Shown here: piece after piece, positions 1 to 64,000 of the stretch
How the letters are laid out: each line of letters starts with the position of its first letter
How positions within the stretch are numbered: position 1 is the first letter of the stretch
Source: an uncultured Ignavibacteria bacterium
GTDB lineage: Bacteria; Bacteroidota; Ignavibacteria; Kapaibacteriales; UBA2268
Length of the DNA stretch: 64,000 nucleotides
Direction: 5' to 3'
Assembly: GCA_903862655.1 (NCBI GenBank)
Contig: CAIOZA010000027.1
Coordinates: 1 to 64,000, forward strand
The notes under the pieces: model-generated
Seen by the model: the letters and a program-made list of their open reading frames with translations, nothing else
Told to the model about the DNA's origin: nothing
Databases searched by the model: none
Position numbers and translations under genes: made by a program

Positions 1-480
1 ATATTGGCCCTGATTACTTTATATAATAGTACATACGCTTTAACATATACTGAATCTAAATCAAATACATTTATGTTTAATATAGTGTGTTTACCATATG
101 TAGGCCCAACACTTCACTCAGTTAATTTAGGTGATTTCTTTACCGGAGGCACATATACTTCATTTGTCGAAAATGAACAAGAATTTGAAATTCGCGGACA
201 GGCTGGTATGGTCTTTGATGTTAATACAGTAACAACAACTGACGATCATGGCGTAACAATAAAGTATATATGGTCTATCAATCAAACCGGTACTTATGTA
301 TCTACAGTAGCAGATGTTGACCTTAACAATGAGCATATTACATTACCAGCAGGTACCGGATGCGAAGTTAAGGCATATTTGAAATGTAAAGTAACAGAAC
401 TAACAGTTCCTGCAACTGGCATAGCCCCAGGAATAAAAACTTTCAATATGACATTGAATGCAACATTAGCAAGTTATTAA
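1..480 (+). CDS. Surface fibre subunit-like protein (DUF4402-like), 5' end cut by window
   Basis: The reading frame is open at the left edge. Its first residues (LALITLYNSTYA, then LTYTES) read as the end of a signal peptide, so only about 10-20 residues are missing. The mature part is a beta-rich secreted domain of about 145 residues with no catalytic motif, ending in LNATLASY, an alternating hydrophobic strand much like the end of the next gene's product (FFQASAIEY). It lies directly upstream of a second subunit-like gene, a PapD-like chaperone and an usher, so I infer a subunit of a chaperone-usher-like surface fibre. The DUF4402 assignment rests on overall shape and the Gly-rich run before the last strand, and is moderate. 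An adhesin or other secreted beta-sandwich is the alternative. Confidence 0.55.
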   Translation: MLALITLYNSTYALTYTESKSNTFMFNIVCLPYVGPTLHSVNLGDFFTGGTYTSFVENEQEFEIRGQAGMVFDVNTVTTTDDHGVTIKYIWSINQTGTYVSTVADVDLNNEHITLPAGTGCEVKAYLKCKVTELTVPATGIAPGIKTFNMTLNATLASY

Positions 481-547
481 AAATGAAATAATTTGATTAT
501 ATTGGAACGGTATGAAAATACCGTTCCAAGTTTTATTTTAGGCAGTT

Positions 548-1126
548 ATGAAAAACATAAAAATTAAAATTAAAATTTTGACAGTAATTCTATTTATTAT
601 TATTGCATTAAATAATAATAGCTATGGTCAAACAAGCAAGCCAAAAGAAGACGAATACAGATCTTATAGAGTCAACGAGCACAAAGACTGTAGCATCATG
701 ATTGACGCAGAATCAGATTACATAAACATAGGATCAATATTTGCAGGCACAACAGTAGCTACCCTTCCGTCTGAAGACGGGACAAGCAATGAAATGATTT
801 TTCAGATACACGGAAAGAATAAATCTGAAATCCTTATTTCGGCATATTTTTCTTCTCAAGCTATTCTAGAGAATGGATATTTAAAAATAAATAGCTGGAC
901 ATGGGAAATACACGATAGAGCAACGGGTGATTCGTATGGCAAAAAGGCAAATTCAGTAGATTTGACAAGCCAAAAAATTGTACTAATAGAAAGAGGAGAT
1001 AAGGAAGAATGCAAATCATACGCAACAATAAAGCTGACATTAAACTCGGTCACAGCAACACCTAATGCGACACCCGGGCAAAATACTCTAAATGTTTTTT
1101 TTCAAGCATCGGCAATTGAATATTAA
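548..1126 (+). CDS. Second fibre subunit-like secreted protein
   Basis: The 192-residue product starts with a classic signal peptide (Lys/Ile-rich n-region, hydrophobic core, cleavage near SYG-Q). The mature domain has two cysteines (KDCSI near residue 48 and KEECK near 154) that could form the disulfide typical of pilin-like beta-sandwiches. The C-terminal strand NVFFQASAIEY matches in style the end of the preceding protein, so the two are probably paralogous subunits. It sits 67 bp after the first gene and 21 bp before the chaperone gene, consistent with one operon. In chaperone-usher systems the subunits are held by the chaperone in the periplasm and threaded through the usher. The function is inferred from context; the family match is not firm. 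Confidence 0.55.
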   Translation: MKNIKIKIKILTVILFIIIALNNNSYGQTSKPKEDEYRSYRVNEHKDCSIMIDAESDYINIGSIFAGTTVATLPSEDGTSNEMIFQIHGKNKSEILISAYFSSQAILENGYLKINSWTWEIHDRATGDSYGKKANSVDLTSQKIVLIERGDKEECKSYATIKLTLNSVTATPNATPGQNTLNVFFQASAIEY

Positions 1127-1147
1127 TTATAATTATAAGGCATATAG

Positions 1148-1972
1148 ATGAATCGTAACCAAATATTAATATTTGTAATATTTTTTTGTGTTTCTAATGC
1201 ATATTCACAAATAAGTATACACCCACCACAGCTTTTTATTGATCCTGCAACAAGATCCGGTGAAATTAGAATTACCAATACATCCAATGCAATACGTGAA
1301 ATAGTAATGGATTCAAAATTCGGATATGTAGGTTATGATTCTTTAGGGAACAGGCAGGATGTGTACAATGATTCAATATTACTGACAAAATATTCATTAT
1401 CAAAATATCTAAAAATATTCCCACCAAAATTAATTATCCCACCAAATGAATCACAAATAGTTAGAGTTTTTCTTAGAAATCTACCGACCTTAGAAGACGG
1501 TACTTATTATACCAGGTTCTCAGCACTTTCTAATCCGCTAGCAGAGCAAATTGATTCATTTGCAAACGGGAAAATAAGAGGAGCTGTGATAATTAAAACA
1601 TCTATGATTTCCGCAATATTCTACCAAAAAGGAATATTAAAGACGGATTTGAATTTTACTTTTGATAAAATATATACAGATTCTTTATATACAAATTTAC
1701 TATTTAATACTCAAGTAAATGGAAATTCACCATTTTGGGGAAAATTACATTATATACTGACAAGCGACAAAGAAGGAAAAATTGCAGAAGCTGACGAGCC
1801 ATTATCTTTTTATATTCCATCAAAAAAGAAAATCTCATTCTATAAAACATCATTGACGCCCGGTAAATATAAAATTGAATTTGAGTATAATACAAATAGG
1901 GAGGATGTTCCTGAAGATAATATAATTCCATTCAAAACTAAAAATCAAGAATTCGAATTTATCATTAATTAG
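1148..1972 (+). CDS. PapD-like periplasmic pilus chaperone
   Basis: The 274-residue product has a signal peptide (cleavage near AYSQ-I) followed by two immunoglobulin-like domains. The N-terminal domain shows the family pattern: ISIHPPQLFIDP, then strand ITNTSN, then FPPKLIIPPNESQIVRVF, which corresponds to the 'P..-.l.PG..Q.vRv' strand of PapD proteins, followed by GTYYTRFSAL. Such chaperones bind fibre subunits by donor-strand complementation in the periplasm and deliver them to the usher. It lies between the subunit genes and the usher gene with only 5 bp to the latter, so co-translation is likely. The second domain (residues 150-274) is less conserved. Confidence 0.75.
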   Translation: MNRNQILIFVIFFCVSNAYSQISIHPPQLFIDPATRSGEIRITNTSNAIREIVMDSKFGYVGYDSLGNRQDVYNDSILLTKYSLSKYLKIFPPKLIIPPNESQIVRVFLRNLPTLEDGTYYTRFSALSNPLAEQIDSFANGKIRGAVIIKTSMISAIFYQKGILKTDLNFTFDKIYTDSLYTNLLFNTQVNGNSPFWGKLHYILTSDKEGKIAEADEPLSFYIPSKKKISFYKTSLTPGKYKIEFEYNTNREDVPEDNIIPFKTKNQEFEFIIN

Positions 1973-1977
1973 AGTTT

Positions 1978-4900
1978 ATGTTTAAATTAGTTAGATTTTA
2001 TCTGTTTTTCTTGATATATGGTATTCTTACTTCATTTAATACACTATACTCCCAAGAGCAAAAGACATTTACATTGCCCGATGGAATTAATGAGGGAGCT
2101 TTTCGTTTTGCATATAAAAATATATTCAGACGTGATTTGATATGTAAACTTTATCTGGATAAAGTTTACATTCCTTATTATGATTTAATGGCTTACCTAC
2201 AAATCAACCAAGATATAGATTATCCAGTGCATAAAATCAGTGGTTATTATTTAAAAATTGAAAATGAATATACCATAGATTTCTTCAATAAAACCTACAG
2301 CTTAAAAGGGATAAATTTTCAAATTGATAATAATGAAATTTTATTAGATGAATTAGAAGTTTATGTACTTCCTTCTTTCTTTAAAAAATTATTCAATTGG
2401 GATATGAACTTATCTTTTAAAGAATTGACAATAAAATTGAAAAACGATGATGATCTTCCTATTTACCAGACTTACGTAAGGGAGAAACAGTATAATTTTC
2501 TTGGTAAAAACAAGAATTATAATGAGGATGATTATTTTCCTTTAAAATTCGATAGGACAAGGAGTTTACTTAGCTTTGGTAGCATTGACTATAGGCTTAG
2601 AGGAAGTATTGATAATGATAATAATCGTTCTTTTAACTATGCTACTAATGTTGGATTTGAAATACTTGGCGGAGACATAACTGTAAATACAAACGGAAAT
2701 TATGACATTACCAAAAGAAGCAATAGACTATTAAATTTGGCTAGGTGGAGGCTAAATCTTGGTGATAATAATTATTTGCGGAATATAAGCATTGGTGATT
2801 TGACCACAAATAGTTTTAGGATGTCAAGCCTTCCTAGTGAAAGTTTTACAGGCATACAGATAACAAATGAAAAAGAATTCATAGCTGATTTTTTTTCAAA
2901 TTATATTATAGAAGATAAAATAGAGCCAGGTTGGCAGGTAGAATTATACAAAGATGGATTTTTATTTGCCCAAGCAGTAACAGACCCTCTGGGGCATTAT
3001 AAATTTGTGCTTCCTGTCAATTATGGTAAATCTAGTTATGAATTAAGATTCTATGGAAAAAAGGGAGAATATCAGGGAAAATTCGTTCCTATTCAAATTC
3101 CACCTGAATTAATGAAACCGGGTGAGATGAAATATTTCTTGAATGCTGGCAAATCAAAGCTAATTATGAATAAATTCATGGGCGAGGGTAGAGTTTCATT
3201 AGGTATTTTTAATTGGTTAAGCAATTCTTCAAGCATACAGAAAGTCGAAAATATTAATTCATTAAAATTTGTAAACAGTATGAACATTGGATTACTTGAT
3301 AATCTATATTTAACTCATGATTTCTATCTTCAAGAAAAAAATTCTTTAAAATTGAGATACTGGCCCGTAAATAACGGAAATTATGAAATTAGTGCTACTA
3401 AATTTGATAAACTGACAATGTACAATTATAATAGTGCAGATTACAATTTGTATTTTAATTTCAATTCTCAGAGATTATTCAATACTTCATTTAATCCGTC
3501 AATTATGGGCAATCGCTATTGGTTTAAAGACAAGATAATTGATATTGTTATGATTAAGGGTTCATATATTGTAATTCCTTTCTTGTTTGACTTATCTTAT
3601 AATTTAAATTTGACTAATAATTTTATCAATCCAATTGAGCCAAATGGTTTTATTTCTACTCAATTTTCTTATTTTTTAATGAACAGATCAAAAATTTTCT
3701 CTAATGCAAAATTTACTTTATCAGCTTTATATAGTCAAATGTACAAAAAATTTACACAAATGGAATTTGATTACGATCAAGGTTTATTTCAAAATACATT
3801 ATTAGTGCTCAAATTTATTAAGGATTTCAATAATAATAATTATTCGATTTCAGCAAATTTGAGAATAGATTTCAATACTTTTAGAAGTACAACAGAATAC
3901 CATACTTATAGCGGTAAATATCATAATTTATCCGAGGAGATTGAAGGACTGATTGGTATTGATTCTAAGCAATTAAATTATACATTTGGTAATCCTATTA
4001 ATAGGTCTTCCATTGGAAGTAGTTCTGCAAGCGTGAAGTTATATAACGATGCGAATATGAACAATAAATTTGATAATGATGAAGTCCTGTTAACAAAAGT
4101 TAAAATTGATATTAAGAGTCATCGTGCATCGCGTAAGCAAATGGGAAAAGAAACGCAATTCTTTAACCTCTTAGCTTATGAGCAATATAACGTTGTTATT
4201 GATCAGTCATCTATTAAAAATCCATTACTCATTCCTCAATTCACTGAGTTTTCGTTTATCGCTGAGCCAAATTTGTTTAAATCAATAGAAGTGCCATGTT
4301 ACTCTGGCGGGGCAGTTGAAGGCAATGTATTTCTTGTTAAGAAAGATATAAAAGTAGGCCAAGCTGGTGTTAGGGTTATAATAACTTCGAAGGATTTAAA
4401 GTTCAGAACACAAGTTCCTGTGTTTTCTGATGGTAGTTTCTATAAGTTAGGGATTCCGCCAGGGGATTACATTGCATATGTTGATTCCTTGCAGCGTGAA
4501 ATTTTAAAAGTAGAACAAACAGAAGATTTCAAAGAGTTTTCAGTTAAGCAGACAGTAAATGGCGATTTCGTGAGTGGTATAGATATTGAACTTATTCCAC
4601 GAGCTCCGTTTACAAGAGTCCTTGCAAAAGATGCACTGGATCCCAAGCAGAAGGACGTTAGCTCGAAGCTAACTCCAGCACTGCCAAAGGGTTACGGAAT
4701 TACGGACAGCGTGGGGGGTGAGTTAGTACGAGTTGCTGATACAAATCAAGCACTTACGGTTGCGGACACGAGCGGAACAGGGGTAAATAAGGACATATTG
4801 GGTGCGGTTATAGTGCCAAGTGCGGACACTACGGCAGCCACACCGGACCTTAAGACGCCGCAGCCATTGGAGCAGGAGATAGCGGTAAGGACGACGGAGG

Positions 4901-5262
4901 AGAGCAAGCCGGCACCGCCGCTGAAGATGACGCAAACGTTTGCGTACTCGGGACCGCGGGTGACTTACCTGACGCCGCCGATGCAGAGGGAGCTGGACAA
5001 GATAGCGGCGTACATGCAGGCGAACTCTGGGGCGAAGCTTTACGTGGAGGGGCATACGGACGTGTTCGGGACATTGGACGAGCACACGAAGGTGTCGGAG
5101 CAGCGAGCGAACGAGGTGCTGAGCTACATGGTGCGTAAGGGGATAGGCAAGAGCCGTTTGTTTGCGTCGGGCAAGGGGTCGCTGCAGCCGCTGGCGGACA
5201 ACGCCACGGAAGCGGGGCGGAAGAAGAACAGGCGGGTAGAATTGCGAGTAATTACGAATTAA
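1978..5262 (+). CDS. Outer-membrane usher fused to an OmpA-type peptidoglycan-binding domain
   Basis: The 1094-residue product has a signal peptide (about residues 1-25), an N-terminal domain of about 120 residues, and a long beta-strand-rich region (about 150-680) typical of an usher barrel. Next come Ig/SdrB-like segments (VKLYNDANMNNKFDNDE near 690; GVRVIITSKD near 795), a Thr/Pro/Ala-rich linker, and an OmpA C-terminal domain (about 994-1093). The last shows EGHTD, a central RANEV helix and GRKKNRRVELR, including the Asp and Arg that bind diaminopimelate. I infer that it exports the fibre subunits and anchors the assembly to the cell wall. Ushers of Proteobacteria lack an OmpA domain. G+C climbs from about 25% in the barrel to 60-70% over the linker and OmpA part. 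The last codons (V-I-T-N-stop) are formed by the repeat that follows. Confidence 0.72.
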   Translation: MFKLVRFYLFFLIYGILTSFNTLYSQEQKTFTLPDGINEGAFRFAYKNIFRRDLICKLYLDKVYIPYYDLMAYLQINQDIDYPVHKISGYYLKIENEYTIDFFNKTYSLKGINFQIDNNEILLDELEVYVLPSFFKKLFNWDMNLSFKELTIKLKNDDDLPIYQTYVREKQYNFLGKNKNYNEDDYFPLKFDRTRSLLSFGSIDYRLRGSIDNDNNRSFNYATNVGFEILGGDITVNTNGNYDITKRSNRLLNLARWRLNLGDNNYLRNISIGDLTTNSFRMSSLPSESFTGIQITNEKEFIADFFSNYIIEDKIEPGWQVELYKDGFLFAQAVTDPLGHYKFVLPVNYGKSSYELRFYGKKGEYQGKFVPIQIPPELMKPGEMKYFLNAGKSKLIMNKFMGEGRVSLGIFNWLSNSSSIQKVENINSLKFVNSMNIGLLDNLYLTHDFYLQEKNSLKLRYWPVNNGNYEISATKFDKLTMYNYNSADYNLYFNFNSQRLFNTSFNPSIMGNRYWFKDKIIDIVMIKGSYIVIPFLFDLSYNLNLTNNFINPIEPNGFISTQFSYFLMNRSKIFSNAKFTLSALYSQMYKKFTQMEFDYDQGLFQNTLLVLKFIKDFNNNNYSISANLRIDFNTFRSTTEYHTYSGKYHNLSEEIEGLIGIDSKQLNYTFGNPINRSSIGSSSASVKLYNDANMNNKFDNDEVLLTKVKIDIKSHRASRKQMGKETQFFNLLAYEQYNVVIDQSSIKNPLLIPQFTEFSFIAEPNLFKSIEVPCYSGGAVEGNVFLVKKDIKVGQAGVRVIITSKDLKFRTQVPVFSDGSFYKLGIPPGDYIAYVDSLQREILKVEQTEDFKEFSVKQTVNGDFVSGIDIELIPRAPFTRVLAKDALDPKQKDVSSKLTPALPKGYGITDSVGGELVRVADTNQALTVADTSGTGVNKDILGAVIVPSADTTAATPDLKTPQPLEQEIAVRTTEESKPAPPLKMTQTFAYSGPRVTYLTPPMQRELDKIAAYMQANSGAKLYVEGHTDVFGTLDEHTKVSEQRANEVLSYMVRKGIGKSRLFASGKGSLQPLADNATEAGRKKNRRVELRVITN

Positions 5263-5611
5263 TACAATTAATTACGAATTACGAAAAATACAATTAATTA
5301 CGAATTACGAAAATTAATTACGAATTACGAAAATTAATTACGAATTACGATAAATAATTACGAATTACGAAATACGAATTACGCAGTAGAAATACAATTA
5401 ATACATTTAATTACGAAATACGAATTACGCAGTAGAAATACAATTAATACATTTAATTACGAAATACGAATTACGCAGTAGAAATACAATTAATACAATT
5501 AATTGGGGATTACGAAAAAAATGCGTTAATGTGATTGTATTTTTCTGATCCAAAAATTGATCAAGTTAAATTAGCTCCGTAATTATTAATTCGTAATTGA
5601 TTCAGTAATTA
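5250..5611. repeat. Repeat module 1: ATTACGAATTACG array, core and inverted end
   Basis: This 360-bp intergenic module lies between convergent genes. From 5250 to about 5365 it is built of a unit of about 20 bp containing AATTACGAATTACGA. From 5369 to about 5505 a 46-bp unit (starting GAAATACGAATTACGCAG) occurs three times, at 5369, 5415 and 5461. A core at about 5513-5578 (including GTGATTGTATTTTTCTG) follows, and the module closes with GTAATTATTAATTCGTAATT at 5579-5598, the inverse of the array motif. The first bases supply the stop codon of the usher gene. The same core and end recur in module 2. No reading frame is evident inside. Confidence 0.9.
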
Positions 5612-5965
5612 ATTTTTAAGTTTTGTTGTGATTTGAATCTTTCCGATGATCCTGAGAATTTCTTGAATCGAAGCAGAAAGATTTTGTGCAGTTGTTTCGT
5701 CGATATAGCCGGTGTCTTTCATGAGTCTAATCCAATAGTCGGTTTCGCGAGCCTCTTTGTAAGCAATACTTAACTTAGAAATGAAATCGGGTCTGGATTG
5801 AGCACCGATGGATTCTTCGATATTCGCACCGATGGATGTAGCCGACTTAAGGAACTGCTTTGGTAAAACCCATTCTTTATTTTGAGCTACAATTGATTTA
5901 TAAGTCTTAACGGCAATTACAGCAAACTCATAACTTTTCCTTACAATTAAATTATCTTCTTTCAT
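5609..5965 (-). CDS. Four-helix-bundle protein (23S rRNA intervening-sequence / Avd-like family)
   Basis: The product is about 118 residues and almost wholly alpha-helical. It matches the family known as four-helix-bundle or S23 intervening-sequence protein: VRKSYEFAVIAVKTYK, then LPKQFLKSATSIGANIEE, SRPDFISKLSIAYKEARETDYW and a final helix with LRIIGKIQ. The SIGANIEE and KEARETDYWI segments are the most typical. I prefer the ATG at 5963-5965 to a GTG three codons upstream, because MKEDN is the common kind of start. Proteins of this family form homopentameric barrels; one branch (Avd) assists reverse transcriptases of diversity-generating retroelements, but most have no known role. There is no reverse transcriptase here. 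The gene is bracketed by two copies of one repeat module, suggesting it moves or spreads with the repeats. Confidence 0.85.
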   Translation of the reverse strand: MKEDNLIVRKSYEFAVIAVKTYKSIVAQNKEWVLPKQFLKSATSIGANIEESIGAQSRPDFISKLSIAYKEARETDYWIRLMKDTGYIDETTAQNLSASIQEILRIIGKIQITTKLKN

Positions 5966-5985
5966 GATTGGCACTACAAATAGTT

Positions 5986-6284
5986 AAATAATTACGAATT
6001 ACGAAAAATACAATTAATTACGAATTACGAAAATTAATTACGAATTACGAAAATTAATTACGAATTACGATATATAATTACGAATTACGATATATAATTA
6101 CGAATTACGATATATAATTACGAATTACGAATTACGAATTAGAAATACAATTAATTACGAATTACGAGAAACAATACAGAAAAAAATAAATACGTCAATA
6201 ATGTAATTGTATTTTTTCTGTTGAATAAATTAATCAAGTAAATTTATCTACGTAATTATTAATTCGTAATTCGTAATTAATTAG
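5986..6284. repeat. Repeat module 2: ATTACGAATTACG array, core and inverted end
   Basis: This is the second copy of the module, in the same orientation as module 1. The array (5986-6168) is built of units of about 20 bp, including three successive copies of a TATATAATTACGAATTACGA type unit around 6070-6130. The core at about 6178-6252 (GTAATTGTATTTTTTCTG and ATCAAGTAAATTTATCTAC) aligns with the core of module 1 with small indels. The end (6253-6284) repeats GTAATTATTAATTCGTAATT and runs into the stop codon of lptD. Each module therefore lies immediately downstream of a minus-strand gene, with its array on the far side. Confidence 0.9.
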
Positions 6285-8914
6285 AAGAAGTCGCTGTTGC
6301 GTTCTTCGTACTTGAGGTCGCGGAGCTGAGGAGCTTTGATGCCGAAGTGGAGGAAGAAGCCCTGGTTGTAGCCGATGGGGTACCAGGTGAAGTTGAGCTC
6401 CCAGCAGTGGAGGTCTTTTCGGACGGTGATTACTGGGGAGACGATTTGTTTGGTGATGAGATCGATTTGGAGCGATCCGGAGATGAACCAGGTGGGGGTG
6501 AGGTTGAGCGTGAGGTTAGTGCCAAGGGTGAGAGTCTGGCTTTTCTGGCGGATGTTGGGCATAGAGTAGTTGTACATAAGGTTCAAGCCGACGGACCATG
6601 GGAGCTTGAGGGGCGAGAAGCCCGGGGACTTATCGCCGAAAAAGTCGAAGAATTCTTCGGTATAGTTAATTTTGGAGGAGAAGCGTTCGCCGAGGCCGAT
6701 GCTGTCCTTTTTCTTAGCATCGGACGGAGCAGTACCGCCACCGAAACCGGATTCGGAGGAGAAGCCGGTGGAAAGGTTGAGATTGAAGTTTGTGATGCGA
6801 GCTAAGCCTTTTCCGGCCGCCAGGAGGTACCTGTCGGTGAGGACGATGGAATCCCTGCCCTGATAGCCAGTATTGACAATCTCTTCGTAGAAGTTGAAAG
6901 AGGAGCCTCCATTGAGGTTAATACCGGCAACGCTAGCTGTGTGGAAGGAGAGGGAAGCGTCGCTGAGCTTTCGGAATTTTTTAACGAGATCATAATTACC
7001 AGAAAAAGTAAATCCAAGAATATCGATGGGCTTTTCTTCGACGGTGTCAGCCTGATTGAGTTTGATGCTAATGCTGTTGACGAAGGAATAATTGATTGAA
7101 CCGGAGAGATAGGATGAAGCAAGGCCTCCGCCATCTTTTTCGAAGCGGGAATATTTGACATTTTGTTTGGACAGGGAATCGTAATATTCACCATAGAAAC
7201 CATCTTTGGGCGAAGACTGATCGGGCCTGAAAGCGAATGAGAAATTCGGCTGAAAAGTATGCCTGATAGCTTTGATGCCGAGAAGATTGGGCTTCATCAT
7301 GCCGAAAAGGCGAGTGGACATAGAAATACCGGCAGAGTATGTATATTCGGAGAAGAAACCATACTCAACATCGGATTTGATGGTGCTGTCGGCCATGTCG
7401 CGATAGTTAGTCGACCTGCGAACGTAGTTATTCAAGCCCAAACTAATGTAAGGAGTAAAGGTGAAATACGAAAGCTTAGGCAGAATAAACGATATGCGGG
7501 GGTTATGGGAAATCTTCCCGGACCAGATATTGGAGAAGGAAGTATCCTTGCGCACAGAATCGGGAGAGAGAACGATATTATTAACAGAAATAATTTTGGA
7601 GTCGTTATAGTTGGCATTAGCACTGTAGGAGATAGATAATTCCCTAAGCCAGCTATCGGACGAAACCGAAGATTTCAAGGGATACCACTGAGGCAGGTTG
7701 AACGACAGCGAAGGAGATTGGGAGTAGGTATTAGTGATAATATTCTGGGATCTGCCATAAGCAAGAGAAAGACTCGAGCCATTGTCGAAGGACTTAGAGT
7801 AAGAAGCATTGGAAGAGATTTCCTGAACAACTCTCTGAGTTTGATCCCACTGAGTATTCCTATTCCTGTCATTACTAGAGAAATTGAGATTGACGATAAA
7901 CTGTTCCTGAGGGGAAATAGACTGATTGTGATTGAGAGCAAAAAGCCAGTTTTTAGAATAGCCTTCGTTTGGATTAAATCTAGATTTACCGAATTCAAAC
8001 CTGAAATTACCGGACAACATATCCTGATATTTCCATTGAGTAAAATTCTTAACATTGAAACCACCTTTGGAGTAGAAATCGACACTGAATTTAGTATCAT
8101 AATAATCGCTCAAAGCCAGGTAGACGCCCAGATTTTCAAGAGTCACTCCACGATTGCCAGAAAAGAAAAAAGCCGGAATAATCAAACCGGATTTTCTGCC
8201 AGACTGCTGGCTGAAGAACAAACCGAATGGCAGCGCAAAAATGGGAAGATCCTCAACATAGAAGATAATAGGATCGATATAAATTTTATCGCCAACTGCT
8301 ACCTTCATTTCCGGCGATCCAAAATAGAAGTGCGGATGAGGTTTGTCGCAGGTAGTATAGCAACCGTCCTGAACAAACAACTCATTTTCAGATATACGTT
8401 TAATTTTATCGCCCGAATAGTAACCATCTGAGATCTGAGTCTCACCAACTTTAATAACGCCCTTATTTGTTTTGAAGTTGAATTTCATCGATTCACCGTA
8501 GAATACTTCGCCTTTGTCCGTGAATTTAGGATAGCCAACCAATCGATTATTGGAATCCTTTACACCGTTGGCATAAAGCTGTGAGTTGTTGAAATTCAGT
8601 TCGATTACTTCGGCTTCGAGAGTTTGCTGCTTATACGATAGTTTAGAATTACCCCTAAGCCTCATCATTTTCGTTTTTAGATAAAAAACAGCAGTGTCTT
8701 TAGAGGAGTAATTTACTATTGTGTCTAGTCCCGATTTACTCCTAGCTTTGATCTGTAATAGTGAGTCAGTTTTATTTATTTGAGTTATTAAAGTATCGGT
8801 TTTAGTTGAATCTAATATTGTTGGAATTGTAGGTATAATATTTATTGAATCAACCTGAGCAAAAGTACTTTGCGCAGAGGATATCGTAAAAATACAAATA
8901 GCAAACCACAACAA
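6281..8914 (-). CDS. lptD: LPS assembly outer-membrane protein LptD (OstA)
   Basis: The 877-residue product has a signal sequence (LWFAICIFTISSAQS, cleavage near TFAQ), an OstA-like periplasmic jelly-roll (about residues 75-200; MRLRGNSKLSYK and YGESMKFNFKT segments) and a large C-terminal beta-barrel (about 230-877). The junction FFSQQSGRKSGLIIPAF is typical of LptD. It inserts lipopolysaccharide into the outer leaflet with LptE. No ATG is present. The TTG at 8912-8914 is the nominal start, but the in-frame codons just upstream read LKSKFIL, which would give a better charged n-region, so initiation may be further up at a rare codon. G+C is about 55-57% at the 3' end near the repeat and falls to about 38% and lower towards the 5' end. 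Confidence 0.85.
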   Translation of the reverse strand: MLWFAICIFTISSAQSTFAQVDSINIIPTIPTILDSTKTDTLITQINKTDSLLQIKARSKSGLDTIVNYSSKDTAVFYLKTKMMRLRGNSKLSYKQQTLEAEVIELNFNNSQLYANGVKDSNNRLVGYPKFTDKGEVFYGESMKFNFKTNKGVIKVGETQISDGYYSGDKIKRISENELFVQDGCYTTCDKPHPHFYFGSPEMKVAVGDKIYIDPIIFYVEDLPIFALPFGLFFSQQSGRKSGLIIPAFFFSGNRGVTLENLGVYLALSDYYDTKFSVDFYSKGGFNVKNFTQWKYQDMLSGNFRFEFGKSRFNPNEGYSKNWLFALNHNQSISPQEQFIVNLNFSSNDRNRNTQWDQTQRVVQEISSNASYSKSFDNGSSLSLAYGRSQNIITNTYSQSPSLSFNLPQWYPLKSSVSSDSWLRELSISYSANANYNDSKIISVNNIVLSPDSVRKDTSFSNIWSGKISHNPRISFILPKLSYFTFTPYISLGLNNYVRRSTNYRDMADSTIKSDVEYGFFSEYTYSAGISMSTRLFGMMKPNLLGIKAIRHTFQPNFSFAFRPDQSSPKDGFYGEYYDSLSKQNVKYSRFEKDGGGLASSYLSGSINYSFVNSISIKLNQADTVEEKPIDILGFTFSGNYDLVKKFRKLSDASLSFHTASVAGINLNGGSSFNFYEEIVNTGYQGRDSIVLTDRYLLAAGKGLARITNFNLNLSTGFSSESGFGGGTAPSDAKKKDSIGLGERFSSKINYTEEFFDFFGDKSPGFSPLKLPWSVGLNLMYNYSMPNIRQKSQTLTLGTNLTLNLTPTWFISGSLQIDLITKQIVSPVITVRKDLHCWELNFTWYPIGYNQGFFLHFGIKAPQLRDLKYEERNSDFF

Positions 8915-8990
8915 AATGAATTTGCTTTTTAAAATGGATGATATTTTATTTTCTCTTATTATCTCTAATTTTCTTTCAATATTGAAAATT

Positions 8991-9734
8991 CTAATTCAGT
9001 TTATTTATCTTCAGCTTACCCGGCAAACTAAACTTGAATGGCTTATCAAAAGGCTGATTAACTATAATACTCTCAGCATTAACGGTAATCGAACCATTCA
9101 AATCAGAAAAAATAAAAATGATTTTCTGGGCAAGGTTAATACCATCAAAATCTTTGTATGACGAATAAACCACGTTAAATATCATTTTTCCGATTTCATT
9201 TTTTCTTTGTAATTGGTTTAAGTTTCCGGACTCAGCATCAATCAGAGCAAAATCAGAATATATTTTATTTTTAGATTCAAATAACAACTTTCCATCTTTA
9301 GTATAACTCATATCCTGAATAAAAGTTACAGGTGGTGATGGAACTTCTCCTCGTATTAAAGCTCCAAAATCATCGTACGAAAGAGGCAGATTCATTACTC
9401 TGCTTAGATTGGAAGCCGTTGGATTGCCTTCAAATCCTTCATAACTCAATGCATTATAAAAAAGAAAATAATCGGGTGTAGCATACAACCTGGCTAATAA
9501 CATTTTAAACGGACCATATATAAAAACAGCACCTGAATCCCTGTTTGTCAATTGTATCTTGAATTCTGCAGACTGTGCTGCGCCTGGTAGGGTAGAGTTA
9601 AGCACACCACTAATCTCAAGATTTTGCAATTTATTTTTATAGATTAACGGATTCGATAGATTTTGTTTACCAGATTTGGTAGTAGTGCAGGATATTAAAG
9701 TCACGACAATTAATGCCAGTGATAGATATTTCAT
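8991..9734 (-). CDS. DUF4292-type outer-membrane lipoprotein
   Basis: I place the start at the internal ATG at 9732-9734, because it gives a clean lipoprotein signal, MKYLSLALIVVTLISC, with Cys16 as the lipidated residue; the longer frame would add an unlikely 20-residue extension. The mature part (about 230 residues) looks like the LolB/LolA-like DUF4292 family: an ISGVLNSTLP strand, FIYGPFKMLLARLYATPDYFLFYNAL, and a C-terminal KIIFIFSDLNGSITVNAESI. Members are lipoproteins of the Bacteroidota envelope with no proven role. It precedes lptD on the same strand; its stop lies only just upstream of the possible lptD start region. A link to outer-membrane biogenesis is plausible but inferred. Confidence 0.7.
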   Translation of the reverse strand: MKYLSLALIVVTLISCTTTKSGKQNLSNPLIYKNKLQNLEISGVLNSTLPGAAQSAEFKIQLTNRDSGAVFIYGPFKMLLARLYATPDYFLFYNALSYEGFEGNPTASNLSRVMNLPLSYDDFGALIRGEVPSPPVTFIQDMSYTKDGKLLFESKNKIYSDFALIDAESGNLNQLQRKNEIGKMIFNVVYSSYKDFDGINLAQKIIFIFSDLNGSITVNAESIIVNQPFDKPFKFSLPGKLKINKLN

Positions 9735-9793
9735 AAATTCATAAATTGCAATAGTTAAAAAAATAAAATTAACGAGTTTTTTCCAAATAAACA

Positions 9794-9824
9794 TTGATTT
9801 TTAAGATTAGTATTGATAATTTGG
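9794..9824 (+). promoter_or_regulatory. Candidate Bacteroidota-type promoter for the queD-folE-rnhB genes
   Basis: TTG at 9794-9796 is followed after 20 nt by TAATTTGG (9817-9824), one base off the TAnnTTTG consensus of Bacteroidota -7 elements. Transcription would begin near 9831, about 25 nt before the queD start codon. A GGAG ribosome-binding site lies 7 nt before that ATG. Confidence 0.4.
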
Positions 9825-9854
9825 GAAGAAAAATCATAACATTGGAGTATATTT

Positions 9855-10292
9855 ATGTTATATGTTACTAAACGTGTTGAATTTTCAGCAGCTCACAGGT
9901 TATATAATCCCGAATTGAGTGATGAACAAAACGAAGCGATTTTCGATAAATGCAATAACTTTTACGGTCATGGGCACAACTATATCCTTGAAGTAACTGT
10001 TGCAGGAGTGCCGGATATCACTACCGGTTACGTTATAGACCTGAAAAGATTGAAGAAACTTCTTATGGATGAAATTATCATCAAAGTTGACCATAAGCAT
10101 CTCAATTTTGATGTGGATTTTTTGAAAGGAATTATTCCTACGGTTGAGAATCTCGCTATTGTCTTCTGGAGAATACTTGAAGATAAACTTCCCAGCGGTA
10201 AGCTTTATAAAATTAAACTATTCGAAACTGAGAACAGTTTCATTGAATACTTCGGTGAAGAAACCGAAATCAAAACATTTAGCAACAAATAA
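9855..10292 (+). CDS. queD: 6-pyruvoyltetrahydropterin synthase / 6-carboxytetrahydropterin synthase (QueD family)
   Basis: The 145-residue product matches the PTPS/QueD fold. Visible motifs are FSAAHRL (first zinc His), CNNFYGHGHNY (catalytic Cys and two zinc His), a VDHKHLN loop and PTVENLA, ending in a strand with ETENSF, whose Glu contacts the pterin. In bacteria this enzyme usually converts dihydroneopterin triphosphate to 6-carboxytetrahydropterin on the way to preQ0 and queuosine. FolE, which makes that substrate from GTP, is encoded 13 bp downstream, so the two probably work in sequence. A tetrahydrobiopterin-type role cannot be excluded from sequence alone. The start is supported by GGAG 7 nt upstream. 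Confidence 0.85.
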   Translation: MLYVTKRVEFSAAHRLYNPELSDEQNEAIFDKCNNFYGHGHNYILEVTVAGVPDITTGYVIDLKRLKKLLMDEIIIKVDHKHLNFDVDFLKGIIPTVENLAIVFWRILEDKLPSGKLYKIKLFETENSFIEYFGEETEIKTFSNK

Positions 10293-10305
10293 TGATGAGT
10301 TAATA

Positions 10306-10998
10306 ATGGAAAATAATCCAATGATAAATATTGAAGAAGAATTGGCTGATGGTTTCCCGACCTTAAACAGATTCAAAGAAATCCTGTTCGATGCTAACAG
10401 CAATATTGAACTGAGCGAAAACGACAGAAAGATAATGCAGAGAAGGTTGGAGAAGAAGTTTGTCGAAGTAATGGAAATTCTCAGAATTTCGCGGAATGAT
10501 CCCAATAGCCAAGATACAGCACGAAGAATCTCCAAAATGTTCGTCAATGAACTTATGTGGGGGAGATTCAATGCTCCGCCTCAGATAACAGTCTTCCCTA
10601 ATCGTAAGAAAGTTGATGAACTGATAATCAGCAAAGGCATTACTGTTATGTCACTATGTTCTCATCACTGGCAGCCAATTTCCGGAGAGTGTGCAATTGG
10701 ATATATCCCCGGAGAATATGTTTTCGGTTTATCAAAGCTCAGCCGTATTGTTGACTGGTTCTCCCGCCGCGGACAAATTCAGGAAGAACTCGGCGAACAG
10801 ATCGCGGATTTTATCGAAGAAACGATCCATCCACGTGCGCTCGGAGTCGTAATCAAGGCAAAGCACTATTGCATGATTGCCAGAGGTGTAAAAAGTAACG
10901 AAACAAATTCGTTAATGGTTACTTCAGTTATGCGTGGTCTCCTTCTCGATGAATTTAACCTCAGAAATGAATTTCTGAAACTAATTGAACAGAATTAA
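10306..10998 (+). CDS. folE: GTP cyclohydrolase I
   Basis: I start the gene at the ATG at 10306 (MENNPMINIEEE), giving 230 residues. The frame is open upstream to 10144, but that stretch lies inside queD. The zinc and active-site motifs of FolE are present: SLCSHHWQP (Cys and His ligands), GYIPGEYVFGLSKLSRIVDWFSRR in two parts, the helix ERLGEQIAD equivalent (EELGEQIADFIEE), and AKHYCMIARGVK with the third ligand Cys. The enzyme opens GTP to dihydroneopterin triphosphate, the entry point for folate, queuosine and pterins. It follows queD closely and its stop overlaps the start of rnhB by 14 nt, so the three are likely one transcript. Confidence 0.93.
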   Translation: MENNPMINIEEELADGFPTLNRFKEILFDANSNIELSENDRKIMQRRLEKKFVEVMEILRISRNDPNSQDTARRISKMFVNELMWGRFNAPPQITVFPNRKKVDELIISKGITVMSLCSHHWQPISGECAIGYIPGEYVFGLSKLSRIVDWFSRRGQIQEELGEQIADFIEETIHPRALGVVIKAKHYCMIARGVKSNETNSLMVTSVMRGLLLDEFNLRNEFLKLIEQN

Positions 10999-11641
10999 GT
11001 TTCCTGTGATAAAACCGGATTGCAATATTGAAAGAACTTTCTGGGATCGTGGTCAGATTGTCGCAGGAGTTGACGAAGCCGGACGTGGCTGTATAGCTGG
11101 TCCTGTCGTCGCTGCAGCTGTGATTCTTAAAGATGATAAATTGGAATCAGTCGGCATCGATGACTCCAAAAAGCTGAAAGAAAAAGATCGTGAGAAATTC
11201 TATGATATCATTGTTGAAGAAGCTCTGTGCTGGGGGGTAGGCATTATTGATAATTTCAGAGTCGATGAAATTAATATTCTTAACGCCACTTACGAAGCAA
11301 TGCACTCAGCGATAGATTCACTTAGAATTAAACCCGATCATATTTTAATTGACGGGAACAGATTTAAAAGTGAAAAGAAGAATTATACTACAATTATAAA
11401 AGGAGATTCTAAAGTTCTTTCAATTGCCGCTGCATCCATAATAGCTAAAGTAACTCGTGACAGAATTTTGAAAGAATCTTCTCACATTGAGTACCCTGAT
11501 TATGCGTTCGACAGACACAAAGGCTACGGAACAAGATTGCACTATGAGATGATAGAACAATTCGGAGTGTGTAGAATTCACAGACTAACTTTTTTGAAGA
11601 AGGTATTGAAAAAAGAAGATGCTTTGAGGCTGTCATTCTGA
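10985..11641 (+). CDS. rnhB: Ribonuclease HII
   Basis: The 218-residue product carries the RNase HII catalytic core: GVDEAGRGCIAGPVVAAA (first two acidic residues DE), DDSKKLKEKDR, the third Asp in LIDGN, and KVLSIAAASIIAKVTRDR. The C-terminal YPDYAFDRHKGYGTRLH is also family-typical. It removes RNA primers and misincorporated ribonucleotides from DNA. The nominal start is TTG at 10985 inside the end of folE; a GTG at 11006 is an alternative. The last codons and the stop (CTG TCA TTC TGA) belong to a dispersed TGTCATTCTGA repeat, so the C-terminal residues have been supplied by that element. Confidence 0.93.
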   Translation: MNRIKFPVIKPDCNIERTFWDRGQIVAGVDEAGRGCIAGPVVAAAVILKDDKLESVGIDDSKKLKEKDREKFYDIIVEEALCWGVGIIDNFRVDEINILNATYEAMHSAIDSLRIKPDHILIDGNRFKSEKKNYTTIIKGDSKVLSIAAASIIAKVTRDRILKESSHIEYPDYAFDRHKGYGTRLHYEMIEQFGVCRIHRLTFLKKVLKKEDALRLSF

Positions 11642-11660
11642 ACGAAGTGAAGAATCCAGT
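11631..11660 (+). repeat. TGTCATTCTGA dispersed repeat, half copy at the rnhB stop
   Basis: TGTCATTCTGAACGAAGTGA followed by AGAATCCAGT is the left arm of the palindromic TGTCATTCTGA...TCAGAATGACA element seen in full at 17119-17196. Here only one arm is present, and it provides the rnhB stop codon. Confidence 0.7.
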
Positions 11661-11711
11661 ATGTTTTTTCTTAATTTGTTGATATTTTTTTATATTTACA
11701 ATTAAAGTCAT

Positions 11712-11719
11712 TAAATTTG
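11712..11719 (+). promoter_or_regulatory. Candidate -7 element (TAAATTTG) of the first FISUMP gene
   Basis: TAAATTTG matches TAnnTTTG exactly and would start transcription near 11726, about 35 nt before the ATG. The upstream -33 position has TTT rather than TTG, so the match is partial. Confidence 0.4.
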
Positions 11720-11760
11720 TATCTAATAATACAATTATCGAAACTGTTAAAGACAATATT

Positions 11761-12417
11761 ATGAAAAAAGCACTTCTTATCTTCGTCATCGTTTCATTTT
11801 GCATTAGTTGTAGTAAAGAAAATACAATTGTTGAACCTAAAGTTAAAATCTACGAAACTGTTACAATCGGTAATCAAGTCTGGATGGTTAAAAATCTTGA
11901 TGTTGATCATTATCGCAATGGTGATCAAATTTCTGAAGTTAGGGATCAAAATGAATGGTCATTAAATGAAAAAGGTGCATGGTGCTATTATGATAATAGT
12001 TCAGATAGTGGTGTTAAATACGGTAAACTTTATAATTGGTATGCGGTTATCGATCCCCGGGGTTTAGCTCCGGCTGGTTTCCATATTCCATCAGATGAAG
12101 AGTGGTCAATACTAAATACATATCTTGGTGGTGTAGGTATTGCCGGCGGCAAATTGAAAGAAAGTGATTTAACTCATTGGTTTAGTCCAAACATTGGTGC
12201 AACTAATGAGAGTGGGTTTTCGGCTCTCCCTGGTGGTATGCGGTTCAGCGATAGTCCTTACGGATTTGTCGGTAGCCATGGTGTTTGGTGGTCTACTTCT
12301 GGGGACAATGTTTCCGGTGTATGGTGCAGGTATCTTTACCATGATAACGCTGGAATGGGCAGGAACCATGGAGCAAAGAAAAACGCCTTCTCTGTCCGTT
12401 GCATCAAAGACAATTAA
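11761..12417 (+). CDS. FISUMP-domain lipoprotein
   Basis: The 218-residue product begins with a lipoprotein signal (MKKALLIFVIVSFCISC, lipidated Cys17). The rest is one FISUMP domain (TIGR02145-like): ETVTIGNQVWMVKNL, VDHYRNGD, GAWCYYDNSSD, GKLYNWYAV, RGLAPAGFHIPSDEEW, GGKLKE, FSALPGGMR, VWWSTS and a final AFSVRCIKDN. Such proteins are numerous, secreted and of unknown function in Fibrobacter, Bacteroidota and Ignavibacteriota. A close paralogue without the lipobox lies 160 bp downstream. Both genes are followed by an identical 62-nt element. Probably an outer-membrane-attached surface protein. Confidence 0.85.
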   Translation: MKKALLIFVIVSFCISCSKENTIVEPKVKIYETVTIGNQVWMVKNLDVDHYRNGDQISEVRDQNEWSLNEKGAWCYYDNSSDSGVKYGKLYNWYAVIDPRGLAPAGFHIPSDEEWSILNTYLGGVGIAGGKLKESDLTHWFSPNIGATNESGFSALPGGMRFSDSPYGFVGSHGVWWSTSGDNVSGVWCRYLYHDNAGMGRNHGAKKNAFSVRCIKDN

Positions 12418-12420
12418 TAC

Positions 12421-12482
12421 CCAGAGCAATTCTATTTCCACTTCGTTCCAATTCTATTGCTCTCAAATACATAACATACATT
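12421..12482 (+). repeat. 62-nt direct repeat, copy 1 (3' of the first FISUMP gene)
   Basis: The stretch from CCAGAGCAATTCTATT to the final ACATACATT is identical to 13253-13314. It holds CAATTCTATT twice and pairs AGAGCAAT with ATTGCTCT, so a weak stem-loop is possible. It starts only a few bases after the stop codon. Confidence 0.9.
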
Positions 12483-12488
12483 TCGGTT

Positions 12489-12520
12489 CACTCAGCTGAT
12501 ACAGCAGAGTGTTTTATTTT
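12489..12520 (+). terminator. Intrinsic terminator after the first FISUMP gene
   Basis: CACTCaGCTG, loop ATA, CAGCaGAGTG forms a 9-bp stem with one central A-A mismatch, followed by TTTTATTTT. Confidence 0.75.
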
Positions 12521-12534
12521 GCACAATAACTATG

Positions 12535-12542
12535 TATATTTG
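12535..12542 (+). promoter_or_regulatory. Candidate -7 element (TATATTTG) of the second FISUMP gene
   Basis: TATATTTG matches TAnnTTTG exactly, directly after the terminator of the preceding gene. Transcription would begin near 12549, which supports the ATG at 12577 as the start codon. No good TTG is seen at the expected -33 distance. Confidence 0.4.
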
Positions 12543-12576
12543 CATTATTGATTTAATAAATATTTTGGTGTTTATT

Positions 12577-13248
12577 ATGCCTATTAAACTTCTATTATTT
12601 GGAGTTATATTTCTATTTGCTTTTGTCGTTTCAAGTGAGGCACAAAACAAATCAGATAATATTAAATCCATCAAAATAGGTGATCAGATTTGGATGGTTA
12701 AGAACCTTAATGTTGATCATTATCGCAACGGTGATCCTATTCCTGAAGTTAAAGATATTGAAAAATGGGCTAATCTTAAAACAGGTGCTTGGTGTTATTT
12801 CATTAATGATCCTATTCTTGGTGCTATATATGGTAAACTTTATAATGGGTATGCCGTTAATGATCCTCGTGGCTTAGCCCCTGTGGGCTGGCATGTCCCT
12901 AGCGATTCGGAATGGGGTGTGTTGTTTGCTTCCCTTGGAGGTAATTCTGTTGCAGGTGGTAAGCTTAAGTACATTGATTCAAATCTATCAATTAATGATC
13001 TTTTGTCGTGTACCAGTATTGATGGCACCAACGAGCACGACTTTTCTGCTATCCAGTGCAATTCGCGAAGTGAATATGGTACATTCATTTTTGATGTTGG
13101 TTTTGGTCATTGTTCTTTTTGGACATCAACAAAGATCAATACTTATAAAGCTTGTGGCAGAATATTTGACTATTTTAGCGACCATATTTTTAGATTAGAT
13201 TTCAATAAGGGCTATGGTTTATCAGTACGATGTATAAAGGGTAACTAA
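12577..13248 (+). CDS. FISUMP-domain secreted protein (paralogue of the preceding gene)
   Basis: Starting at the ATG at 12577, the 223-residue product has a signal peptide (MPIKLLLFGVIFLFAFVV, cleavage near SSEAQ) and no lipobox cysteine. A longer frame begins at 12532 but would overlap the likely promoter. The FISUMP domain parallels the neighbour: IKIGDQIWMVKNL, VDHYRNGDPIPE, TGAWCYF, GKLYNGYAV, RGLAPVGWHVPSDSEW, GGKLK, CSFWTSTK and LSVRCIKGN. The copies have diverged clearly within the coding part, while their 3' flanks are identical over 62 nt. The function is unknown; presumably exported. Confidence 0.82.
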   Translation: MPIKLLLFGVIFLFAFVVSSEAQNKSDNIKSIKIGDQIWMVKNLNVDHYRNGDPIPEVKDIEKWANLKTGAWCYFINDPILGAIYGKLYNGYAVNDPRGLAPVGWHVPSDSEWGVLFASLGGNSVAGGKLKYIDSNLSINDLLSCTSIDGTNEHDFSAIQCNSRSEYGTFIFDVGFGHCSFWTSTKINTYKACGRIFDYFSDHIFRLDFNKGYGLSVRCIKGN

Positions 13249-13252
13249 TGCC

Positions 13253-13314
13253 CCAGAGCAATTCTATTTCCACTTCGTTCCAATTCTATTGCTCTCAAAT
13301 ACATAACATACATT
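13253..13314 (+). repeat. 62-nt direct repeat, copy 2 (3' of the second FISUMP gene)
   Basis: This copy is identical to 12421-12482 and occupies the same position relative to the stop codon and the terminator of its gene. Confidence 0.9.
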
Positions 13315-13322
13315 ATCGCACT

Positions 13323-13351
13323 ACCAGCCGTCCCGGCAGGTCGTTTTTTTT
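13323..13351 (+). terminator. Intrinsic terminator after the second FISUMP gene
   Basis: ACCaGCCG, loop TCC, CGGCaGGT forms a stem with one A-A mismatch, followed by CG and eight T. The architecture, with the mismatch in the middle, copies that of the first FISUMP terminator although the sequences differ. The next 320 bp up to 13678 show no gene; a GAGGA ribosome-binding site lies just before the aminotransferase start. Confidence 0.8.
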
Positions 13352-13678
13352 ATTCCATAAGTCTTTACGGATATGATCCTAGGTAAATATTAAGAAATGA
13401 AAGATTGAGATTAAAAATTTTCTGTCTTTTGTTCATGTATATGCTATCAATAATGATAAAAAAATACCAAACATCGCCAAAAAATGTAGATTTCTAAGCA
13501 AAACACTAAATAAATCTTTTGTACCGAAAGTGTTGCTTTATGTCTAAATATGATTAAAAACAATAGTTTAGCGATAATGGAATAAATGTTGAAATATAAT
13601 GCTATTAATAATTCTTGGAAATGAAATAAAATTTTGGGAATTTTGAATCTTAATTTTTTCTGAATTAGAGGAATAGCA

Positions 13679-14896
13679 ATGAGTCTAAGCCTTATTGGCA
13701 GATCGATCGCAGTTTCAGCAACCTTGAAGCTGAACGAAACAGCCGCTATTTTGAGAGATAAGGGAGAACCGGTAATTCACCTGGGTGGTGGAGAACCAAA
13801 GACAAAAGCTCCAATGGATGCTCTTATAGCTGCTGCAGGTTTAATTAATTCCGGGGAAGTCCGTTATACTCCGGCTGATGGAATACCTGCTTTGAAAAAA
13901 GCAATAATCCGCTATACTGAAGAATATTACAAGAGAATGGTTGCTCCTGAGAACGTTATAGCTTCAAGTGGAGCGAAGCAGGCAATTATGGTTGCTTTAC
14001 AGGCAATTCTTAATCCGCAGGAAGAAGTGATATTTCCTGCCCCTTACTGGGTAAGTTACACAGAAATGGTAAAACTTTGTGGAGCCATTCCTGTTCCTGT
14101 GTTTGCCGAGGATGGTACTTTCCATCCAAGACTAGAGGATATTGAAAAACGCGTTACATCTTATACAAAAGCTATCATCATCAATAGCCCCAACAATCCA
14201 ACTGGAGCTTTCTACTCCGAGAAATTTATTGCAGATATTGTAGAATTCTGTGAGAAGAAAGATATCTATCTAATCATGGATGATATTTATCATCGTTTGA
14301 TATTCGATGGAAAACGTCCTATTAACTGTTACAGCTATGCCAAAAATCTTACCGAAACTTCTAAACTCATTGTTATTAATGGTGTTTCAAAGCAATATGC
14401 CATGACAGGTTTCAGAATAGGTTGGGCAGTAGCAAACCGAAAACTTATTTCAGCAATGACAAACATCCAGGCTCATCAAACATCCGGACCATCAGCTATT
14501 ACTCAGGTAGCAGCTGTTGCAGCTATTAATGGAGTTCAGTCATGTGTGGATAGTCTTGTACTTACTCTTGAAAACAACCGTAATATCATGATGGACAGAC
14601 TTAACGCTTTCACCGGAGTTAAAGCTACCAAGCCCGATGGCACTTTCTATTGCTTTGCTGATTTCAGTGTATACGACAAAAGCTCAACAAAACTTGCGAA
14701 TATGCTTTTGGATAAGGTCAGAGTTGCAGTTGTTCCTGGTATTGAATTTGGTATGGAAGGTTATCTGCGTTTGTCAACTTGCGGAACAGTCAAAGACATA
14801 ACCGAGGGAATTGAGAGAATTAAATGGGCATTAGACCCGGATTCACCGAATGAATTATATATTGGGGAAAGAAAATTAGTGAGGGATTGGCTATGA
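13679..14896 (+). CDS. Aspartate aminotransferase-type PLP enzyme (class I/II)
   Basis: The 405-residue product is a fold-type I aminotransferase. HLGGGEPKTKAP, RYTPADGIPALKKAI, the NSPNNPTGAFY substrate-binding stretch, MDDIYHRL, and the PLP lysine in NGVSKQYAMTGFRIGW are all visible, as is the C-terminal LRLSTCGT with the carboxylate-binding Arg. The closest known group is the prokaryotic aspartate/prephenate aminotransferase branch. It would interconvert aspartate and oxaloacetate. The gene overlaps the next one, PEP carboxykinase, through ATGA; since that enzyme consumes oxaloacetate, the pair could feed aspartate carbon into gluconeogenesis. A ribosome-binding site (GAGGA) precedes the ATG by 7 nt. 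The exact amino-acid specificity is not certain. Confidence 0.88.
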   Translation: MSLSLIGRSIAVSATLKLNETAAILRDKGEPVIHLGGGEPKTKAPMDALIAAAGLINSGEVRYTPADGIPALKKAIIRYTEEYYKRMVAPENVIASSGAKQAIMVALQAILNPQEEVIFPAPYWVSYTEMVKLCGAIPVPVFAEDGTFHPRLEDIEKRVTSYTKAIIINSPNNPTGAFYSEKFIADIVEFCEKKDIYLIMDDIYHRLIFDGKRPINCYSYAKNLTETSKLIVINGVSKQYAMTGFRIGWAVANRKLISAMTNIQAHQTSGPSAITQVAAVAAINGVQSCVDSLVLTLENNRNIMMDRLNAFTGVKATKPDGTFYCFADFSVYDKSSTKLANMLLDKVRVAVVPGIEFGMEGYLRLSTCGTVKDITEGIERIKWALDPDSPNELYIGERKLVRDWL

Positions 14897-16542
14897 AATA
14901 TTTAGAATTTAATACTCCGGCAATTAAACATGCCGGCGATCTGGCAAGTGATTTTAAATTAGCCAATCACGGTTTGCAGTATCTAGACAGAGTGTATTGG
15001 AATTTACCAACTCCTGCATTGATAGAAGAAGCTATTTTCAGAGGTGAAGCACATCTTTCATCAGGTGGTGCTTTGGTAGTTAATACCGGCAAATGGACTG
15101 CACGCGCTGCTAACGATAAATATGTGGTTAAGGAAGATTCATCCTCTGATAAAATTTGGTGGGGAGTGTACAATCGTCCTTTCAGTCCTGAAAAATTTGG
15201 TGGATTACATGCTAGACTTCAAGCTTTTCTCCAGGGAGAAGAACTTTTTGTTCAGGATTGTTATGTTGGTGCTGATCCTAATTATCGTATGCCTATCCGT
15301 ATTATTACCGACAGGGCCTGGCAGAGTTTATTTGCTAGAAATATGTTCATTCCGATCAACAATCGCGATGAACTAAAAAAACATATTCCCGAGTTTACAA
15401 TTATTGCATCACCCTCATTCAAAGTAGATCCAAGAATCGACGGTACTCGTTCAGAAACAGCAATGGTTATCAACTTCGCTGAAAGAATCGCTATCGTTGC
15501 CGGTTCTATGTACGGTGGCGAAATAAAGAAAACTATGTTCACAGTGATGAACTATCTGCTTCCTTTGCAGGGCGTGATGGCTATGCATTGCTCCGCTAAT
15601 GTTGGCAAGAAAGGCGATGCAGCTTTATTCTTTGGATTGAGCGGTACCGGTAAAACTACACTTTCTGCCGATCCTAACAGACAGTTAATCGGCGACGATG
15701 AACACGGCTGGAGCGATGAAGGTGTTTTCAACTTCGAAGGCGGATGCTATGCTAAGGTAATCAGACTTTCTGCTGAAGCCGAGCCAGAAATTCATGAATG
15801 TACAAAACGATTCGGCACTATACTAGAGAATGTTGTCTGGGATCCTACTTCCAGAAACATTGATCTTGAAGATGACAGCTTGACAGAAAATACAAGAGCA
15901 TCTTATCCATTGGATTTTATTCCGAATATCGTTCCCGAAAAGATGACCAGAAATCATCCTAAAAATGTAATTTTCCTTACATGCGATGCAACCGGCGTGC
16001 TACCGCCGATATCCAGACTTGACATGAATCAGGCTATGTACCACTTCATCAGTGGATATACTTCTAAGATAGCAGGAACTGAAATCGGACTTGGTATTGA
16101 ACCCGAAATAGCATTTTCTGCTTGTTTTGGTGCTCCTTTCATGGTTCATCATCCATTTTATTATGCAGATTTACTTCGTCAGAAGATGGAAAAGCATGAT
16201 TCTCACTGCTGGCTTGTTAACACAGGCTGGGTTGGTGGCAAGTTCGGCGTCGGAAAGCGTATTTCCATCCGTCACACACGCAACATGCTCAATTCTGCCT
16301 TAGACGGGCTTTTAGATACTGTAGAATACCGTAAAGATAAGATCTTCGGCTTTGAGGTGCCTGTTACTTGTCCCGGCGTTCCTGAGGACGTTTTGGAGCC
16401 TTCAAACGCTTGGGGCAATAAGGATGAATACTGGAAGAAGTACGATGCTCTTGCTGCACGCTATGTGGAGAACTTCAAACTATTTGCTGATGGCTGTCCC
16501 GATCAGGTTAGTATTGCCGGACCGAAAAGAGTTCAATTCTAA
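14893..16542 (+). CDS. pckA: Phosphoenolpyruvate carboxykinase (ATP)
   Basis: The product is 549 residues from the ATG at 14893; a TTG six bases upstream is less likely because the ATG forms the ATGA overlap with the aminotransferase stop. Hallmarks of ATP-dependent PEPCK are GGEIKKTMFTVMNYLLP, CSANVGKKGDAALFFG, the kinase-1a P-loop GLSGTGKTTLS, the metal-binding GDDEHGW, and the R-binding region NTRASYPLDFI. It converts oxaloacetate and ATP to PEP and CO2, the entry to gluconeogenesis, or can run in reverse. An intrinsic terminator follows 29 bp after the stop. Confidence 0.96.
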   Translation: MKYLEFNTPAIKHAGDLASDFKLANHGLQYLDRVYWNLPTPALIEEAIFRGEAHLSSGGALVVNTGKWTARAANDKYVVKEDSSSDKIWWGVYNRPFSPEKFGGLHARLQAFLQGEELFVQDCYVGADPNYRMPIRIITDRAWQSLFARNMFIPINNRDELKKHIPEFTIIASPSFKVDPRIDGTRSETAMVINFAERIAIVAGSMYGGEIKKTMFTVMNYLLPLQGVMAMHCSANVGKKGDAALFFGLSGTGKTTLSADPNRQLIGDDEHGWSDEGVFNFEGGCYAKVIRLSAEAEPEIHECTKRFGTILENVVWDPTSRNIDLEDDSLTENTRASYPLDFIPNIVPEKMTRNHPKNVIFLTCDATGVLPPISRLDMNQAMYHFISGYTSKIAGTEIGLGIEPEIAFSACFGAPFMVHHPFYYADLLRQKMEKHDSHCWLVNTGWVGGKFGVGKRISIRHTRNMLNSALDGLLDTVEYRKDKIFGFEVPVTCPGVPEDVLEPSNAWGNKDEYWKKYDALAARYVENFKLFADGCPDQVSIAGPKRVQF

Positions 16543-16570
16543 TATTTTTTTATTAGATAGTTTTTTTACA

Positions 16571-16600
16571 AACCGCAGGAGAGATTCTGCGGTTTTTTTT
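16571..16600 (+). terminator. Intrinsic terminator of the aminotransferase-pckA operon
   Basis: AACCGCAG, loop GAGAGATT, CTGCGGTT is a perfect 8-bp stem followed by a run of T through 16600. Confidence 0.92.
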
Positions 16601-16607
16601 GTTCAAA

Positions 16608-16643
16608 TTGCATCGGTTTGCATTAAATTGCATCATTTTGCAC
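16608..16643. repeat. Four TTGCA(T) iterons at exact 10-bp spacing
   Basis: TTGCAT occurs at 16608, 16618 and 16628 and TTGCAC at 16638, each copy 10 bp from the last, with variable four-base spacers. The copies thus fall on one face of the helix. They lie just after the pckA terminator, in a 690-bp gene-free stretch (16543-17238) that also holds two hairpins near its right end. The role is unknown. Confidence 0.6.
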
Positions 16644-17009
16644 TATTTAAATGAGCAATAAGTGATGTAGAACATCCATAACCTTCTTATTTTTCATAAT
16701 GTTTACTTTTGGTATTGCACTTTTTGCATCTTTTGGACTTTTTTTTGAAAACCTAATTTTTATTTTTTTCTTAAATCTTAGTAGAAATGTTTCCTCAACT
16801 ATTCAAGACCTTATTACCTATATGTTATTCGGGACATTTAAATATGGCAATAAGGTAAATTATCTTTGGTGTAATGCTGATTACTAAGGTTAATAGCCCA
16901 AAAAAAGGTTTTCAAATATCCAAAACAGCATCTATAAACACCAAAAGCAATTTGCGAAATTGTTTTGATTATTTCAAAGATATGGTTTTTAAAGGAAATA
17001 TAAATGGGA

Positions 17010-17043
17010 TAAAAATAATGGCGACTATGCAGTCGCCATTATT
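17010..17043 (-). terminator. Perfect 13-bp hairpin, terminator for typA
   Basis: AATAATGGCGACT, loop ATGC, AGTCGCCATTATT is a perfect inverted repeat (17014-17043). On the minus strand the stem is followed by TTTTTAT, so it fits an intrinsic terminator for typA, about 200 nt after its stop. Confidence 0.75.
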
Positions 17044-17118
17044 GTAGATTAGAATAGATTCGCAAAGCTAGGCATTCGGCACATACATTCGAGATTGTGT
17101 GAAAAGCCGGTTTTATAT

Positions 17119-17196
17119 GTCATTCTGATTGTAGTGAGGAATCTAAGCAGCATGAATACTGGATTCTCACGGTCGCTTCGCTCCCTCAGAATGACA
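17119..17196. repeat. TGTCATTCTGA palindromic repeat element
   Basis: TGTCATTCTGA (17119-17129) and TCAGAATGACA (17186-17196) are exact inverted arms; GAGGAATCT and GGATTCTCAC make an imperfect inner stem. One arm of the same element ends rnhB at 11631. It lies between typA and its likely terminator, so it is probably transcribed in the typA 3' UTR. Confidence 0.75.
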
Positions 17197-17238
17197 AAAT
17201 CTTAGTATTCACACAGTCATTCGCAGAAATGACATTAT

Positions 17239-19053
17239 TTATTCAGATTTTGCTAAACGTTTTCTCTTTAGAGGATCGAGTTCCATTTTGCGAAGTCTGA
17301 TATTCTCGGGTGTGATTTCAACGAGTTCATCTTCAGCAATGAATTCGATACACTGATCGAGAGAAAGTTTTCTTGGTGGATGAAGAACAACTGTTGCGTC
17401 AGAATTAGATGCACGCATGTTTGAAAGCTTCTTTTCTTTTGTTATGTTAACATCAAGATCCATTGTTTTATTTCTTTCGCCAACAATCATACCCATATAT
17501 ACTTCAGTTCCAGGCTCAACAAATAGTTCTCCACGATCTTCCATGGCAAAACTGGCGTGAGCCGTAACTCTTCCGTTTCTGTCAGCAACCATAGCACCGG
17601 CCATTCTCTGAGGAATTGGACCGAACCAAGGTTCATAGCCATCGAAAATTGTGTTCATTACGCCCGATCCTTTAGTATCGGTTAGGAACTGACTGCGGAA
17701 TCCAATCAATCCTCTGGATGGAATAATGAATTCCATATTAACGCGACCACCACCATGATTAACAATATTAACCATTAGGCCTTTTCTATTGGAGAGTTTT
17801 GATGTTAAAGTTCCGATAAACTCATCGGGAACATCAATATAAACTCTTTCAACAGGTTCAGCAGGCTTACCATTAACTTCTTTGAGGATCACCTGAGGTT
17901 TTGACACAGCGAATTCGTAACCTTCGCGACGCATTGTTTCTATAAGAATTGCCATCTGAAGTTCGCCTCGTCCGCATACTTCGAAAGCATCGGATCTGGA
18001 AAGATACTTAATCTTAATTGCAACATTACGCAGTGTTTCTCTTTCGAGTCTGTCTTTCAAATGTCTTGTTGTCAGGAATTTTCCTTCTCTACCAGCATAA
18101 GGTCCATCATTTACATAGAAAATCATAGAAAGAGTTGGTTCATCCACCCTTATTCTGGGAAGTGGTTTCGGATTATCAGTTGAAGTGATTGTATCACCAA
18201 TTTCAAGATTTTCCACACCAGCAATAGCTATAATATCGCCTGCTTCAACTTTGTCAACGAGTTTACGTTTCAAACCCTGAAAGTTAAAAAGTGCGGAGAA
18301 TTTTATATTATTTGTTGATGAATTCTCTGAAACTAAAGTATAATTCTTATTCAATTCCAGGGTACCGTTGGACAATCTACCTATTGCAATCTGGCCGACA
18401 TAGGAATCATAATCAAGATTAGTAACAAGGAATTGAGCAATTTCATTATCGTCGGCTTCTGGACCGGGAATTTCAGATAAAATGGTATTGAATAGTGGTT
18501 GCAAATTGTCTGAATCATCTTCAAGTTCGTAATGAGCAACGCCTTCTTTAGCATTTGTATAAAGAATCTTGAATTCAATTTGCTGATCTGTTGCGTCAAG
18601 ATCAATGAATAAATCATAGACCTCAGCGATTACTTCTTTTATTCTCTCATCGGGTCTGTCAATCTTATTGATAACAAGAATAACCGGTAAACCTCTTGCG
18701 AGAGCTTTTTTTACGACGAAACGAGTCTGAGGTAGTGGACCTTCGCTAGCATCCACCAAAAGAAGAACACCATCGACCAGGTTAAGACTGCGCTCAACCT
18801 CTCCACCGAAATCAGCATGTCCCGGGGTATCCATAATATTGATTTTAACATCCTTAAAAAAAATGGATGTATTTTTAGCCATGATAGTAATACCGCGCTC
18901 GCGTTCCAAATCCATGGAATCCATTACTCGATCTTCCATGACCTGATTGTCGCGGTAAGTTCCGCTTTGACGGAGCATAGCATCAACCAGCGTGGTTTTG
19001 CCGTGGTCAACGTGTGCAATAATAGCAATATTGCGATAATTCTCTTTTCTCAT
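17239..19053 (-). CDS. typA: Ribosome-associated GTPase TypA/BipA
   Basis: The 604-residue product is the usual length for BipA. The G motifs are clear: AHVDHGKT (G1, residues 13-20), RERGITI (G2), [12 protein letters not shown] (G3), NKID (G4). The EF-G-like domains II, III and V and the BipA-specific C-terminal domain follow, with the typical [19 protein letters not shown]-like FDGYEPWFG and ISNMRAS-like LSNMRAS motifs. This translational GTPase binds the 70S ribosome and assists 50S biogenesis under stress. The gene stands alone. Confidence 0.96.
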
Positions 19054-19244
19054 TAATCTCGATTTTCCATTTATTAAAAGCGGATTAACGTAATTGACAC
19101 TGAAATAATGTATTTAATCGAAAATTGGTGAATCACTATAATCAATGATTAGAATATATTTTTAAATCTTTTGTAACTTTTTTCTAATTTGATGTGTCTT
19201 ATTCTTAAATTCGATAATCACTTTTATGAAAACAGGAGGACGAT

Positions 19245-21233
19245 ATGCGATTTTACGGTTTGATGATACTAATGGCATTTTTGTTTCAGTCTGCAACTTC
19301 AACTGATGCTACTTTTATTTCCGGTAAAGTTATTAATAAACTTAACGGAAAACCACTAACCGGTGTTCAGGTGATTGCATCATCAAAAGAACATAGCGAT
19401 ACGGCATTATCAAACAGGAATGGATCATTTCGATTGGATGTAGAGCCCGGAGAATATCAAATACGATTCACTTACTTCTTCAGCAATGATTCAACAATAG
19501 ATAAATTCACTGTTTCTAAGGGATCAAACAATCTCAATGATGTCGAAATTGAACCTAATACAATGTCGCTCCAGGGTGTAAGAATAATGAGATCAAAATC
19601 CGATACTTCAAGAAAAATAATTTCAGTTGATGATGCTCATAGAAGTGTTGATGGATCAATGGCAATGAAAATATCGGAACGTGAATTAGAAGGAACTTAT
19701 CCTCTAGCTCCAGCTAGTTCTAAAGGGGAAGGTGCAGATATTGATGGCCTATCAAGAAGAGAAGATGCAAGTTCACCAGCTCCGAAGGAAAGTATAGGTT
19801 TACTAAGTAAAGAAAGTGCATTTGATACAAAAGCATCTGTTGGAGCAGGGAAAAACAATGTTAAAGCCGGCACACTTACTTCAGGTGAAGTAAATGACTT
19901 CCGTAAATGGGAAATGTGGAATGACATCTCAGCAGACCAGTTGAAAGATTACAAAGGTCAGTGGAAGTTCAATCTCAAGGAAAGATATACAGTTCAATTA
20001 GTAACAATTGACAATAAACCTGTTGTGGACTGTATAGCAAATTTAATAAATGCAAATGGGGAAGAGGTATGGTCTGGTAGGTCAGATAACACAGGTAAAA
20101 TTGAATTATGGGCAGATATCTACAACGAAGCTCAGACTGCTGATTACAATTATAGCATCGAAGTGAACTCTAAGGATAGGAAATATCAGATCAAACAAGC
20201 GAAAAAATTTCGTGAAGGGATTAATATACTCAGAATCGAAGAATATTGCGATCTGCCGGATAATGTAGACATAGTTTTCACAGTTGATGCAACCGGTTCA
20301 ATGGGAGATGAGATCAATTATCTCAAGGCTGAACTCACTGACATTATCTCAAAACTCAAAGAGAAACATAAAGAAAAAAAAATTAACCTAGGAACAGTTT
20401 TCTATCGAGACGATACTGATGATTATACGGTAAAGAAAAGTGATCTCAACTCCGACATATCAGTAACATCAAACTTCATAGCTGAGCAGGTTGCCGGTGG
20501 TGGTGGAGACTTCCCGGAAGCTGTGGATCTGGCGCTTATGACATCAATAAATGAAATAAGCTGGAGCCCAAAAGCAATTACTCGAATCATTTTTCTGATA
20601 CTAGATGCTCCTCCACACACTAATCCACTCGTGTTGGAAAGACTACAGGAAATTACTGCAAAAGCAGCTCTATCAGGTATCAGAATAGTACCAGTTGCAT
20701 GTTCAGGTGTTGACAAAAGTACAGAATATATTCTCCGCTCAGTTGCTCTTGCAACAAACGGTACTTACGTATTCCTTACTGACCACAGCGGAGTTGGTGA
20801 CAAACATATTGAACCAACAACAGACAAATATGATGTTGAGCTAATGAATTCTTTGTTTCTTAGACTCATAGATCAGTTCACTATCGTTCCAGAATGTAGC
20901 GGAGATACGCAATTCGCTAGAACTGGAGATAACAACAATATTTTCAATCAGGACGAAAAACATTTAAGTGAATCTTCACCAGATTATAAAGACATATTCG
21001 AATCAGCAAAGTGTTATCCCAATCCAACTGAAAGTGATTTCACTATTGAACTGATTCACGATGTAGACGAAATGTACATCACTGATATCGCTGGTAAGCT
21101 TATCATAAAAATGGAAAGACTTTCTGAAGGAAAACACTCAATGAGCCTTAACGATTATCCAACAGGGATTTACTTCATAAAATTCCGGATCAAGGAACAT
21201 TGGGGAAGCACAAAAATAATGCTCATTCATTGA
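19245..21233 (+). CDS. Secreted von Willebrand factor A protein with T9SS-type C-terminal domain
   Basis: The 662-residue product starts after a strong AGGAGG site. It has a signal peptide (about residues 1-21), a carboxypeptidase-regulatory-like beta domain (about 25-105: ISGKVINKLNGKPLTGVQV), a low-complexity middle, and a VWA domain (about 338-530) with the MIDAS motif DATGSMGDE and Asp in FLILDAPPH. It ends in a type A sorting domain (about 585-662: CYPNPTESDFTIEL, ITDIAGKLI, YPTGIYFIKF). Proteins of this layout are exported by the type IX secretion system and held on or released from the cell surface; the VWA part suggests protein binding or adhesion. Transcription appears independent of its neighbours. 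Confidence 0.82.
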   Translation: MRFYGLMILMAFLFQSATSTDATFISGKVINKLNGKPLTGVQVIASSKEHSDTALSNRNGSFRLDVEPGEYQIRFTYFFSNDSTIDKFTVSKGSNNLNDVEIEPNTMSLQGVRIMRSKSDTSRKIISVDDAHRSVDGSMAMKISERELEGTYPLAPASSKGEGADIDGLSRREDASSPAPKESIGLLSKESAFDTKASVGAGKNNVKAGTLTSGEVNDFRKWEMWNDISADQLKDYKGQWKFNLKERYTVQLVTIDNKPVVDCIANLINANGEEVWSGRSDNTGKIELWADIYNEAQTADYNYSIEVNSKDRKYQIKQAKKFREGINILRIEEYCDLPDNVDIVFTVDATGSMGDEINYLKAELTDIISKLKEKHKEKKINLGTVFYRDDTDDYTVKKSDLNSDISVTSNFIAEQVAGGGGDFPEAVDLALMTSINEISWSPKAITRIIFLILDAPPHTNPLVLERLQEITAKAALSGIRIVPVACSGVDKSTEYILRSVALATNGTYVFLTDHSGVGDKHIEPTTDKYDVELMNSLFLRLIDQFTIVPECSGDTQFARTGDNNNIFNQDEKHLSESSPDYKDIFESAKCYPNPTESDFTIELIHDVDEMYITDIAGKLIIKMERLSEGKHSMSLNDYPTGIYFIKFRIKEHWGSTKIMLIH

Positions 21234-21299
21234 GTATTTTAGATTAAGCTGTTGTTTCAAAAGTAAAGAAAGTCTATTTTAATAATGTAGAACGAACTG

Positions 21300-21336
21300 A
21301 AGAACCTGGTTATCCTATGATTTCTAGGTTCTTTGC
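21300..21336 (+). terminator. Possible terminator after the VWA gene
   Basis: AAGAACCT and AGGTTCTT form an 8-bp stem around an 18-nt loop, followed by TGCTTT. The long loop and poor T-run make this weak. Nothing else stands out in 21234-21472. Confidence 0.35.
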
Positions 21337-21472
21337 TTTACAACATTTTGGTGAGAATTCTGCTATTCAGATTAACACTTACTCGAAAAAAGAGGCTAAG
21401 TCCAATAGAATATGGACAACTTCATAAAATCAAATTTGGATATAAAATTTGAAATTCGCAAAAAATCAATCA

Positions 21473-21919
21473 TCATTGAATTCTCTTAATGTGATCATTT
21501 ATACGAATATTTCCGCCACAAATGACTCTTGCGAATACACCTTCTTTTGGCATCACACAATCCCCGACAGTTTGATAAATAGCACATCTTGAATGACATT
21601 CCTTGCCAATCTGTGTAACTTCGAGAATAATATCATTCCCGATTCTTAGTTTTGAACCAATTTGAACTGATAACAAATCAAAATCTTTAGTTGTGATGTT
21701 TTCAGCAAAATCACCAGCAGAAACATTTGATAATCCTGCATTTCTTATTTTATCAATGCTCTCATCTGCTAATAATGAAATTTGCCTATGCCAATCACCT
21801 GCGTGTGCATCACCATCAATACCCCAGTTTTGCAAGAGTATTGCGGCATCAACATTTGATTTAGGAATACCCTTTTTGGTGCTTATTGATATAGCCTCTA
21901 TTCTTGCATAAGTTTTCAT
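21473..21919 (-). CDS. MOSC-domain protein
   Basis: The 148-residue product is a stand-alone MOSC domain: VEAISIS-like start, GIDGDAHAGDWHRQISLL, SVSAGDFAENITT-like NVSAGDFAENITT, and the conserved cysteine region ECHSRCAIYQTVGDC. MOSC domains bind the sulfurated molybdenum cofactor or carry sulfur for it. It is the last gene of the moaA-moaC operon; its ATG follows the moaC stop by 1 nt, behind an AAGGA site. I infer a role in cofactor handling or maturation for the molybdoenzyme encoded upstream. Confidence 0.85.
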   Translation of the reverse strand: MKTYARIEAISISTKKGIPKSNVDAAILLQNWGIDGDAHAGDWHRQISLLADESIDKIRNAGLSNVSAGDFAENITTKDFDLLSVQIGSKLRIGNDIILEVTQIGKECHSRCAIYQTVGDCVMPKEGVFARVICGGNIRINDHIKRIQ

Positions 21920-21920
21920 T

Positions 21921-22400
21921 TCATTCCTTAGTGAAATCGCCGGATTTGCCTCCGGATTTGCTGATTAGTTCGATACCTGATATTTGAATTGATTTGTCAA
22001 CGCTCTTACACATATCATACAAAGTCAGAGCAGCAACAGAAACAGCCGTCAAAGCTTCCATCTCAATACCGGTTTTTGCATCCGTTTTAGCATGAGACAT
22101 TATAATGATTTTACTTGACATCTTGTCTAATGTAAATTCAATATCTATCTGTGAAATAAAGATGTTGTGGCACAACGGTATCAGCTCGCTGGTTTTCTTA
22201 GCAGCCTGAATTCCGGCTATCTTGGCTATAGCAAGAGCATCACCTTTTTTTAAAGTGTTGCTTATTATGGCACTGTAGGCATCGGGGCTTAACTGAATAA
22301 CTCCCCTGGCAGATGCTGTTCTATATGATGATTCTTTCTCAGAAACATCAACCATTCTTGCTTTGCCTGATTCGTTCAAATGTGTTAACTCAGCCATCAT
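21921..22400 (-). CDS. moaC: Cyclic pyranopterin monophosphate synthase MoaC
   Basis: The 159-residue product is full length for MoaC and shows LTHLNESGKARMVDVS, a KKGDALAIAKIAGIQAAKKT helix in two parts, the active-site loop LIPLCHNI, THAKTDAKTGIEMEALTAVS-like SHAKTDAKTGIEME and LYDMCKSVDK with the catalytic lysine region. It forms cyclic pyranopterin monophosphate from the MoaA product, the first committed intermediate of the molybdenum cofactor. Two ATG codons in tandem (22400 and 22397) follow a GGAGG site very closely; either may be used. It overlaps the end of moaA by 4 nt. Confidence 0.95.
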   Translation of the reverse strand: MMAELTHLNESGKARMVDVSEKESSYRTASARGVIQLSPDAYSAIISNTLKKGDALAIAKIAGIQAAKKTSELIPLCHNIFISQIDIEFTLDKMSSKIIIMSHAKTDAKTGIEMEALTAVSVAALTLYDMCKSVDKSIQISGIELISKSGGKSGDFTKE

Positions 22401-23386
22401 CCTCCTATTTGTATCATATTGTTATTATTCATTGAAATCAAATTCTCGAGTGATGGATGTTCATAATCCTTCAACTGCAGATATTCGCTTATGATTGCTG
22501 CAATAGAAACATTATCATCGATCTCGGATATAAGCCTTTTTAAATTCAGCATTTTGTCCTGAGAAGAGAACAAACATAGCTTCAGCATGCCATTAGGAGT
22601 TATTCTCAGCCTATTGCAGGTAGAGCAGAAATGATCCGAAATTGAATTAATAAAGCTTATCTTCCCATTAGTTCCGGATATTTGGTAATCAACCGCAGGT
22701 GAATTTGTATCTGGTAATTTTTCAAGCGTATATTTTGAGCGAATTAATTCAAGCATTTCATCAGTTCTGATGAATTTTTCATTATTCCATCCATTATTGC
22801 TGAACGGCATAAATTCAATAAATCTGACATTTATCCCATTATCTATTGAAAACTTACAGAATTCAAGTAATTCCGAATCATTGATTCCCTTAATTACAAC
22901 GGTGTTCAGCTTAACTTTAATTCCTAGTTGAACAGCTTTGTTTATTGATTTAAGAACAGTAATCAATTCATCTGAACCGGTTATTCTGGCGAAAGAATAA
23001 GGGTTGAGTGAATCCAGACTGATATTGACTCTTTCTAATCCGGAATCTTTCAGTTCCTCAATTTTATCTTCAAGTAGTAATCCATTAGTCGTAATAGCTA
23101 ATTCAAACGGTTTTCTTTTTTTAATTTCATTCAGTCTGACGAAAAGATCATTTATATTCTTCCTGGCTAATGGTTCACCACCTGTTAAGCGGATTTTATT
23201 CACACCTAAGGATGTGAAAATATCAACAGTTCTCTCAATTTCCTCAAAAGTCAATAAATCTGATTTTTCAGTATAAGTTAGTTTGCCGTTAGGATTGCAG
23301 TATATACAATTCAGATTGCATCTGTCTGTAAGTGATATCCTCAGATAGTCATGTTTGCGGTTATATGAATCCTTGAGTTCAATCAT
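22397..23386 (-). CDS. moaA: GTP 3',8-cyclase MoaA (radical SAM)
   Basis: The 329-residue product has the radical SAM motif C23-x3-C27-x2-C30 (DRCNLNCIYC), the GGEP stretch (RLTGGEPLARKNI), the second [4Fe-4S] site near the C terminus (FCSTCNRLRI followed by LCLFS) and the conserved C-terminal Gly-Gly (IQIGG). It converts GTP to the 3',8-cyclo intermediate. It overlaps chrA upstream by ATGA and moaC downstream by 4 nt, so the genes are translationally coupled. No moaB, moaD, moaE or mogA is present in the window; these must lie elsewhere. Confidence 0.96.
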   Translation of the reverse strand: MIELKDSYNRKHDYLRISLTDRCNLNCIYCNPNGKLTYTEKSDLLTFEEIERTVDIFTSLGVNKIRLTGGEPLARKNINDLFVRLNEIKKRKPFELAITTNGLLLEDKIEELKDSGLERVNISLDSLNPYSFARITGSDELITVLKSINKAVQLGIKVKLNTVVIKGINDSELLEFCKFSIDNGINVRFIEFMPFSNNGWNNEKFIRTDEMLELIRSKYTLEKLPDTNSPAVDYQISGTNGKISFINSISDHFCSTCNRLRITPNGMLKLCLFSSQDKMLNLKRLISEIDDNVSIAAIISEYLQLKDYEHPSLENLISMNNNNMIQIGG

Positions 23387-23904
23387 AATAAAATTAAAGA
23401 TAGAATAACACCGACTGAAATAATAATAATCGGATTAAACTTGAAGAATAATGCGAGAACTAGTCCGATAGCAATAAATATGATTTCCTTGGGCATTGTG
23501 TATTGGCTCTGAAGGTACTTGATCATTACAGCTAGAATCATTCCGATAATGACGAACTTTACTCCCTGGAATGCTTTCATCACAAGTTTGTTTTGCTCGA
23601 AATGGAAGTAAAAGCTAGAAATCAGCATAATCAATGCTATAGGCATTATCATGTTGCCTAAATTTGCTGCTATTATTCCAGGTACACCGGCAACCTTGAA
23701 TCCTGTATAAGTAGCATATTTTATTGAAATAGCACCAGGTACGATCTCAACCATACCAAGTACCTTCAGGAACTCATCCTTAGTTACCCATGTGTGATTG
23801 ACCACTATCTCATTTTCAATCAATGGAAGGAGGGAATATGCTCCACCAAAAGAAAACGATCCTACCTTAAAGAATGACCAGAATAGTGCTATTAAATTCT
23901 GCAT
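23383..23904 (-). CDS. Single-domain chromate-transporter family (ChrA) protein
   Basis: The 173-residue product is a short-chain CHR protein with about five or six membrane segments. The family start FFKVGSFSFGGAYSLLPLIENE, shown here in two pieces (FFKVGSFSFGG and AYSLLPLIE), GMVEIVPGAISIKYATYTG and the GIIAANLGNMIMP region are clear. CHR proteins move oxyanions such as chromate and sulfate; short forms usually occur as adjacent pairs, but only one is present. Its position inside a molybdenum-cofactor operon suggests the real substrate could be molybdate, tungstate or a sulfur oxyanion; that is inference. Start overlaps nothing; stop overlaps the moaA start. Confidence 0.82.
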   Translation of the reverse strand: MQNLIALFWSFFKVGSFSFGGAYSLLPLIENEIVVNHTWVTKDEFLKVLGMVEIVPGAISIKYATYTGFKVAGVPGIIAANLGNMIMPIALIMLISSFYFHFEQNKLVMKAFQGVKFVIIGMILAVMIKYLQSQYTMPKEIIFIAIGLVLALFFKFNPIIIISVGVILSLILL

Positions 23905-23905
23905 A

Positions 23906-24217
23906 TTAATCCTTATTTAAAACATCCTCAATCCAGCTGAATGCTGCCATTGTTGATGGGAGCCCGATTGTTGGAAGTGCCAGCATAACTGTATGTTTCA
24001 TCTCTTCAGGTGTACAGCCGGCTTTCAATGCTTTTCTTGCATGTGAATGAACTGCCCCCTCAAGACGAGCCCCAGTAGATATAGCAAGCTTAATCAAAGC
24101 TCTTGTCTTATCATCGAGTGGACCGGCATTATGAACAGCATCACCCATCTCTTCATAAGCTTTGGCTACTGCCGGATAATCTTCCTGAAATTTTTGATAA
24201 CGTTTTGGAATTGCCAT
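23906..24217 (-). CDS. Carboxymuconolactone decarboxylase (CMD/AhpD-like) protein lacking the CxxC
   Basis: The 103-residue helical product matches the CMD family: DDKTRALIKLAISTGARLEG, AVHSHARKALKAGCTPEEMKHTV in parts, and LPTIGLPSTMAAF. AhpD peroxidase partners carry a redox CxxC in the helix before the conserved His; here that place reads EGAVHSHARKA, with no cysteine, so thiol peroxidase activity is unlikely. This Cys-free form is common next to sulfur and redox genes but has no assigned role. It is the first gene after the structured leader and terminator at 24270-24500 and heads the ChrA-moaA-moaC-MOSC operon. Confidence 0.82.
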   Translation of the reverse strand: MAIPKRYQKFQEDYPAVAKAYEEMGDAVHNAGPLDDKTRALIKLAISTGARLEGAVHSHARKALKAGCTPEEMKHTVMLALPTIGLPSTMAAFSWIEDVLNKD

Positions 24218-24269
24218 TTTATCACCTTCAAATTAAGTAAAATTTTTTAATATTATTTATATCAAATAA

Positions 24270-24296
24270 AAAACCCCGACTAAATTGCCGGGGTAA
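24270..24296 (-). terminator. Intrinsic terminator or attenuator between the sulfur operon and the Moco operon
   Basis: On the minus strand CCCCGGC, loop AATTTA, GTCGGGG forms a 7-bp stem with one G-U pair, followed by TTTTTTATTTG. It lies about 50 nt before the start codon of the CMD gene. Confidence 0.85.
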
Positions 24297-24500
24297 TTCT
24301 TGTATCATCAAAATAAACAACAGAAAAGAGTTTTTAGATTCGTAAAATCAAGGAACCCTCTTCCGTCAATTTGATAATTGATAACCCCTTTGCAAACGGC
24401 AGGCAAATTCATTTCTAAACAAACCCTATCGGTTATGAGCCATATCCAGAGGACTTAGGTCAGATAACTCGGAGTATAATTAAAATCACAGTGCTGAGAG
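24297..24500 (-). ncRNA. Unassigned structured leader candidate upstream of the CMD-chrA-moaA-moaC operon
   Basis: About 200 gene-free bases lie between the rhodanese-like gene and the terminator. On the minus strand GGTTAT-type and ATAACC arms (24431-24436 with 24381-24386) enclose an inner TTTGC/GCAAA hairpin, and several GC-richer blocks stand out from the AT-rich background. A structured 5' leader ending in a terminator just before a Moco operon would fit a cofactor riboswitch or attenuator. I cannot match it to the Moco RNA consensus from memory, so no class is assigned; a plain 3' UTR is the alternative. Confidence 0.35.
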
Positions 24501-24503
24501 AAA

Positions 24504-25163
24504 TTAACAGCCTTCTCTCTTTGGCTTTCCACCTGCCGCAGGTGCTCCCTTAGCGGATCCTGTCATCTTTGGCATTGCTAGTTTCGGAACTGCTTTAATG
24601 CCTGTTGAATCATTTGAAGCTAGTTGTGGGGTACCACCGAAAAACTTGCTAACTTCTACCATCTTTGCAAACTTTGCCTTATCCTCAGATGTAGCATTAT
24701 CCGAAATGCTTGGAAAAAGAACTTTCTCTTTCCATTCGTTGATCCCGCCTGTTAGAAGATAAACTGATTTATAATTCTTTGATTTCAGAACAAACCACGC
24801 TTGAGCTGAGGCGATATTGTCATCAGAATACAAAATGATTTTATCTGTTTTCGATAATTTTAAAGAAGCTAATCCAGCTATTTTGATATTAATTGAAGTA
24901 GGAATATTATATTCGTTGAATATCTTCTCATCCCTCAGATCGATCAATTTGAAGTCGGACTTCTTTTGAATCAACCAGTCAGCCATATCTTCGACACTTA
25001 AACTTGATGACTTATCCTGAATTTTCATTGATAATTCATTGACATCGACTGAAGCAATTCTTGCTTTCAATGGATCGCCCATAAAGATGGCTATAAGTCC
25101 AAGAACAAAGGCAACAATAGCAAGTTTTTGGTTGATCGAATATTTTGATAAATTAATCTTCAT
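24504..25163 (-). CDS. Membrane-anchored rhodanese-fold protein with a single, C-terminal cysteine
   Basis: I start at the ATG at 25161-25163 (MKINLSKYS), giving 219 residues. One N-terminal membrane helix (about residues 14-31) is followed by a linker and a rhodanese domain (about 75-165): FKLIDLRDEKIFNEYNIP, then IILYSDDNIASAQAW and VYLLTGGINEW. The catalytic Cys normally found after the IILY strand is Ser here. The only cysteine in the whole protein is the last residue, at the end of a flexible Ala/Gly/Lys/Pro tail (GGKPKREGC). I infer a sulfur-binding or sulfane-carrier role by a mobile tail, by analogy to SoxY-like arms; this is unproven. Its start overlaps the upstream transporter gene by 11 bp. 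Confidence 0.75.
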   Translation of the reverse strand: MKINLSKYSINQKLAIVAFVLGLIAIFMGDPLKARIASVDVNELSMKIQDKSSSLSVEDMADWLIQKKSDFKLIDLRDEKIFNEYNIPTSINIKIAGLASLKLSKTDKIILYSDDNIASAQAWFVLKSKNYKSVYLLTGGINEWKEKVLFPSISDNATSEDKAKFAKMVEVSKFFGGTPQLASNDSTGIKAVPKLAMPKMTGSAKGAPAAGGKPKREGC

Positions 25164-25767
25164 GAGCAACCTCCGGTTTCTTGTAACCAAACTTCTTCTC
25201 AGCCCATTCAGCAGCTGCAAATCCACCAAGAGCCATAAGCACTACTGCAAATACAAGAATTCCGTAAGGTATGTTGAAGTAGGTTGGCATCAGCACTTTA
25301 CCCATCGGTGTAGAATTAGCAAATCCCTGAATCAGTGGATAAACTTCACCGTAAATAAATGTTCCGAGGAAAACCCCACCGATGAAGAAGACTCCATCAA
25401 TTTTACCGGTAGCACAGGCAACAACTGATGTGCCGGGACAGTAACCACCAATAACGAATCCTACACCCAGCAAAAGTCCGCCAACAATCTGTGGAACAAT
25501 ATAAGTATCGATAACATTCACCATTGTGATATCCATCAATCCGAAAACTGATAGGAAATAAACTCCTAGCATTGCTGTTACGATTGCTGTGAACATCACC
25601 TTAAAAACTGTAAGATCTTTAAAGTAAAATTGGGCTGCTAGTTTCTTTGCTGTGCCAAATCCCGCTCTCTCTAGGAAGAAACCAAAACCAATACCAATAA
25701 TGAAAGCAAACACAAGTCCGGTATCAGCTCCGAAATAATCAAATTTGAAATATGGCATCATAACCAT
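25153..25767 (-). CDS. YeeE/YedE-family sulfur transporter, half 2
   Basis: The 204-residue membrane protein has about five segments and the DUF395 signature (GLVFAFIIGIGFGFFLERAG; GVGFVIGGYCPGTSVVACATG) with the conserved Cys in GGYCPGT. YeeE/YedE proteins (TsuA) take up thiosulfate or related sulfur species, with conserved cysteines relaying the substrate. Family members are usually one polypeptide of about 350 residues; here the two halves are separate genes overlapping by 10 bp. It is followed by the rhodanese-like gene, whose start overlaps its end. Confidence 0.88.
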   Translation of the reverse strand: MVMMPYFKFDYFGADTGLVFAFIIGIGFGFFLERAGFGTAKKLAAQFYFKDLTVFKVMFTAIVTAMLGVYFLSVFGLMDITMVNVIDTYIVPQIVGGLLLGVGFVIGGYCPGTSVVACATGKIDGVFFIGGVFLGTFIYGEVYPLIQGFANSTPMGKVLMPTYFNIPYGILVFAVVLMALGGFAAAEWAEKKFGYKKPEVAHED

Positions 25768-26294
25768 TGCCTCCTAACAAAATATGCAAACATATAAGCT
25801 CCGGCAAATACACACATCATAAAAGCCCAGCTACCTAGATTGAGAATTGAACCCCCTGTCAGAGCCTGTCCACTTGTGCATCCTCTGGCAAGCTTAGCAC
25901 CGAATCCCATCAAAGCTCCTCCAAATACTGCGAAGTATAATCGTTTCCTGTTCGAAAAAAGTGGTCCTTTTTCAATACTTTTATTAACCCGTCCTGCAAA
26001 CATACCCGAAATGAATCCACCAACGAGAACTCCCATTACCTCAAATACCAACCAATCCTTTAGTGGATTTGTTGTTCCATCACCTAAATACTCTGAATAA
26101 AAAGTATTACCCGATGCATGGCTCGGTGCAACGGTATTAACCCCGACAGCAACAACTGTCGAGATAGCACCTGAAGCTCCCAATCCTCTTCCCATGATTA
26201 CATAAGATAAAAGTAAAACCAATCCAAGACCAATCCCGGCAATATAAGGATTCATATAGGGTTTTGGATTGTTTGTAACTAAATGTTTTGACAT
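25758..26294 (-). CDS. YeeE/YedE-family sulfur transporter, half 1
   Basis: I start at the ATG at 26292-26294 (MSKHLVTNN); a longer frame to 26372 would run into the end of the NrfD gene. The 178-residue product carries the DUF395 motif GALMGFGAKLARGCTSGQAL with its conserved Cys, and about four or five membrane segments. Together with the next gene it would make a complete two-part transporter for thiosulfate, sulfide-derived or polysulfide sulfur. It lies 28 bp after the PsrC-like gene, so uptake and reduction or oxidation of the sulfur compound are encoded together. Confidence 0.88.
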   Translation of the reverse strand: MSKHLVTNNPKPYMNPYIAGIGLGLVLLLSYVIMGRGLGASGAISTVVAVGVNTVAPSHASGNTFYSEYLGDGTTNPLKDWLVFEVMGVLVGGFISGMFAGRVNKSIEKGPLFSNRKRLYFAVFGGALMGFGAKLARGCTSGQALTGGSILNLGSWAFMMCVFAGAYMFAYFVRRQWL

Positions 26295-26322
26295 AAAATA
26301 ATCTCCCAAAATATATACATTT

Positions 26323-27270
26323 TTATTTGAATACTGAAGTTGACCAGTTACTTGCCTGACCGGCAGAAACAATTACAAGTCTCAAAATTAATCCACCTAT
26401 AATAACCATTACCGGAGCTATGGCAGTGTATCTGATTTTATTATTCACAGCTGCAAGCTGGATTATCAAGGGTATTAATATACCAAACCCAACAACAAAC
26501 ACCCAAAAAACCGGAGCATAAGCACCGCTGATAAGCATTTTGATTGACTCAATATGAACCAAGTCAGAACTTAAATGACCTACAATTAATAGTATGATTA
26601 CAACAAACTCGAACATCAGAAATGTATTATCGGCTTTGGCGAGCATTCTTCTTTCTTCGACATCATGTGCTGCCATATGAATAAACGCCGCCGCTGATGA
26701 TAACCCTGAAGTTAGAAATAGTATCCAAAGCATTGAACTATTCCATAGAGGTCTTGCACCGAATGCACTTAGCAGAACTCCAGTGTACATTCCAAGAAAT
26801 CCTCCAACAACCATACTTATTACTCCAATCATCCTCATTGTAGAGTCTTTAGAATTCAAAGTATCTGAAATTTTCTTTAAAAATGAAAACCGGTTTTGAA
26901 TGAATTCCGGTAGTTTTAATAACATATTTGCTATTAAAACAGGATATACCAATAATAAAATCCAAGCTCCCCAGGACATCGGAGATTGCCATTGGAAAGT
27001 TGTGTACATACGCCAAACGTAAAGTTTGTGCTCTAAATCAAGGAATAGGGCACCCATACCAAAGCTGATTGCAATCAATGCAATTGAAGGTATCCAAAAG
27101 CAGGAACATTTGGGATTCTTTGCTCTGCCGGTAAAAATAAAAAATCCGCTTATTATCATCATTCCTGCAACTATTCCGCCAAGAAAAAGATAAACACCTA
27201 TTTCCCAGCCCCAGATATGAAGATGCGGATCAATTTGTAAATTGTGTCTTGTATTAACTAATTCGTGCAT
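26323..27270 (-). CDS. psrC: NrfD/PsrC-family quinone-interacting membrane subunit
   Basis: The 315-residue protein has about eight or nine hydrophobic segments and the NrfD family look: HLHIWGWEIGVYLFLGGIVAGMM near the N terminus (shown in the parts HIWGWEIGVYLFLGG and IVAGMM), FLDLEHKLYVWRMYTTFQWQSPMSWGAW in the middle, and GLSSAAAFIHMA. PsrC subunits bind menaquinone and pass electrons to or from the PsrB iron-sulfur protein. It follows psrB by 9 bp. Direction of electron flow cannot be told from sequence. Confidence 0.9.
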   Translation of the reverse strand: MHELVNTRHNLQIDPHLHIWGWEIGVYLFLGGIVAGMMIISGFFIFTGRAKNPKCSCFWIPSIALIAISFGMGALFLDLEHKLYVWRMYTTFQWQSPMSWGAWILLLVYPVLIANMLLKLPEFIQNRFSFLKKISDTLNSKDSTMRMIGVISMVVGGFLGMYTGVLLSAFGARPLWNSSMLWILFLTSGLSSAAAFIHMAAHDVEERRMLAKADNTFLMFEFVVIILLIVGHLSSDLVHIESIKMLISGAYAPVFWVFVVGFGILIPLIIQLAAVNNKIRYTAIAPVMVIIGGLILRLVIVSAGQASNWSTSVFK

Positions 27271-27279
27271 TTTAATTCC

Positions 27280-27819
27280 TCATGTTAAATAATAAATTTG
27301 AGGTTTGGTGCCGGCTTCAGGAATCAACGAATGATTCGACCGGCTTGCCAGTAATTTCGATACATCACTCTGGGGATCATCGAGATCACCGAATGACATG
27401 CAATATGTCGGACAAACTGAGACACAGGCAGGAAGTTCACCTGTTTCTACTCTATGAATGCAAAATGTACATTTCGATGCAAATCCCTCAGGATGAATAT
27501 ATCTCGCACCATAAGGGCATGCTGCCATGCATGCTTTACATCCGCTGCATTTATCTTCATAAACCAATACTATTCCACCTGTTTCAGAAATGTGGCTTGC
27601 TCCGCATGGACAACAGTAAACACAAGGAGGATTATCGCATTGATTGCATCTCTCACTTCTTATTTCCTGATGTAATGACGGGAATTTACCTGTTGTTTCG
27701 TAACTTATCCAATCTCTGTTATATCCAATTGGTACTTCATTTTCGGTCTTGCAGGCAACCACACAATCCATACATCCAACACATTTAAGTGTATCTATAA
27801 CCATTCCGTATCTTGCCAT
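27280..27819 (-). CDS. psrB: Four-cluster ferredoxin subunit, PsrB-like
   Basis: The 179-residue product has sixteen cysteines arranged for four [4Fe-4S] clusters: CVGCMDCVVAC, CNQCDNPPCVYCCPC, CSGCKACMAAC and CTFCIHRVE with CVSVCPTYC. This is the DMSO-reductase-family electron-transfer subunit that links the molybdenum catalytic subunit to the NrfD-type membrane subunit. It starts 1 nt after the psrA gene ends. There is no export signal, as expected if it crosses the membrane together with the Tat-targeted catalytic subunit. Confidence 0.94.
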   Translation of the reverse strand: MARYGMVIDTLKCVGCMDCVVACKTENEVPIGYNRDWISYETTGKFPSLHQEIRSERCNQCDNPPCVYCCPCGASHISETGGIVLVYEDKCSGCKACMAACPYGARYIHPEGFASKCTFCIHRVETGELPACVSVCPTYCMSFGDLDDPQSDVSKLLASRSNHSLIPEAGTKPQIYYLT

Positions 27820-30027
27820 TTATGCCTCCCTCACGATTGTTACAAAATTGATGTTCATACCTGTTCCGCCCATAATGGGGTCAGTTTTGTATTTTGTAAC
27901 AAGGTGCGAATCGCTTGCACCTTTCTGGTAAGTATTGAAAAGTGCTTTAGACTGATGACCAAAACCATGAGTCATGAACACACAATCTGTTCTGATTCGT
28001 TCAGTTGCTTTCACTTTAACTTTATTGCTGACCATACCATCTTGATTCTTCAGTTTGATATAATCTCCATTTTTAATTCCATATTGCTTTGCTATATCAA
28101 TATTGATCCAGACTTCATTCTCTTCGATCATATCCTGTAAAATCGGATTTGATTGAGTCATGCTGAATGTGTGCACAGGTGATCTGCCGAATAATAATCT
28201 CATGAATCCTACTGGTGGTTCTTCAGGTTTTTCATATTTCGGAATGGGATCAAATCCTTTCTCGGCTAGCTGAGTAGAATAGAACTCAACTTTACCTGAA
28301 GGAGTATTGAATTTTTCTTCAACCCCTTCTTCGATATATACAGGCTTCTTTGCTCCGAGAATAATTCCTTTTTCCTTAAGTTCAGTGTATGATAGACCTG
28401 CTTTGTCGACTCTAAATTTCAAATAATCTTCAATATCATTCCATGGAAAGTAATGACCAAGTCCAAGTTTACCGGCTAGTTGTTTGGCAATCCACCAATT
28501 TGGTTTCTGATCATCGGGTGAATCGATTACTGGTTGCCTGATTCCAAGGAATGGTGTTGTGAAAGGTGAACTGTGAAGATCATCATATCTTTCCAGGTAT
28601 GTCGATTCAGGTAAAACCACATCAGAATATCCTGCGATTTCACTTGGAATAACGTCAATTGTTACAAGTAAATCCAGATTCTGTATCGCTTTTAATGTTT
28701 CCTGCTGATTAGGCAACGCATTCATTAGATTAGTCGCATATACAACCCAGGATTTAATTGGGTATGGATTTCCAGTAATAGTTGCTTCTCTAATACCGTT
28801 AGTCAAGCCTTCCTCTTCGCCTGCCCAGGGATATTTTTTACCCGGATTGTCTGCTCTCGGCATTACAGCTTCAGGATATGCAGGATATGGATATGGAGGG
28901 ATAGGCATCTTAGTTGGCTGCCAGAATGCACCCTTGTGATTCCAGTTACCGAGTAAAGCATTCAGTAATGCTATAGCCCTGCTTCTTTGAGCATCATTTC
29001 CGTACCAGGTTACATGTCTGCCAGGATGAATAAATGAAGCAGGTTTATATCTTGCCAACTCTCTTGCTGATTCAATTATAAGCTTTGCTTCAACTCCGGT
29101 TTCGGTATAAGCCCATTCGGGTGTATATTGTGAAACTTCTGCCGCGAATTGTTCGAATCCAATTCCATATTTTTCAGAATATTCTTTATCATACAATCCT
29201 TCTTTAATCAAGATATTTGACCATGTTAGAAGGAGTGCCATATCAGTTCCTGGTTTAATCGGCAGATAATATTTTGCCTTTCCGGCAACTATTGAAAACC
29301 TTGGATCGACTACAATTATCGATGCTCCATTTTCTACAGCCTGTGATAACTCCTGAACCTGCGAATTATGCATGTTCTCACCCAAATGAGAACCAATCAG
29401 TGCCATACATTTTGTATTCTTGATGTCCGTTCTTTCAGGCGAACCAATAACGTCACCAAAAGTCAGTTCAAAGCCAACTTCTCTAGGTCCGCGACATTGT
29501 GCGAATGATGGAGCAAAAATATGAGGTGTGCCAAATGCTTTAAAAGTATGTTTAATAAAATTGCCTCCGATTCCATGACTGAAGTAAGCAACAGCTTCAG
29601 GACCGTGTTTTGCTTTGATAGTATTAAGTTTATCAGCAATATAGTTAAATGCCTCATCCCAGGTTACAACTTTCCAAGATTCATTGCCTCTTGCACCTGT
29701 TCTTATTAGGGGTGATTTCAATCTTGTTGGATCTGAGTATGCACCAACACCACCTGTACCTCGAGGGCATAATCTGCCGTTACTAAGAGGATCTAAAGGA
29801 TTACCTTCGATTTTCCATAACTTACCATCCTTGACTGTTGCTATAGCACCACATTTCCAAAAACATAAATTGCAGTAGGTCGGAACCTGATAAGTTCCTG
29901 TTTTAGTTTTATCACCAGCAAAAAGTTTTGAACCCTTAGTAACATGATTGATAGTACCTAAGGCGGCTGCCGAAGCAAAAGTAGCGGAGGAAATCTGAAG
30001 GAATTTTCTACGTGAAAAAGACTTCAT
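27820..30027 (-). CDS. psrA: Molybdopterin oxidoreductase catalytic subunit, PsrA/PhsA-like
   Basis: The 735-residue product has a Tat signal (FSRRKFLQ), a [4Fe-4S] motif C52-x2-C55-x3-C59 with C87 (GRLCPRG), and a likely molybdenum ligand Cys178 in FAQCRGPREVG, as in the polysulfide/thiosulfate reductase branch of the DMSO-reductase family. The C-terminal molybdopterin dinucleotide-binding domain is present (LLFGRSPVHTFS; GYGINHFGD-like MTHGFGH). It is predicted to be periplasmic and to reduce polysulfide or thiosulfate, or to oxidise a sulfur compound, with quinone as partner. Its start overlaps the MerR-type regulator gene by 4 nt. Arsenate or tetrathionate as substrate is not excluded, but the YeeE and rhodanese-like neighbours favour sulfur. 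Confidence 0.9.
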   Translation of the reverse strand: MKSFSRRKFLQISSATFASAAALGTINHVTKGSKLFAGDKTKTGTYQVPTYCNLCFWKCGAIATVKDGKLWKIEGNPLDPLSNGRLCPRGTGGVGAYSDPTRLKSPLIRTGARGNESWKVVTWDEAFNYIADKLNTIKAKHGPEAVAYFSHGIGGNFIKHTFKAFGTPHIFAPSFAQCRGPREVGFELTFGDVIGSPERTDIKNTKCMALIGSHLGENMHNSQVQELSQAVENGASIIVVDPRFSIVAGKAKYYLPIKPGTDMALLLTWSNILIKEGLYDKEYSEKYGIGFEQFAAEVSQYTPEWAYTETGVEAKLIIESARELARYKPASFIHPGRHVTWYGNDAQRSRAIALLNALLGNWNHKGAFWQPTKMPIPPYPYPAYPEAVMPRADNPGKKYPWAGEEEGLTNGIREATITGNPYPIKSWVVYATNLMNALPNQQETLKAIQNLDLLVTIDVIPSEIAGYSDVVLPESTYLERYDDLHSSPFTTPFLGIRQPVIDSPDDQKPNWWIAKQLAGKLGLGHYFPWNDIEDYLKFRVDKAGLSYTELKEKGIILGAKKPVYIEEGVEEKFNTPSGKVEFYSTQLAEKGFDPIPKYEKPEEPPVGFMRLLFGRSPVHTFSMTQSNPILQDMIEENEVWINIDIAKQYGIKNGDYIKLKNQDGMVSNKVKVKATERIRTDCVFMTHGFGHQSKALFNTYQKGASDSHLVTKYKTDPIMGGTGMNINFVTIVREA

Positions 30028-30488
30028 GCTTGCCTCGTGTTGTTTTTGATTGTTTCTTTTATATTATCACAATGATTGTGTTCTTTGTATACATCGCATG
30101 TTCGGCATTCCTGCAGTGCACATAAATTATTACTATGCTTGAATGTCCAGCATGGATTCATGGTACTATTGTATGCCTCACAATTTTCTCTTTCGCCTTC
30201 AGAGCAATTACGGATCGACCAGCAGGGAATCATGGCATAAAGTGTTTTTATTGAGGCAATGGAGAATTTTTTGTTAGTAATTGAATCTCTGATGCATTTC
30301 AATCTGGTTATATCATTGGCGGAATATAGTCTATGATTTGAATCTTTCTTAAAAGGGATAACCAATCCTTCATTTTCGTATAACCTGAGTGTGTGAACAG
30401 AAACTTCCAAAAGCTGAGCAACTACTCCGATTGTATAAAGTGGTGTATCTTTATCTGTTCCAAGACCGATAGAGTTATTTGATTGCAT
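30024..30488 (-). CDS. MerR-family regulator with Cys/Trp-rich C-terminal sensor
   Basis: The 154-residue product has an N-terminal MerR winged helix (about residues 15-85: YTIGVVAQLLEVSVHTLRLYENEGL in parts YTIGVVAQLLEVS and TLRLYENEGL; HRLYSANDITRLKCI). Its C-terminal part holds eight cysteines and two PCW motifs: PCWSIRNC, ENCEAY, PCWTFKHSNNLC, ECRTCDVY and a last C near 142. This resembles a 'two-CW' metal- or cluster-binding module known from sensor proteins. It overlaps psrA through ATGA, so it almost certainly controls the psr operon, perhaps by sensing sulfur species, redox state or a metal through the cysteines. Confidence 0.88.
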   Translation of the reverse strand: MQSNNSIGLGTDKDTPLYTIGVVAQLLEVSVHTLRLYENEGLVIPFKKDSNHRLYSANDITRLKCIRDSITNKKFSIASIKTLYAMIPCWSIRNCSEGERENCEAYNSTMNPCWTFKHSNNLCALQECRTCDVYKEHNHCDNIKETIKNNTRQA

Positions 30489-30515
30489 TTCAAATATTTA
30501 AAATTATTACAAAAC

Positions 30516-30533
30516 CTATATTCAAAAATATAG
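30516..30533. promoter_or_regulatory. Candidate operator dyad for the MerR-type regulator
   Basis: CTATATT, CAAA, AATATAG is a perfect 7-4-7 inverted repeat, 28 bp upstream of the regulator start codon. MerR proteins bind dyads of about this size in promoter spacers. AT-richness makes a chance match possible. Confidence 0.4.
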
Positions 30534-30653
30534 ATATTTTGTCTTTTAAACAAGAATAATTTTTGTAAATGGTTGAATTATTTGAAGATAGTACGAAATA
30601 AATAAAAAATTAGGTATCACTAACAATAAGGTATATTATTGAGTTAAAATGGT

Positions 30654-33356
30654 TTACCAAATTGGTACAATACACTTTACTGAAAGCTTCTTTTTTGTAA
30701 AAGGAGTACTTCTTAAAACTGCAATCATCTTTTTATCATTTTCTTTGTGACAAGTTAAGCATGATCCAATTGTTAGTATCTTCTTTTGTTCTTCAATGTT
30801 GAAAGGTCTTGTGTTTGTTCGTGTGGAATTGTTGTTTTTTGAATTCTGCAGAAAGCCTATCCATGCATCTTCAGGTAGATTATCGCTGGAGAAGTTTGAG
30901 AATTTTTGTGAAAATATCCATCTTCCATTATTATTATTAATAACATATTTAAGTTCTCCTCTTCCATATCCTAATGCAACAGGATTGTTGTGGCATGTTT
31001 TGCAAGGAACTGACTTTGCTGATATAGTATGAGAGAAAGCAGGAGCAAAAAGTCGCTTATAGCTTTTTTCATTTTTCGATTTGCTAATCGAAAGAACCAT
31101 TCCTGGAATGAAAGTTGTTACTTTTGAATTCTTTGATTTGGGATCAAAGGTAACTCCAAGAGTTGGAAAATCAGAATAGAACTCCTTATCTTTTTCTAAC
31201 CATGATCCAATAGTTTCTTTATTTGTTAAATTATCCCAGCCTGTCATTTCTGGGTAATACTGAGTGTGGCATCCAATGCATTGAGGAGCCCATGCAGTAT
31301 GACAGGTAGCGCAATCCATACGGTTATGTCCCTGAATATCTTTCCCGCAAAGTGTTGAAACAGGCTTAGAGATTAATTGCTTACCGGAAGATTTTAATTC
31401 AGTAATTATTCTTCCATCTTTGTAAATCGTATTAAGATATGGTATTCCGGTTCCCTTTGAAACAATGTACTTAATATTCAGATCGGTTTTGTTCCTTATA
31501 TTTAGTATCCTCTGAGATTCCTGATCCATTTTATCTTTAGTGATAGTTGAAGGATTATCGGTATGACAATCAATACATTGAATTTTTACAGCATTTTCCT
31601 TGTGACTATATTTAGTCCCATCACCCATTATTTCATAGGAATTATGACAGTCTATACACATCATTCCGGCTTTGTGGTGAACATCATCGTTTTTCTTCTC
31701 AAACACACGTCCATCCTGTAGAAGTCTAAATTTAGACTTATCAATATTTGTAACATCTTTTGAATTTAAATGTGTTTCGTGCCACCCTTCATAGTTAGTT
31801 GCTATTCTTCCTGAACGGCTGTGACAACCAAAGCAATGATCGTCAGTTACTTTTAAAGTAATCTCTGGATGATTTACAAAATGAGATTTTTTGCCTGCTT
31901 TTAAATTTTCAAGGTCAGCAATTGATTCCGGCTGATAATTCAGATGACATGCCGAACATCCACCACCACGCGAAAGTTCATCGATAGGAGCAGGTTTTAA
32001 TTTATTATTTGAAAGGTGACACCCTGCACACAATCCCCGAAGATGGGTTTCAGCCGGAGTAAATCCAATATTTTCAATGTTATAATATCCGTCTGGAGTT
32101 TTTGATTCGCCAAACGTATATTTGTTTACCGCAATCACTCCCGACATACTTGTCATAAGCGACTTCCCAACACGTTTCAGAATCCCGGGATGACAGTTTA
32201 TAGTCCCACAGGTTTTTTCAGCTACATCAAGATTCCCGGGAGTCAAAGTCATTCCTCTGTGAGCTGTGATTTTATCCAATGATAAAGGATTGCCGAGATG
32301 ACAAGAATAGCACCCGATTGCCGCAACATCGTGACTTATTGAAAGCCCCTTTACATCTGAATGACAGTACATACAGGATTCAATTTTACCCTGAATTAAG
32401 GGTACTTTCCTTTTCAACAAAGAATCCTCAGGTGTTTTTAGATTGCTCGCAGTAAGGAACTCAACAACGTTTGCGTTATCATCCCAGGGTACAATAAGTT
32501 TCCATGATTCGCCTCGAAAGAACAATGCAAATACTGAAACGAGTGAATAAGATAGAAGAAAAATTAATAGAACTAATTTCAATCTTCCTGATGCTTTATT
32601 GTTCAGATATTTTACCGAGAAAATCCCAACTAATATCAAAAACAGAATGTAAATAGTAATCTCTGGGTAGTTCAGCCAATGAAAAATCTCCTGAATTCCC
32701 GTCAAATACCAAGGACCTTTCGTCTCAGGTGAGATATTCTTCGAAATTGATGGAATTAGGATAACTGAAAGAAGAGCAATCAATGGAATCACTTGAAGCA
32801 GGCTTTTTGCTGATGGAATAATCTTCTTTGAATGTTCTATTGTCAGCAACCAAACCACTAAAGCACTGGTAATAATATGATTAATATAAATGATTTGCAG
32901 AGAAGATGTTGTCCCGAACATTGTACCGGAGATTATATTTCCAATTAATGGAATCGAATTCAAAACAGATACGATTATATTCATTCCCTGAGTAGCTTCA
33001 TTGTCTCCTTTTAATAGGAAACCGCTAAACATTGCATAGAGTAGAAATGGAATCAGCATAATCATCCCCACCCAAGAGGATGATTTGACATCCTTTTCGG
33101 TTCTCTTTAATAAATGATCGATAATATGGAAAACTGAAGTTAAAAGAAAAATTTGGGCAGACCAGTAATGAATTGACCTGATAAACAATGCTGGTTTGTT
33201 CAGCAAAATCATTAATGATATTGAATTATAAGAATTCATTGGATCGAATGTAAAAGCGAGAGCAATTCCTGATAAAATACAAATAAAAAAAGATGCATAG
33301 GATAGATATCCAAATTGTGATCGTGAGATTAATATTTTGATTGAATCAAGCTTCAT
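30654..33356 (-). CDS. b6-type cytochrome b fused to a multihaem (about 12-haem) cytochrome c
   Basis: The 900-residue product starts with a cytochrome b module. Haem-b ligand pairs are His63/His77 (HYWSAQIFLLTSVFH, 14 apart) and His160/His175 (15 apart, the cytochrome b6 spacing). GPWY near 214-217 stands where Qo sites carry PEWY, and two more helices follow to about residue 280. From residue 328 on there are eleven CxxCH motifs (for example CMYCH, CYSCH, CAGCH, CSACH, CFGCH, CIDCH twice, CATCH, CIGCH, CKTCH, CLTCH) and one CGTINCH (Cx4CH), so about twelve c haems outside the membrane. It overlaps the Rieske gene by 11 bp. I infer a quinol-oxidising complex that passes electrons through a haem wire to a periplasmic or extracellular acceptor. 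Confidence 0.88.
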   Translation of the reverse strand: MKLDSIKILISRSQFGYLSYASFFICILSGIALAFTFDPMNSYNSISLMILLNKPALFIRSIHYWSAQIFLLTSVFHIIDHLLKRTEKDVKSSSWVGMIMLIPFLLYAMFSGFLLKGDNEATQGMNIIVSVLNSIPLIGNIISGTMFGTTSSLQIIYINHIITSALVVWLLTIEHSKKIIPSAKSLLQVIPLIALLSVILIPSISKNISPETKGPWYLTGIQEIFHWLNYPEITIYILFLILVGIFSVKYLNNKASGRLKLVLLIFLLSYSLVSVFALFFRGESWKLIVPWDDNANVVEFLTASNLKTPEDSLLKRKVPLIQGKIESCMYCHSDVKGLSISHDVAAIGCYSCHLGNPLSLDKITAHRGMTLTPGNLDVAEKTCGTINCHPGILKRVGKSLMTSMSGVIAVNKYTFGESKTPDGYYNIENIGFTPAETHLRGLCAGCHLSNNKLKPAPIDELSRGGGCSACHLNYQPESIADLENLKAGKKSHFVNHPEITLKVTDDHCFGCHSRSGRIATNYEGWHETHLNSKDVTNIDKSKFRLLQDGRVFEKKNDDVHHKAGMMCIDCHNSYEIMGDGTKYSHKENAVKIQCIDCHTDNPSTITKDKMDQESQRILNIRNKTDLNIKYIVSKGTGIPYLNTIYKDGRIITELKSSGKQLISKPVSTLCGKDIQGHNRMDCATCHTAWAPQCIGCHTQYYPEMTGWDNLTNKETIGSWLEKDKEFYSDFPTLGVTFDPKSKNSKVTTFIPGMVLSISKSKNEKSYKRLFAPAFSHTISAKSVPCKTCHNNPVALGYGRGELKYVINNNNGRWIFSQKFSNFSSDNLPEDAWIGFLQNSKNNNSTRTNTRPFNIEEQKKILTIGSCLTCHKENDKKMIAVLRSTPFTKKKLSVKCIVPIW

Positions 33357-33750
33357 TATTCAAAATTATCACATTTCGTAAATTATCAAGTTGAAAACTA
33401 ATTTTCTTTAAATTTTTTAGTGCAGGTCCTGATATTACCTGCCCATTATCTGAAAACTTGGAACCATGGCAGGAACACACTAATTCAGTACCGGATGATT
33501 TATTGATCTTACAACCAAGATGAGTACATTTATCTGAGAAAATCTCAATCTTCTGATTTTTTTTAACTAAAATTATATCATTAATAAACGAAAAACCTTC
33601 GGGGAAATCATTCTTGATAACTGACTGAACTCTATTTGAACTAACAATGTGATCATTTATTTTTAGTGATTTGTAGAACAGATAAGCTAAGAAAGAACCG
33701 GTGATTCCGATTATAGTTTTTAGAAATGCTTTACGAGTTATCAATTCCAT
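33346..33750 (-). CDS. Rieske [2Fe-2S] protein
   Basis: The 134-residue product has one N-terminal membrane anchor preceded by a Tat-like TRKAFLK motif, and a compact Rieske domain with both cluster-binding boxes, CTHLGC and CSCHGSKF, including the disulfide cysteines of high-potential Rieske proteins, then GPALKNL. It would take one electron from quinol at the Qo site and hand it to the haem part of the fused cytochrome encoded next; the two genes overlap by 11 bp. There is no separate cytochrome c1 or cytochrome f gene nearby. Confidence 0.93.
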   Translation of the reverse strand: MELITRKAFLKTIIGITGSFLAYLFYKSLKINDHIVSSNRVQSVIKNDFPEGFSFINDIILVKKNQKIEIFSDKCTHLGCKINKSSGTELVCSCHGSKFSDNGQVISGPALKNLKKISFQLDNLRNVIILNNEA

Positions 33751-33786
33751 AATGTGATAATCAATCCTGAATAATTCTTAGGAAAG

Positions 33787-33794
33787 CAAAATTA
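33787..33794 (-). promoter_or_regulatory. Candidate -7 element (TAATTTTG) of the Rieske-cytochrome operon
   Basis: On the minus strand TAATTTTG fits TAnnTTTG; transcription would start near 33780, 30 nt before the Rieske start codon. I see no TTG at the expected -33 distance. The surrounding 33751-33884 shows no gene. Confidence 0.35.
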
Positions 33795-33884
33795 CAAAAA
33801 GAAGATTGATTATTTGAGTTTAAGATTTGTAATATGTGAAATTGGATACTTGAATGATGTCTTTGAATGACACAGTAGAACTTT

Positions 33885-34784
33885 TTATACCTGTTTGTCA
33901 GCTCGGTAAGAGCTACGAACCAGTGGACCAGATTCTACATGCCTAAAACCTAGATCTACTATGCCATATCTCTTATATTCTGCAAATTCATCAGGAGTTA
34001 CAAATCTGTCAACGGGCAAATGTTCTTTTGATGGCTGAAGATACTGTCCAATTGTCATAATATCAACATTTCTTTCTCTAATATCTTTCATAACATCAAA
34101 TACTTCCTCTGTTTTCTCACCAATACCAACCATAATACCTGTTTTTGTGAGAAATCCTGCATTCTTTGAATATTCTAGAACAAATAACGATCTGTCATAT
34201 TTTGCTTGTGGACGGACAGTTTTATATAAACGTGGTACAGTTTCAATGTTGTGATTGAGTACATCAGGTTTTGCATCAAGAACTCGTTGAAGACATTCAA
34301 TATCACCTTTAAAATCAGGTATAAGAATCTCAACGCGAACATTAGGATTTAATTTTTTAACCTCAATTATAGTTCTTGCCCAAATAGTAGAGCCTTGATC
34401 CCAGAGTTGATCGCGGTTGACGGATGTTATAACGGCATGAGAAATACCCATCTGATGAATTGCGTCTGCAACTTCAAATGGTTCATCCTCATTTATAATT
34501 TCTGATTTGCCTGTTTTGATTGCGCAAAAACCACATGATCGGGTACATGTATCTCCTAGAATCATAAATGTAGCTGTACCATGGTGCCAGCATTCACCAA
34601 TATTGGGGCAATGAGCTTCTTCACAAACGGTATGAAGCTTCTTAGATCTCATCATTGATTTAATATGTGTATAGGATTCGCCACCAGGAGCGCGGACTTT
34701 AAGCCATTCAGGCCTGCGGAGAACTGATAATTCAACTGAATTTGATAATGTTTGAATATCAGGCAGTAAATCTATTTTATGCAT
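33885..34784 (-). CDS. lipA: Lipoyl synthase
   Basis: The 299-residue product contains both LipA cluster sites: the auxiliary one, [12 protein letters not shown] (Cx4Cx5C), and the radical SAM site CTRSCGFC (Cx3Cx2C). The C-terminal [10 protein letters not shown] supplies the conserved RSSY serine ligand, and GEKTEEV and [11 protein letters not shown] are typical. It inserts two sulfur atoms into octanoyl groups of lipoate-dependent enzymes, sacrificing its auxiliary cluster. It lies 23 bp after the sigma factor gene on the same strand; a shared transcript is possible. Confidence 0.96.
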
Positions 34785-34807
34785 ATTATATTCTTAATAA
34801 GGTTTAA

Positions 34808-35668
34808 CTAACCAAGATAGGCACGTAAAGCTTTTGATCTGGAAGCATGCCTTAATCTTCTGATTGCTTTTTCTTTTATTTGGCGGACTCTTTCTCTGGT
34901 TAAGTTAAATTTCTCTCCAATTTCTTCCAAAGTAAGAGAATGTCCGTCTAAACCAAAATATAATTTTATTACTTCGGCTTCTCTGGTCGATAATGTTGTC
35001 AAAACCTGCTGAACTTCAACTTTGAGAGATTCTCTGATTAATTCTGCATCAGGTGGCGGTTGTTGTTCATTTGGAAGAATGTCAAGCAATCTGTTATCTT
35101 CACCTTGAACAAAAGGAGCATCTACAGATAAATGCCTACCGGATATTTTGATTGTCTCTGCAATTTCAGCAACACTAATTTCCAGCTGTTCCGCTAATTC
35201 TGCAGCCGTAGGTTCACGCTCAAATTTTTGTTCAAGTTCACTGAATTTTTTACCAATTTTATTTAGTGCACCAACTCTATTTAATGGCAAACGAACAATA
35301 CGTGACTGTTCTGCTAAAGCTTGAAGAATTGATTGTCTGATCCACCATACAGCATATGAAATAAATTTAAATCCTCGGGTCTCATCGAATCTTTTGGCAG
35401 CTTTAATGAGGCCAAGATTGCCTTCATTAATTAGATCTCCAAGTGATAAACCCTGATTTTGATATTGCTTTGCAACTGAAACAACGAAACGAAGGTTTGA
35501 TTTTACCAATCTTTCCAAAGCCCTGTTGCCCTCAGCTCCACCTTTTTTTATATTCTGTGCTAGTGAGATTTCATCAGCAGGACTCAATAACTCCACTCTA
35601 CCTATTTCTTGTAAATATTTATCTAAAGATTGGCTTTCTCTGTTCGTATATTGTTTCGTAATTCTCAT
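34808..35668 (-). CDS. rpoD: Primary sigma factor (short RpoD/SigA, Bacteroidota type)
   Basis: The 286-residue product lacks region 1.1 and the long non-conserved region, as in Bacteroidota and Chlorobiota. Region 1.2 ([20 protein letters not shown]), region 2 ([30 protein letters not shown] in parts FDETRGFKF and SYAVWWIRQ), region 3 and region 4.2 ([19 protein letters not shown] in parts [10 protein letters not shown] and [17 protein letters not shown]) are intact. It would direct transcription from TAnnTTTG-type promoters, and several such candidates occur in this window. Confidence 0.94.
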
Positions 35669-35760
35669 ACAAAGTCCTGAATGTTAAAAAAATGGTGCAC
35701 AAAGAAGATGTCAACGTTTAAGCTACTGTTCTATTTTCAAATTAAGAATATTCAGTCAAC

Positions 35761-37413
35761 TCAGTTTAGCCCTTTTTGAGGTGCTCCACTCAATAACTGG
35801 TAATATCCTTTGGTTTTGAATAAATCTAAAGCACAGTTTATATCCTTATCGTCAGTTATTGTTTCGGTAATTAAATCCAATTCTGACAAAAATCTTGATT
35901 TGATTTCAAAAGTTAGAATCTTCTGGATTTTTACTATATTTGAATTAAAAATGTCACTATCATTCTTTTCTAGTTCTTTGGTTATATATTCTAATGATTT
36001 TAATAATTTTTTATCAGATTTATTAATATTCAATTTTTGTTTGAATAAATCGAATCTGTTTACAAGACTCTTTTCGTTTACAAATCCAGATTCTTTAATA
36101 TACTTTTGAAAACTATTCAATAACTTATTATCAGCGTTAAATCCATTATCTAGCGAATCTAGGTTTCCTGTATAAACATTTGCAAAACTAAAAAATAAAT
36201 TTTTGTCATAAATTGATTTGATAAACTCACTCAAAGTGTCCTGAGTTACCTTTAGGTCTGGTTCAATGCCGTTTGATTCGTATACTTTTCTCAGATTTTT
36301 CGTGTAAAAAACTGAATCTCTCTGATCTATATTATGAACCAATTCTTTTGAATAGTTTATTCTTTGAATACACCTGCCTGAGGGAATGTAGTATTTGGCT
36401 GTTGTTACTTTTAGTGAAGCATTAAATGGCATATCAAGTACAGATTGTACAAGCCCTTTACCAAAAGATCTCTTCCCAATAACGACTACTCTATCAAGAT
36501 CCTGTAACGCACCGGCAACAATTTCACTGGCACTGGCACTGTTTTGATTGATTAGAACAACTATTGGAATTAACGTATCCAATGGAGCATTTCTTGATGT
36601 AAAAACAAATTCTTCTTTTTGTCTTCTGCCTCTCGTTGTAACTATTGGACTATTTAAAGGTAAAAACATCTCACATAATTCAACTGCCGATTGTAGTAAT
36701 CCGCCTGGATTGTTCCTTAAATCAATTATCAACCCTTTTAATTCTCCAGCCTCTTTCTGTAATCCGGTAAAAGCAGTACGGAAATCGTTAGCGGTTAATT
36801 TAGAAAACTTCTCAACTTTGATATAGGCTATATCTTTATTTAATAAAGTTTTACACGCAATATTATTAACTTTTATGTCTTCTCTTTTTAGAGTAAAATT
36901 TAAAGTATCTTGTACGCTCTCCCTTAGAACTTTAACTGTTATCTTTGAACCAACAGCACCTTGAGTGTATTTTCTTAATTCATCGCTGGACAATTTTAAA
37001 ACATTTGTCGTATCCACGATTAAAATTTTATCACCAATTCTAAGTCCTGATTTAGCTGCCGGATTGCCATCAGTTATACCAACTATAGTCAGTACACTAT
37101 CTACTGTAGCTACAGAAATACCAATACCAACATAAGAGCCATTAGAGATAACATCAATTTCATTATCATTATCTTTATAATAAACAGTATAGGGATCGAG
37201 ATGGGATAACATGCCATCAATACCATTTTGCATCAGATCATCAGGATCAATAGTTTCAACGTAATTTCCTGCTACTTCTCTGAAGATAGCTCCATAAGTC
37301 TCGAAAGCTTTATTAATCTTAAAATATATGTCATGATTTTTATCATCTGCATTTGAATAGTTCATGAACAAGATTAAAAATAAGACTAAGTATGTATATT
37401 TATGTATTTTCAA
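35761..37413 (-). CDS. S41-family C-terminal processing protease
   Basis: The 550-residue product has a signal peptide (about residues 1-22), a PDZ domain (about 90-170: YVGIGISVATVDS; AAKSGLRIGDKIL) and an S41 protease domain (about 195-350). The Ser/Lys dyad is in NQNSASASEIVAGAL and GKRSFGKGLVQ, and IDLRNNPGGLL is the usual substrate-channel motif. It is predicted periplasmic, trimming C termini of envelope proteins. The C-terminal 170 residues after the protease domain are less conserved. It follows glyS by 6 bp, suggesting co-transcription. Confidence 0.92.
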   Translation of the reverse strand: MKIHKYTYLVLFLILFMNYSNADDKNHDIYFKINKAFETYGAIFREVAGNYVETIDPDDLMQNGIDGMLSHLDPYTVYYKDNDNEIDVISNGSYVGIGISVATVDSVLTIVGITDGNPAAKSGLRIGDKILIVDTTNVLKLSSDELRKYTQGAVGSKITVKVLRESVQDTLNFTLKREDIKVNNIACKTLLNKDIAYIKVEKFSKLTANDFRTAFTGLQKEAGELKGLIIDLRNNPGGLLQSAVELCEMFLPLNSPIVTTRGRRQKEEFVFTSRNAPLDTLIPIVVLINQNSASASEIVAGALQDLDRVVVIGKRSFGKGLVQSVLDMPFNASLKVTTAKYYIPSGRCIQRINYSKELVHNIDQRDSVFYTKNLRKVYESNGIEPDLKVTQDTLSEFIKSIYDKNLFFSFANVYTGNLDSLDNGFNADNKLLNSFQKYIKESGFVNEKSLVNRFDLFKQKLNINKSDKKLLKSLEYITKELEKNDSDIFNSNIVKIQKILTFEIKSRFLSELDLITETITDDKDINCALDLFKTKGYYQLLSGAPQKGLN

Positions 37414-37419
37414 AATATC

Positions 37420-38838
37420 TTATCTGATTTTATCAAAAATATAATTATCAATTTTATCGTTTGAAATGCGATCCTGAGCCATTGTGTCTCTTTCTCTTAC
37501 AGTAACTGTTCCGTCTTCTACAGATTGACCATCGATAGTGATGCAGAATGGTGTTCCTATTTCGTCATTTCTTCTGTATCTTCTACCAATAGCTCCAGAT
37601 GTGTCATAAGTGACCTTGAAATTTCTTTGAAGATTTTTGTATATCTTCTCCGCCAATTCTGGCATCCCATCCTTATTTACAAGAGGTAATACTGCGGCAG
37701 TCATTGGTGCAACACTATGCTTAAACTTAATTACAACTCTTTTTTCTGATTTTCCATTGTCATCTGTAACGTCTTCTTCATTGTAAGCATCGCACAAGAA
37801 AGCCATTAATCCTCTAGACACACCTCCTGATGTTTCGATAACATAAGGGGTATATCTTTCCTGATTCACGGTATCAACATATTCAAGTTTTTTGCCTGAG
37901 AATTGAGTATGTGCTTTCAAATCAAAATCTGTTCTCGAATGAATACCTTCAATTTCACCCCACCCAAATGGGAACTGATATTCAATGTCAACAGCCTTAT
38001 TTGCATAATGAGCAAGTTTATCGTGATCCTTAAATTTAAGATTCTCTTTATTGATACCCATATTTAGATACCATTCCATTCTCTGATTTTTCCAATAATC
38101 ATACCATTCAAATTCTGAACCAGGTTTAACAAAATACTGCATTTCCATTTGCTCAAATTCGCGTGTTCTGAAAAGAAAATTCTTAGTATTTATTTCATTT
38201 CTAAATGCCTTACCAATTTGTGCGATTCCAAATGGAACTTTTTGCCTTGATGATTCCATGACATTTTTAAAATTAACATAAATTCCCTGAGCTGTTTCTG
38301 GTCGTAAGTAAACCATTGAAGAACTTTCTTCAAGAGGACCAATAAAAGTTTTAAACATCAAATTAAAATTTCTTACTTCAGTCCATTCTGTCGAGCCCGA
38401 AACGGGATCAGGTATTTGAAAATCAATAATTATGTTATAATAATCTGATAATTCCTTAACTGATTGTAACCTTATTTCTAATTCAGCAGCTTTATCTGTA
38501 TGATTCTTCTTTTTCAGTTTATCAATATATTCCTCAATCAAATTATCAGCTCTGTATCTACCTTTACTTGTGAGATTGTCAATCATAGGATCGGTGAATT
38601 GTCCAACGTGCCCACTTGCTTCCCATGTTCTTGGGTGCATAAGAATGGATGCATCAATACCTTCAATATCATCGCGATAGGTCATTGATTTCCACCAGGA
38701 TTCTTTGATATTTTTAAGTAACTCTACTCCAAGCGGTCCATAATCCCAGCATCCATTTAGTCCACCATAAATCTCTGAGGATTGAAAAATGAATCCTCTT
38801 CTCTTCGCAAGCGAAATTACTGTATCGAGTTTAATCAT
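37420..38838 (-). CDS. glyS: Glycyl-tRNA synthetase (alpha2 type)
   Basis: I start at the ATG at 38836-38838 (MIKLDTVISLAKRRGFIF), giving 472 residues; the frame extends 22 codons further up, but those residues are hydrophobic and unlike the family. It is the dimeric, eukaryote-like class II form: SSEIYGGLNGCWDYGPLG, the RPETAQGIYVNF stretch, motif 2 (FRNEIN, FRTREFEQMEMQYF) and motif 3 (ETSGGVSRGLMAFLCDAY, EIGTPFCITID). It charges tRNA-Gly. It reads divergently from uvrA, with about 190 bp between. Confidence 0.96.
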   Translation of the reverse strand: MIKLDTVISLAKRRGFIFQSSEIYGGLNGCWDYGPLGVELLKNIKESWWKSMTYRDDIEGIDASILMHPRTWEASGHVGQFTDPMIDNLTSKGRYRADNLIEEYIDKLKKKNHTDKAAELEIRLQSVKELSDYYNIIIDFQIPDPVSGSTEWTEVRNFNLMFKTFIGPLEESSSMVYLRPETAQGIYVNFKNVMESSRQKVPFGIAQIGKAFRNEINTKNFLFRTREFEQMEMQYFVKPGSEFEWYDYWKNQRMEWYLNMGINKENLKFKDHDKLAHYANKAVDIEYQFPFGWGEIEGIHSRTDFDLKAHTQFSGKKLEYVDTVNQERYTPYVIETSGGVSRGLMAFLCDAYNEEDVTDDNGKSEKRVVIKFKHSVAPMTAAVLPLVNKDGMPELAEKIYKNLQRNFKVTYDTSGAIGRRYRRNDEIGTPFCITIDGQSVEDGTVTVRERDTMAQDRISNDKIDNYIFDKIR

Positions 38839-39024
38839 AATATATACGGATAATAACCTAAAAAGAATTGCAAAAATAAGTAAATTATAGACTTTATAGA
38901 CCAATTAATTGCTATTTTATTGATTAGAATAAGTTGTTTTTGAAATATTATTCAATAGATCCATATTGTTAATATCAAATTTTCTTCAATTAAACACGTT
39001 TTATAGTTCAAAAAATGTGCAGAT

Positions 39025-41961
39025 ATGATGTCAACTAAAAAAAGTACTAAAGAAAAAGCAGATAAAGTTTATAATGATGCTTCTATTGAATCCATTCGTG
39101 AAATCGAAAGTGAGCTATCGAAAATAATTGTTAAAGGAGCAAGAGAACACAATCTTAAGAATATAAATCTTGAAATTCCTAGAGATAAGTTTGTTGTTAT
39201 TACGGGTTTATCAGGCTCCGGCAAGTCCAGTCTGGCCTTTGATACTTTATATGCTGAAGGCCAGAGACGATATGTTGAATGTATGTCTGCCTATGCTCGT
39301 CAATTTCTCGGAATGTTGAAGAAACCCGAAGTAGATGTTATTGAAGGATTATCACCGGCAATCTCAATCGAACAGAAATCAATAAGCCATAATCCCAGAT
39401 CTACCGTTGGTACTGTAACAGAAATTTATGATTATTTAAGATTACTTTTTGCGAAAATTGGTACTCAGTTTTGTGTTGATTGCCATATTCCAGTTGAACA
39501 AAAAACTCTGGATCAGATAATCGATAAAATAATCACAGATTTTAATAAGAAAAAAATCGTGCTTCTTGCACCATTAGTCCGAGCAAGAAAAGGGCATTAC
39601 AGGGATTTGTTCGAACAGTTACTTAAGCAAGGTTATACAAAAGTTAGAGTCGATGGTGAGATAAAGGAAATTGAAGATGGAATGCAGTTAAGCAGATATA
39701 TTATTCACGATATTGATTTAATTGTTGACAGAATACAAGTTGATCCAAGTCATGAGCATCGCATCAGGGAATCAGTTGAACTAGCAATTCATAAATCTGA
39801 AGGCACACTTTTAGTACTAATAGAGCAGGATGGCATAAAGCAAGAACATCTTTTTAGTACATCTTATACCTGTCCATCCTGTGGTAAGGCCTATGAAGAA
39901 TTAGCCCCAAATATGTTCTCATTTAATTCACCTTATGGTGCTTGCAAGAAATGCGATGGTTTAGGTGAGTTAACGGATTTCAACCTTGAATTAATACTTC
40001 CTGATAAAAGTAAATCAATTAATGATGGTGGGATCGCAACTGTGGGTAAGCAACGTGAAATGTGGCTTTGGACTCAAATTGAATCTTTCTGCAATCAATA
40101 TGAAATTAGCCTTGATGTTCCTATTAGTGATATTCCTGAAGACATTCTCAATAAATTATTAAACGGCTCTGAAGACGATTCAATTCCTATCGTGTATAAT
40201 TTTGCATCCGGTAAAAATGTTACCTATTCTCAGAAATTTATCGGAATCTTGCCAAGTTTGAAACATCAGTATCAGAATACCAGCTCGGCAGCAATACGTA
40301 AAAATATTGAAAACTTTATGACCTCTGACACTTGCGACATCTGTAAAGGAGGAAGATTAAAAGTTGAGAATTTAAATGTTCTGATCGATAATAAATCTGT
40401 TATTGATTTAACCTTATTGGATATTAACACTTCATTTATTTATTTTTCAAAACTTCATACAAGATTAACGGACAGACAAATGCAGATATCCGGTTTAATC
40501 CTAAAAGAAATTAAATCTAGATTGAATTTCCTTAAAGAAGTTGGTTTATCATATCTATCATTGGATAGAAGCGTCAGGACTCTGTCTGGTGGTGAGTCAC
40601 AAAGGATTAGATTAGCATCCCAAATCGGTTCAGAGCTGGTTGGCATCACATACGTGCTGGATGAACCAAGTATTGGTCTGCACCAACATGACAATAATAA
40701 GTTAATAAATTCTCTTAAAAGACTAAGAGACATCGGGAATTCAGTAATTGTTGTTGAGCATGACAAAGCAATGATACTGGAATCTGATTATGTTATTGAT
40801 CTTGGTCCAGGAGCAGGTGTGCATGGGGGAGAAGTAATTATATCCTGTCCACCCGATAAATTCATTAATTTAAGCAAAAAGGAAGTTGATAAATCCTTAA
40901 CTCTTCAGTATTTATTAAAGCAAAAAGTCATTAAGCCACATGGATTATCTCGATCACCCAATGGTAAATATCTTGTACTCAATGGAGCAACTGGAAATAA
41001 TCTGAAAAATGTTGATCTTAAAATCCCTCTCGGTTTATCAGTCTGCATTACAGGTATGAGTGGTTCAGGAAAATCATCTTTGATTAATGATACGCTTTAT
41101 CCAATATTATCAAAACATTTCTACAGATCAACCAATAAGCCGTTGCCCTATAAATCAATATCAGGCCTTGAGTTAATCGATAAAGTTATTGAAATTGACC
41201 AGACTCCAATCGGCAGAACACCCAGATCAAATCCTGTTACATATACTGGCATCTTTACTCAAATCCGTGATTTTTTTGCCCTGCTTCCAGAATCCAAGAT
41301 TAGAGGCTATAAATCAGGTAGATTTTCATTTAATGTTAAAGGTGGACGTTGCGAAGAATGTGAAGGAGGAGGAATAAAAAAAATTCAAATGAACTTTCTT
41401 CCTGAAGTTTATGTTACATGCGATACCTGCAATGGTAAAAGATATAATAATGAAACTTTACAAGTTACATACAAAGGAAAATCCATTGCAGAAGTACTTG
41501 AAATGACAATCGAAGAATCATTAGATTATTTCTCAGAAATTCCTAAGATTAAAAATAAACTACAGACTCTTTTCGATGTTGGTTTAACCTACATCAAACT
41601 TGGGCAACAAGCACCTACTCTATCTGGTGGAGAAGCCCAAAGAGTCAAACTTGCAACTGAACTTTCAAAAATTAGTACAGGCAAAACTCTTTACCTTCTA
41701 GATGAGCCTACAACTGGACTCCATTTTGAAGATATTAACATCTTGCTTATCCTTTTAGATAAGTTAGTGGTGAAAGGTAATACTGTTGTTATTATTGAAC
41801 ATAATCTGGAAGTCATAAAATGCGCAGATTGGATCATAGATCTTGGACCCGAAGGCGGAGAAAGCGGGGGAGAAATCATAGCCGAAGGAACCCCCTCAGA
41901 AATTATGAAATCGAAAAAGAGTTTCACTGGCAAATATCTGAAGGAAGAGACAAAAAAATAA
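39025..41961 (+). CDS. uvrA: Excinuclease ABC subunit A
   Basis: The 978-residue product has both ABC ATPase halves: Walker [13 protein letters not shown] and [12 protein letters not shown], signature [11 protein letters not shown] and [11 protein letters not shown], Walker [13 protein letters not shown] and [12 protein letters not shown]. Zinc-binding pairs are present (CPSCGKAY with [16 protein letters not shown] with CDTCNGKRY). It recognises DNA damage in nucleotide excision repair and loads UvrB. A second ATG one codon later is an alternative start. It is a single-gene unit. Confidence 0.97.
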
Positions 41962-42031
41962 TATGATCTCGACTAATCTTGATACGATCCCAAAGTTTTT
42001 TGCTAAAAATAGAATTCACCACTTCCTTTTT

Positions 42032-44002
42032 TTATTTCACTAGCCAAGGAGCTTCATATCCATCCGGACGTTTAATAACTGTTGGAGTTTTTGGAACAAA
42101 TTTTATATCAATTTGTTCAAGTTTACCATTCTCCAACCTATAGAGCAATGATTGATACGGCTCAAATTTTAGAACTTGAGAATAACTCTTTTCATGATAA
42201 TTAATATTTACACTTATTGTTTCATTTTTACCATTTAGTGATTGTCCATATTCCAATGGGAATTTAAGACGTTTGCTCTTGGGATTTGGGTAGTAAATAT
42301 AAAGTGCATCTCCATCTTTTCTTACCCAATGAACAGGAATAATTTCTCCTTGTAAAAACGGAATCATTTTTTTGGGTAATTCTTTATTGACATTCATATT
42401 TGCGGTCAATAAGTCCTGTTTTAATTGATAATCTTTGATAGTTGGATCAGCAGAAGGATTTTCAGGCTTTTGCTTTAGTATCACTTTTAAACCATCCTCG
42501 GCTAATTCGACTAATCTTTCAATGACTCGAATATCCAGATACTTTGCATTAACGTACAAATATGAAACCTCGACATCTCCGATTTTCAATTTATTATTAA
42601 TAACTTTAGCCTTTTTTAGAAACTCATAGTTAATCCAAACAGGATTATGTCCACTCAATTCCTCAGGAAAATATACATATCTCATCTCATAGTATCCCCA
42701 AGCCCAGATGAATTGCTCCCCTTTGGGCATAATCCCTTTTATCCATGAATCCTCAGTTGGTAAATATACAGCTATGTCAGAATATGTATGTCCTTTTTTC
42801 ATATAAGTAGATACTTTTTCCAAGTATTGATTGAATTTTGGTAATTCTTCTGCAATTGAACCACTTGAGCCAATATGAGTACTAGCATAGAAATTTACTG
42901 TATCGCAGTTTGCAGGGTTGTGTGCTTTTCCATGCCAGATAATATGATTAATTCCATTTGCAAACAATGCATCTGCTACTAATTTCAAATCACCTATTTG
43001 TTCATTACGAATATAATCCTTTGGCCAGCCATATAAACAAGTAAATGTTTCTGAAGACACTGCTTTTTTCTTAGTAAGTAATGCTGCTGAAGCAGGAATA
43101 GAGCAGTACTCAGGTTCAAAAAGCATCGATTCACCTTCAGGAATGTCCATTATCGAATATCCTGAAATCAGATCACAAGGTGCTCCTGCAACCTGACCTC
43201 GAGATAGTATTCCCTTTTGATTCAGATTGTGTCTGTAATTTTTGTAGAATTCCAAAACTTTTTCTGAAATTAGACTCATGTAGTCATAAAAATGGTATTT
43301 ATTATATGGTTTGTAAATTGAGTCCATGTATTTTGTAATATCATAACCGAATTTTGTATTAAAATCAACATCGAAACCATCGCACCAGAGCTTATCTGTT
43401 TCTACTTCCCAACTGTCAATAAAGTATGATTGCTGAATATTTGTTCTTGGTCTCGGAAAGGCAGATAACAATCTATTGAAATATGGCAGGTAATTCTTCG
43501 GAGTAAGATGGTCAATAACAAATCCAACTTTTGGATGTTGCCATGAACGTGATATTTCCTGTCTCCATTGTGGATCACCAAATTTCTGTGTTGCTTGTTC
43601 AAACGGTACATACGTATCACCAAATGGCCAAAGTGTTCCAAACGTCAAATCACATCCCAACCCAATACTGTCTGCGTATTTGATTGTAAATTCTACAATT
43701 TTATTCCATTCGGGGCTAAGCCATTCCTGTCGTGGTGTATAAGAAGTGTCATTCTTATTAAATCTGTTTAATGGATAAACCCAAGCTACTTCTACTCCAC
43801 CAAAACCATTAACCTTCAACCAATCAAGGTTATATCGAACATCATCTTCTTTAATTTTTGAAGCAAACCACCAATAACGTGTATATGGTTTTGAAGTCAA
43901 TTCAAGTGGATTTTGTATAGCATTCTCAGCAGATTTCATTTGAGATGTCAGTGCCAAAATTAAGACTAATAATATAATCGATATTCTCAAAGTGTTTTTC
44001 AT
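42032..44002 (-). CDS. Secreted glycoside hydrolase, GH106-like (alpha-L-rhamnosidase type)
   Basis: The 656-residue product has a signal peptide (about residues 1-24) and a TIM-barrel region resembling GH106: KPYTRYWWFASKIKEDDV near the mature N terminus, GFGGVEVAWVYPLN, DLTFGTLWPFGDTYV, a conserved SSETFTCLYGWPKD, and ALFANGINHIIWHGKAHN. The last 150 residues form a beta-rich domain ending at EAPWLVK. GH106 enzymes remove rhamnose from plant or bacterial polysaccharides. At 656 residues it is shorter than many GH106 enzymes, and no polysaccharide-uptake genes accompany it. The gene-free stretch 44003-44630 upstream shows nothing I can name. Confidence 0.72.
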   Translation of the reverse strand: MKNTLRISIILLVLILALTSQMKSAENAIQNPLELTSKPYTRYWWFASKIKEDDVRYNLDWLKVNGFGGVEVAWVYPLNRFNKNDTSYTPRQEWLSPEWNKIVEFTIKYADSIGLGCDLTFGTLWPFGDTYVPFEQATQKFGDPQWRQEISRSWQHPKVGFVIDHLTPKNYLPYFNRLLSAFPRPRTNIQQSYFIDSWEVETDKLWCDGFDVDFNTKFGYDITKYMDSIYKPYNKYHFYDYMSLISEKVLEFYKNYRHNLNQKGILSRGQVAGAPCDLISGYSIMDIPEGESMLFEPEYCSIPASAALLTKKKAVSSETFTCLYGWPKDYIRNEQIGDLKLVADALFANGINHIIWHGKAHNPANCDTVNFYASTHIGSSGSIAEELPKFNQYLEKVSTYMKKGHTYSDIAVYLPTEDSWIKGIMPKGEQFIWAWGYYEMRYVYFPEELSGHNPVWINYEFLKKAKVINNKLKIGDVEVSYLYVNAKYLDIRVIERLVELAEDGLKVILKQKPENPSADPTIKDYQLKQDLLTANMNVNKELPKKMIPFLQGEIIPVHWVRKDGDALYIYYPNPKSKRLKFPLEYGQSLNGKNETISVNINYHEKSYSQVLKFEPYQSLLYRLENGKLEQIDIKFVPKTPTVIKRPDGYEAPWLVK

Positions 44003-44630
44003 AATTATTTATCTCGTAATAAAATCATAAAGAATCAATCCCATAAGTTATTAAATTAATATTAAATTCTGACTTTCCTATAAATTTTAGCAGTATGCTA
44101 ATAAATACAAATATACAAACAGAGTGTCAAAATTTAACACATCAAATTATTAGTGTTGGATTTTTAGAAACCTTCTTTAGTGTGTCATCAGAAGTGAAGC
44201 ATCCACAGGCATTCGTATTAATTAATCCCTAAACTAGAATTTTAGAAAATGTCAGCTATGATATGTTAATTTCGGTGAATGTTAAACATAATTGATTTAT
44301 TATGAAACGACATTTTTGAAAATATCATGGTATAGCAATTTGGATACGATTTATTCATAATGATTTCTCACTATTTCATTCGAAACGAAAGCAAAATACT
44401 TGATAAAATCATTATAACTGTCATACAATATTCCGATCAGGACTGACTATTGTCAAGATTTTTAACATAACAAAAAGATCATGGCATTTTATAATATTTT
44501 TAAAGCAATAACATCTTATAAAAAAATATTCAGCCCATCTGGATTTATTAAATACTTATATTTCTCTTTGTTAAAGAAATATCTAAAATTTTGTAACAAA
44601 ATATGTTAACTAAACATTTCTATTTATGAG

Positions 44631-45176
44631 ATGAGTGAAAAATTAGCAAATATTAACGACGAAGAGCTGTTCTTCAGGTTTAGAGATACAAATGACAATC
44701 AGGCATTTATGCTTTTATACAATAAATACTCCAAAAAAGTATTTGCTTATTGTTTGAGATCTTGCACGGACCGTGATACGGCTCAGGATGTATTCCAAAA
44801 AGTTTACACAAGTATCGTTGAGAAGAAACATACTTTCAAGGGTGGATGCTACATAGCTTGGCTTATGATCATCACCCGGAATTTCGTTTTGATGCAGAAA
44901 AGAGGAAATAGACATTTCGATGATGTTACTACACTCGATTTGCCCAATGAAACATCATCTGGACTAGATTTTGCATATAATGAATTGATTCATGTTGAAA
45001 TTGAGAAATTGCCCGAGGAATTTCGGGAAATAATCAAACTAAGATATTTCGATGATTTCTCATATAATGAAATTGCCGAAATGCTAGATATAAGCATTTC
45101 TCTTGTAAAGGTCAGGCTTTACCGTGCAAAAAGTCTATTATCAAATGCTTTGAAATCCCTTAAGGAGACACTCTGA
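44631..45176 (+). CDS. ECF-family RNA polymerase sigma factor
   Basis: The 181-residue product has region 2 (NQAFMLLYNKYSKKVFAYC; DRDTAQDVFQKVYTSIVEK; CYIAWLMIITRNFVLMQKR) and region 4 (LPEEFREIIKLRYFDDFSYNEIAEML in parts; SLVKVRLYRAKSLL). ECF sigma factors respond to envelope signals and are held by a membrane anti-sigma factor, here encoded by the next gene, whose start overlaps the stop by 1 nt (TGATG). The targets are unknown; likely self-regulated. Confidence 0.92.
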   Translation: MSEKLANINDEELFFRFRDTNDNQAFMLLYNKYSKKVFAYCLRSCTDRDTAQDVFQKVYTSIVEKKHTFKGGCYIAWLMIITRNFVLMQKRGNRHFDDVTTLDLPNETSSGLDFAYNELIHVEIEKLPEEFREIIKLRYFDDFSYNEIAEMLDISISLVKVRLYRAKSLLSNALKSLKETL

Positions 45177-46102
45177 TGTTATATGAAGAATTAATACAGA
45201 AACATCTCGATGGTGAACTCGACGAAGCAGGGAGGAGCAGTCTCGAAAGTATTGCTCAGTCTAATCCTGATGTCGCAGAAAACCTAACGAGTATGGAAAC
45301 AATCGAAACCAGTCTGGGTAGCCTTAAAACCCAACTGACCGAGAGCGATGATATCTTTATCAGAGATTTCGGAATGGCACTAGTCTCCGGATCTGGAGCG
45401 TCCGGTGGAGCCGTATCAACAAGTTCTTCTCGGTCTTCATTCAGAAATTTCGTGATGAGTAAAAATATTTATTTTGCAGGTTTGTTTTTAGTTGCTTTGA
45501 CTGGTTCATATTATTTTCTTGGCAATTCAAAAGCTGGAAAAGATCAGGTGCAAACTGCCATTCAAACTACTATTCAGGATAATGTAATCAAAGATAATTT
45601 ACAGCAGGAAAGTCCGGTAATTCAGACACCGGTAAAAACTACCGAATCCTCGGTTCATGAAAAAATCACTAATCAAACTGAGAAGGCTGTTTCATCACAA
45701 AAAAGTATGGTTAAAGATGAAATGGAACTTACTGTAAAGGATAAAAATAATCAAAAGAATATTGAGTTGATAAATAAAATGAAATTGGCTCTTGATGATT
45801 ATTCCGCTAAAGGGGATGTACTTAATGCTGCTCTCACGGCTAAGCGTTTAGGGGTTCTATATCGTCAGCTTGAGGGTTATGAATCACAAAGTATGAGCCA
45901 GTTCAATAGAGCATTGAAAATGTCAGATGAATCTCACAATCAGCTTATGAAAGCAGAAGTTCTAGGCGAGTTGTCATTACTTTATTTTAAAACTAATCAG
46001 ACTGATTTAGGTAATAAAACTCTGGAACAATGTATAGAATTATTAACTGAACTATCATCCTCTAGAGTTGATTATTGGCAGAAAATAAAGATAAAGTACT
46101 AA
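45176..46102 (+). CDS. Anti-sigma-like membrane protein with periplasmic TPR-like tail
   Basis: The 308-residue product begins with a short anti-sigma-type helix region (YEELIQKHLDGELDEAGR; SNPDVAENL), has a Ser/Gly-rich linker, one membrane helix (about residues 97-116), a polar Gln/Thr-rich periplasmic linker, and a helical tail (about 200-300) that reads like tetratricopeptide repeats (AALTAKRLGVLYRQLEGY; AEVLGELSLLYFKTNQTDLG). No HxxxCxxC zinc motif is present. Coupled to the ECF sigma gene, it probably sequesters that sigma factor and senses an envelope signal through the tail. The role is inferred from position and topology. Confidence 0.75.
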   Translation: MLYEELIQKHLDGELDEAGRSSLESIAQSNPDVAENLTSMETIETSLGSLKTQLTESDDIFIRDFGMALVSGSGASGGAVSTSSSRSSFRNFVMSKNIYFAGLFLVALTGSYYFLGNSKAGKDQVQTAIQTTIQDNVIKDNLQQESPVIQTPVKTTESSVHEKITNQTEKAVSSQKSMVKDEMELTVKDKNNQKNIELINKMKLALDDYSAKGDVLNAALTAKRLGVLYRQLEGYESQSMSQFNRALKMSDESHNQLMKAEVLGELSLLYFKTNQTDLGNKTLEQCIELLTELSSSRVDYWQKIKIKY

Positions 46103-46112
46103 TGCGAATTAG

Positions 46113-46131
46113 AAAATCAATTATTGATTTT
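46113..46131. terminator. Possible bidirectional terminator between convergent genes
   Basis: AAAATCAA, loop TTA, TTGATTTT is a perfect 8-bp but AT-rich stem between the ends of two convergent genes; it includes the stop of the minus-strand gene. Confidence 0.4.
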
Positions 46132-47748
46132 TATTAGAATATAATCACGGGGATTGGGTATGTTTTTCAGCAATGTATCGAATTCCCGTTCTTCTATAAT
46201 TTTAGATGTATTGCTTGGATAGAACAACGCGCTAATTTCTTCAATATCTGATTTTTTATTATAACTTGTATATAAAATCTCAAACGAATCTGCTTTAAAT
46301 TCCTTTTTAAATTTAGCTATTGATAGCGTAAATTTCCCTGCTAAAAATTTATTAGTATTTATAAGTAAGAAATTCGATCCATTTTGCGTTTCACTTCTAC
46401 TTTTATCAGTAATGTTAATATTACCAGATGCTGTTTTAACATTCAGTCCGTCCAAGTCTGTTAAAATAAGTTCATAGTTCAATCTGGTAGGTTTTTTATA
46501 GTTTATCTTAATGCTGTCAAGACTCAAATCAATGAATTTTGGTGGATCATTATCTCCCTCAAAAGTCTTCAATACTTTCTTGTCTTTATAAACATTAATA
46601 ACCCACTTTGCTAGCCCTGCTTCTGAAAGAATTTGAGGATAAAATCTGATAGAAGGCAAATCGAGAGTTGAACTTGTATCCTTGATGATATTCCACTCTT
46701 TCTTTTTCTTGTTTGGTTTATCAGTAATCTCATAGAAACAATTAACTTTCTTGGTATAGATAATCTGCCAGTTTGATTTTTCTGATCCATTAGATGAAAT
46801 AAATGTCGTTTTCAATTCGCCATTCAAAATTGATTGAGGTTTTGGTAATAGCAATTCATATTTCTCCAAGACTTTCGTTGTGTTCAGAACCACATTGTCT
46901 TGTTTAAATGTCTCTTCTTCAATTAAAGAGCTTATCAACCTTACATTGTTGCTTGTTGTGTCAAAGGAAAATACTCTGGTTGTGTCTCGCAAATAAACTG
47001 TGTCTCTTTGTACAATTAGATTTCTTTGCTGAGGATAGTAGTTTATGGCGATTCCGAAAGAAAGATTTGTATAATTCCAAACGCTATTTTTAATTAAATT
47101 TGTTAAATTAAATCTTACTCTAGCTTCTGGAATAAACCTCCAGTTTTTAATCGACAAACTTTCCATATTTAACGCAAATTTTGCTGTAGGCATGATTAAC
47201 AGATTATTAGTTTCAATAATTTTTCCACTGGAAGTCCCCTCAGGGTTGATCAACTTAAAATTTGGAGGTGAAATTAATTTTTCTTCCTGACTGTAATTTG
47301 AAAAAATTGGAGTACTAAATTGAGATCCTATGCTAAAATCAATCGCTTTAAAGAAAGTATATCCGATTAATAATTCCAATCCGACAATACCGAACTTAGT
47401 CGTAAGACTCTGACTTATAACGCCGGGTACTGGCCGTCCGTCATCAGAAACAACTATGTTTTCATAATCAAGAAAATCTATTGAATAAAGTTGATAAGCT
47501 ATTTGGGAACTTATGAATAGATTGTGGTAAATTTTGAAATCAATATTTGCACCAAAACCAATTGTTTTTGGTTGCCGACTTAGAGTCAAAGGTATTTCAG
47601 CTCTTATCACACCTGGAAGAGAACTAAAATCATATTTTGTATTAAAAATATTGTACTCTGAAGAGATTCCATAACTTTTAATCTGAGCTTGAGCAAAGGC
47701 AGAAATTATCAAAAGCAAAACTATATATGATGCGGTTTTTTCTGCCAT
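46117..47748 (-). CDS. Outer-membrane barrel-like protein with large C-terminal extension, unknown function
   Basis: I do not recognise a family. The 543-residue product has a signal peptide (cleavage near AFAQAQ-I). Residues about 22-235 are alternating amphipathic strands typical of a small outer-membrane barrel (GFGANIDFKIYHNLFISSQIAY; FGIVGLELLIGYTFF; LSFGIAINYY). A coiled or linker segment and three or so Ig-like beta repeats (about 300-520) follow. It overlaps the upstream gene by 1 nt, so the two products are probably made together and may form one surface assembly. Confidence 0.6.
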   Translation of the reverse strand: MAEKTASYIVLLLIISAFAQAQIKSYGISSEYNIFNTKYDFSSLPGVIRAEIPLTLSRQPKTIGFGANIDFKIYHNLFISSQIAYQLYSIDFLDYENIVVSDDGRPVPGVISQSLTTKFGIVGLELLIGYTFFKAIDFSIGSQFSTPIFSNYSQEEKLISPPNFKLINPEGTSSGKIIETNNLLIMPTAKFALNMESLSIKNWRFIPEARVRFNLTNLIKNSVWNYTNLSFGIAINYYPQQRNLIVQRDTVYLRDTTRVFSFDTTSNNVRLISSLIEEETFKQDNVVLNTTKVLEKYELLLPKPQSILNGELKTTFISSNGSEKSNWQIIYTKKVNCFYEITDKPNKKKKEWNIIKDTSSTLDLPSIRFYPQILSEAGLAKWVINVYKDKKVLKTFEGDNDPPKFIDLSLDSIKINYKKPTRLNYELILTDLDGLNVKTASGNINITDKSRSETQNGSNFLLINTNKFLAGKFTLSIAKFKKEFKADSFEILYTSYNKKSDIEEISALFYPSNTSKIIEEREFDTLLKNIPNPRDYILIKINN

Positions 47749-48836
47749 TATTTTACTATTACTATCTCACTCACAAATTCAAAAGCATTAGATAATCTTA
47801 CGATATATGTTCCAACATTGTTTAATGAATTTCTGGGTATGGTTATTTGATCAGTTGAAATAGCACTATGATGTGGTAGCATATTTGTCGCATCAAATGC
47901 AGGGATTCCCAAAACATTGAAAATTTCGAGTTTGGCTTTTCCTTTATATTTTATCTGTAGGATGATATCAGAATTATTTGAATTTATAACAGGTGTTATC
48001 TCAAGATTCTCACTAAGAGCTGTTACTAGTCTTGGTTTTTCATAGCTAATATCTTGTATACTCAGCTGACCATTAATGAAACTATTTTTTACATTAAGTT
48101 TTTCATTACTATTGTTCAGCCAAATAAAATCGAGTAATTTGATGTCTGTTGATTTGGCATCACCTAGAGTTGCGATCATTTTGGGGAAATAGAAAACATC
48201 ATTATGTTCTGGCTTTTTTACTATTTGACCTTCAAGTTCTTTTGTTTGTATTCCATATTCTACTGTACCTATATCTGAAAAATTGTTGAAGGCACAAAGT
48301 GAAGTATTGAATGAAACCAAAGCTCTGAATTTTGTTGGGAGCACCTCGCCTTCAAATCTATCAATATTTATTGGAATTCTGAATGTATCTCCAATTCTAT
48401 AACTTAATGCGGGAATGGATAAATCTGCTGATGAAGGTAGATTATCTTCCTTTTTAACATTGTATTTCAAATATAATTCGACAGAATCCAGTAAATCTTC
48501 GGAAAACAGATAGAATTCAGTGTTAACTTCTCCCAAATAATCCATTGGAGCAACTACTGTGAATATTAATTGCTTCTCAGCAGTTCCGGGTTTAGGCACT
48601 TCGAAAGGCAAAGAAATCTTTACGGATAAACTATTCTCGAAATTATCATCGAACTTATACCGCTGAAAGACAATACCCTTTGTCGATTTATTAATAACTT
48701 TAACTGGTAATGAAATTGTGCTACCAGGAAGTATGTTGCCAAAGTCTAGGGGTTGTGGGTCAAATTGAATTTCATTCTTACCAAATGATGTTTGAGTAAG
48801 CAATAAAGCGAAAAATATGTAAATATAAGTTTTCAT
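47748..48836 (-). CDS. Secreted beta-sandwich protein with T9SS-like C-terminal domain
   Basis: The 362-residue product has a signal peptide (MKTYIYIFFALLLTQTSFG) and an ASH/choice-of-anchor-D-like domain (about 22-125: IQFDPQPLDFGNILPGS; PVKVINKSTKGIV). A second beta domain resembling a cohesin-like fold (about 135-265) comes next, and then a C-terminal type IX-like sorting domain (ILQIKYKGKAKLEIFNVLG; NVGTYIVRLSN) without the usual PNP motif. It is coupled to the barrel-like gene downstream. The function is unknown; exported to the surface or retained by its partner. Confidence 0.62.
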   Translation of the reverse strand: MKTYIYIFFALLLTQTSFGKNEIQFDPQPLDFGNILPGSTISLPVKVINKSTKGIVFQRYKFDDNFENSLSVKISLPFEVPKPGTAEKQLIFTVVAPMDYLGEVNTEFYLFSEDLLDSVELYLKYNVKKEDNLPSSADLSIPALSYRIGDTFRIPINIDRFEGEVLPTKFRALVSFNTSLCAFNNFSDIGTVEYGIQTKELEGQIVKKPEHNDVFYFPKMIATLGDAKSTDIKLLDFIWLNNSNEKLNVKNSFINGQLSIQDISYEKPRLVTALSENLEITPVINSNNSDIILQIKYKGKAKLEIFNVLGIPAFDATNMLPHHSAISTDQITIPRNSLNNVGTYIVRLSNAFEFVSEIVIVK

Positions 48837-48994
48837 TTCTATTTAGTCCTGTTCGAAAAAACAATTTAAAAAATTATTTTCATAAACACGTAACAAAATG
48901 GTAAACGGGGTCACGTAATAATTTGAAAGTTAAAAAATAAACCCAAAGAATATGCGTAAAGAATACACTTAAAGAATAAATCTATTCCTTATAT

Positions 48995-50308
48995 CTAATT
49001 ATCAAGAGAAAAATCGAATATACCATTTATTAGATCTATTCTTGTTATGCCTTCAGAAATGAAATCAGATCCTAATATGCCATCTAATGTAATAAATAAG
49101 CGAGGCATTTGGAAAGTTGTTCCAATATTGTTAAACTCCACATAATGTCCTGCAATATTAACACCTAAATTCGAAACCATTCTTGCATTAAAATACACCC
49201 AACCACCAGCTGAACCTTTTTGTTTCGTCTGATCGTAAATTTTATTGAATTCAATCTTTTTGAAAATTGAATTTGTTATTGCTGTAGATTCAGATCCTAA
49301 ATCAAGCCCAAAGTTTAATTTGGTGCCATTTGACGCTGATAATTTTATAATTGGACATCCTAGCCAGAATAAATTTCTGTTTGTTTTATTTGAATCAATT
49401 GGTTTTCTTATTATTACTTTTTTATTAATATAATCAATTGTTAGATTCATATTCTGAATAGCTTTCCATCCAATAATACCATCAATTTTGGTATTTTTAT
49501 TACTAAAGAGTTTCATTTTTAAATCAAAATCATGGACAATGACTACTGGATGATTAAAAAAATTGATATTTCCAATAATTAAATTTTTGATGAACGAGGG
49601 ATAGATATTTATTTTTCTGGTTGTACCTGTAATCGCTTTACTATATTCAAAAATGATTGGTTCTACATCACATTCACCTGCTATATCTGAGGATATAACC
49701 GAATAGTTTGCTCCTGTATCGAACCAAAAATATCTTAATCTGCCATTTACTAACACTGGTACAATCGGGCATCTTGAAGGACTGAATCTAAAATCAATAG
49801 TAGATTCAAAATTATTAAATACAAGGCTATCTTTTGGGATTGAATTATATGCACTGGCCAATAGCATTATATTGTCTTCGTCCGGCAAATCTCGGTTTGA
49901 TAATGAATCATGAACCAACAATTTTGACCAGTCTGATTTGAAAAAATAAAGATCATAAAGAATTTTCTTCGAATAGAATAGTATTGAATCATCTTTAGTA
50001 TAATCGTTTATAATCTTAAGTAAAATTTCAGCTGAATCTAATTTGAGTTTATTTATCAAATTTAGAACGTCTAGTAGTATAATCTCTTCGTGTTTTGAAC
50101 AATGTTTGTATAAATATTCAGGATCATTTGCTCTGAAAGCTTCATAAATATTATTATAGCTTGCAGGTTTTATTGTGTCCAGCAAAGTAGGTGTCTTTTT
50201 TATATAAGTATTCGAGGAACAGGAGAAGAGAAGAGTGCAGACTAAGAAAACAGCAAATGGAAATTTTAAAGTACCAGTTAACTCAATATTGTTGAGGTTA
50301 ATTTCCAC
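48995..50308 (-). CDS. Retropepsin-like aspartic protease lipoprotein with two active-site motifs
   Basis: The 437-residue product starts at GTG and carries a lipoprotein signal (VFLVCTLLFSC). After about 130 helical residues come two retropepsin-type halves: WFDTGANYSVIS with GIIGWKAIQ, and LDLGSESTAIT with GILGSDFIS. Each half has one D-(T/L)-G-(A/S) motif and one hydrophobic-Gly partner, so a pepsin-like bilobed enzyme could be formed within one chain. Related bacterial 'aspartyl protease' or 'clan AA' proteins are envelope-attached; substrates are unknown. In the second half Leu replaces Thr, which may weaken activity. Confidence 0.78.
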   Translation of the reverse strand: MEINLNNIELTGTLKFPFAVFLVCTLLFSCSSNTYIKKTPTLLDTIKPASYNNIYEAFRANDPEYLYKHCSKHEEIILLDVLNLINKLKLDSAEILLKIINDYTKDDSILFYSKKILYDLYFFKSDWSKLLVHDSLSNRDLPDEDNIMLLASAYNSIPKDSLVFNNFESTIDFRFSPSRCPIVPVLVNGRLRYFWFDTGANYSVISSDIAGECDVEPIIFEYSKAITGTTRKINIYPSFIKNLIIGNINFFNHPVVIVHDFDLKMKLFSNKNTKIDGIIGWKAIQNMNLTIDYINKKVIIRKPIDSNKTNRNLFWLGCPIIKLSASNGTKLNFGLDLGSESTAITNSIFKKIEFNKIYDQTKQKGSAGGWVYFNARMVSNLGVNIAGHYVEFNNIGTTFQMPRLFITLDGILGSDFISEGITRIDLINGIFDFSLDN

Positions 50309-50357
50309 TTAATGTCAACAGAAATTAATGTTAAAATAATTTCTAAAATATTATTTA

Positions 50358-50783
50358 TCAATAGACATTCGAATTACTAAGAAATTCATCTAATTTGACT
50401 ACTCTTGGGGTACCTTTTTCACTTAAAACAGAAAAACTTGCATCGCTCCATAATCTTTCAATTTTATAAAAATTTCTGGCATCTTTAAGCATAATATGCA
50501 TAACTACATCAAAAAAATCTAAAAGAATCCATTGCGTATTTGTGAAGCCTTCAACTCTTGGTCTTTTCATTCCAACAGAAACGCATGCTTTCTCAACTGC
50601 ATCAACAACTGCACGCATCTGAACATCCGATCCACATGTACAAATAACAAAAAAATCAGCTGGAGCTCCCTCGACTTCTGTTAGATTCATTATAATGCTA
50701 TCTATTGCTATTTTTTCTTCTGCTATTTTGGCACAAAATGTAGCTAAGCCTTTTGAAGTTTGTGGTTTCCCTATTTTACCCAT
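50358..50783 (-). CDS. rsfS: Ribosome silencing factor RsfS
   Basis: The 141-residue product matches the Iojap/RsfS family: AEEKIAIDSIIMNL, APADFFVICTCGSDVQMRAVVDAVEK in parts (ADFFVICTCGSDVQMRA), and WILLDFFDVVMHIMLKDARNFYKIERLW in parts (DFFDVVMHIM; RNFYKIERLW). It binds ribosomal protein L14 and blocks subunit joining when nutrients are scarce. It is paired with a LytR_C-type gene 56 bp upstream, an arrangement common in related phyla. Confidence 0.94.
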   Translation of the reverse strand: MGKIGKPQTSKGLATFCAKIAEEKIAIDSIIMNLTEVEGAPADFFVICTCGSDVQMRAVVDAVEKACVSVGMKRPRVEGFTNTQWILLDFFDVVMHIMLKDARNFYKIERLWSDASFSVLSEKGTPRVVKLDEFLSNSNVY

Positions 50784-50839
50784 AAATATCTAATTTACCA
50801 TTAATAAAAAAATAATCACGTTCCAGAGAGGCATTAATT

Positions 50840-51274
50840 TTATTTGAATGGTTTTAAATATTTAAAATCATTTCCAATTACAATTGAACATCTAAGAAAA
50901 AGTGAGGAATCAATATCATTTCTAACAAGTGAATCTGCTATACCTAATGCTTTTGCCAAATGAATTGCTGATATTTTATCACCTAATCTGTCTATTATAA
51001 ATGATTTGGGTTGATCCTTATCCGGGTAGTTTCCTATTCTAACAACATCAAACTTCCGGTTTCGCAAATAATTCATTACTATAGAAGCTAAACCATCAGT
51101 GGAAAGAGAATTAAGAACTTCAACCTGAAGTACTTCTGTATGCGTGATTTTTTTTTCATCTGATACTTCTGATAAAAAGGGTGGAGAAATATACATTCGG
51201 TATACAAATGATATGCTCAAAGAGAGAACTAATAAAACTGCAATTGATATGATTATATTTAAAATTACTTTCAA
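50840..51274 (-). CDS. LytR C-terminal-domain membrane protein
   Basis: The 144-residue product has one N-terminal membrane helix (about residues 5-26) and a single LytR_C domain (about 45-140): LQVEVLNSLSTDGLASIVMNYLRNRKFDVVRIGN in parts (VEVLNSL; NYLRNRKFDVV), and a final SLFLRCSIVIGNDF. The domain is found at the end of cell-wall LytR-CpsA-Psr proteins and as stand-alone forms; its molecular role is unclear. It lies directly upstream of rsfS on the same strand. Confidence 0.82.
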   Translation of the reverse strand: MKVILNIIISIAVLLVLSLSISFVYRMYISPPFLSEVSDEKKITHTEVLQVEVLNSLSTDGLASIVMNYLRNRKFDVVRIGNYPDKDQPKSFIIDRLGDKISAIHLAKALGIADSLVRNDIDSSLFLRCSIVIGNDFKYLKPFK

Positions 51275-51422
51275 TTTCTACTTCATTTACTAAAATAATC
51301 TACAAAATTAATAAATTTTAATGTCTCTAAATATACTATTTTAATAATTATTCAAGATATATTCACTACTTTTAATTCTTGTTCGTCAAGGCATCTAATT
51401 AAGTTTAATTTACGGAATTTAA

Positions 51423-52250
51423 ATGGGTGGATATGTTGATTTACACACTCACACGATATATTCTGATGGCATTTTAACTCCCGAACAGCTTTTACAAAAA
51501 GCTCAAAAAGTGGGTTTAACTGCTATTAGCATTACTGATCATGATTCAGTTGATGGGTGTATAGAAGCGCACGCAATAGCTAAAGACTATTCTATCGAAA
51601 TTATCGATGGAATAGAATTTAGTTGTTATGAGGATGGAAGAGAGTTTCATATCCTAGGTTATAATTTTGACCCAACCGATTCTGAGGTTGCACGCTACCT
51701 CGAAGAATTTCGTACTGCTCGTCATAGCCGTGCTATGAAAATTGTTAAGAAATTAAATGATTTAAATATTCCTATAACGTTTGAGCAAGTTTTAAATAAA
51801 GCTGGAAAAGCCCCAATTGCAAGACCTCACATCGCTTCTGTCCTAATGGATATTAATGCTGTTAAGAACATGAAAGAAGCTTTCTGGAGCTATTTAGCTG
51901 AGGGTAAACCGGCTTATGAACCAAAAAAAGCTTTCAAAATTGATCAGGCGGTACAATTAATCAATAGAACTGGTGGAGTAGCGATCCTTGCTCATCCAGG
52001 CAAGTTTATTTCACAGGAAGATCTTTATCAGATTATTAAAGATGGTATTGATGGTATTGAGGTTTGGCATCCTTCACACGATAAATCTACAATTAACTTT
52101 TTCAGGAATATTGCCTCCCAATATTGGCTTCTAGAAACTGGTGGTTCAGATTTTCACGGTAATAGAGATTATGACGAAGATAATTTTGGAAGGGTTAGAG
52201 TACCTTACTCGATTGTTGATTCCATTAAGTATCATTCAACACGAAGGTAA
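51423..52250 (+). CDS. PHP-domain phosphoesterase (RNase AM / nucleoside bisphosphate phosphatase type)
   Basis: The 275-residue product has all PHP metal motifs: DLHTHTIYSDG, ITDHDSVDG, DGIEFSC, RPHIASVL, AILAHPG and GGSDFHG. The closest known branch (YciV/TrpH) removes the 3' phosphate from 3',5'-bisphosphorylated nucleotides and trims 5' RNA ends. It ends 1 nt before the convergent trmD gene, with no room for a separate terminator. Confidence 0.9.
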   Translation: MGGYVDLHTHTIYSDGILTPEQLLQKAQKVGLTAISITDHDSVDGCIEAHAIAKDYSIEIIDGIEFSCYEDGREFHILGYNFDPTDSEVARYLEEFRTARHSRAMKIVKKLNDLNIPITFEQVLNKAGKAPIARPHIASVLMDINAVKNMKEAFWSYLAEGKPAYEPKKAFKIDQAVQLINRTGGVAILAHPGKFISQEDLYQIIKDGIDGIEVWHPSHDKSTINFFRNIASQYWLLETGGSDFHGNRDYDEDNFGRVRVPYSIVDSIKYHSTRR

Positions 52251-52251
52251 T

Positions 52252-52935
52252 TTAGTCTAGTTCATCCAATAAATCAGGCCTTCTTTCTTTAGTTCTTTTT
52301 AATGACTCACTTAATTTCCACTCTTTTATTTTCTTGTGATTTCCGCTTAAAAGAATTTTTGGTACTTTCATACCATTAAATGTTTCTGGTTTAGTATAAT
52401 ATGGTGGTTCAAGCAATCCATCCTGGTAAGAATCTTCAAGTGCTGACTCTGCATCGCTCATTGCTCCAGGGATTAATCTGACTACAGCATCAACAAGCAC
52501 CAAAGCCGGCAATTCTCCTCCAGTAAGTACGAAGTCTCCTAATGAAATTTCCCTTGTAATAAGACCATCCCTTATTCTTTGATCTATTCCTTTGTAACGT
52601 CCACATAAAATAATAATATTATTTGTTAAAGATAATTCATTAGCAGTACTTTGAGTAAATTGCTCGCCATCGGCACTCATAAAAATAATGTCATCATAAA
52701 TTCTTTCATTTTTTAATTTTTCAATGCATTTGAAAACAGGTTCACATTTTATCAACATGCCTGCACCACCGCCAAAAGGTGTATCATCGATATGCCCAAA
52801 TTTATCAGATGAATAATCATGTAGATTATGAATGATAATTTCGGCAAGACCCTTTTCCTGAGCTATTCTTATGATTCCTGAGCCTAATATGGATTCCATA
52901 GATTTTGGAAGGGAAGATACTATGTCAATTCTCAT
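52252..52935 (-). CDS. trmD: tRNA (guanine-37-N1)-methyltransferase TrmD
   Basis: I prefer the ATG at 52933-52935 ([10 protein letters not shown]), the normal TrmD start; a start four codons upstream would overlap rimM. The product, about 227 residues, shows the SPOUT trefoil-knot motifs: [53 protein letters not shown] in parts ([12 protein letters not shown]) and [10 protein letters not shown]. It methylates G37 of tRNAs reading CNN codons. It follows rimM directly, but rpsP and rplS, the usual neighbours, are absent. Confidence 0.96.
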
Positions 52936-52936
52936 T

Positions 52937-53461
52937 TTACTCATCACTATTTGTTGATAACAGATCCATCAATCCGTCAATTATTACTATATCAATTTTT
53001 TTATTTTTTATATCAACATTTTTTACAACATCATCAATCACCGGTATAGGTAATTCTCCGTTTTCAGTTTCAATAATCCAAACATCATTGGCAGGAAGAA
53101 CATATACATCGATAATTTTTCCAATAAATTCTTTTGAATCAAAATCGAAAACTTCAGAATTCATCAAATCACTTACAAAATAACCATCTTTCTCATTGAA
53201 TACCATTGCTGCTTCATCAATAAACACGCCTTGTTCAATTAATTTTGTAGAATTTGTTTGATCAATATGTTCCTTTATTTGAATTTCAAATCTCTTCCTA
53301 TTGGGTTTCCCACCAATACAAGTGAATGAATTTGAAAAATTGAGATTGAATCCGATTTTTACAATTGAATTTGGCAATATTGATTGCAGACCTTCTGGAA
53401 AATCAATTATGTGGAGCACGCCATCTTCTTTAACTTTTATTATCGTACCTAGAAATTTCAT
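52937..53461 (-). CDS. rimM: 16S rRNA processing protein RimM
   Basis: The 174-residue product is a divergent RimM: an N-terminal beta-barrel ([16 protein letters not shown]) and a C-terminal PRC-barrel ([50 protein letters not shown] in parts). RimM binds S19 during 30S assembly. The identity is supported by position immediately before trmD; the terminal [11 protein letters not shown] replaces the usual V.LPEGLLDL. Confidence 0.9.
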
Positions 53462-53531
53462 AATTTTTAGTTTTCCATTTTAATTTTATAAATGAAGTAA
53501 ATTAGCGAATACATAATTATAAAAAAATCTT

Positions 53532-53975
53532 CTATTCTTTTTCAATAATAATTGTTACCGGACCATCATTAACTAACATTATTTCCATATTTGCTCCAAA
53601 AATTCCTGTTTGGATATTCAAATTGTAATTATGTTTTAAATATTCTATCATAAAATTGTACAAAGGTTCCGATATCAAAGAATTGGCAGCACTAGAAAAG
53701 CTAGGCCTAAAACCACGTTGAACATCACCATATAATGTAAAATTAGATATAATAAGTATTTCTCCATTAAGGTCTCTAACTGATAAATTCAATTTATCAT
53801 CTTGATCTTTGAATATTCTCAGGTTTACAAGTTTATTACAAATCCATTTAATTGTTTCTTGAGTATCAGTTTCTTTGAATCCAACAAGTACAACTAATCC
53901 AGTCCTAATCTCACCATTTATAGAATTGTTTATCTTGACAGAGGCAGATGATACTTTCTGAACAACAACTTTCAT
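53532..53975 (-). CDS. dtd: D-aminoacyl-tRNA deacylase
   Basis: The 147-residue product matches DTD: MKVVVQKVSSASV at the start, the nucleophile-region motif SNFTLYGDVQRGFRPSFSSAA in parts (NFTLYGDVQRG; RPSFSSAA), where SQFTLYG is usual, GIFGANMEI and the cross-subunit cis-Gly-Pro motif VNDGPVTIIIE. It removes D-amino acids and Gly from mischarged tRNAs. It lies 70 bp upstream of rimM on the same strand. Confidence 0.95.
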   Translation of the reverse strand: MKVVVQKVSSASVKINNSINGEIRTGLVVLVGFKETDTQETIKWICNKLVNLRIFKDQDDKLNLSVRDLNGEILIISNFTLYGDVQRGFRPSFSSAANSLISEPLYNFMIEYLKHNYNLNIQTGIFGANMEIMLVNDGPVTIIIEKE

Positions 53976-54100
53976 TTCAATTTGATCAAATATGAATAAT
54001 ATTTTTCTGCAAATTTATCAAAATTGATTAAATTACTTTGATTTTTTGCTGAAATTTCCGATAATATATTTTTTAGAATTTATTATTAATTGGAGTATTT

Positions 54101-55093
54101 ATGTTTTTCTCATCAATCATGGACTTTGATCCATCTCAAGCCACTGAAATTAAGAAAATAAAGAAACCTACTGTATTTAGTAAGGTTTTGAACGTATTAT
54201 CATTCGGGTTATCAGCCGAAAGAAAAGAACTCGAAACTTTCACAGCTATTTCAATACTAGAACAAATCTATAATGGATTACAATCTATTAATGTTAATAA
54301 TATTGTAAGACTTTCAGTTGATAATTTTGATTTCTATCTTGATGACACAGGGCGGGAACAGGATCTGGAAGATGTTGTTGATATTTTCAATAAAATGATC
54401 GATCCATTATCATCAAAATTATTCGATTCTCTCTATCTTGTAATCGAGCACCTCGAACAGTCAATTAAATATCTCATTGAAATTAGAGTTAAAAGAAAAC
54501 ACCAGGTCGGTGAATATCCTATTGTCATCATAGTCAATGGTGTTTTTAATGATTTTAAACTAAGTGAAAACGAACCTATTGATAACCTCAGAAAAAGAAT
54601 GGATGTTACTTTCCAGACTCAGCAGGATTATGATAATTATATTTCTACTAAGAAAATGTTCTTCAATGAATTTGTCCACCGACTGGAAATCATGATTAGG
54701 CAGAATATACCGATAGATGACTCAAAAATTAGAAACTCTGTTGACATCATAAAGTCTAAGAATACGATCACTGGAATTGAAGATATTCCTGTTAAAAAAG
54801 ATTCTATGCCTGTATTTTACGGTTATTATAGCTTTGATAGACAGATTCTGTACTGTTTTCTTTGGTCTCAGTTAATGTATGATTTAAAACTTGAATCAGC
54901 TGATTTCCGTACAATAGATGAAGAAGGTTCTGTGCTGATTGCTCTTAGCGCAACTGCGCTAATGTCCGGCGAATATGGTTGGTTTGACAATTCATCAAAT
55001 ACTAACGAGACTTATGACACTTTTGACTCTATTGAATCAGACTCGGTTGATAATTCAGACGATTCATTTGATGATTCCGGCAATGATGTTTAG
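54101..55093 (+). CDS. Unknown protein with acidic Ser/Asp-rich tail
   Basis: I do not recognise this 330-residue protein. It has no signal peptide or clear membrane segment. The main part (about residues 40-285) is mixed helix and strand (KELETFTAISILEQIYNGLQ; YPIVIIVNGVF; YYSFDRQILYCFLWSQLMYD), and the last 35 residues are almost only Ser, Asp, Asn, Glu and Thr. The start is supported by GGAG 6 nt upstream. It lies 45 bp before a prohibitin-type gene on the same strand, so the two may act together, perhaps as a cytoplasmic partner of the membrane protein. Confidence 0.6.
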   Translation: MFFSSIMDFDPSQATEIKKIKKPTVFSKVLNVLSFGLSAERKELETFTAISILEQIYNGLQSINVNNIVRLSVDNFDFYLDDTGREQDLEDVVDIFNKMIDPLSSKLFDSLYLVIEHLEQSIKYLIEIRVKRKHQVGEYPIVIIVNGVFNDFKLSENEPIDNLRKRMDVTFQTQQDYDNYISTKKMFFNEFVHRLEIMIRQNIPIDDSKIRNSVDIIKSKNTITGIEDIPVKKDSMPVFYGYYSFDRQILYCFLWSQLMYDLKLESADFRTIDEEGSVLIALSATALMSGEYGWFDNSSNTNETYDTFDSIESDSVDNSDDSFDDSGNDV

Positions 55094-55138
55094 TGCACAT
55101 CGTCGTCACTATTTCTATTTACAATATTTGAGGCTTTT

Positions 55139-56047
55139 ATGACTATTATTGTTGTTGGATTAATTGTTCTGATCATTGGAATACTTGGTTTGAAGACTGC
55201 TGAATTACATAGATTCAAACCTCTAGCTACCATAGTTGGAATCATCATAATCATTGTTGGCTTTGCTACATCTTCCTTAAAGCAAATCGATGCTGGACAT
55301 GTCGGTGTTCAGGTTCTTTTTGGAAAAGTTCAGGATGGAGTAATAACTGAGGGATTAACTCTGATTAACCCATTATTTGATGTAAAGCAAATGACAGTAC
55401 AGACTCAAAACTACACTATGTCAGGTGTTTTTGAAGAAGGCAAAAAAAAGGGTGATGACGCCATAAAAGTGTTAAGTAAGGATGGTTTGGAAGTAGTAAT
55501 TGATCTGACAATACTTTATAAAATTGTACCTTCTGATGCTCCTAGAATGTATAGAGAATTAGGTCTTGATTATGAGGACAAGATTATTCGTCCAATAACA
55601 AGAACCGGTATAAGAGAAGGTGCTTCGAACTATGATGCTATTTCTCTATTCTCAGAAAAGCGTGAAGCATTTGAGCTCGATATAAAGAATAGAATTGAAG
55701 GAGAACTTAAAAGACGCGGTGTATTTCTTGAACAAATGTTAGTAAGAAACATAATGTTGCCTTCTTCCGTTAAAGAAAGCATTGAAAGAAAAATCACTGC
55801 AAATCAGGATGCTCAAAGAATGGAATTTGTACTACAAAAAGAGACACAGGAAGCTGAGCGAAAAAGAGTTGAAGCTCAAGGTGTGGCTGATGCCCAGAAG
55901 ATTGTTAACACTGGATTGTCAGATAAACTACTTCAGTTTGAAAGTATAAAAGTACAGAAGGAATTAGTGAATTCACCGAACTCAAAAATAATTGTTCTTG
56001 GCTCTGGTAAAGGCGTTCCGTTTATAATTGGTAATGATGGCAAATAG
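55139..56047 (+). CDS. Prohibitin-like SPFH-domain membrane protein
   Basis: The 302-residue product has two N-terminal hydrophobic segments (about residues 2-20 and 30-47), then an SPFH/band-7 domain (about 48-230: IDAGHVGVQVLFGKVQDGVI in parts; GLTLINPLFDVKQMTVQTQNYTM in parts; MYRELGLDYEDKIIRP) and a helical coiled region (NQDAQRMEFVLQKETQEAERKR in parts) as in prohibitins. Such proteins form large membrane rings that organise lipid domains or control proteases. It is followed by a bidirectional terminator. Confidence 0.88.
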   Translation: MTIIVVGLIVLIIGILGLKTAELHRFKPLATIVGIIIIIVGFATSSLKQIDAGHVGVQVLFGKVQDGVITEGLTLINPLFDVKQMTVQTQNYTMSGVFEEGKKKGDDAIKVLSKDGLEVVIDLTILYKIVPSDAPRMYRELGLDYEDKIIRPITRTGIREGASNYDAISLFSEKREAFELDIKNRIEGELKRRGVFLEQMLVRNIMLPSSVKESIERKITANQDAQRMEFVLQKETQEAERKRVEAQGVADAQKIVNTGLSDKLLQFESIKVQKELVNSPNSKIIVLGSGKGVPFIIGNDGK

Positions 56048-56061
56048 GAAATGAATAATTT

Positions 56062-56100
56062 AATAAAAAGGAGAGCTTGGCTCTCCTTTTTATTATTTTT
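56062..56100. terminator. Bidirectional intrinsic terminator
   Basis: AAAAAGGAGAGC, loop TTG, GCTCTCCTTTTT is a near-perfect stem with A-run before and T-run after, between the convergent prohibitin-like and nuclease-like genes. It can serve both. Confidence 0.92.
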
Positions 56101-57019
56101 TTGCTATACGTTTCAAATTGTCAGAATCATCAGCCTTAACGTCAAATTTTGCAGTGATAGGGCAATGATCTGATAAAGCTTTTACGTCGCTTTCATTGAA
56201 CATTGAGAAAATATTATAAACGAAAAGCGAATTGGGTGTTAGTCGTTTTTTTGCATTTGAAGAAACAACTATCTGATCAATCGCATAACTTGAAGGGTAT
56301 TTACAACTTTTCTCATTCTCTGTTAAAAAAGTCATTTTACTCATTAATGGTAATATTGTGTTATTCTTTTTTCTTCTTGGTGTATCGTTGAAATCGCCAA
56401 CAATTATTAGATCACTTTCATTACCTTTTGATAGAACTGAGTCTGACCACTTGGCTAATACTTCTGATTGTTCAGTCCTTAACTGAATACTTCTTTCTCT
56501 TTTCGTTTCTGTGTTTTCAAAATGAGAGGAAGACTTTAAGTGAACTATCATTAATAAGAAATTAAAATTTCCTGCTTTAGCTGAAACTAGTAACCCAGGT
56601 CGTGTTCTTCTGCCATCTACAGCCAAAGGTGAGTATTCATTAACAATATTTACCTTAATGCTCTTTTTAAACAGCACACCACATTTTTGCTGTCCGCCTT
56701 CAATTGTTAAAAAATACGAATAATCTGGAAGGTACTTTAAAACTCTTTGCATTGCTTCTGGATTTTCAATTTCCTGTAATCCAATGATGTCTGCATCCAT
56801 CTTTTTAAAAATTTCAGCAAAATGTTTGTAGTCAATCTCTACCCTGTCAATTCTATCATTAACGCCATCGCCAAACCACTCCATGTTGAATGTGCCAATT
56901 GTGATTTCTGACTTTTTAAATCCATTTGAATATGACGCTGTTTCATCTAACTTCTTCTTTGAACATGACAGGAGTAGAAGCGAACAAATGAATATGAAAA
57001 TAATGTAAATTCTTCTCAA
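56093..57019 (-). CDS. Endonuclease/exonuclease/phosphatase-family lipoprotein
   Basis: The 308-residue product starts at TTG and has a lipoprotein signal (FIFICSLLLLSC). The EEP fold shows its catalytic motifs in order: GTFNMEWFG, IIGLQEIEN (metal Glu), VHLKSSSH, IVGDFND (Asp, Asn) and a final LSDHCPI (Asp-His pair). Members are Mg-dependent nucleases or phosphoesterases; an outer-membrane or periplasmic lipoprotein of this type may scavenge nucleotides from DNA. The substrate is not clear. Confidence 0.88.
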   Translation of the reverse strand: MRRIYIIFIFICSLLLLSCSKKKLDETASYSNGFKKSEITIGTFNMEWFGDGVNDRIDRVEIDYKHFAEIFKKMDADIIGLQEIENPEAMQRVLKYLPDYSYFLTIEGGQQKCGVLFKKSIKVNIVNEYSPLAVDGRRTRPGLLVSAKAGNFNFLLMIVHLKSSSHFENTETKRERSIQLRTEQSEVLAKWSDSVLSKGNESDLIIVGDFNDTPRRKKNNTILPLMSKMTFLTENEKSCKYPSSYAIDQIVVSSNAKKRLTPNSLFVYNIFSMFNESDVKALSDHCPITAKFDVKADDSDNLKRIAKK

Positions 57020-57029
57020 ACAAACTCCA

Positions 57030-58139
57030 CTAGATTTTAATAAAACACTTATTTATTAAATTATTTCCATATCGTAATCGCACCCAATAAATTCCAGGAG
57101 ATAGAATTTCTAAATCTTGATTGAATTTTGTTTCTCCAGATTGGAAATTGCGATTTTGAAGTATTTCCATAACTTTTGCTCCCTTTGAATCTATCAATTC
57201 ACAGTTAACATAGTCACTATTCGATATATTTATATTTATTGATAGAATGTCTTGGGCAGGGTTAGGGTAAAGCCTTAAACTAATAGCGCACTTTGTCGTT
57301 TGAGCAATTGTTTCATCAGCTCCATTCCAACCAGAAATTCTAGACAACATCCACCAAAAGGCATTAGCCTTCATCATGCAATTTAAGCATTGTGAATGTG
57401 CGCAACTACAGTTTGAACATTTGCCCGGATTGTTGTTACACCATTCAGTAGCCCAATTCTTTGTCCCGGATAGTGAGGTATAATCACAATTATCATTGGA
57501 ATTTTTATCTAAGAAAAAGTTGCCATCAGGATCATAACTTTCGATATCAGCAAAATCAAATAATGTTTTATTGTTTTTCTTGCAAAATTCACGAATCTGA
57601 TTATTTCGTTGATTTAAATTGCCATTTATTCCTGAACCATCTAGATGTCCTGTGAAATAAACAAACTGCACATTTGGAAAATCACTTTCAAGCTTATCCA
57701 TTAAAGACAGGTAGCTATTAATATCGCTTTCTGAAGAGGTACTAACCTGTCCACACCATGACCACATAACCATATTGATGATGTTATTAGGCTTACTGAG
57801 TAATTCTCTGGTTGAGTTTGCCCATGATGTTCTGTCTGGACTGCCAAGATCCCCTGAAAGTAGACTCTCATTGTATAAAAGAGAACCAGTTCCAGAATTA
57901 AATTTATAAATACTGCCTGATTGCTCAGCAAGTAAAGACATTCCTGAAGTCACCTGACTTCCATGAGATGTATGTCCGTAGGCAATCTTCAAATTCTGCC
58001 TGGAAGCAACAATAAACTCATTTGGTATTAGTTGAACCTTTGTACATTGATGATCGATAATAATTGGAAGCTTTGCCGATAATTCAATCATTGATGAGAT
58101 GAAAAGAAAAAATGTCAAAATGTAGATGGGCTTTTTCAT
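57030..58139 (-). CDS. Secreted protein with Cys-rich segment and T9SS type A domain
   Basis: The 369-residue product has a signal peptide (about residues 1-22) and a domain I cannot name (about 25-275). Its marked motifs are KIAYGHTSHGSQVTSGM, MWSWCGQVS, VYFTGHLDGSG and, near 240-257, a cysteine cluster (CSNCSCAHSQCLNC). The His-rich motifs suggest a hydrolase-like or metal-binding site. The last 80 residues are a type A sorting domain (RLYPNPAQDILSININ; LSPGIYWVRLRYG). It should be exported by the type IX system to the surface or medium. Confidence 0.72.
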   Translation of the reverse strand: MKKPIYILTFFLFISSMIELSAKLPIIIDHQCTKVQLIPNEFIVASRQNLKIAYGHTSHGSQVTSGMSLLAEQSGSIYKFNSGTGSLLYNESLLSGDLGSPDRTSWANSTRELLSKPNNIINMVMWSWCGQVSTSSESDINSYLSLMDKLESDFPNVQFVYFTGHLDGSGINGNLNQRNNQIREFCKKNNKTLFDFADIESYDPDGNFFLDKNSNDNCDYTSLSGTKNWATEWCNNNPGKCSNCSCAHSQCLNCMMKANAFWWMLSRISGWNGADETIAQTTKCAISLRLYPNPAQDILSININISNSDYVNCELIDSKGAKVMEILQNRNFQSGETKFNQDLEILSPGIYWVRLRYGNNLINKCFIKI

Positions 58140-58281
58140 GGTTACCTCAAAATTTTATTAGACTTGTTCTATTAACTTATTACTTAAATATCAAAAATCA
58201 AAATCAAAAATCAATTTACTCGTAAATTAGATCATTGATAACGACAATTAAAAATGGCATTAAAAGAAATTTATAAAATTC

Positions 58282-58312
58282 TTGTTCAATTCCTTTATTA
58301 GTCATATATTTG
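58282..58312 (+). promoter_or_regulatory. Bacteroidota-type promoter for secD-secF
   Basis: TTG at 58282-58284, 20 nt, then TATATTTG at 58305-58312, a full match to TAnnTTTG. Transcription would begin near 58319, about 54 nt before the proposed secD start. The rest of 58140-58281 shows only CAAAAAT-type simple repeats (about 58180-58215). Confidence 0.6.
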
Positions 58313-58372
58313 CAAGTCTATAACTAACAAATTAATAATTAATTATATATAGTGTCAAACGGAGGATTTTCT

Positions 58373-60523
58373 TTGAAAAAGGTATTTGGAAAAATATTAA
58401 TTATCGTGCTTCCGGTTTTAGCTGGGTTATTCCTGTTATTACCAACATACAGAGCTTATGATCTTACTCAAAAGCAACAAGAAGCATTCGATAAAGCCAA
58501 GAAAGCTAAAACTCAGGCTGATTCAATATCTGTGATTGAAGCTTTTGAAAAGAAATACGGACAGGATTTGCAAGCAGCTAAATCAAACAGATTAAAACTT
58601 GGTCTTGATCTACGAGGTGGAATGTACGTTACATTGGAAGTAGATGTAGTAAAATTACTCGAAGAAGCTGCTCAAAAAGATGCAATTGATGATGTTTTTA
58701 GTGAAGTTTTGTTAAAAACTAAAAATGATGTAGTTGTTTCTGATCTAGATGTTATTGAAGTTTTTACAAAGAACTTCCAACAGATTGCAAAACCTAAGAA
58801 AAAGTACTTGTCCGATTATTTTGATTTCGGTGGTAACGCAACTATAGCAGAATCTGAAGACAAAATAATAGAAAAGTTAAAAGAAAACGAAAAAGATGCT
58901 ATCGATCAAGCCATGCAGGTTATTCGTCAGCGTGTTGATAAATACGGAATTGCTGAACCAACCATTCAAAAAGTTGGGAATCGAAGAATCCTTCTTGAAT
59001 TACCAGGTGTGACCAATGAAGTTGAAATGAGACAGTTGCTACAAACAACCGCTCGTCTAGAGTTTAAATTAGTTCGTAGCGATGAAAACCTTGTTTCCGC
59101 ATTTTATAAAATTGATCAATTTCTTGCAAAAGAAAACAAACTTAAAAAAATGAATGGGGAAGATGTAACTGGTATTGAAGCATTGAAGCCAAAAACCGAC
59201 TCTTTACAAACCCAAAAGCAAGCAGAACTAAAATCTACAGATACTACTAAATCTGAGGATTTAGCAAAAGATACAACAAGCGCATCAAATGATTCAGCAA
59301 AAACCGCTCCATCAGATACAGCTAATCCTTACGCAGGATTAGATAAAACTGAAGTTCAAAAGCGCTATACAGAAGATCATCCTTTCACTACTCTGTTCAA
59401 TACTTCTTTTCTATTTGAAGAAAGAACCAGAAAACCTGAAGAAGTTAATTATGCTATCAATAACTTCCCAAAAGGTGAATATAATTTCCAGATTTTCGAA
59501 CCCGGATTAAAGCAATTTAATCGAATTCTGGCAAGAAGAGAAGTAAAAGAATTATTACCTTATGGTATAGAAGTTATGCTTTCTGCAAAACCTCAGATTT
59601 TCAAAGATAATAACGCCAATAAAGAAATTAAAGCATTTAATTTTTACGGATTGAAACGCGAACCTGAATTAACAGGTGAAGTTGTTACAAATGCTGTTGC
59701 AACTTTTGATCCGACTAATAACACTCCAATTGTCAACATGTCAATGGATGGAGATGGATCTGACAGATGGGCTCAGATAACTGGGGCTAATATCAAAAAG
59801 AGAATTGCAATTGTTCTTGATGGTCAGGTTTATTCAGCTCCTGTTGTAAACCAGAAAATCGTTGGTGGAAATTCTCAAATAACTGGAATGGAAAATGCCG
59901 ATGAAGCAAAACTCTTAAAGATTGTATTAAAAGCCGGTGCTTTGAAAGCTCCTGTTCAAATGATTGAGGAAAGAGTCGTTGGACCTTCATTAGGAGAAGA
60001 TTCAATTAATCAGGGATTAAAAGCATTTCTTTTTGCCGTCTTATTAGTTATCTTCTTTATGATGATTTACTATAGTACAGCAGGATTAATAGCTAATATT
60101 GCAGTTGTTATTAATGTATTTTTAATTATTGCTGTATTGGCTGCTTTTCAGGGTACATTAACATTGCCAGGTATTGCAGGAATAATTTTGACTATAGGTA
60201 TGGCAGTCGATGCAAATGTTCTAATTTATGAACGTATTCGAGAAGAATTATTCCGTGGCAGATCTTTACGTTCTGCTGTTGATGAAGGATTTAGTAAGGC
60301 TTTATCCGCGATCCTTGACTCTAACATAACAACATTTATTACCGGTTTAATCTTGTATTTCGTTGGTACCGGGCCCATTCAAGGTTTTGCTATGACACTT
60401 ATGATCGGTATTATTGGTACTTTGTTCACAGGTATTATGGTTACAAGAGCAATGTTTGAGATTGTTTTATCTCGTGGTGCAACAACGTTTAAATTCGGTC
60501 AACCAAAAGTTTCAAAAGCATAA
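58373..60523 (+). CDS. secD: Protein translocase subunit SecD
   Basis: I start at the TTG at 58373 (MKKVFGKILIIV), because GGAGG lies 7 nt upstream; the alternative GTG at 58352 lies before that site. The product is 716 residues. It has one N-terminal membrane helix, the SecD motif LKLGLDLRGGMYVTLEV, the P1 periplasmic domain (DQAMQVIRQRVDKYGIAEPTI in parts), a low-complexity Ser/Thr/Asp/Lys insert (about 271-324), and five C-terminal helices with GMAVDANVLIYERIREE. It uses the proton gradient to help pull proteins across the inner membrane with SecF. Confidence 0.95.
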   Translation: MKKVFGKILIIVLPVLAGLFLLLPTYRAYDLTQKQQEAFDKAKKAKTQADSISVIEAFEKKYGQDLQAAKSNRLKLGLDLRGGMYVTLEVDVVKLLEEAAQKDAIDDVFSEVLLKTKNDVVVSDLDVIEVFTKNFQQIAKPKKKYLSDYFDFGGNATIAESEDKIIEKLKENEKDAIDQAMQVIRQRVDKYGIAEPTIQKVGNRRILLELPGVTNEVEMRQLLQTTARLEFKLVRSDENLVSAFYKIDQFLAKENKLKKMNGEDVTGIEALKPKTDSLQTQKQAELKSTDTTKSEDLAKDTTSASNDSAKTAPSDTANPYAGLDKTEVQKRYTEDHPFTTLFNTSFLFEERTRKPEEVNYAINNFPKGEYNFQIFEPGLKQFNRILARREVKELLPYGIEVMLSAKPQIFKDNNANKEIKAFNFYGLKREPELTGEVVTNAVATFDPTNNTPIVNMSMDGDGSDRWAQITGANIKKRIAIVLDGQVYSAPVVNQKIVGGNSQITGMENADEAKLLKIVLKAGALKAPVQMIEERVVGPSLGEDSINQGLKAFLFAVLLVIFFMMIYYSTAGLIANIAVVINVFLIIAVLAAFQGTLTLPGIAGIILTIGMAVDANVLIYERIREELFRGRSLRSAVDEGFSKALSAILDSNITTFITGLILYFVGTGPIQGFAMTLMIGIIGTLFTGIMVTRAMFEIVLSRGATTFKFGQPKVSKA

Positions 60524-60541
60524 TAATAAGGAAGACATAAA

Positions 60542-61483
60542 ATGCAATTTTTTCATGGAACAAATTTAGATTTCTTAGGTGTAAGAAAGTACTTTTTTAT
60601 GATGTCATTGTTTTTAACAGTGGCAAGTTTAGCTTATGTAGCTATTTCTGGTATTGATTTTGGAATAGATTTTAGTGGTGGAACCGAAGTAGCCGTTAAG
60701 TTCAATACAAATGTTCATACTGACCAGATTCGTACTTCAATAACCAAATCAGGTATTACCGGCGAAGAAATTAAATCTTATGGAGAAGCAAATCAGTTTC
60801 TTATCAGATTAAAAGATTCAAAAACTGGTAAACCATCAGAACAAATTACTAACGCTTTACGTAATGATTTTCCGGGTAATCAATTCGTTATTCTGAAAAC
60901 AGAAACGATTGGTCCAAAAATTGGAAAAGAATTATTTAATATGGGTATTTTGGCTGTTATTCTAGCAGTTATTGCTATGTTGATTTACATTGCTTTCAGA
61001 TTTGAATTTACATTTGGACTCGGTGCCATTGTTGCTCTTGTTCACGATGTTATCATATCTTTTGGTATTGTAATGTTATTCCATCATTTGGGGATAATCA
61101 GCAATGAATTTAATCAGAATATGATTGCGGCTATGTTAACTGTCGTTGGTTACTCAGTTAACGATACCGTAATAGTTTTTGATAGGATAAGAGAAAATCA
61201 AGAAAAACACAAAGGATTACATTTCATTAAACTTGCCAATCTTAGTATTAATGAAACTCTAAGCAGAACTATTAATACTGTGTTGACTGTCGTTCTTGTG
61301 TTGATAACCATGGTATTGTTAGCTGGTCCGGTACTTCAAGGATTCGCATTTACAATGTTAGTTGGTATCGTTTTCGGAACTTATTCGTCAGTCTATATAG
61401 CAACTGCATTTGTTGTCTTTTACATGAAGACAGTTAAGAAGATTGATGTTGAAGATCCCAAAGTTGTAGTAGTTGTAAGCTAA
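60542..61483 (+). CDS. secF: Protein translocase subunit SecF
   Basis: The 313-residue product has six membrane helices and SecF hallmarks: FFMMSLFLTVASLAYV, GIDFGIDFSGGTEV, a periplasmic P1 domain, and GYSVNDTVIVFDRIREN. It works with SecD. An AAGGAAG site precedes the ATG; it lies 18 bp after secD. Confidence 0.95.
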   Translation: MQFFHGTNLDFLGVRKYFFMMSLFLTVASLAYVAISGIDFGIDFSGGTEVAVKFNTNVHTDQIRTSITKSGITGEEIKSYGEANQFLIRLKDSKTGKPSEQITNALRNDFPGNQFVILKTETIGPKIGKELFNMGILAVILAVIAMLIYIAFRFEFTFGLGAIVALVHDVIISFGIVMLFHHLGIISNEFNQNMIAAMLTVVGYSVNDTVIVFDRIRENQEKHKGLHFIKLANLSINETLSRTINTVLTVVLVLITMVLLAGPVLQGFAFTMLVGIVFGTYSSVYIATAFVVFYMKTVKKIDVEDPKVVVVVS

Positions 61484-61516
61484 TTCTTTAAATTCTACAA
61501 AAGGAATTGAATCTAT

Positions 61517-61873
61517 ATGTCAGACCAGAATATTTATAGTTTTCAGATATTCGATCATAAAAAAGACTGTGCATTAACTGAGTTGAATTCGCATGTTCTT
61601 GGCGGAAATGATGCTTTGGCATATAATTCTATTATTGAAGAATTATTATTTTTGGATATCAAATCATTGATTGTCGATTGTAAGAATGTAGAATTAATGA
61701 ATAGCTCTGGACTAGGTATGCTTGTTAGTGCTTTTACATTATTTAAAAATGCAAACAAACAACTTATTCTGGTTAATATTCCTGACAAAATATACAATTT
61801 ATTTAAGATTACACATTTAGACAAGGTCTTAACTATTCATAAGGATACCGAATCTGCTTTGTCAGTTCTTTAA
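61517..61873 (+). CDS. STAS-domain anti-sigma factor antagonist-like protein
   Basis: The 118-residue product is a single STAS domain (FDHKKDCALTELNSHVLGGNDA at the start; SLIVDCKNVELMNSSGLGMLVSAF in parts with the phospho-acceptor-type Ser in NSSGLG). Such proteins bind or are phosphorylated by anti-sigma kinases in partner-switching. No kinase or sigma gene lies nearby. It ends the secD-secF group before an intrinsic terminator. Confidence 0.87.
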   Translation: MSDQNIYSFQIFDHKKDCALTELNSHVLGGNDALAYNSIIEELLFLDIKSLIVDCKNVELMNSSGLGMLVSAFTLFKNANKQLILVNIPDKIYNLFKITHLDKVLTIHKDTESALSVL

Positions 61874-61899
61874 TAATTAAGATCAGTATTATTTATAAT

Positions 61900-61927
61900 A
61901 ACCCGGACATTTGTTCGGGTTTTTTTG
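61900..61927 (+). terminator. Intrinsic terminator after the STAS gene
   Basis: ACCCGGACA, loop TT, TGTTCGGGT pairs over nine bases with one G-U, followed by six or seven T. Confidence 0.92.
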
Positions 61928-61950
61928 TGGAAAATTAAATCATTTCCAAC

Positions 61951-61981
61951 TTGAAAGTCTGATTATAATTCCTTAATTTTA
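61951..61981 (+). promoter_or_regulatory. Candidate promoter of purA
   Basis: TTG at 61951-61953, 20 nt, then TAATTTTA at 61974-61981, one base off TAnnTTTG. It lies after the terminator and 68 nt before the purA ATG. Confidence 0.4.
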
Positions 61982-61988
61982 CATGTAA

Positions 61989-63323
<1,335 letters not shown>

Positions 63324-63399
63324 AAAGTAATGGAAATTCCTTGAAAATTCAAAGAATCCTTCGATCTTGGAGTAATAGCTAACTCTTGCAGGAATCACT

Positions 63400-64000
63400 T
63401 TAATTCTGTTTTGCAAGAAGTATTTCTTCTAATTCAATAAAATCTTTACTTTCCAAATAATAGTGAGCATTGCAGTATTGACATACCAGCTCATTATGAT
63501 TTTCGTCTTTCATCTTCCTAATCTCCGGCAATCCAATGGTAAGTAGTTTTTTCTTAAATGAATCCATTGAGCATCTACAGTAGAAATCTACAATGTCATT
63601 TTTAATTACATTGAATTCAAAAGGAAGTATTTCTGCAAGAATAATCTCTAAATTATCTTGTAGAGTTAATAACGCATTCAAAGAATGAACCTGAGAAACT
63701 GATTTATAAAGTGATAAAATCTCGTTATCAGTTACTCCAGGCATGGCTTGAACCATTAAGCCAGATGAATACAAAATTCGACTGGCTTCATCGACATTGG
63801 TATCAAGAATAACCAAAGTAGGAATTTGCTCAGACTGATAATGATAAAAAGTTAAATCCGATGATATATCACCTTCCTGGAGTTTTACAATCCCCTGCAC
63901 GGGTTCATTTTTTGAATATAATACCTTAGTTACTTTGTAAAAACCATCCCCAAAAAAGTCTGATATTTTTTCCGCATCAAAATCGGCTAGCTGCTTCGGA
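63400..64000 (-). CDS. hslO: Redox-regulated chaperone Hsp33, 5' part cut by window
   Basis: The frame stays open through the right edge, so the gene's first part (about 90 residues by family length) lies outside. The visible part begins ADFDAEKISDFFGDGFYKVTK, and has PVQGIVKLQEGDISSDLTFYHYQSEQIPT in parts (VQGIVKL; YYLxSEQ-like YHYQSEQ). The C-terminal zinc switch (YCRCS and VCQYCN) provides the CxC and CxxC cysteines. Oxidation releases zinc and activates holdase activity under oxidative stress. It reads convergently with purA. Confidence 0.93.
   Translation of the reverse strand, partial: PKQLADFDAEKISDFFGDGFYKVTKVLYSKNEPVQGIVKLQEGDISSDLTFYHYQSEQIPTLVILDTNVDEASRILYSSGLMVQAMPGVTDNEILSLYKSVSQVHSLNALLTLQDNLEIILAEILPFEFNVIKNDIVDFYCRCSMDSFKKKLLTIGLPEIRKMKDENHNELVCQYCNAHYYLESKDFIELEEILLAKQN

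Follow-up and report, generated by a model that had tools for sequence, protein, structure and literature searches.

Organization of the focal locus

Within the window, the 64,000-nucleotide stretch of DNA from an uncultured Ignavibacteria bacterium that was analysed as a whole, an usher-type gene and an lptD-like gene are convergent, and between them lie two repeat modules and one small gene of the S23 family (Table 1). The modules (left, 5250-5608; right, 5985-6280/6284) have the same orientation on both sides of this gene, as the first-pass annotation had described. In each, an array of AATTACG units is followed by a short core and then by an inverted end, which in the left module reads CGTAATTATTAATTCGTAATT. 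The sequence AATTACGAATTACG, with one mismatch or none, has 21 matches in the window, every one of them inside the modules, and the number expected from shuffles is 0.09. A 46-bp higher-order unit is present in about 2.5 copies within the left array (5363-5516). The arrays of the two modules share 97% identity over 109 nt, and the cores with inverted ends only 79% over 100 nt; homogenisation or copying of the arrays is thus more recent than that of the cores.

The modules are in direct contact with the genes around them. The lptD stop codon (6281-6283) is continuous with the inverted end of the right module, and the S23 stop codon abuts the inverted end of the left module, both as originally annotated. 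A contact between the left module and the usher stop codon had also been recognized, and can be refined: the end of the usher gene (V-I-T-N-stop, 5248-5262) is itself built from repeat sequence, so that the left array reaches into the 3' end of the gene and supplies its last codons as well as its stop.

Between the modules, the S23 gene is the only ORF of at least 60 aa, and no transposase of the kind that defines an autonomous insertion sequence is encoded there. The element is located between two protein genes and not inside a 23S rRNA gene; Rfam detects no rRNA in the window. Its termini are complementary and able to form a stem around the S23 ORF, as is the case for the intervening sequences (IVSs) of 23S rRNA. 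The S23 gene is found downstream of lptD in the same direction. On the coding strand, the order is arm (AATTACG), core, array (CGTAATT), S23, arm (AATTACG), core, array (CGTAATT). Direct similarity between the flanks of the focal gene (133) exceeds inverted similarity (45) because the second module is present.

The usher-type gene has an OmpA-like peptidoglycan-binding domain at its end (window 4930-5262), a fusion that is, to our knowledge, unusual. The 3' end of this gene has a GC content of 0.60-0.61 (window 4750-5250) and that of lptD one of 0.50-0.54 (6250-7000); between them, the modules and the S23 gene are at 0.20-0.34, and further up in the usher gene values of 0.24-0.26 occur. A molybdenum/tungsten cofactor riboswitch (RF01055) is present at window positions 24369-24486 on the minus strand, scoring 64 bits against a gathering score of 36.

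Table 1. Features of the focal locus, in window coordinates
Feature	Position	Strand	Remarks
Usher-type outer membrane gene (name from the first-pass annotation), C-terminal OmpA domain	1978..5262	+	Ends inside array
Left-module array: AATTACG units in ~20-bp repeats, then ~2.5 copies of the 46-bp unit	5250..5516	+	Second, gene-less arm set
Left-module core, TGTGATTGTATTTTTCTG-type	5517..5574	.	Core and end 79% identical to those of right module
3' arm, the inverted end of the left module; AATTACGAATTAATAATTACG on the coding strand	5575..5608	-	Begins at S23 stop codon
S23 (PF05635 / TIGR02436) four-helix-bundle gene, sole gene of the cassette	5609..5974	-	Profile matches, ORF
5' arm, the array of the right module; CGTAATTCGTAATT on the coding strand	5985..6167	-	Pairs with 3' arm
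Right-module core	6168..6247	.	Comparison of modules
Right-module inverted end, pairable with the array of its own module	6248..6284	-	Continuous with lptD stop codon
lptD-like outer membrane gene (name from the first-pass annotation)	6281..8914	-	Upstream of, and co-directional with, S23

The S23 gene and its family

The S23 gene may start at GTG 5974 (121 aa) or at ATG 5965 (118 aa). The protein belongs to the S23 family, with scores above the curated cut-offs for both PF05635 (E=3.6e-26, 91.9 bits against a Pfam cut-off of 33.8) and TIGR02436 (S23, '23S rRNA intervening sequence protein'; E=2e-28, 98.8 bits against 24). Its matches in the PDB are the S23 entries 2RLD and 2GSC only, the former at E=1.4e-49 for the family alignment. 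The protein was initially labelled Avd/S23-type. Avd, a component of diversity-generating retroelements, is a small helical-bundle protein thought to be related to S23 in fold. In terms of sequence, the S23 part of the label stands and the Avd part is unsupported, as no match to Avd was obtained from Pfam, which gave PF05635 only, or from the PDB, which gave only the two S23 entries. A member of the S23 family is a homopentamer according to structural work cited in PMC4990558.

PF05635 is a large family, present in 232 of 296 genomes sampled from the phylum, and some of these have at least 15 copies. The genome containing the focal locus (4.07 Mb, 148 contigs) has seven S23 genes. At five of the seven, arrays are present that are as strong as the single one found elsewhere in 266 kb. 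On contig C56, the S23 flanks contain ATTCGAT/ATTCGAC and GGGACAA array types; the copy on C87, which has TGAACAATG, is inside a tRNA cluster, between tRNA-Thr and tRNA-Trp; and on C80 AATCACC/AGTCACC arrays surround two tandem copies. The C44 copy, beside apparent flagellar genes, has no arrays. The C80 genes (L017 and L018) are closely similar and stand in long arrays that are all direct, unlike the usual inverted arms. This tandem pair is 88% identical over ~1.1 kb, indicating that such duplications do happen in this genome.

Genome-wide, AATTACGAATTACGA occurs in the two focal modules and at one place on contig C14. At that place (C14:4210), short CGTAATT arrays are located between small ORFs, one of them excisionase-like, without an S23 gene. 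The first-pass annotation had suggested searching for the module core; when the right core and inverted end were used as a query against this genome and 60 relatives, the two focal copies were recovered, and otherwise mostly short CGTAATT stretches, so that there is no core family.

Periodic and inverted arms at S23 genes

S23 loci were drawn from relatives, from the phylum and, for 80 loci, from across many phyla. In the 100-nt flanks of 163 loci, a set that leaves out an apparently vertical S23 subfamily, the mean best lag identity reaches 0.69 at a lag of 7 and 0.62 at a lag of 14; for each of the remaining lags from 4 to 20 it is 0.41-0.45. Of these loci, 134 have 7 or 14 as their best period.

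The two flanks of a locus are usually also complementary to each other. When the downstream flanks of all loci are ranked as reverse-complement partners, a procedure that also controls for composition and for words common to several loci, a locus's own downstream flank is among the top 1% in 61 of 171 cases (1.7 expected) and among the top 5% in 87. The equivalent numbers for direct repeats are 14 and 25. The median inverted score is 15 for S23 genes and 8 for other ORFs of the same loci (n=248; Mann-Whitney p=2e-26); none of these arm statistics takes account of kinship among genomes. Inverted similarity prevails over direct similarity by 62 to 7 in a set of 74 loci from many phyla, and the one cyanobacterial locus examined, from Nodosilinea (L255), likewise has period-7 flanks with more inverted than direct similarity. 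The 95% control level for inverted arms is reached in the 100-nt flanks of 103 of the 163 loci, with ~40% below it.

Several simpler descriptions of the arms can be set aside. Direct repeats dominate at a few loci, including the focal site and C80, but are ruled out as the general rule. The word ATTACG is not a signature: each locus has its own 7-mer, and 95 distinct consensus words are found among 126 strong 5' arms. The 5' arms contain a sense stop in 57 of 59 loci and an antisense stop in 44 of 59. A need for stops in all frames would nevertheless not readily account for a period other than a multiple of 3, as AATTACG, a word of the commonest type, has none in the sense direction.

Eight S23 genes lack arms and thus provide an internal negative control, although not a blind one, since the subfamily was chosen by protein resemblance after the flanks of its first member had been seen. 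This divergent subfamily (L023, which is the C44 copy, and L043, L046, L047, L049, L051, L052 and L120) is apparently vertically inherited and possibly domesticated.

Genomic context and the unit at the focal site

Among the 125 loci in which both neighbours are clear, the gene upstream of S23 has the same direction in 118; the corresponding share is 80% in gene triplets overall (p=0.0001) and 85% when small genes are considered (p=0.06). The 5' arm often begins at the stop codon of this upstream gene or takes it in. Two S23 copies are located behind 5S rRNA and one in the tRNA cluster mentioned above. In genome G014, a 23S rRNA gene (L090:1-2171) contains an insert of ~720 nt, probably an intron; its ORF (622-1167) is LAGLIDADG-like and not S23. 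An S23 cassette is found behind the 5S rRNA of this same rRNA operon.

At the focal site, the S23 gene forms a standard cassette together with the preceding array and the following arm: the 5' arm is the array of the right module, and the 3' arm is the inverted end of the left one. The unit was originally proposed to be the gene plus one module, but the natural unit is instead an arm, the gene and an inverted arm. The arm-core and core-array pieces that remain would then duplicate the junction between two cassettes. Arm, core and array on each side of one gene are what a tandem duplication between arrays would produce, and the focal site may have arisen in this way, one of the two genes being lost, or through unequal exchange between arrays.

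Presence, absence and copies

In one family, the nuoC-nuoD junction occurs in both empty and filled states. In empty genomes, the nuoC stop and nuoD start overlap or nearly touch (TAATG in G368). In nine genomes, including G088 and G176 of the same genus as G368, an insert of 437-575 nt is present precisely between stop and start. The site in G343 is also filled, with a reading frame that automated parsing did not define, and in G355 a 57-nt spacer, perhaps a scar, separates the two genes. Of the 10 filled sites, 9 have TAG as the nuoC stop; the empty sites listed have TAA or TGA. S23 proteins encoded at this junction are 50-81% identical; the G088 protein is 81% identical to that of G168, from another genus, but 74% identical to that of its congener G176. 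The pattern of presence and absence could be that of one old insertion followed by repeated precise loss.

Copies are also found at unrelated places in one genome. Pairs in G014, among them L083/L085, L088/L089 and L091/L092, have 84-91% DNA identity, and their homology stops in the near flanks, so that the copies have only the gene and near flanks in common. A MITE would have a target-site duplication and terminal inverted repeats in common with an autonomous element; no target-site duplication is definable in comparisons of these copies or of the nuoC-nuoD sites, and the arms are inverted but locus-specific.

As for the focal site, neither an array nor an S23 gene follows lptD in 28 relatives, suggesting that the insertion is lineage-specific; the neighbouring gene is different in these genomes as well. 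The first-pass annotation proposed that a unit of gene and module joined a single module already in place; the usher-lptD junction, where such an order of events would be visible, is kept in none of the relatives examined, and an empty site is observed only in distant relatives, whose neighbouring genes differ. The first-pass annotation had allowed that the modules might be common intergenic repeats with no link to this gene family, or ancient and fixed in all relatives. The association with S23 is instead strong across S23 loci, and neither array nor gene is fixed, given the 28 relatives without an array after lptD. Its proposal of a small, apparently mobile unit of S23 and repeats without a transposase gains support and applies to S23 loci in general.

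A different possibility is that S23 is a domesticated host regulator, and that the arms are operator or attenuator sites for autoregulation or for the coupling of neighbouring genes. The 5' arm does end near the S23 start in many loci, and the apparently vertical subfamily, found beside apparent flagellar genes in the focal genome, would be compatible with such a role. However, arm words change quickly, cassettes come and go at a single site, and the neighbours (nuo, thiolase, lptD, tRNA, rRNA) are without common function, making a host regulator highly improbable.

Arrays without S23 genes

Not all arrays accompany an S23 gene. In G035, an S23-rich relative, 31 intergenic 7-nt arrays are present in 313 kb on contigs without S23; at any other period from 5 to 12, the same test detects 0-3 arrays. 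No S23 remnants were found next to these solo arrays by tblastn. In the focal genome, the same array test detects one in 266 kb. Because arrays without S23 exist, and are very common in S23-rich genomes like G035, arrays alone do not mark the element. In a sample from G035 (L123-L142), spacers holding 7-nt arrays have a median length of 295 nt, compared with 99 nt for all spacers.

Among the 296 genomes of the phylum, those with more S23 genes have higher counts of ATTCNNNATTCNNNATTC (Spearman 0.61-0.65), and the correlation persists after genome size is taken into account (0.57) and is positive within families. The median count is 1 without S23 and 19.5 with 10-15 S23 genes; S23 numbers in this survey are a lower bound from ~15 on (at least 15). 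The reversed control pattern for these counts has a period of 7 itself and hence does not serve as a null.

The REP sequences and their transposase, TnpA-REP (RAYT), offer one model for such a distribution: a single gene is bracketed by inverted short repeats, and related repeats are dispersed genome-wide. By analogy, S23 might be a REP-associated protein and the solo arrays its non-autonomous offspring, a reading that overlaps with that of a mobile cassette and adds the claim about solo arrays. Both systems have a single gene within inverted short repeats and related repeats across the genome, and in the 296 genomes the counts of arrays and of S23 genes are correlated. However, S23 is no known nuclease, its product being a four-helix bundle without known catalytic residues; the word differs among copies; and solo arrays are rare in the focal genome. 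A REP-like relationship is thus unlikely.

It may also be that the arrays originate by replication slippage, with complementary stretches corrected to inverted repeats, and that S23 is merely located there. Most repeat-rich bacterial genomes in one survey are reported to have heptamers as their most abundant type of repeat (PMC4679880), and the abundance of S23-less arrays in G035 fits this model. It does not explain why other genes of the same loci lack inverted flanks, why arrays in the focal genome are rare away from S23 genes, why the control subfamily has no arms, or why paralogues above ~75% identity keep their word, and it is distinctly unlikely.

Maintenance of matched arms

Where the word has changed, it has changed on both sides. 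The orthologous cassettes L111 (G035) and L101 (G020) have words of the GAATGTT and AAGTTTT type, respectively, each with a complementary partner on the other side. At nuoC-nuoD, arms match better within a genome than between genomes (permutation p=0.004 for alignment score and 0.002 for duplex energy), with the own partner being the single best in just 2 of 9 rows and the permutation ignoring kinship of genomes. S23 copies with more than ~75% protein identity have flanks in common, and below ~65% the flanks are unrelated; the word thus accompanies the gene, although its turnover is faster than that of the protein.

Matching of this kind could reflect an IVS-like RNA element in mRNA, in which a selected RNA stem, formed by the arms, surrounds the S23 message in the operon transcript and is cut by RNase III to separate cistrons. 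The known IVS of 23S rRNA has a sense S23 ORF within a terminal-inverted-repeat stem of 28 bp and is excised by RNase III (PMC4990558). The cassettes appear to be sense-oriented as well; they are intercistronic, strong duplexes are predicted between their arms, and in the predicted fold of the focal transcript the arms enclose the ORF, with better folding than in shuffles (z=-3.1). However, the mismatches between arms include 220 that are G-U-compatible and 203 that are A-C (p=0.44), and this lack of G-U bias leaves a selected RNA stem unsupported and argues for a DNA-level process. In addition, the focal arrays are far longer than a stem requires, and a stem gives no reason for the 7-nt period. 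An RNA element of this type is rather unlikely. Arms that originate and are kept up at the DNA level, by copying or palindrome correction and perhaps with single-stranded hairpin recognition, are the favoured model; recognition of the arm hairpin by S23 would be a guess.

A candidate mobile cassette

The focal locus is probably one copy, together with a gene-less duplicate of the arm module, of a widespread and compact cassette that consists of a 7-nt-periodic arm, an S23 gene and a reverse-complement arm, and that is mobile or selfish. In a possible mechanism, the cassette, which carries no transposase, would be expressed from a host operon, whether as part of an mRNA, tRNA or rRNA transcript. 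The S23 protein would bind the arms when they are folded into a hairpin, either as single-stranded DNA or as RNA, and the bound cassette would be copied by enzymes supplied in trans. DNA-level copying between arms, rather than selection for an RNA stem, would keep the arms matched. More tentatively, S23 cassettes may constitute a separate class of bacterial mobile element, present in many phyla, with a non-enzymatic four-helix-bundle protein as their sole gene product. The feature recognized would be 7-nt phase and self-complementarity and not sequence, so that the word could drift freely as long as the arms stay matched.

Relationship to known systems

The cassette can be read as an element that resembles the 23S rRNA IVS but stands by itself in operons. 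Like the IVSs of Leptospira and Coxiella burnetii, it has an S23 ORF, apparently in the sense direction of a host transcript, and complementary termini, is sporadic in distribution, and is proposed to be mobile or selfish (PMC4990558). It differs in its location, which is not 23S rRNA but the space between ordinary operon genes, in having arms that are 7-nt-periodic arrays with a locus-specific word, and in its many copies per genome.

Heptanucleotide repeats are present in other bacteria. The STRR sequences of filamentous cyanobacteria are, like the arms, degenerate 7-nt tandem repeats between genes, and we know of no link between them and S23 genes. In marine Beggiatoaceae, TAACTGA forms intergenic heptanucleotide direct repeats near start codons, to which a regulatory reading has been given (PMC4679880). 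The S23 arms resemble these in type and location, but the Beggiatoaceae repeat is one fixed genome-wide word, and no S23 gene is mentioned in connection with it (PMC4679880). Heptamer repeats (PMC4679880) and IVSs have each been described before, separately. No description of S23 genes between complementary 7-nt arms was found in the open-access literature, although the combination may have been described elsewhere.

With a rule that predicts both sides of most PF05635 copies, a set of hypothetical proteins becomes an element that can be defined by its ends and insertion site and whose parts can be tested. The rule also links free-standing S23 genes to the old puzzle of the intervening sequences in 23S rRNA. 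Finally, S23 cassettes might be where the 7-nt repeats frequent in some bacterial genomes come from.

Follow-up and report, generated by a model that had tools for sequence, protein, structure and literature searches.

How does a cytochrome b that carries a row of c-type haems in its own chain fit into respiration, and where would its electrons go? The window, by which we mean the whole stretch of DNA analysed, comprises 64,000 nt (positions 1 to 64,000 of contig CAIOZA010000027.1, assembly GCA_903862655.1, from an uncultured Ignavibacteria bacterium). The gene pair that raises the question has the following features:

33346..33750, minus strand: Rieske [2Fe-2S] protein, ExtO-like, 134 aa (Pfam Rieske, 47.6 bits)
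30654..33356, minus strand: fused cytochrome b/dodecahaem cytochrome c, 900 aa (ATG start, uninterrupted ORF, motifs, Pfam, NCBIfam)
32823..33356, minus strand: b6-type four-helix part, residues 1-178, haem-b ligands H63/H77/H160/H175 (Pfam PF00033, 50 bits)
32484..32819, minus strand: subunit-IV-like three-helix part, residues 180-291, Qo motif KGPWY, ending FFRGESWKLIVPW (C-terminus shared with the subunit IV of locus L010)
32706..32717, minus strand: GPWY motif, PEWY-equivalent, residues 214-217 (sequence motif)
30672..32381, minus strand: ExtM-type 12-haem domain, residues 326-895 (NCBIfam NF040943, 276 bits over 16-583/599)
32190..32210, minus strand: CX4CH haem motif, residues 383-389 (sequence motif)

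The original prediction described a 900-residue chain joining a cytochrome b with b6-type haem spacings of 14 and 15, a GPWY motif, eleven CxxCH motifs and one CX4CH motif, with a Rieske gene beside it, and each of these elements was confirmed, the histidine pairs being H63/H77 (14 apart) and H160/H175 (15 apart). The Rieske ORF overlaps the start of the 900-aa ORF by 11 bp; its product has a single hydrophobic segment, at the N-terminus, and the cluster ligands CTHLGC/CSCHGS, which are invariant across 11 homologues. A contig search with the protein query gave two loci, and most homologues came from a wider genome search. In 16 complete genes (window included) the two parts are fused in this way and at the same join, which refutes a merger of two genes by sequencing error. 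The 15 other complete proteins are 42-47% identical to the window protein, and all 16 genes come from a single GTDB class and have the Rieske gene directly upstream. An AlphaFold prediction from two sequences gave no usable model (pLDDT 31.5).

Pfam matched Cytochrome_B at residues 14-169 of the chain and several multihaem families C-terminally. In a comparison of the b-part profile with the PDB, solved cytochromes b6 were matched over helices A-D only (E 2e-14); the subunit IV part had no match in this search, and PF00032 did not match the window protein itself. We assigned this part to subunit IV because of its C-terminal likeness to the PF00032-positive subunit IV of L010: the two proteins have an FFRG..W...PW C-terminus in common (hhalign 97%). 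The L010 protein carries AKAPWYFLGLQE, an xPWY variant of the Qo motif, and the window's KGPWY would be the same variant placed in the ef loop; a literature search on the Qo motif returned nothing on xPWY variants. Judged from these motifs and profiles, the membrane part is a predicted seven-helix cytochrome b of the b6/subunit IV type. The bis-histidine b pairs, the co-encoded Rieske ligands and the Qo motif that mark membership of the Rieske/cytochrome b (bc/b6f) complexes are all present.

The CxxCH motifs begin at residues 328, 349, 443, 467, 508, 567, 594, 682, 693, 785 and 866; in 20,000 shuffles of the chain's own residues the mean was 0.025 and the maximum 2, versus 11 observed. The score of the ExtM model, 276 bits, compares with a curated equivalog cut-off of 800, so that the match is full-length but not that of an equivalog, and this cut-off was passed by 0 of 391 class genomes and 0 of 395 phylum genomes. 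This profile evidence places the haem half, over its full length, among the distant relatives of Geobacter ExtM: homologous, but not an equivalog. Gene structure and domain homology thus support the earlier proposal that a multihaem c domain would take the place of cytochrome c1 or f in a two-gene Rieske/cytochrome b unit.

That unit had also been taken for a minimal two-subunit complex. The two-gene form was indeed found, but it is only one of two states, many relatives lacking Rieske and b. Twelve further homologues in the class retain the haem half alone, with a Rieske gene nearby in none (0/12). The haem-b ligands are kept in all fused homologues but one: in G345 the fused b part is missing H77, H175 and PWY, and there is no Rieske gene either. 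Rieske and cytochrome b appear to have been lost together, about four times, with the haem protein left behind, because the haem-only forms are scattered in about four places of the haem tree (the contig-truncated G009 being counted as fused); we infer loss as the direction of change. This pattern is new here. Since many relatives without Rieske and b keep the 12-haem protein, the wire would have a function of its own.

A candidate partner is encoded nearby, on the same strand:

30024..30488, minus strand: MerR-family regulator with Cys-rich C-terminal tail (Pfam MerR_1, 57 bits; syntenic in most relatives with the Psr module)
27820..30027, minus strand: PsrA/PhsA-type molybdoenzyme catalytic subunit with twin-Arg leader, SRRKFL (Pfam; best solved relative Thermus thermophilus 2vpw, E 2e-204)
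27280..27819, minus strand: PsrB/NrfC-like iron-sulfur subunit (Pfam, NCBIfam)
26323..27270, minus strand: NrfD/PsrC-like membrane subunit, quinone-reactive (Pfam NrfD, 136 bits)
25758..26372, minus strand: YeeE/YedE-like sulfur/selenium transporter half, matching PF04143 over the model's C-terminal half; start codon uncertain (Pfam; NCBIfam TsuA, YedE weak)
25153..25767, minus strand: second YeeE/YedE-like transporter half, matching PF04143 over the model's N-terminal half (Pfam, NCBIfam)
24504..25229, minus strand: rhodanese-domain protein, start codon uncertain (Pfam Rhodanese, 53.5 bits; syntenic)
21473..23386, minus strand: moaA, moaC and a MOSC protein, molybdenum-cofactor genes (NCBIfam; also near the unit in some relatives)

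By homology, the Fe4S4 cysteines (52, 55, 59 and 87) and Cys178 at the Mo-ligand position, the catalytic subunit is assigned to the PsrA/PhsA/SrrA lineage, of which the substrate is not readable from sequence. The 12-haem gene is usually syntenic with the Psr module, which is new here: where the flanking sequence suffices, MerR-PsrABC-YeeE-YeeE-rhodanese lies beside it, fused or not, at most loci, and outside the class, in another family of the phylum, haem-only genes have PsrABC-rhodanese as their neighbour. Of the 32 genomes that carry the 12-haem gene, 29 have the PsrA type, against 41 of the 360 that lack the gene (Fisher 2e-21, uncorrected for phylogeny). The terminal acceptor had been called not obvious, perhaps a periplasmic reductase or something extracellular; by its usual synteny the PsrABC-YeeE-rhodanese module is now a likely partner. 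ExtM-type dodecahaem cytochromes thereby gain a recurrent gene partner. The module is missing beside the gene in some relatives, among them genus g8 and the genomes G192, G307 and G387, whose fused genes have no Psr neighbours. Together with the 41 genomes that hold the Psr type alone, these would fit an association with Psr that reflects no more than joint inheritance within a respiratory island, mobile or co-regulated, the complex being a general anaerobic quinol oxidase for soluble periplasmic cytochromes. We think this very improbable, as the synteny holds across families, in both architectures and outside the class.

The haem domain might itself be a reductase and not only a wire, for selenite, sulfite, tetrathionate or similar, with Rieske/b and PsrABC/NrfD as alternative feeds. 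Thirty aligned homologues share in this domain only eight invariant extra histidines, fewer than its 12 haems, so that a different distal ligand, or none, may serve some of the haems; unusual, too, are the CX4CH motif and the invariant non-haem Cys670 and Cys895, ExtM is located in a selenite/tellurite cluster, and in G371 an octahaem tetrathionate-reductase-family protein adjoins the gene. Three invariant Met could nevertheless complete most ligations, the 900-aa chain contains no CxxCK motif, and no catalytic homology was found, which leaves a reductase unlikely. A profile comparison of the 12-haem protein with PsrB gave no match.

Our preferred reading, to which we give a probability of about 0.5, is a compact Rieske/cytochrome b menaquinol oxidase that links a Q-cycle electrically to a Psr/Phs/Srr-type chalcogen enzyme in the periplasm. 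The seven-helix b6 plus subunit IV chain would run straight into an ExtM-type 12-haem cytochrome, which by helix count would lie on the periplasmic side. The Qo site (KGPWY) would oxidise menaquinol, returning one electron through the two b haems to quinone in a Q-cycle and passing the other from the Rieske cluster to the first of the c haems, from which it would travel through the row of twelve. The haem chain would be the electrical partner of PsrABC-YeeE-rhodanese, a putative periplasmic molybdoenzyme module for a sulfur- or selenium-type compound. The preferred direction would run from menaquinol through Rieske/b, the 12 haems and PsrAB to a high-potential acceptor, e.g. selenite or another chalcogen oxyanion. 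Q-cycle activity, electron transfer to PsrAB and the kind of substrate are what we infer; several observations support this mechanism. Complete fused homologues retain the ligands of both the b and the Rieske cofactors, Rieske adjoins 16/16 fused and 0/12 haem-only genes in the class, b and Rieske seem to have been lost as a unit, and G345, with its degenerate b part, has no Rieske gene. The Psr module lies beside fused and haem-only genes alike, as PsrABC-rhodanese also beside haem-only genes outside the class, and the PsrA type co-occurs with the 12-haem gene. Campylobacter jejuni Qcr, which passes electrons to Nap and Tor, both periplasmic molybdoenzymes, is a precedent (PMC6195509), the Geobacter ext cluster, ExtM included, has been tied to selenite/tellurite reduction (PMC5877670), and the selenite reductase SrrA falls in the PsrA/PhsA/SrrA lineage (PMC10100899). 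Against the wiring, thiosulfate and polysulfide lie below menaquinol in potential, so that electrons delivered by a wire fed from Rieske would be unable to power the very reactions after which Psr/Phs enzymes are named. In addition, PsrABC comes with a quinone subunit of its own (NrfD) and has no need of a second quinol oxidase, the 41 sampled genomes do with a PsrA type and no 12-haem gene, and in some relatives the module is missing beside the gene. Only tentatively do we suggest a dedicated, energy-conserving unit in which a Q-cycle machine fused to a dodecahaem wire directly feeds a periplasmic Psr-type molybdoenzyme that would reduce selenite or another chalcogen oxyanion, the stripped version without Rieske and b running on the NrfD route alone.

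The reverse order would be thermodynamically simplest: PsrABC would oxidise sulfide or polysulfide into the menaquinone pool via NrfD, and the Rieske-b-12-haem protein would drain the pool to a high-potential acceptor, possibly an extracellular metal reached via outer-membrane cytochromes, the units being coupled by the quinone pool and not by contact. G231, a genome in which the set is complete, probably represents the cultured Melioribacter roseus, whose genome paper reported no bc1 genes. This organism can use Fe(III), arsenate and nitrite as respiratory acceptors but neither thiosulfate nor S0 (PMC3534657), and several Ext proteins are more abundant in Geobacter during Fe(III) growth (PMC5877670). 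Such an order gives no reason, however, for the haem protein to remain beside the Psr module in relatives that have neither Rieske nor b; the listed neighbours showed no porin-cytochrome conduit that we noticed, and ExtI, the ext-cluster porin, is dispensable for Fe(III) citrate reduction (PMC5877670). We regard it as doubtful. Returning to the Q-cycle wired to a chalcogen enzyme, the lineages that have the wire and the molybdoenzyme without Rieske and b make such use of a Q-cycle testable.

Within its own genome the fused gene is the only Pfam cytochrome-b match, which is new here, and an alternative-complex-III-like module lies near a cbb3 oxidase. Taken together, the Rieske/b/12-haem unit and the molybdoenzyme genes point to a dedicated, so far undescribed respiratory branch. 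They tie together three pieces described apart: the biochemically uncharacterised Geobacter ExtM/ExtOPQ proteins, the Rieske/cytochrome b-multihaem complexes and the Psr/Phs/Srr molybdoenzymes.

Among known systems, a canonical bc1 or b6f complex was rejected for its c subunit. CbcL-type kinship was likewise rejected: the CbcL/MtrH/MtoC family also joins a membrane b part and a multihaem c part in a single chain, but the available text of its description (PMC6295460) places the haems N-terminally before a HydC/FdnI-like six-helix b part, opposite to the order and the b6-type b found here, and describes no Rieske or Qo motif. Thermus thermophilus PsrABC (2vpw) is a full-length homologue of the neighbouring molybdoenzyme. 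We know of no multihaem or Rieske/b unit as part of it.

The Geobacter sulfurreducens cluster extHIJKLMNOPQS (GSU2940-2930), in which ExtM, ExtO, ExtP and ExtQ are conserved and biochemically uncharacterised, holds a 12-haem cytochrome of the same family, a Rieske protein (14.1 kDa), a b6-size cytochrome b (23.2 kDa) and a small membrane protein (16.8 kDa) (PMC5877670). The Rieske and b parts correspond to ExtO and ExtP, and probably ExtQ. There Rieske, cytochrome b and ExtM are separate genes, whereas here b and the haems form a single fused chain, and Ext scores lie far below the NCBI equivalog cut-offs (276 versus 800; 66 versus 290). PsrABC-YeeE is linked here, and a rhodanese gene is the only neighbour seen to be shared with the ext cluster; the ExtI porin, ExtKL selenoprotein, ExtN and ExtS were noticed neither in the window nor at the relatives' loci, where Ext models were run on some neighbours. 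The haem half does not represent a new family.

The anammox complexes Kuste4569-4574, Kustd1480-1485 and Kuste3096-3097 combine a b6-like b and subunit IV with a multihaem c replacing cytochrome f, and Kuste3096-3097 has its c domain in one fused chain with cytochrome b (PMC12954380). Their c parts are hexa- or octahaem (separate) or dihaem (fused), whereas here a dodecahaem is fused; two of them include an NAD(P) oxidoreductase, and none was seen here. The four-gene locus L010 and the three-gene loci L011, L013 and L014 belong to the same family, with cytochrome b, a separate 4-haem or 9-haem c protein (the 4-haem ORF being cut by the locus end) and a Rieske gene in L010, probable in the others; L011-L014 keep PEWY, unlike the window's KGPWY and the xPWY of L010. 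Locus L025 (KSB1) encodes another three-gene complex of Rieske, b and multihaem proteins, distinct from these. With its fused and compact build, the unit in the window is a variant of the known Rieske/cytochrome b complexes with a multihaem c subunit.

The original prediction of a Rieske gene beside a single chain joining a cytochrome b to about twelve c haems was borne out, both genes being real and intact on the minus strand:

30654-33356, minus strand: intact ORF of 900 aa, the fused cytochrome b/12-haem (b/12-haem) protein
33346-33750, minus strand: Rieske ORF of 134 aa, with an 11 bp overlap with the start of the 900-aa ORF

The predicted motifs were likewise present: eleven CxxCH, one CX4CH, His pairs 14 and 15 residues apart, and GPWY at 214-217. 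When the 900-aa protein was shuffled 20,000 times, CxxCH arose by chance with a mean of 0.025 and a maximum of 2. The chain is organized as follows:

residues 1-178: b6-type four-helix cytochrome b (Pfam PF00033, 50 bits; profile against a solved b6, E 2e-14)
residues 180-291: three further hydrophobic segments and a KGPWY motif, with the C-terminal stretch FFRGESWKLIVPW
residues 326-895: 12-haem domain (ExtM model NF040943, 276 bits, nearly the full model length)

Neither Pfam nor PDB profile searches matched subunit IV in residues 180-291. We assigned this region to subunit IV because it aligns with the subunit IV of L010, a relative's locus where Rieske, b6 and subunit IV are separate genes and the last is recognized as Pfam Cytochrom_B_C. 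The L010 protein contains AKAPWYFLGLQE and ends in TFFRGPGWGWVLPW, which aligns with FFRG..W...PW of the window protein (hhalign 97%, 20 columns). L010 belongs to the window's family and encodes a different, four-gene Rieske/b complex, whose c protein has at least four haems; also in this family, L011, L013 and L014 carry a three-gene Rieske/b complex that has PEWY and whose c protein bears nine haems, and the gene before cytochrome b is, by its position, probably the Rieske gene. If the seven helices start from a cytoplasmic N-terminus, as they do in b6/subunit IV, the C-terminal haem domain would lie on the periplasmic side. Invariant in 30 aligned homologues of this domain were the twelve haem motifs, eight extra His, Met 401, 577 and 753, and extra Cys 670 and 895; with twelve haems and eight invariant His, the distal ligand of some haems is therefore non-His or variable.

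Searching 391 class genomes and 395 phylum genomes with the ExtM model revealed fused proteins of ~900-950 aa and haem-only proteins of ~620-665 aa, most of the latter with an N-terminal hydrophobic segment. A Rieske gene lay directly upstream of all 16 complete fused genes examined (window included, and with G025 and G052 added from a first search for relatives) and near none of the 12 haem-only genes in the class, within the DNA fetched. Haem-only forms occupy about four places on the haem-domain tree, a count that takes G009, whose contig starts within the b part (RGENWKF...), as fused. We favor one fusion, after which Rieske and b were repeatedly lost together; this polarity is inferred, since the tree has no fixed root and haem-only forms occur beyond the class too. 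Decay of Rieske and b as a unit also fits the fused homologue of G345 (L069:8696-11281), a possible evolutionary intermediate: H77, H175 and PWY are missing from its b part, and it has no Rieske gene either.

The gene order in the window is Rieske, b/12-haem, MerR, PsrA, PsrB, NrfD, YeeE, YeeE, rhodanese, an ORF, chromate transporter, moaA, moaC and MOSC. Across several families, and in both architectures, the MerR-PsrABC-YeeE-YeeE-rhodanese (Psr) module adjoins the 12-haem gene, and MobA often precedes the unit. In another family of the phylum, G511 and G633 have a haem-only gene beside PsrABC and rhodanese, one of them with the YeeE pair; in G512 PsrA is nearby. The module was not seen beside the 12-haem gene in G192, G307, G387 or genus g8, several other contigs being too short. 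This PsrA type (E<=1e-150) occurs in 29 of the 32 class genomes with a 12-haem gene versus 41/360 without (Fisher 2e-21, ignoring shared ancestry and run once the synteny had been seen), and in 25/32 of the former at a stricter cut of ~60% identity. The Psr module thus also occurs in genomes that lack the 12-haem gene, whereas the 12-haem gene is rarely found without the module.

Several features of these neighborhoods were recorded alongside. The YeeE/YedE transporter is split over two genes in swapped order (window 25153-26372), the upstream one matching the C-terminal half of PF04143 and the downstream one the N-terminal half. The MerR regulator (window 30024-30488), possibly a metal or Fe-S sensor, has nine cysteines, eight in its C-terminal part, and its G231 homologue is also Cys-rich. 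An octahaem tetrathionate-reductase-family protein (TIGR04315) adjoins the 12-haem gene in G371 (L079:2292-3869; 591 bits, above cut-off), where a cytochrome b561 and another YeeE pair are also present, and a weaker match (80 bits) does so in G387 (L075:4453-6633). L024 is a locus of a Melioribacter MAG, and G401 falls within the window genome's class. G231 has MerR-psrABC matching the Melioribacter roseus operon Mros1773-1776; growth of M. roseus was unstimulated by thiosulfate, S0 or sulfite, and no bc1 genes were reported (PMC3534657).

The fused gene is the single PF00033 match in the window's assembly (98% complete). Near a cbb3 oxidase this genome also encodes an alternative-complex-III-like fused ActB homologue (best matches QrcB/QrcC) together with a membrane subunit; therefore oxygen respiration is probably served by a quinol oxidase of its own, which would leave the Rieske/b/12-haem unit to another branch. 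In our preferred reading this unit is a menaquinol oxidase with a Q-cycle, its 12-haem arm acting as the electrical partner of PsrAB. The menaquinol potential is near -75 mV, and those of thiosulfate and polysulfide lie below it, so if the arm feeds PsrAB the substrate must be a higher-potential compound, e.g. selenite. At least as easy energetically would be PsrABC as electron donor, with the Rieske/b/12-haem complex draining the quinone pool, but this explains less well why the wire accompanies Psr in loci that lack Rieske and b. For an arm that supplies PsrAB, C. jejuni Qcr, a Rieske/b complex supplying periplasmic molybdoenzymes, offers a precedent (PMC6195509). An extI mutant, and a preliminary result mentioned for downstream cytochrome genes, link the ext cluster of Geobacter, which includes ExtM, with the reduction of selenite/tellurite (PMC5877670), and the selenite reductase SrrA groups with PsrA/PhsA (PMC10100899); these hints converge, short of demonstration.

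The NF040968 (FeS_ExtO) model has 416 positions and matches multihaem stretches almost exactly like the ExtN model; since ExtO is a 14 kDa Rieske protein (PMC5877670), NF040968 may be mislabelled. We found no account of a b-dodecahaem fusion or of its Psr link in the open-access literature searched. Multihaem c subunits in Rieske/b complexes have precedents in Geobacter ext (PMC2825233, PMC5877670) and anammox bacteria (PMC12954380), and a cytochrome b fused to a dihaem c domain is known from anammox Kuste3096-3097 (PMC12954380).
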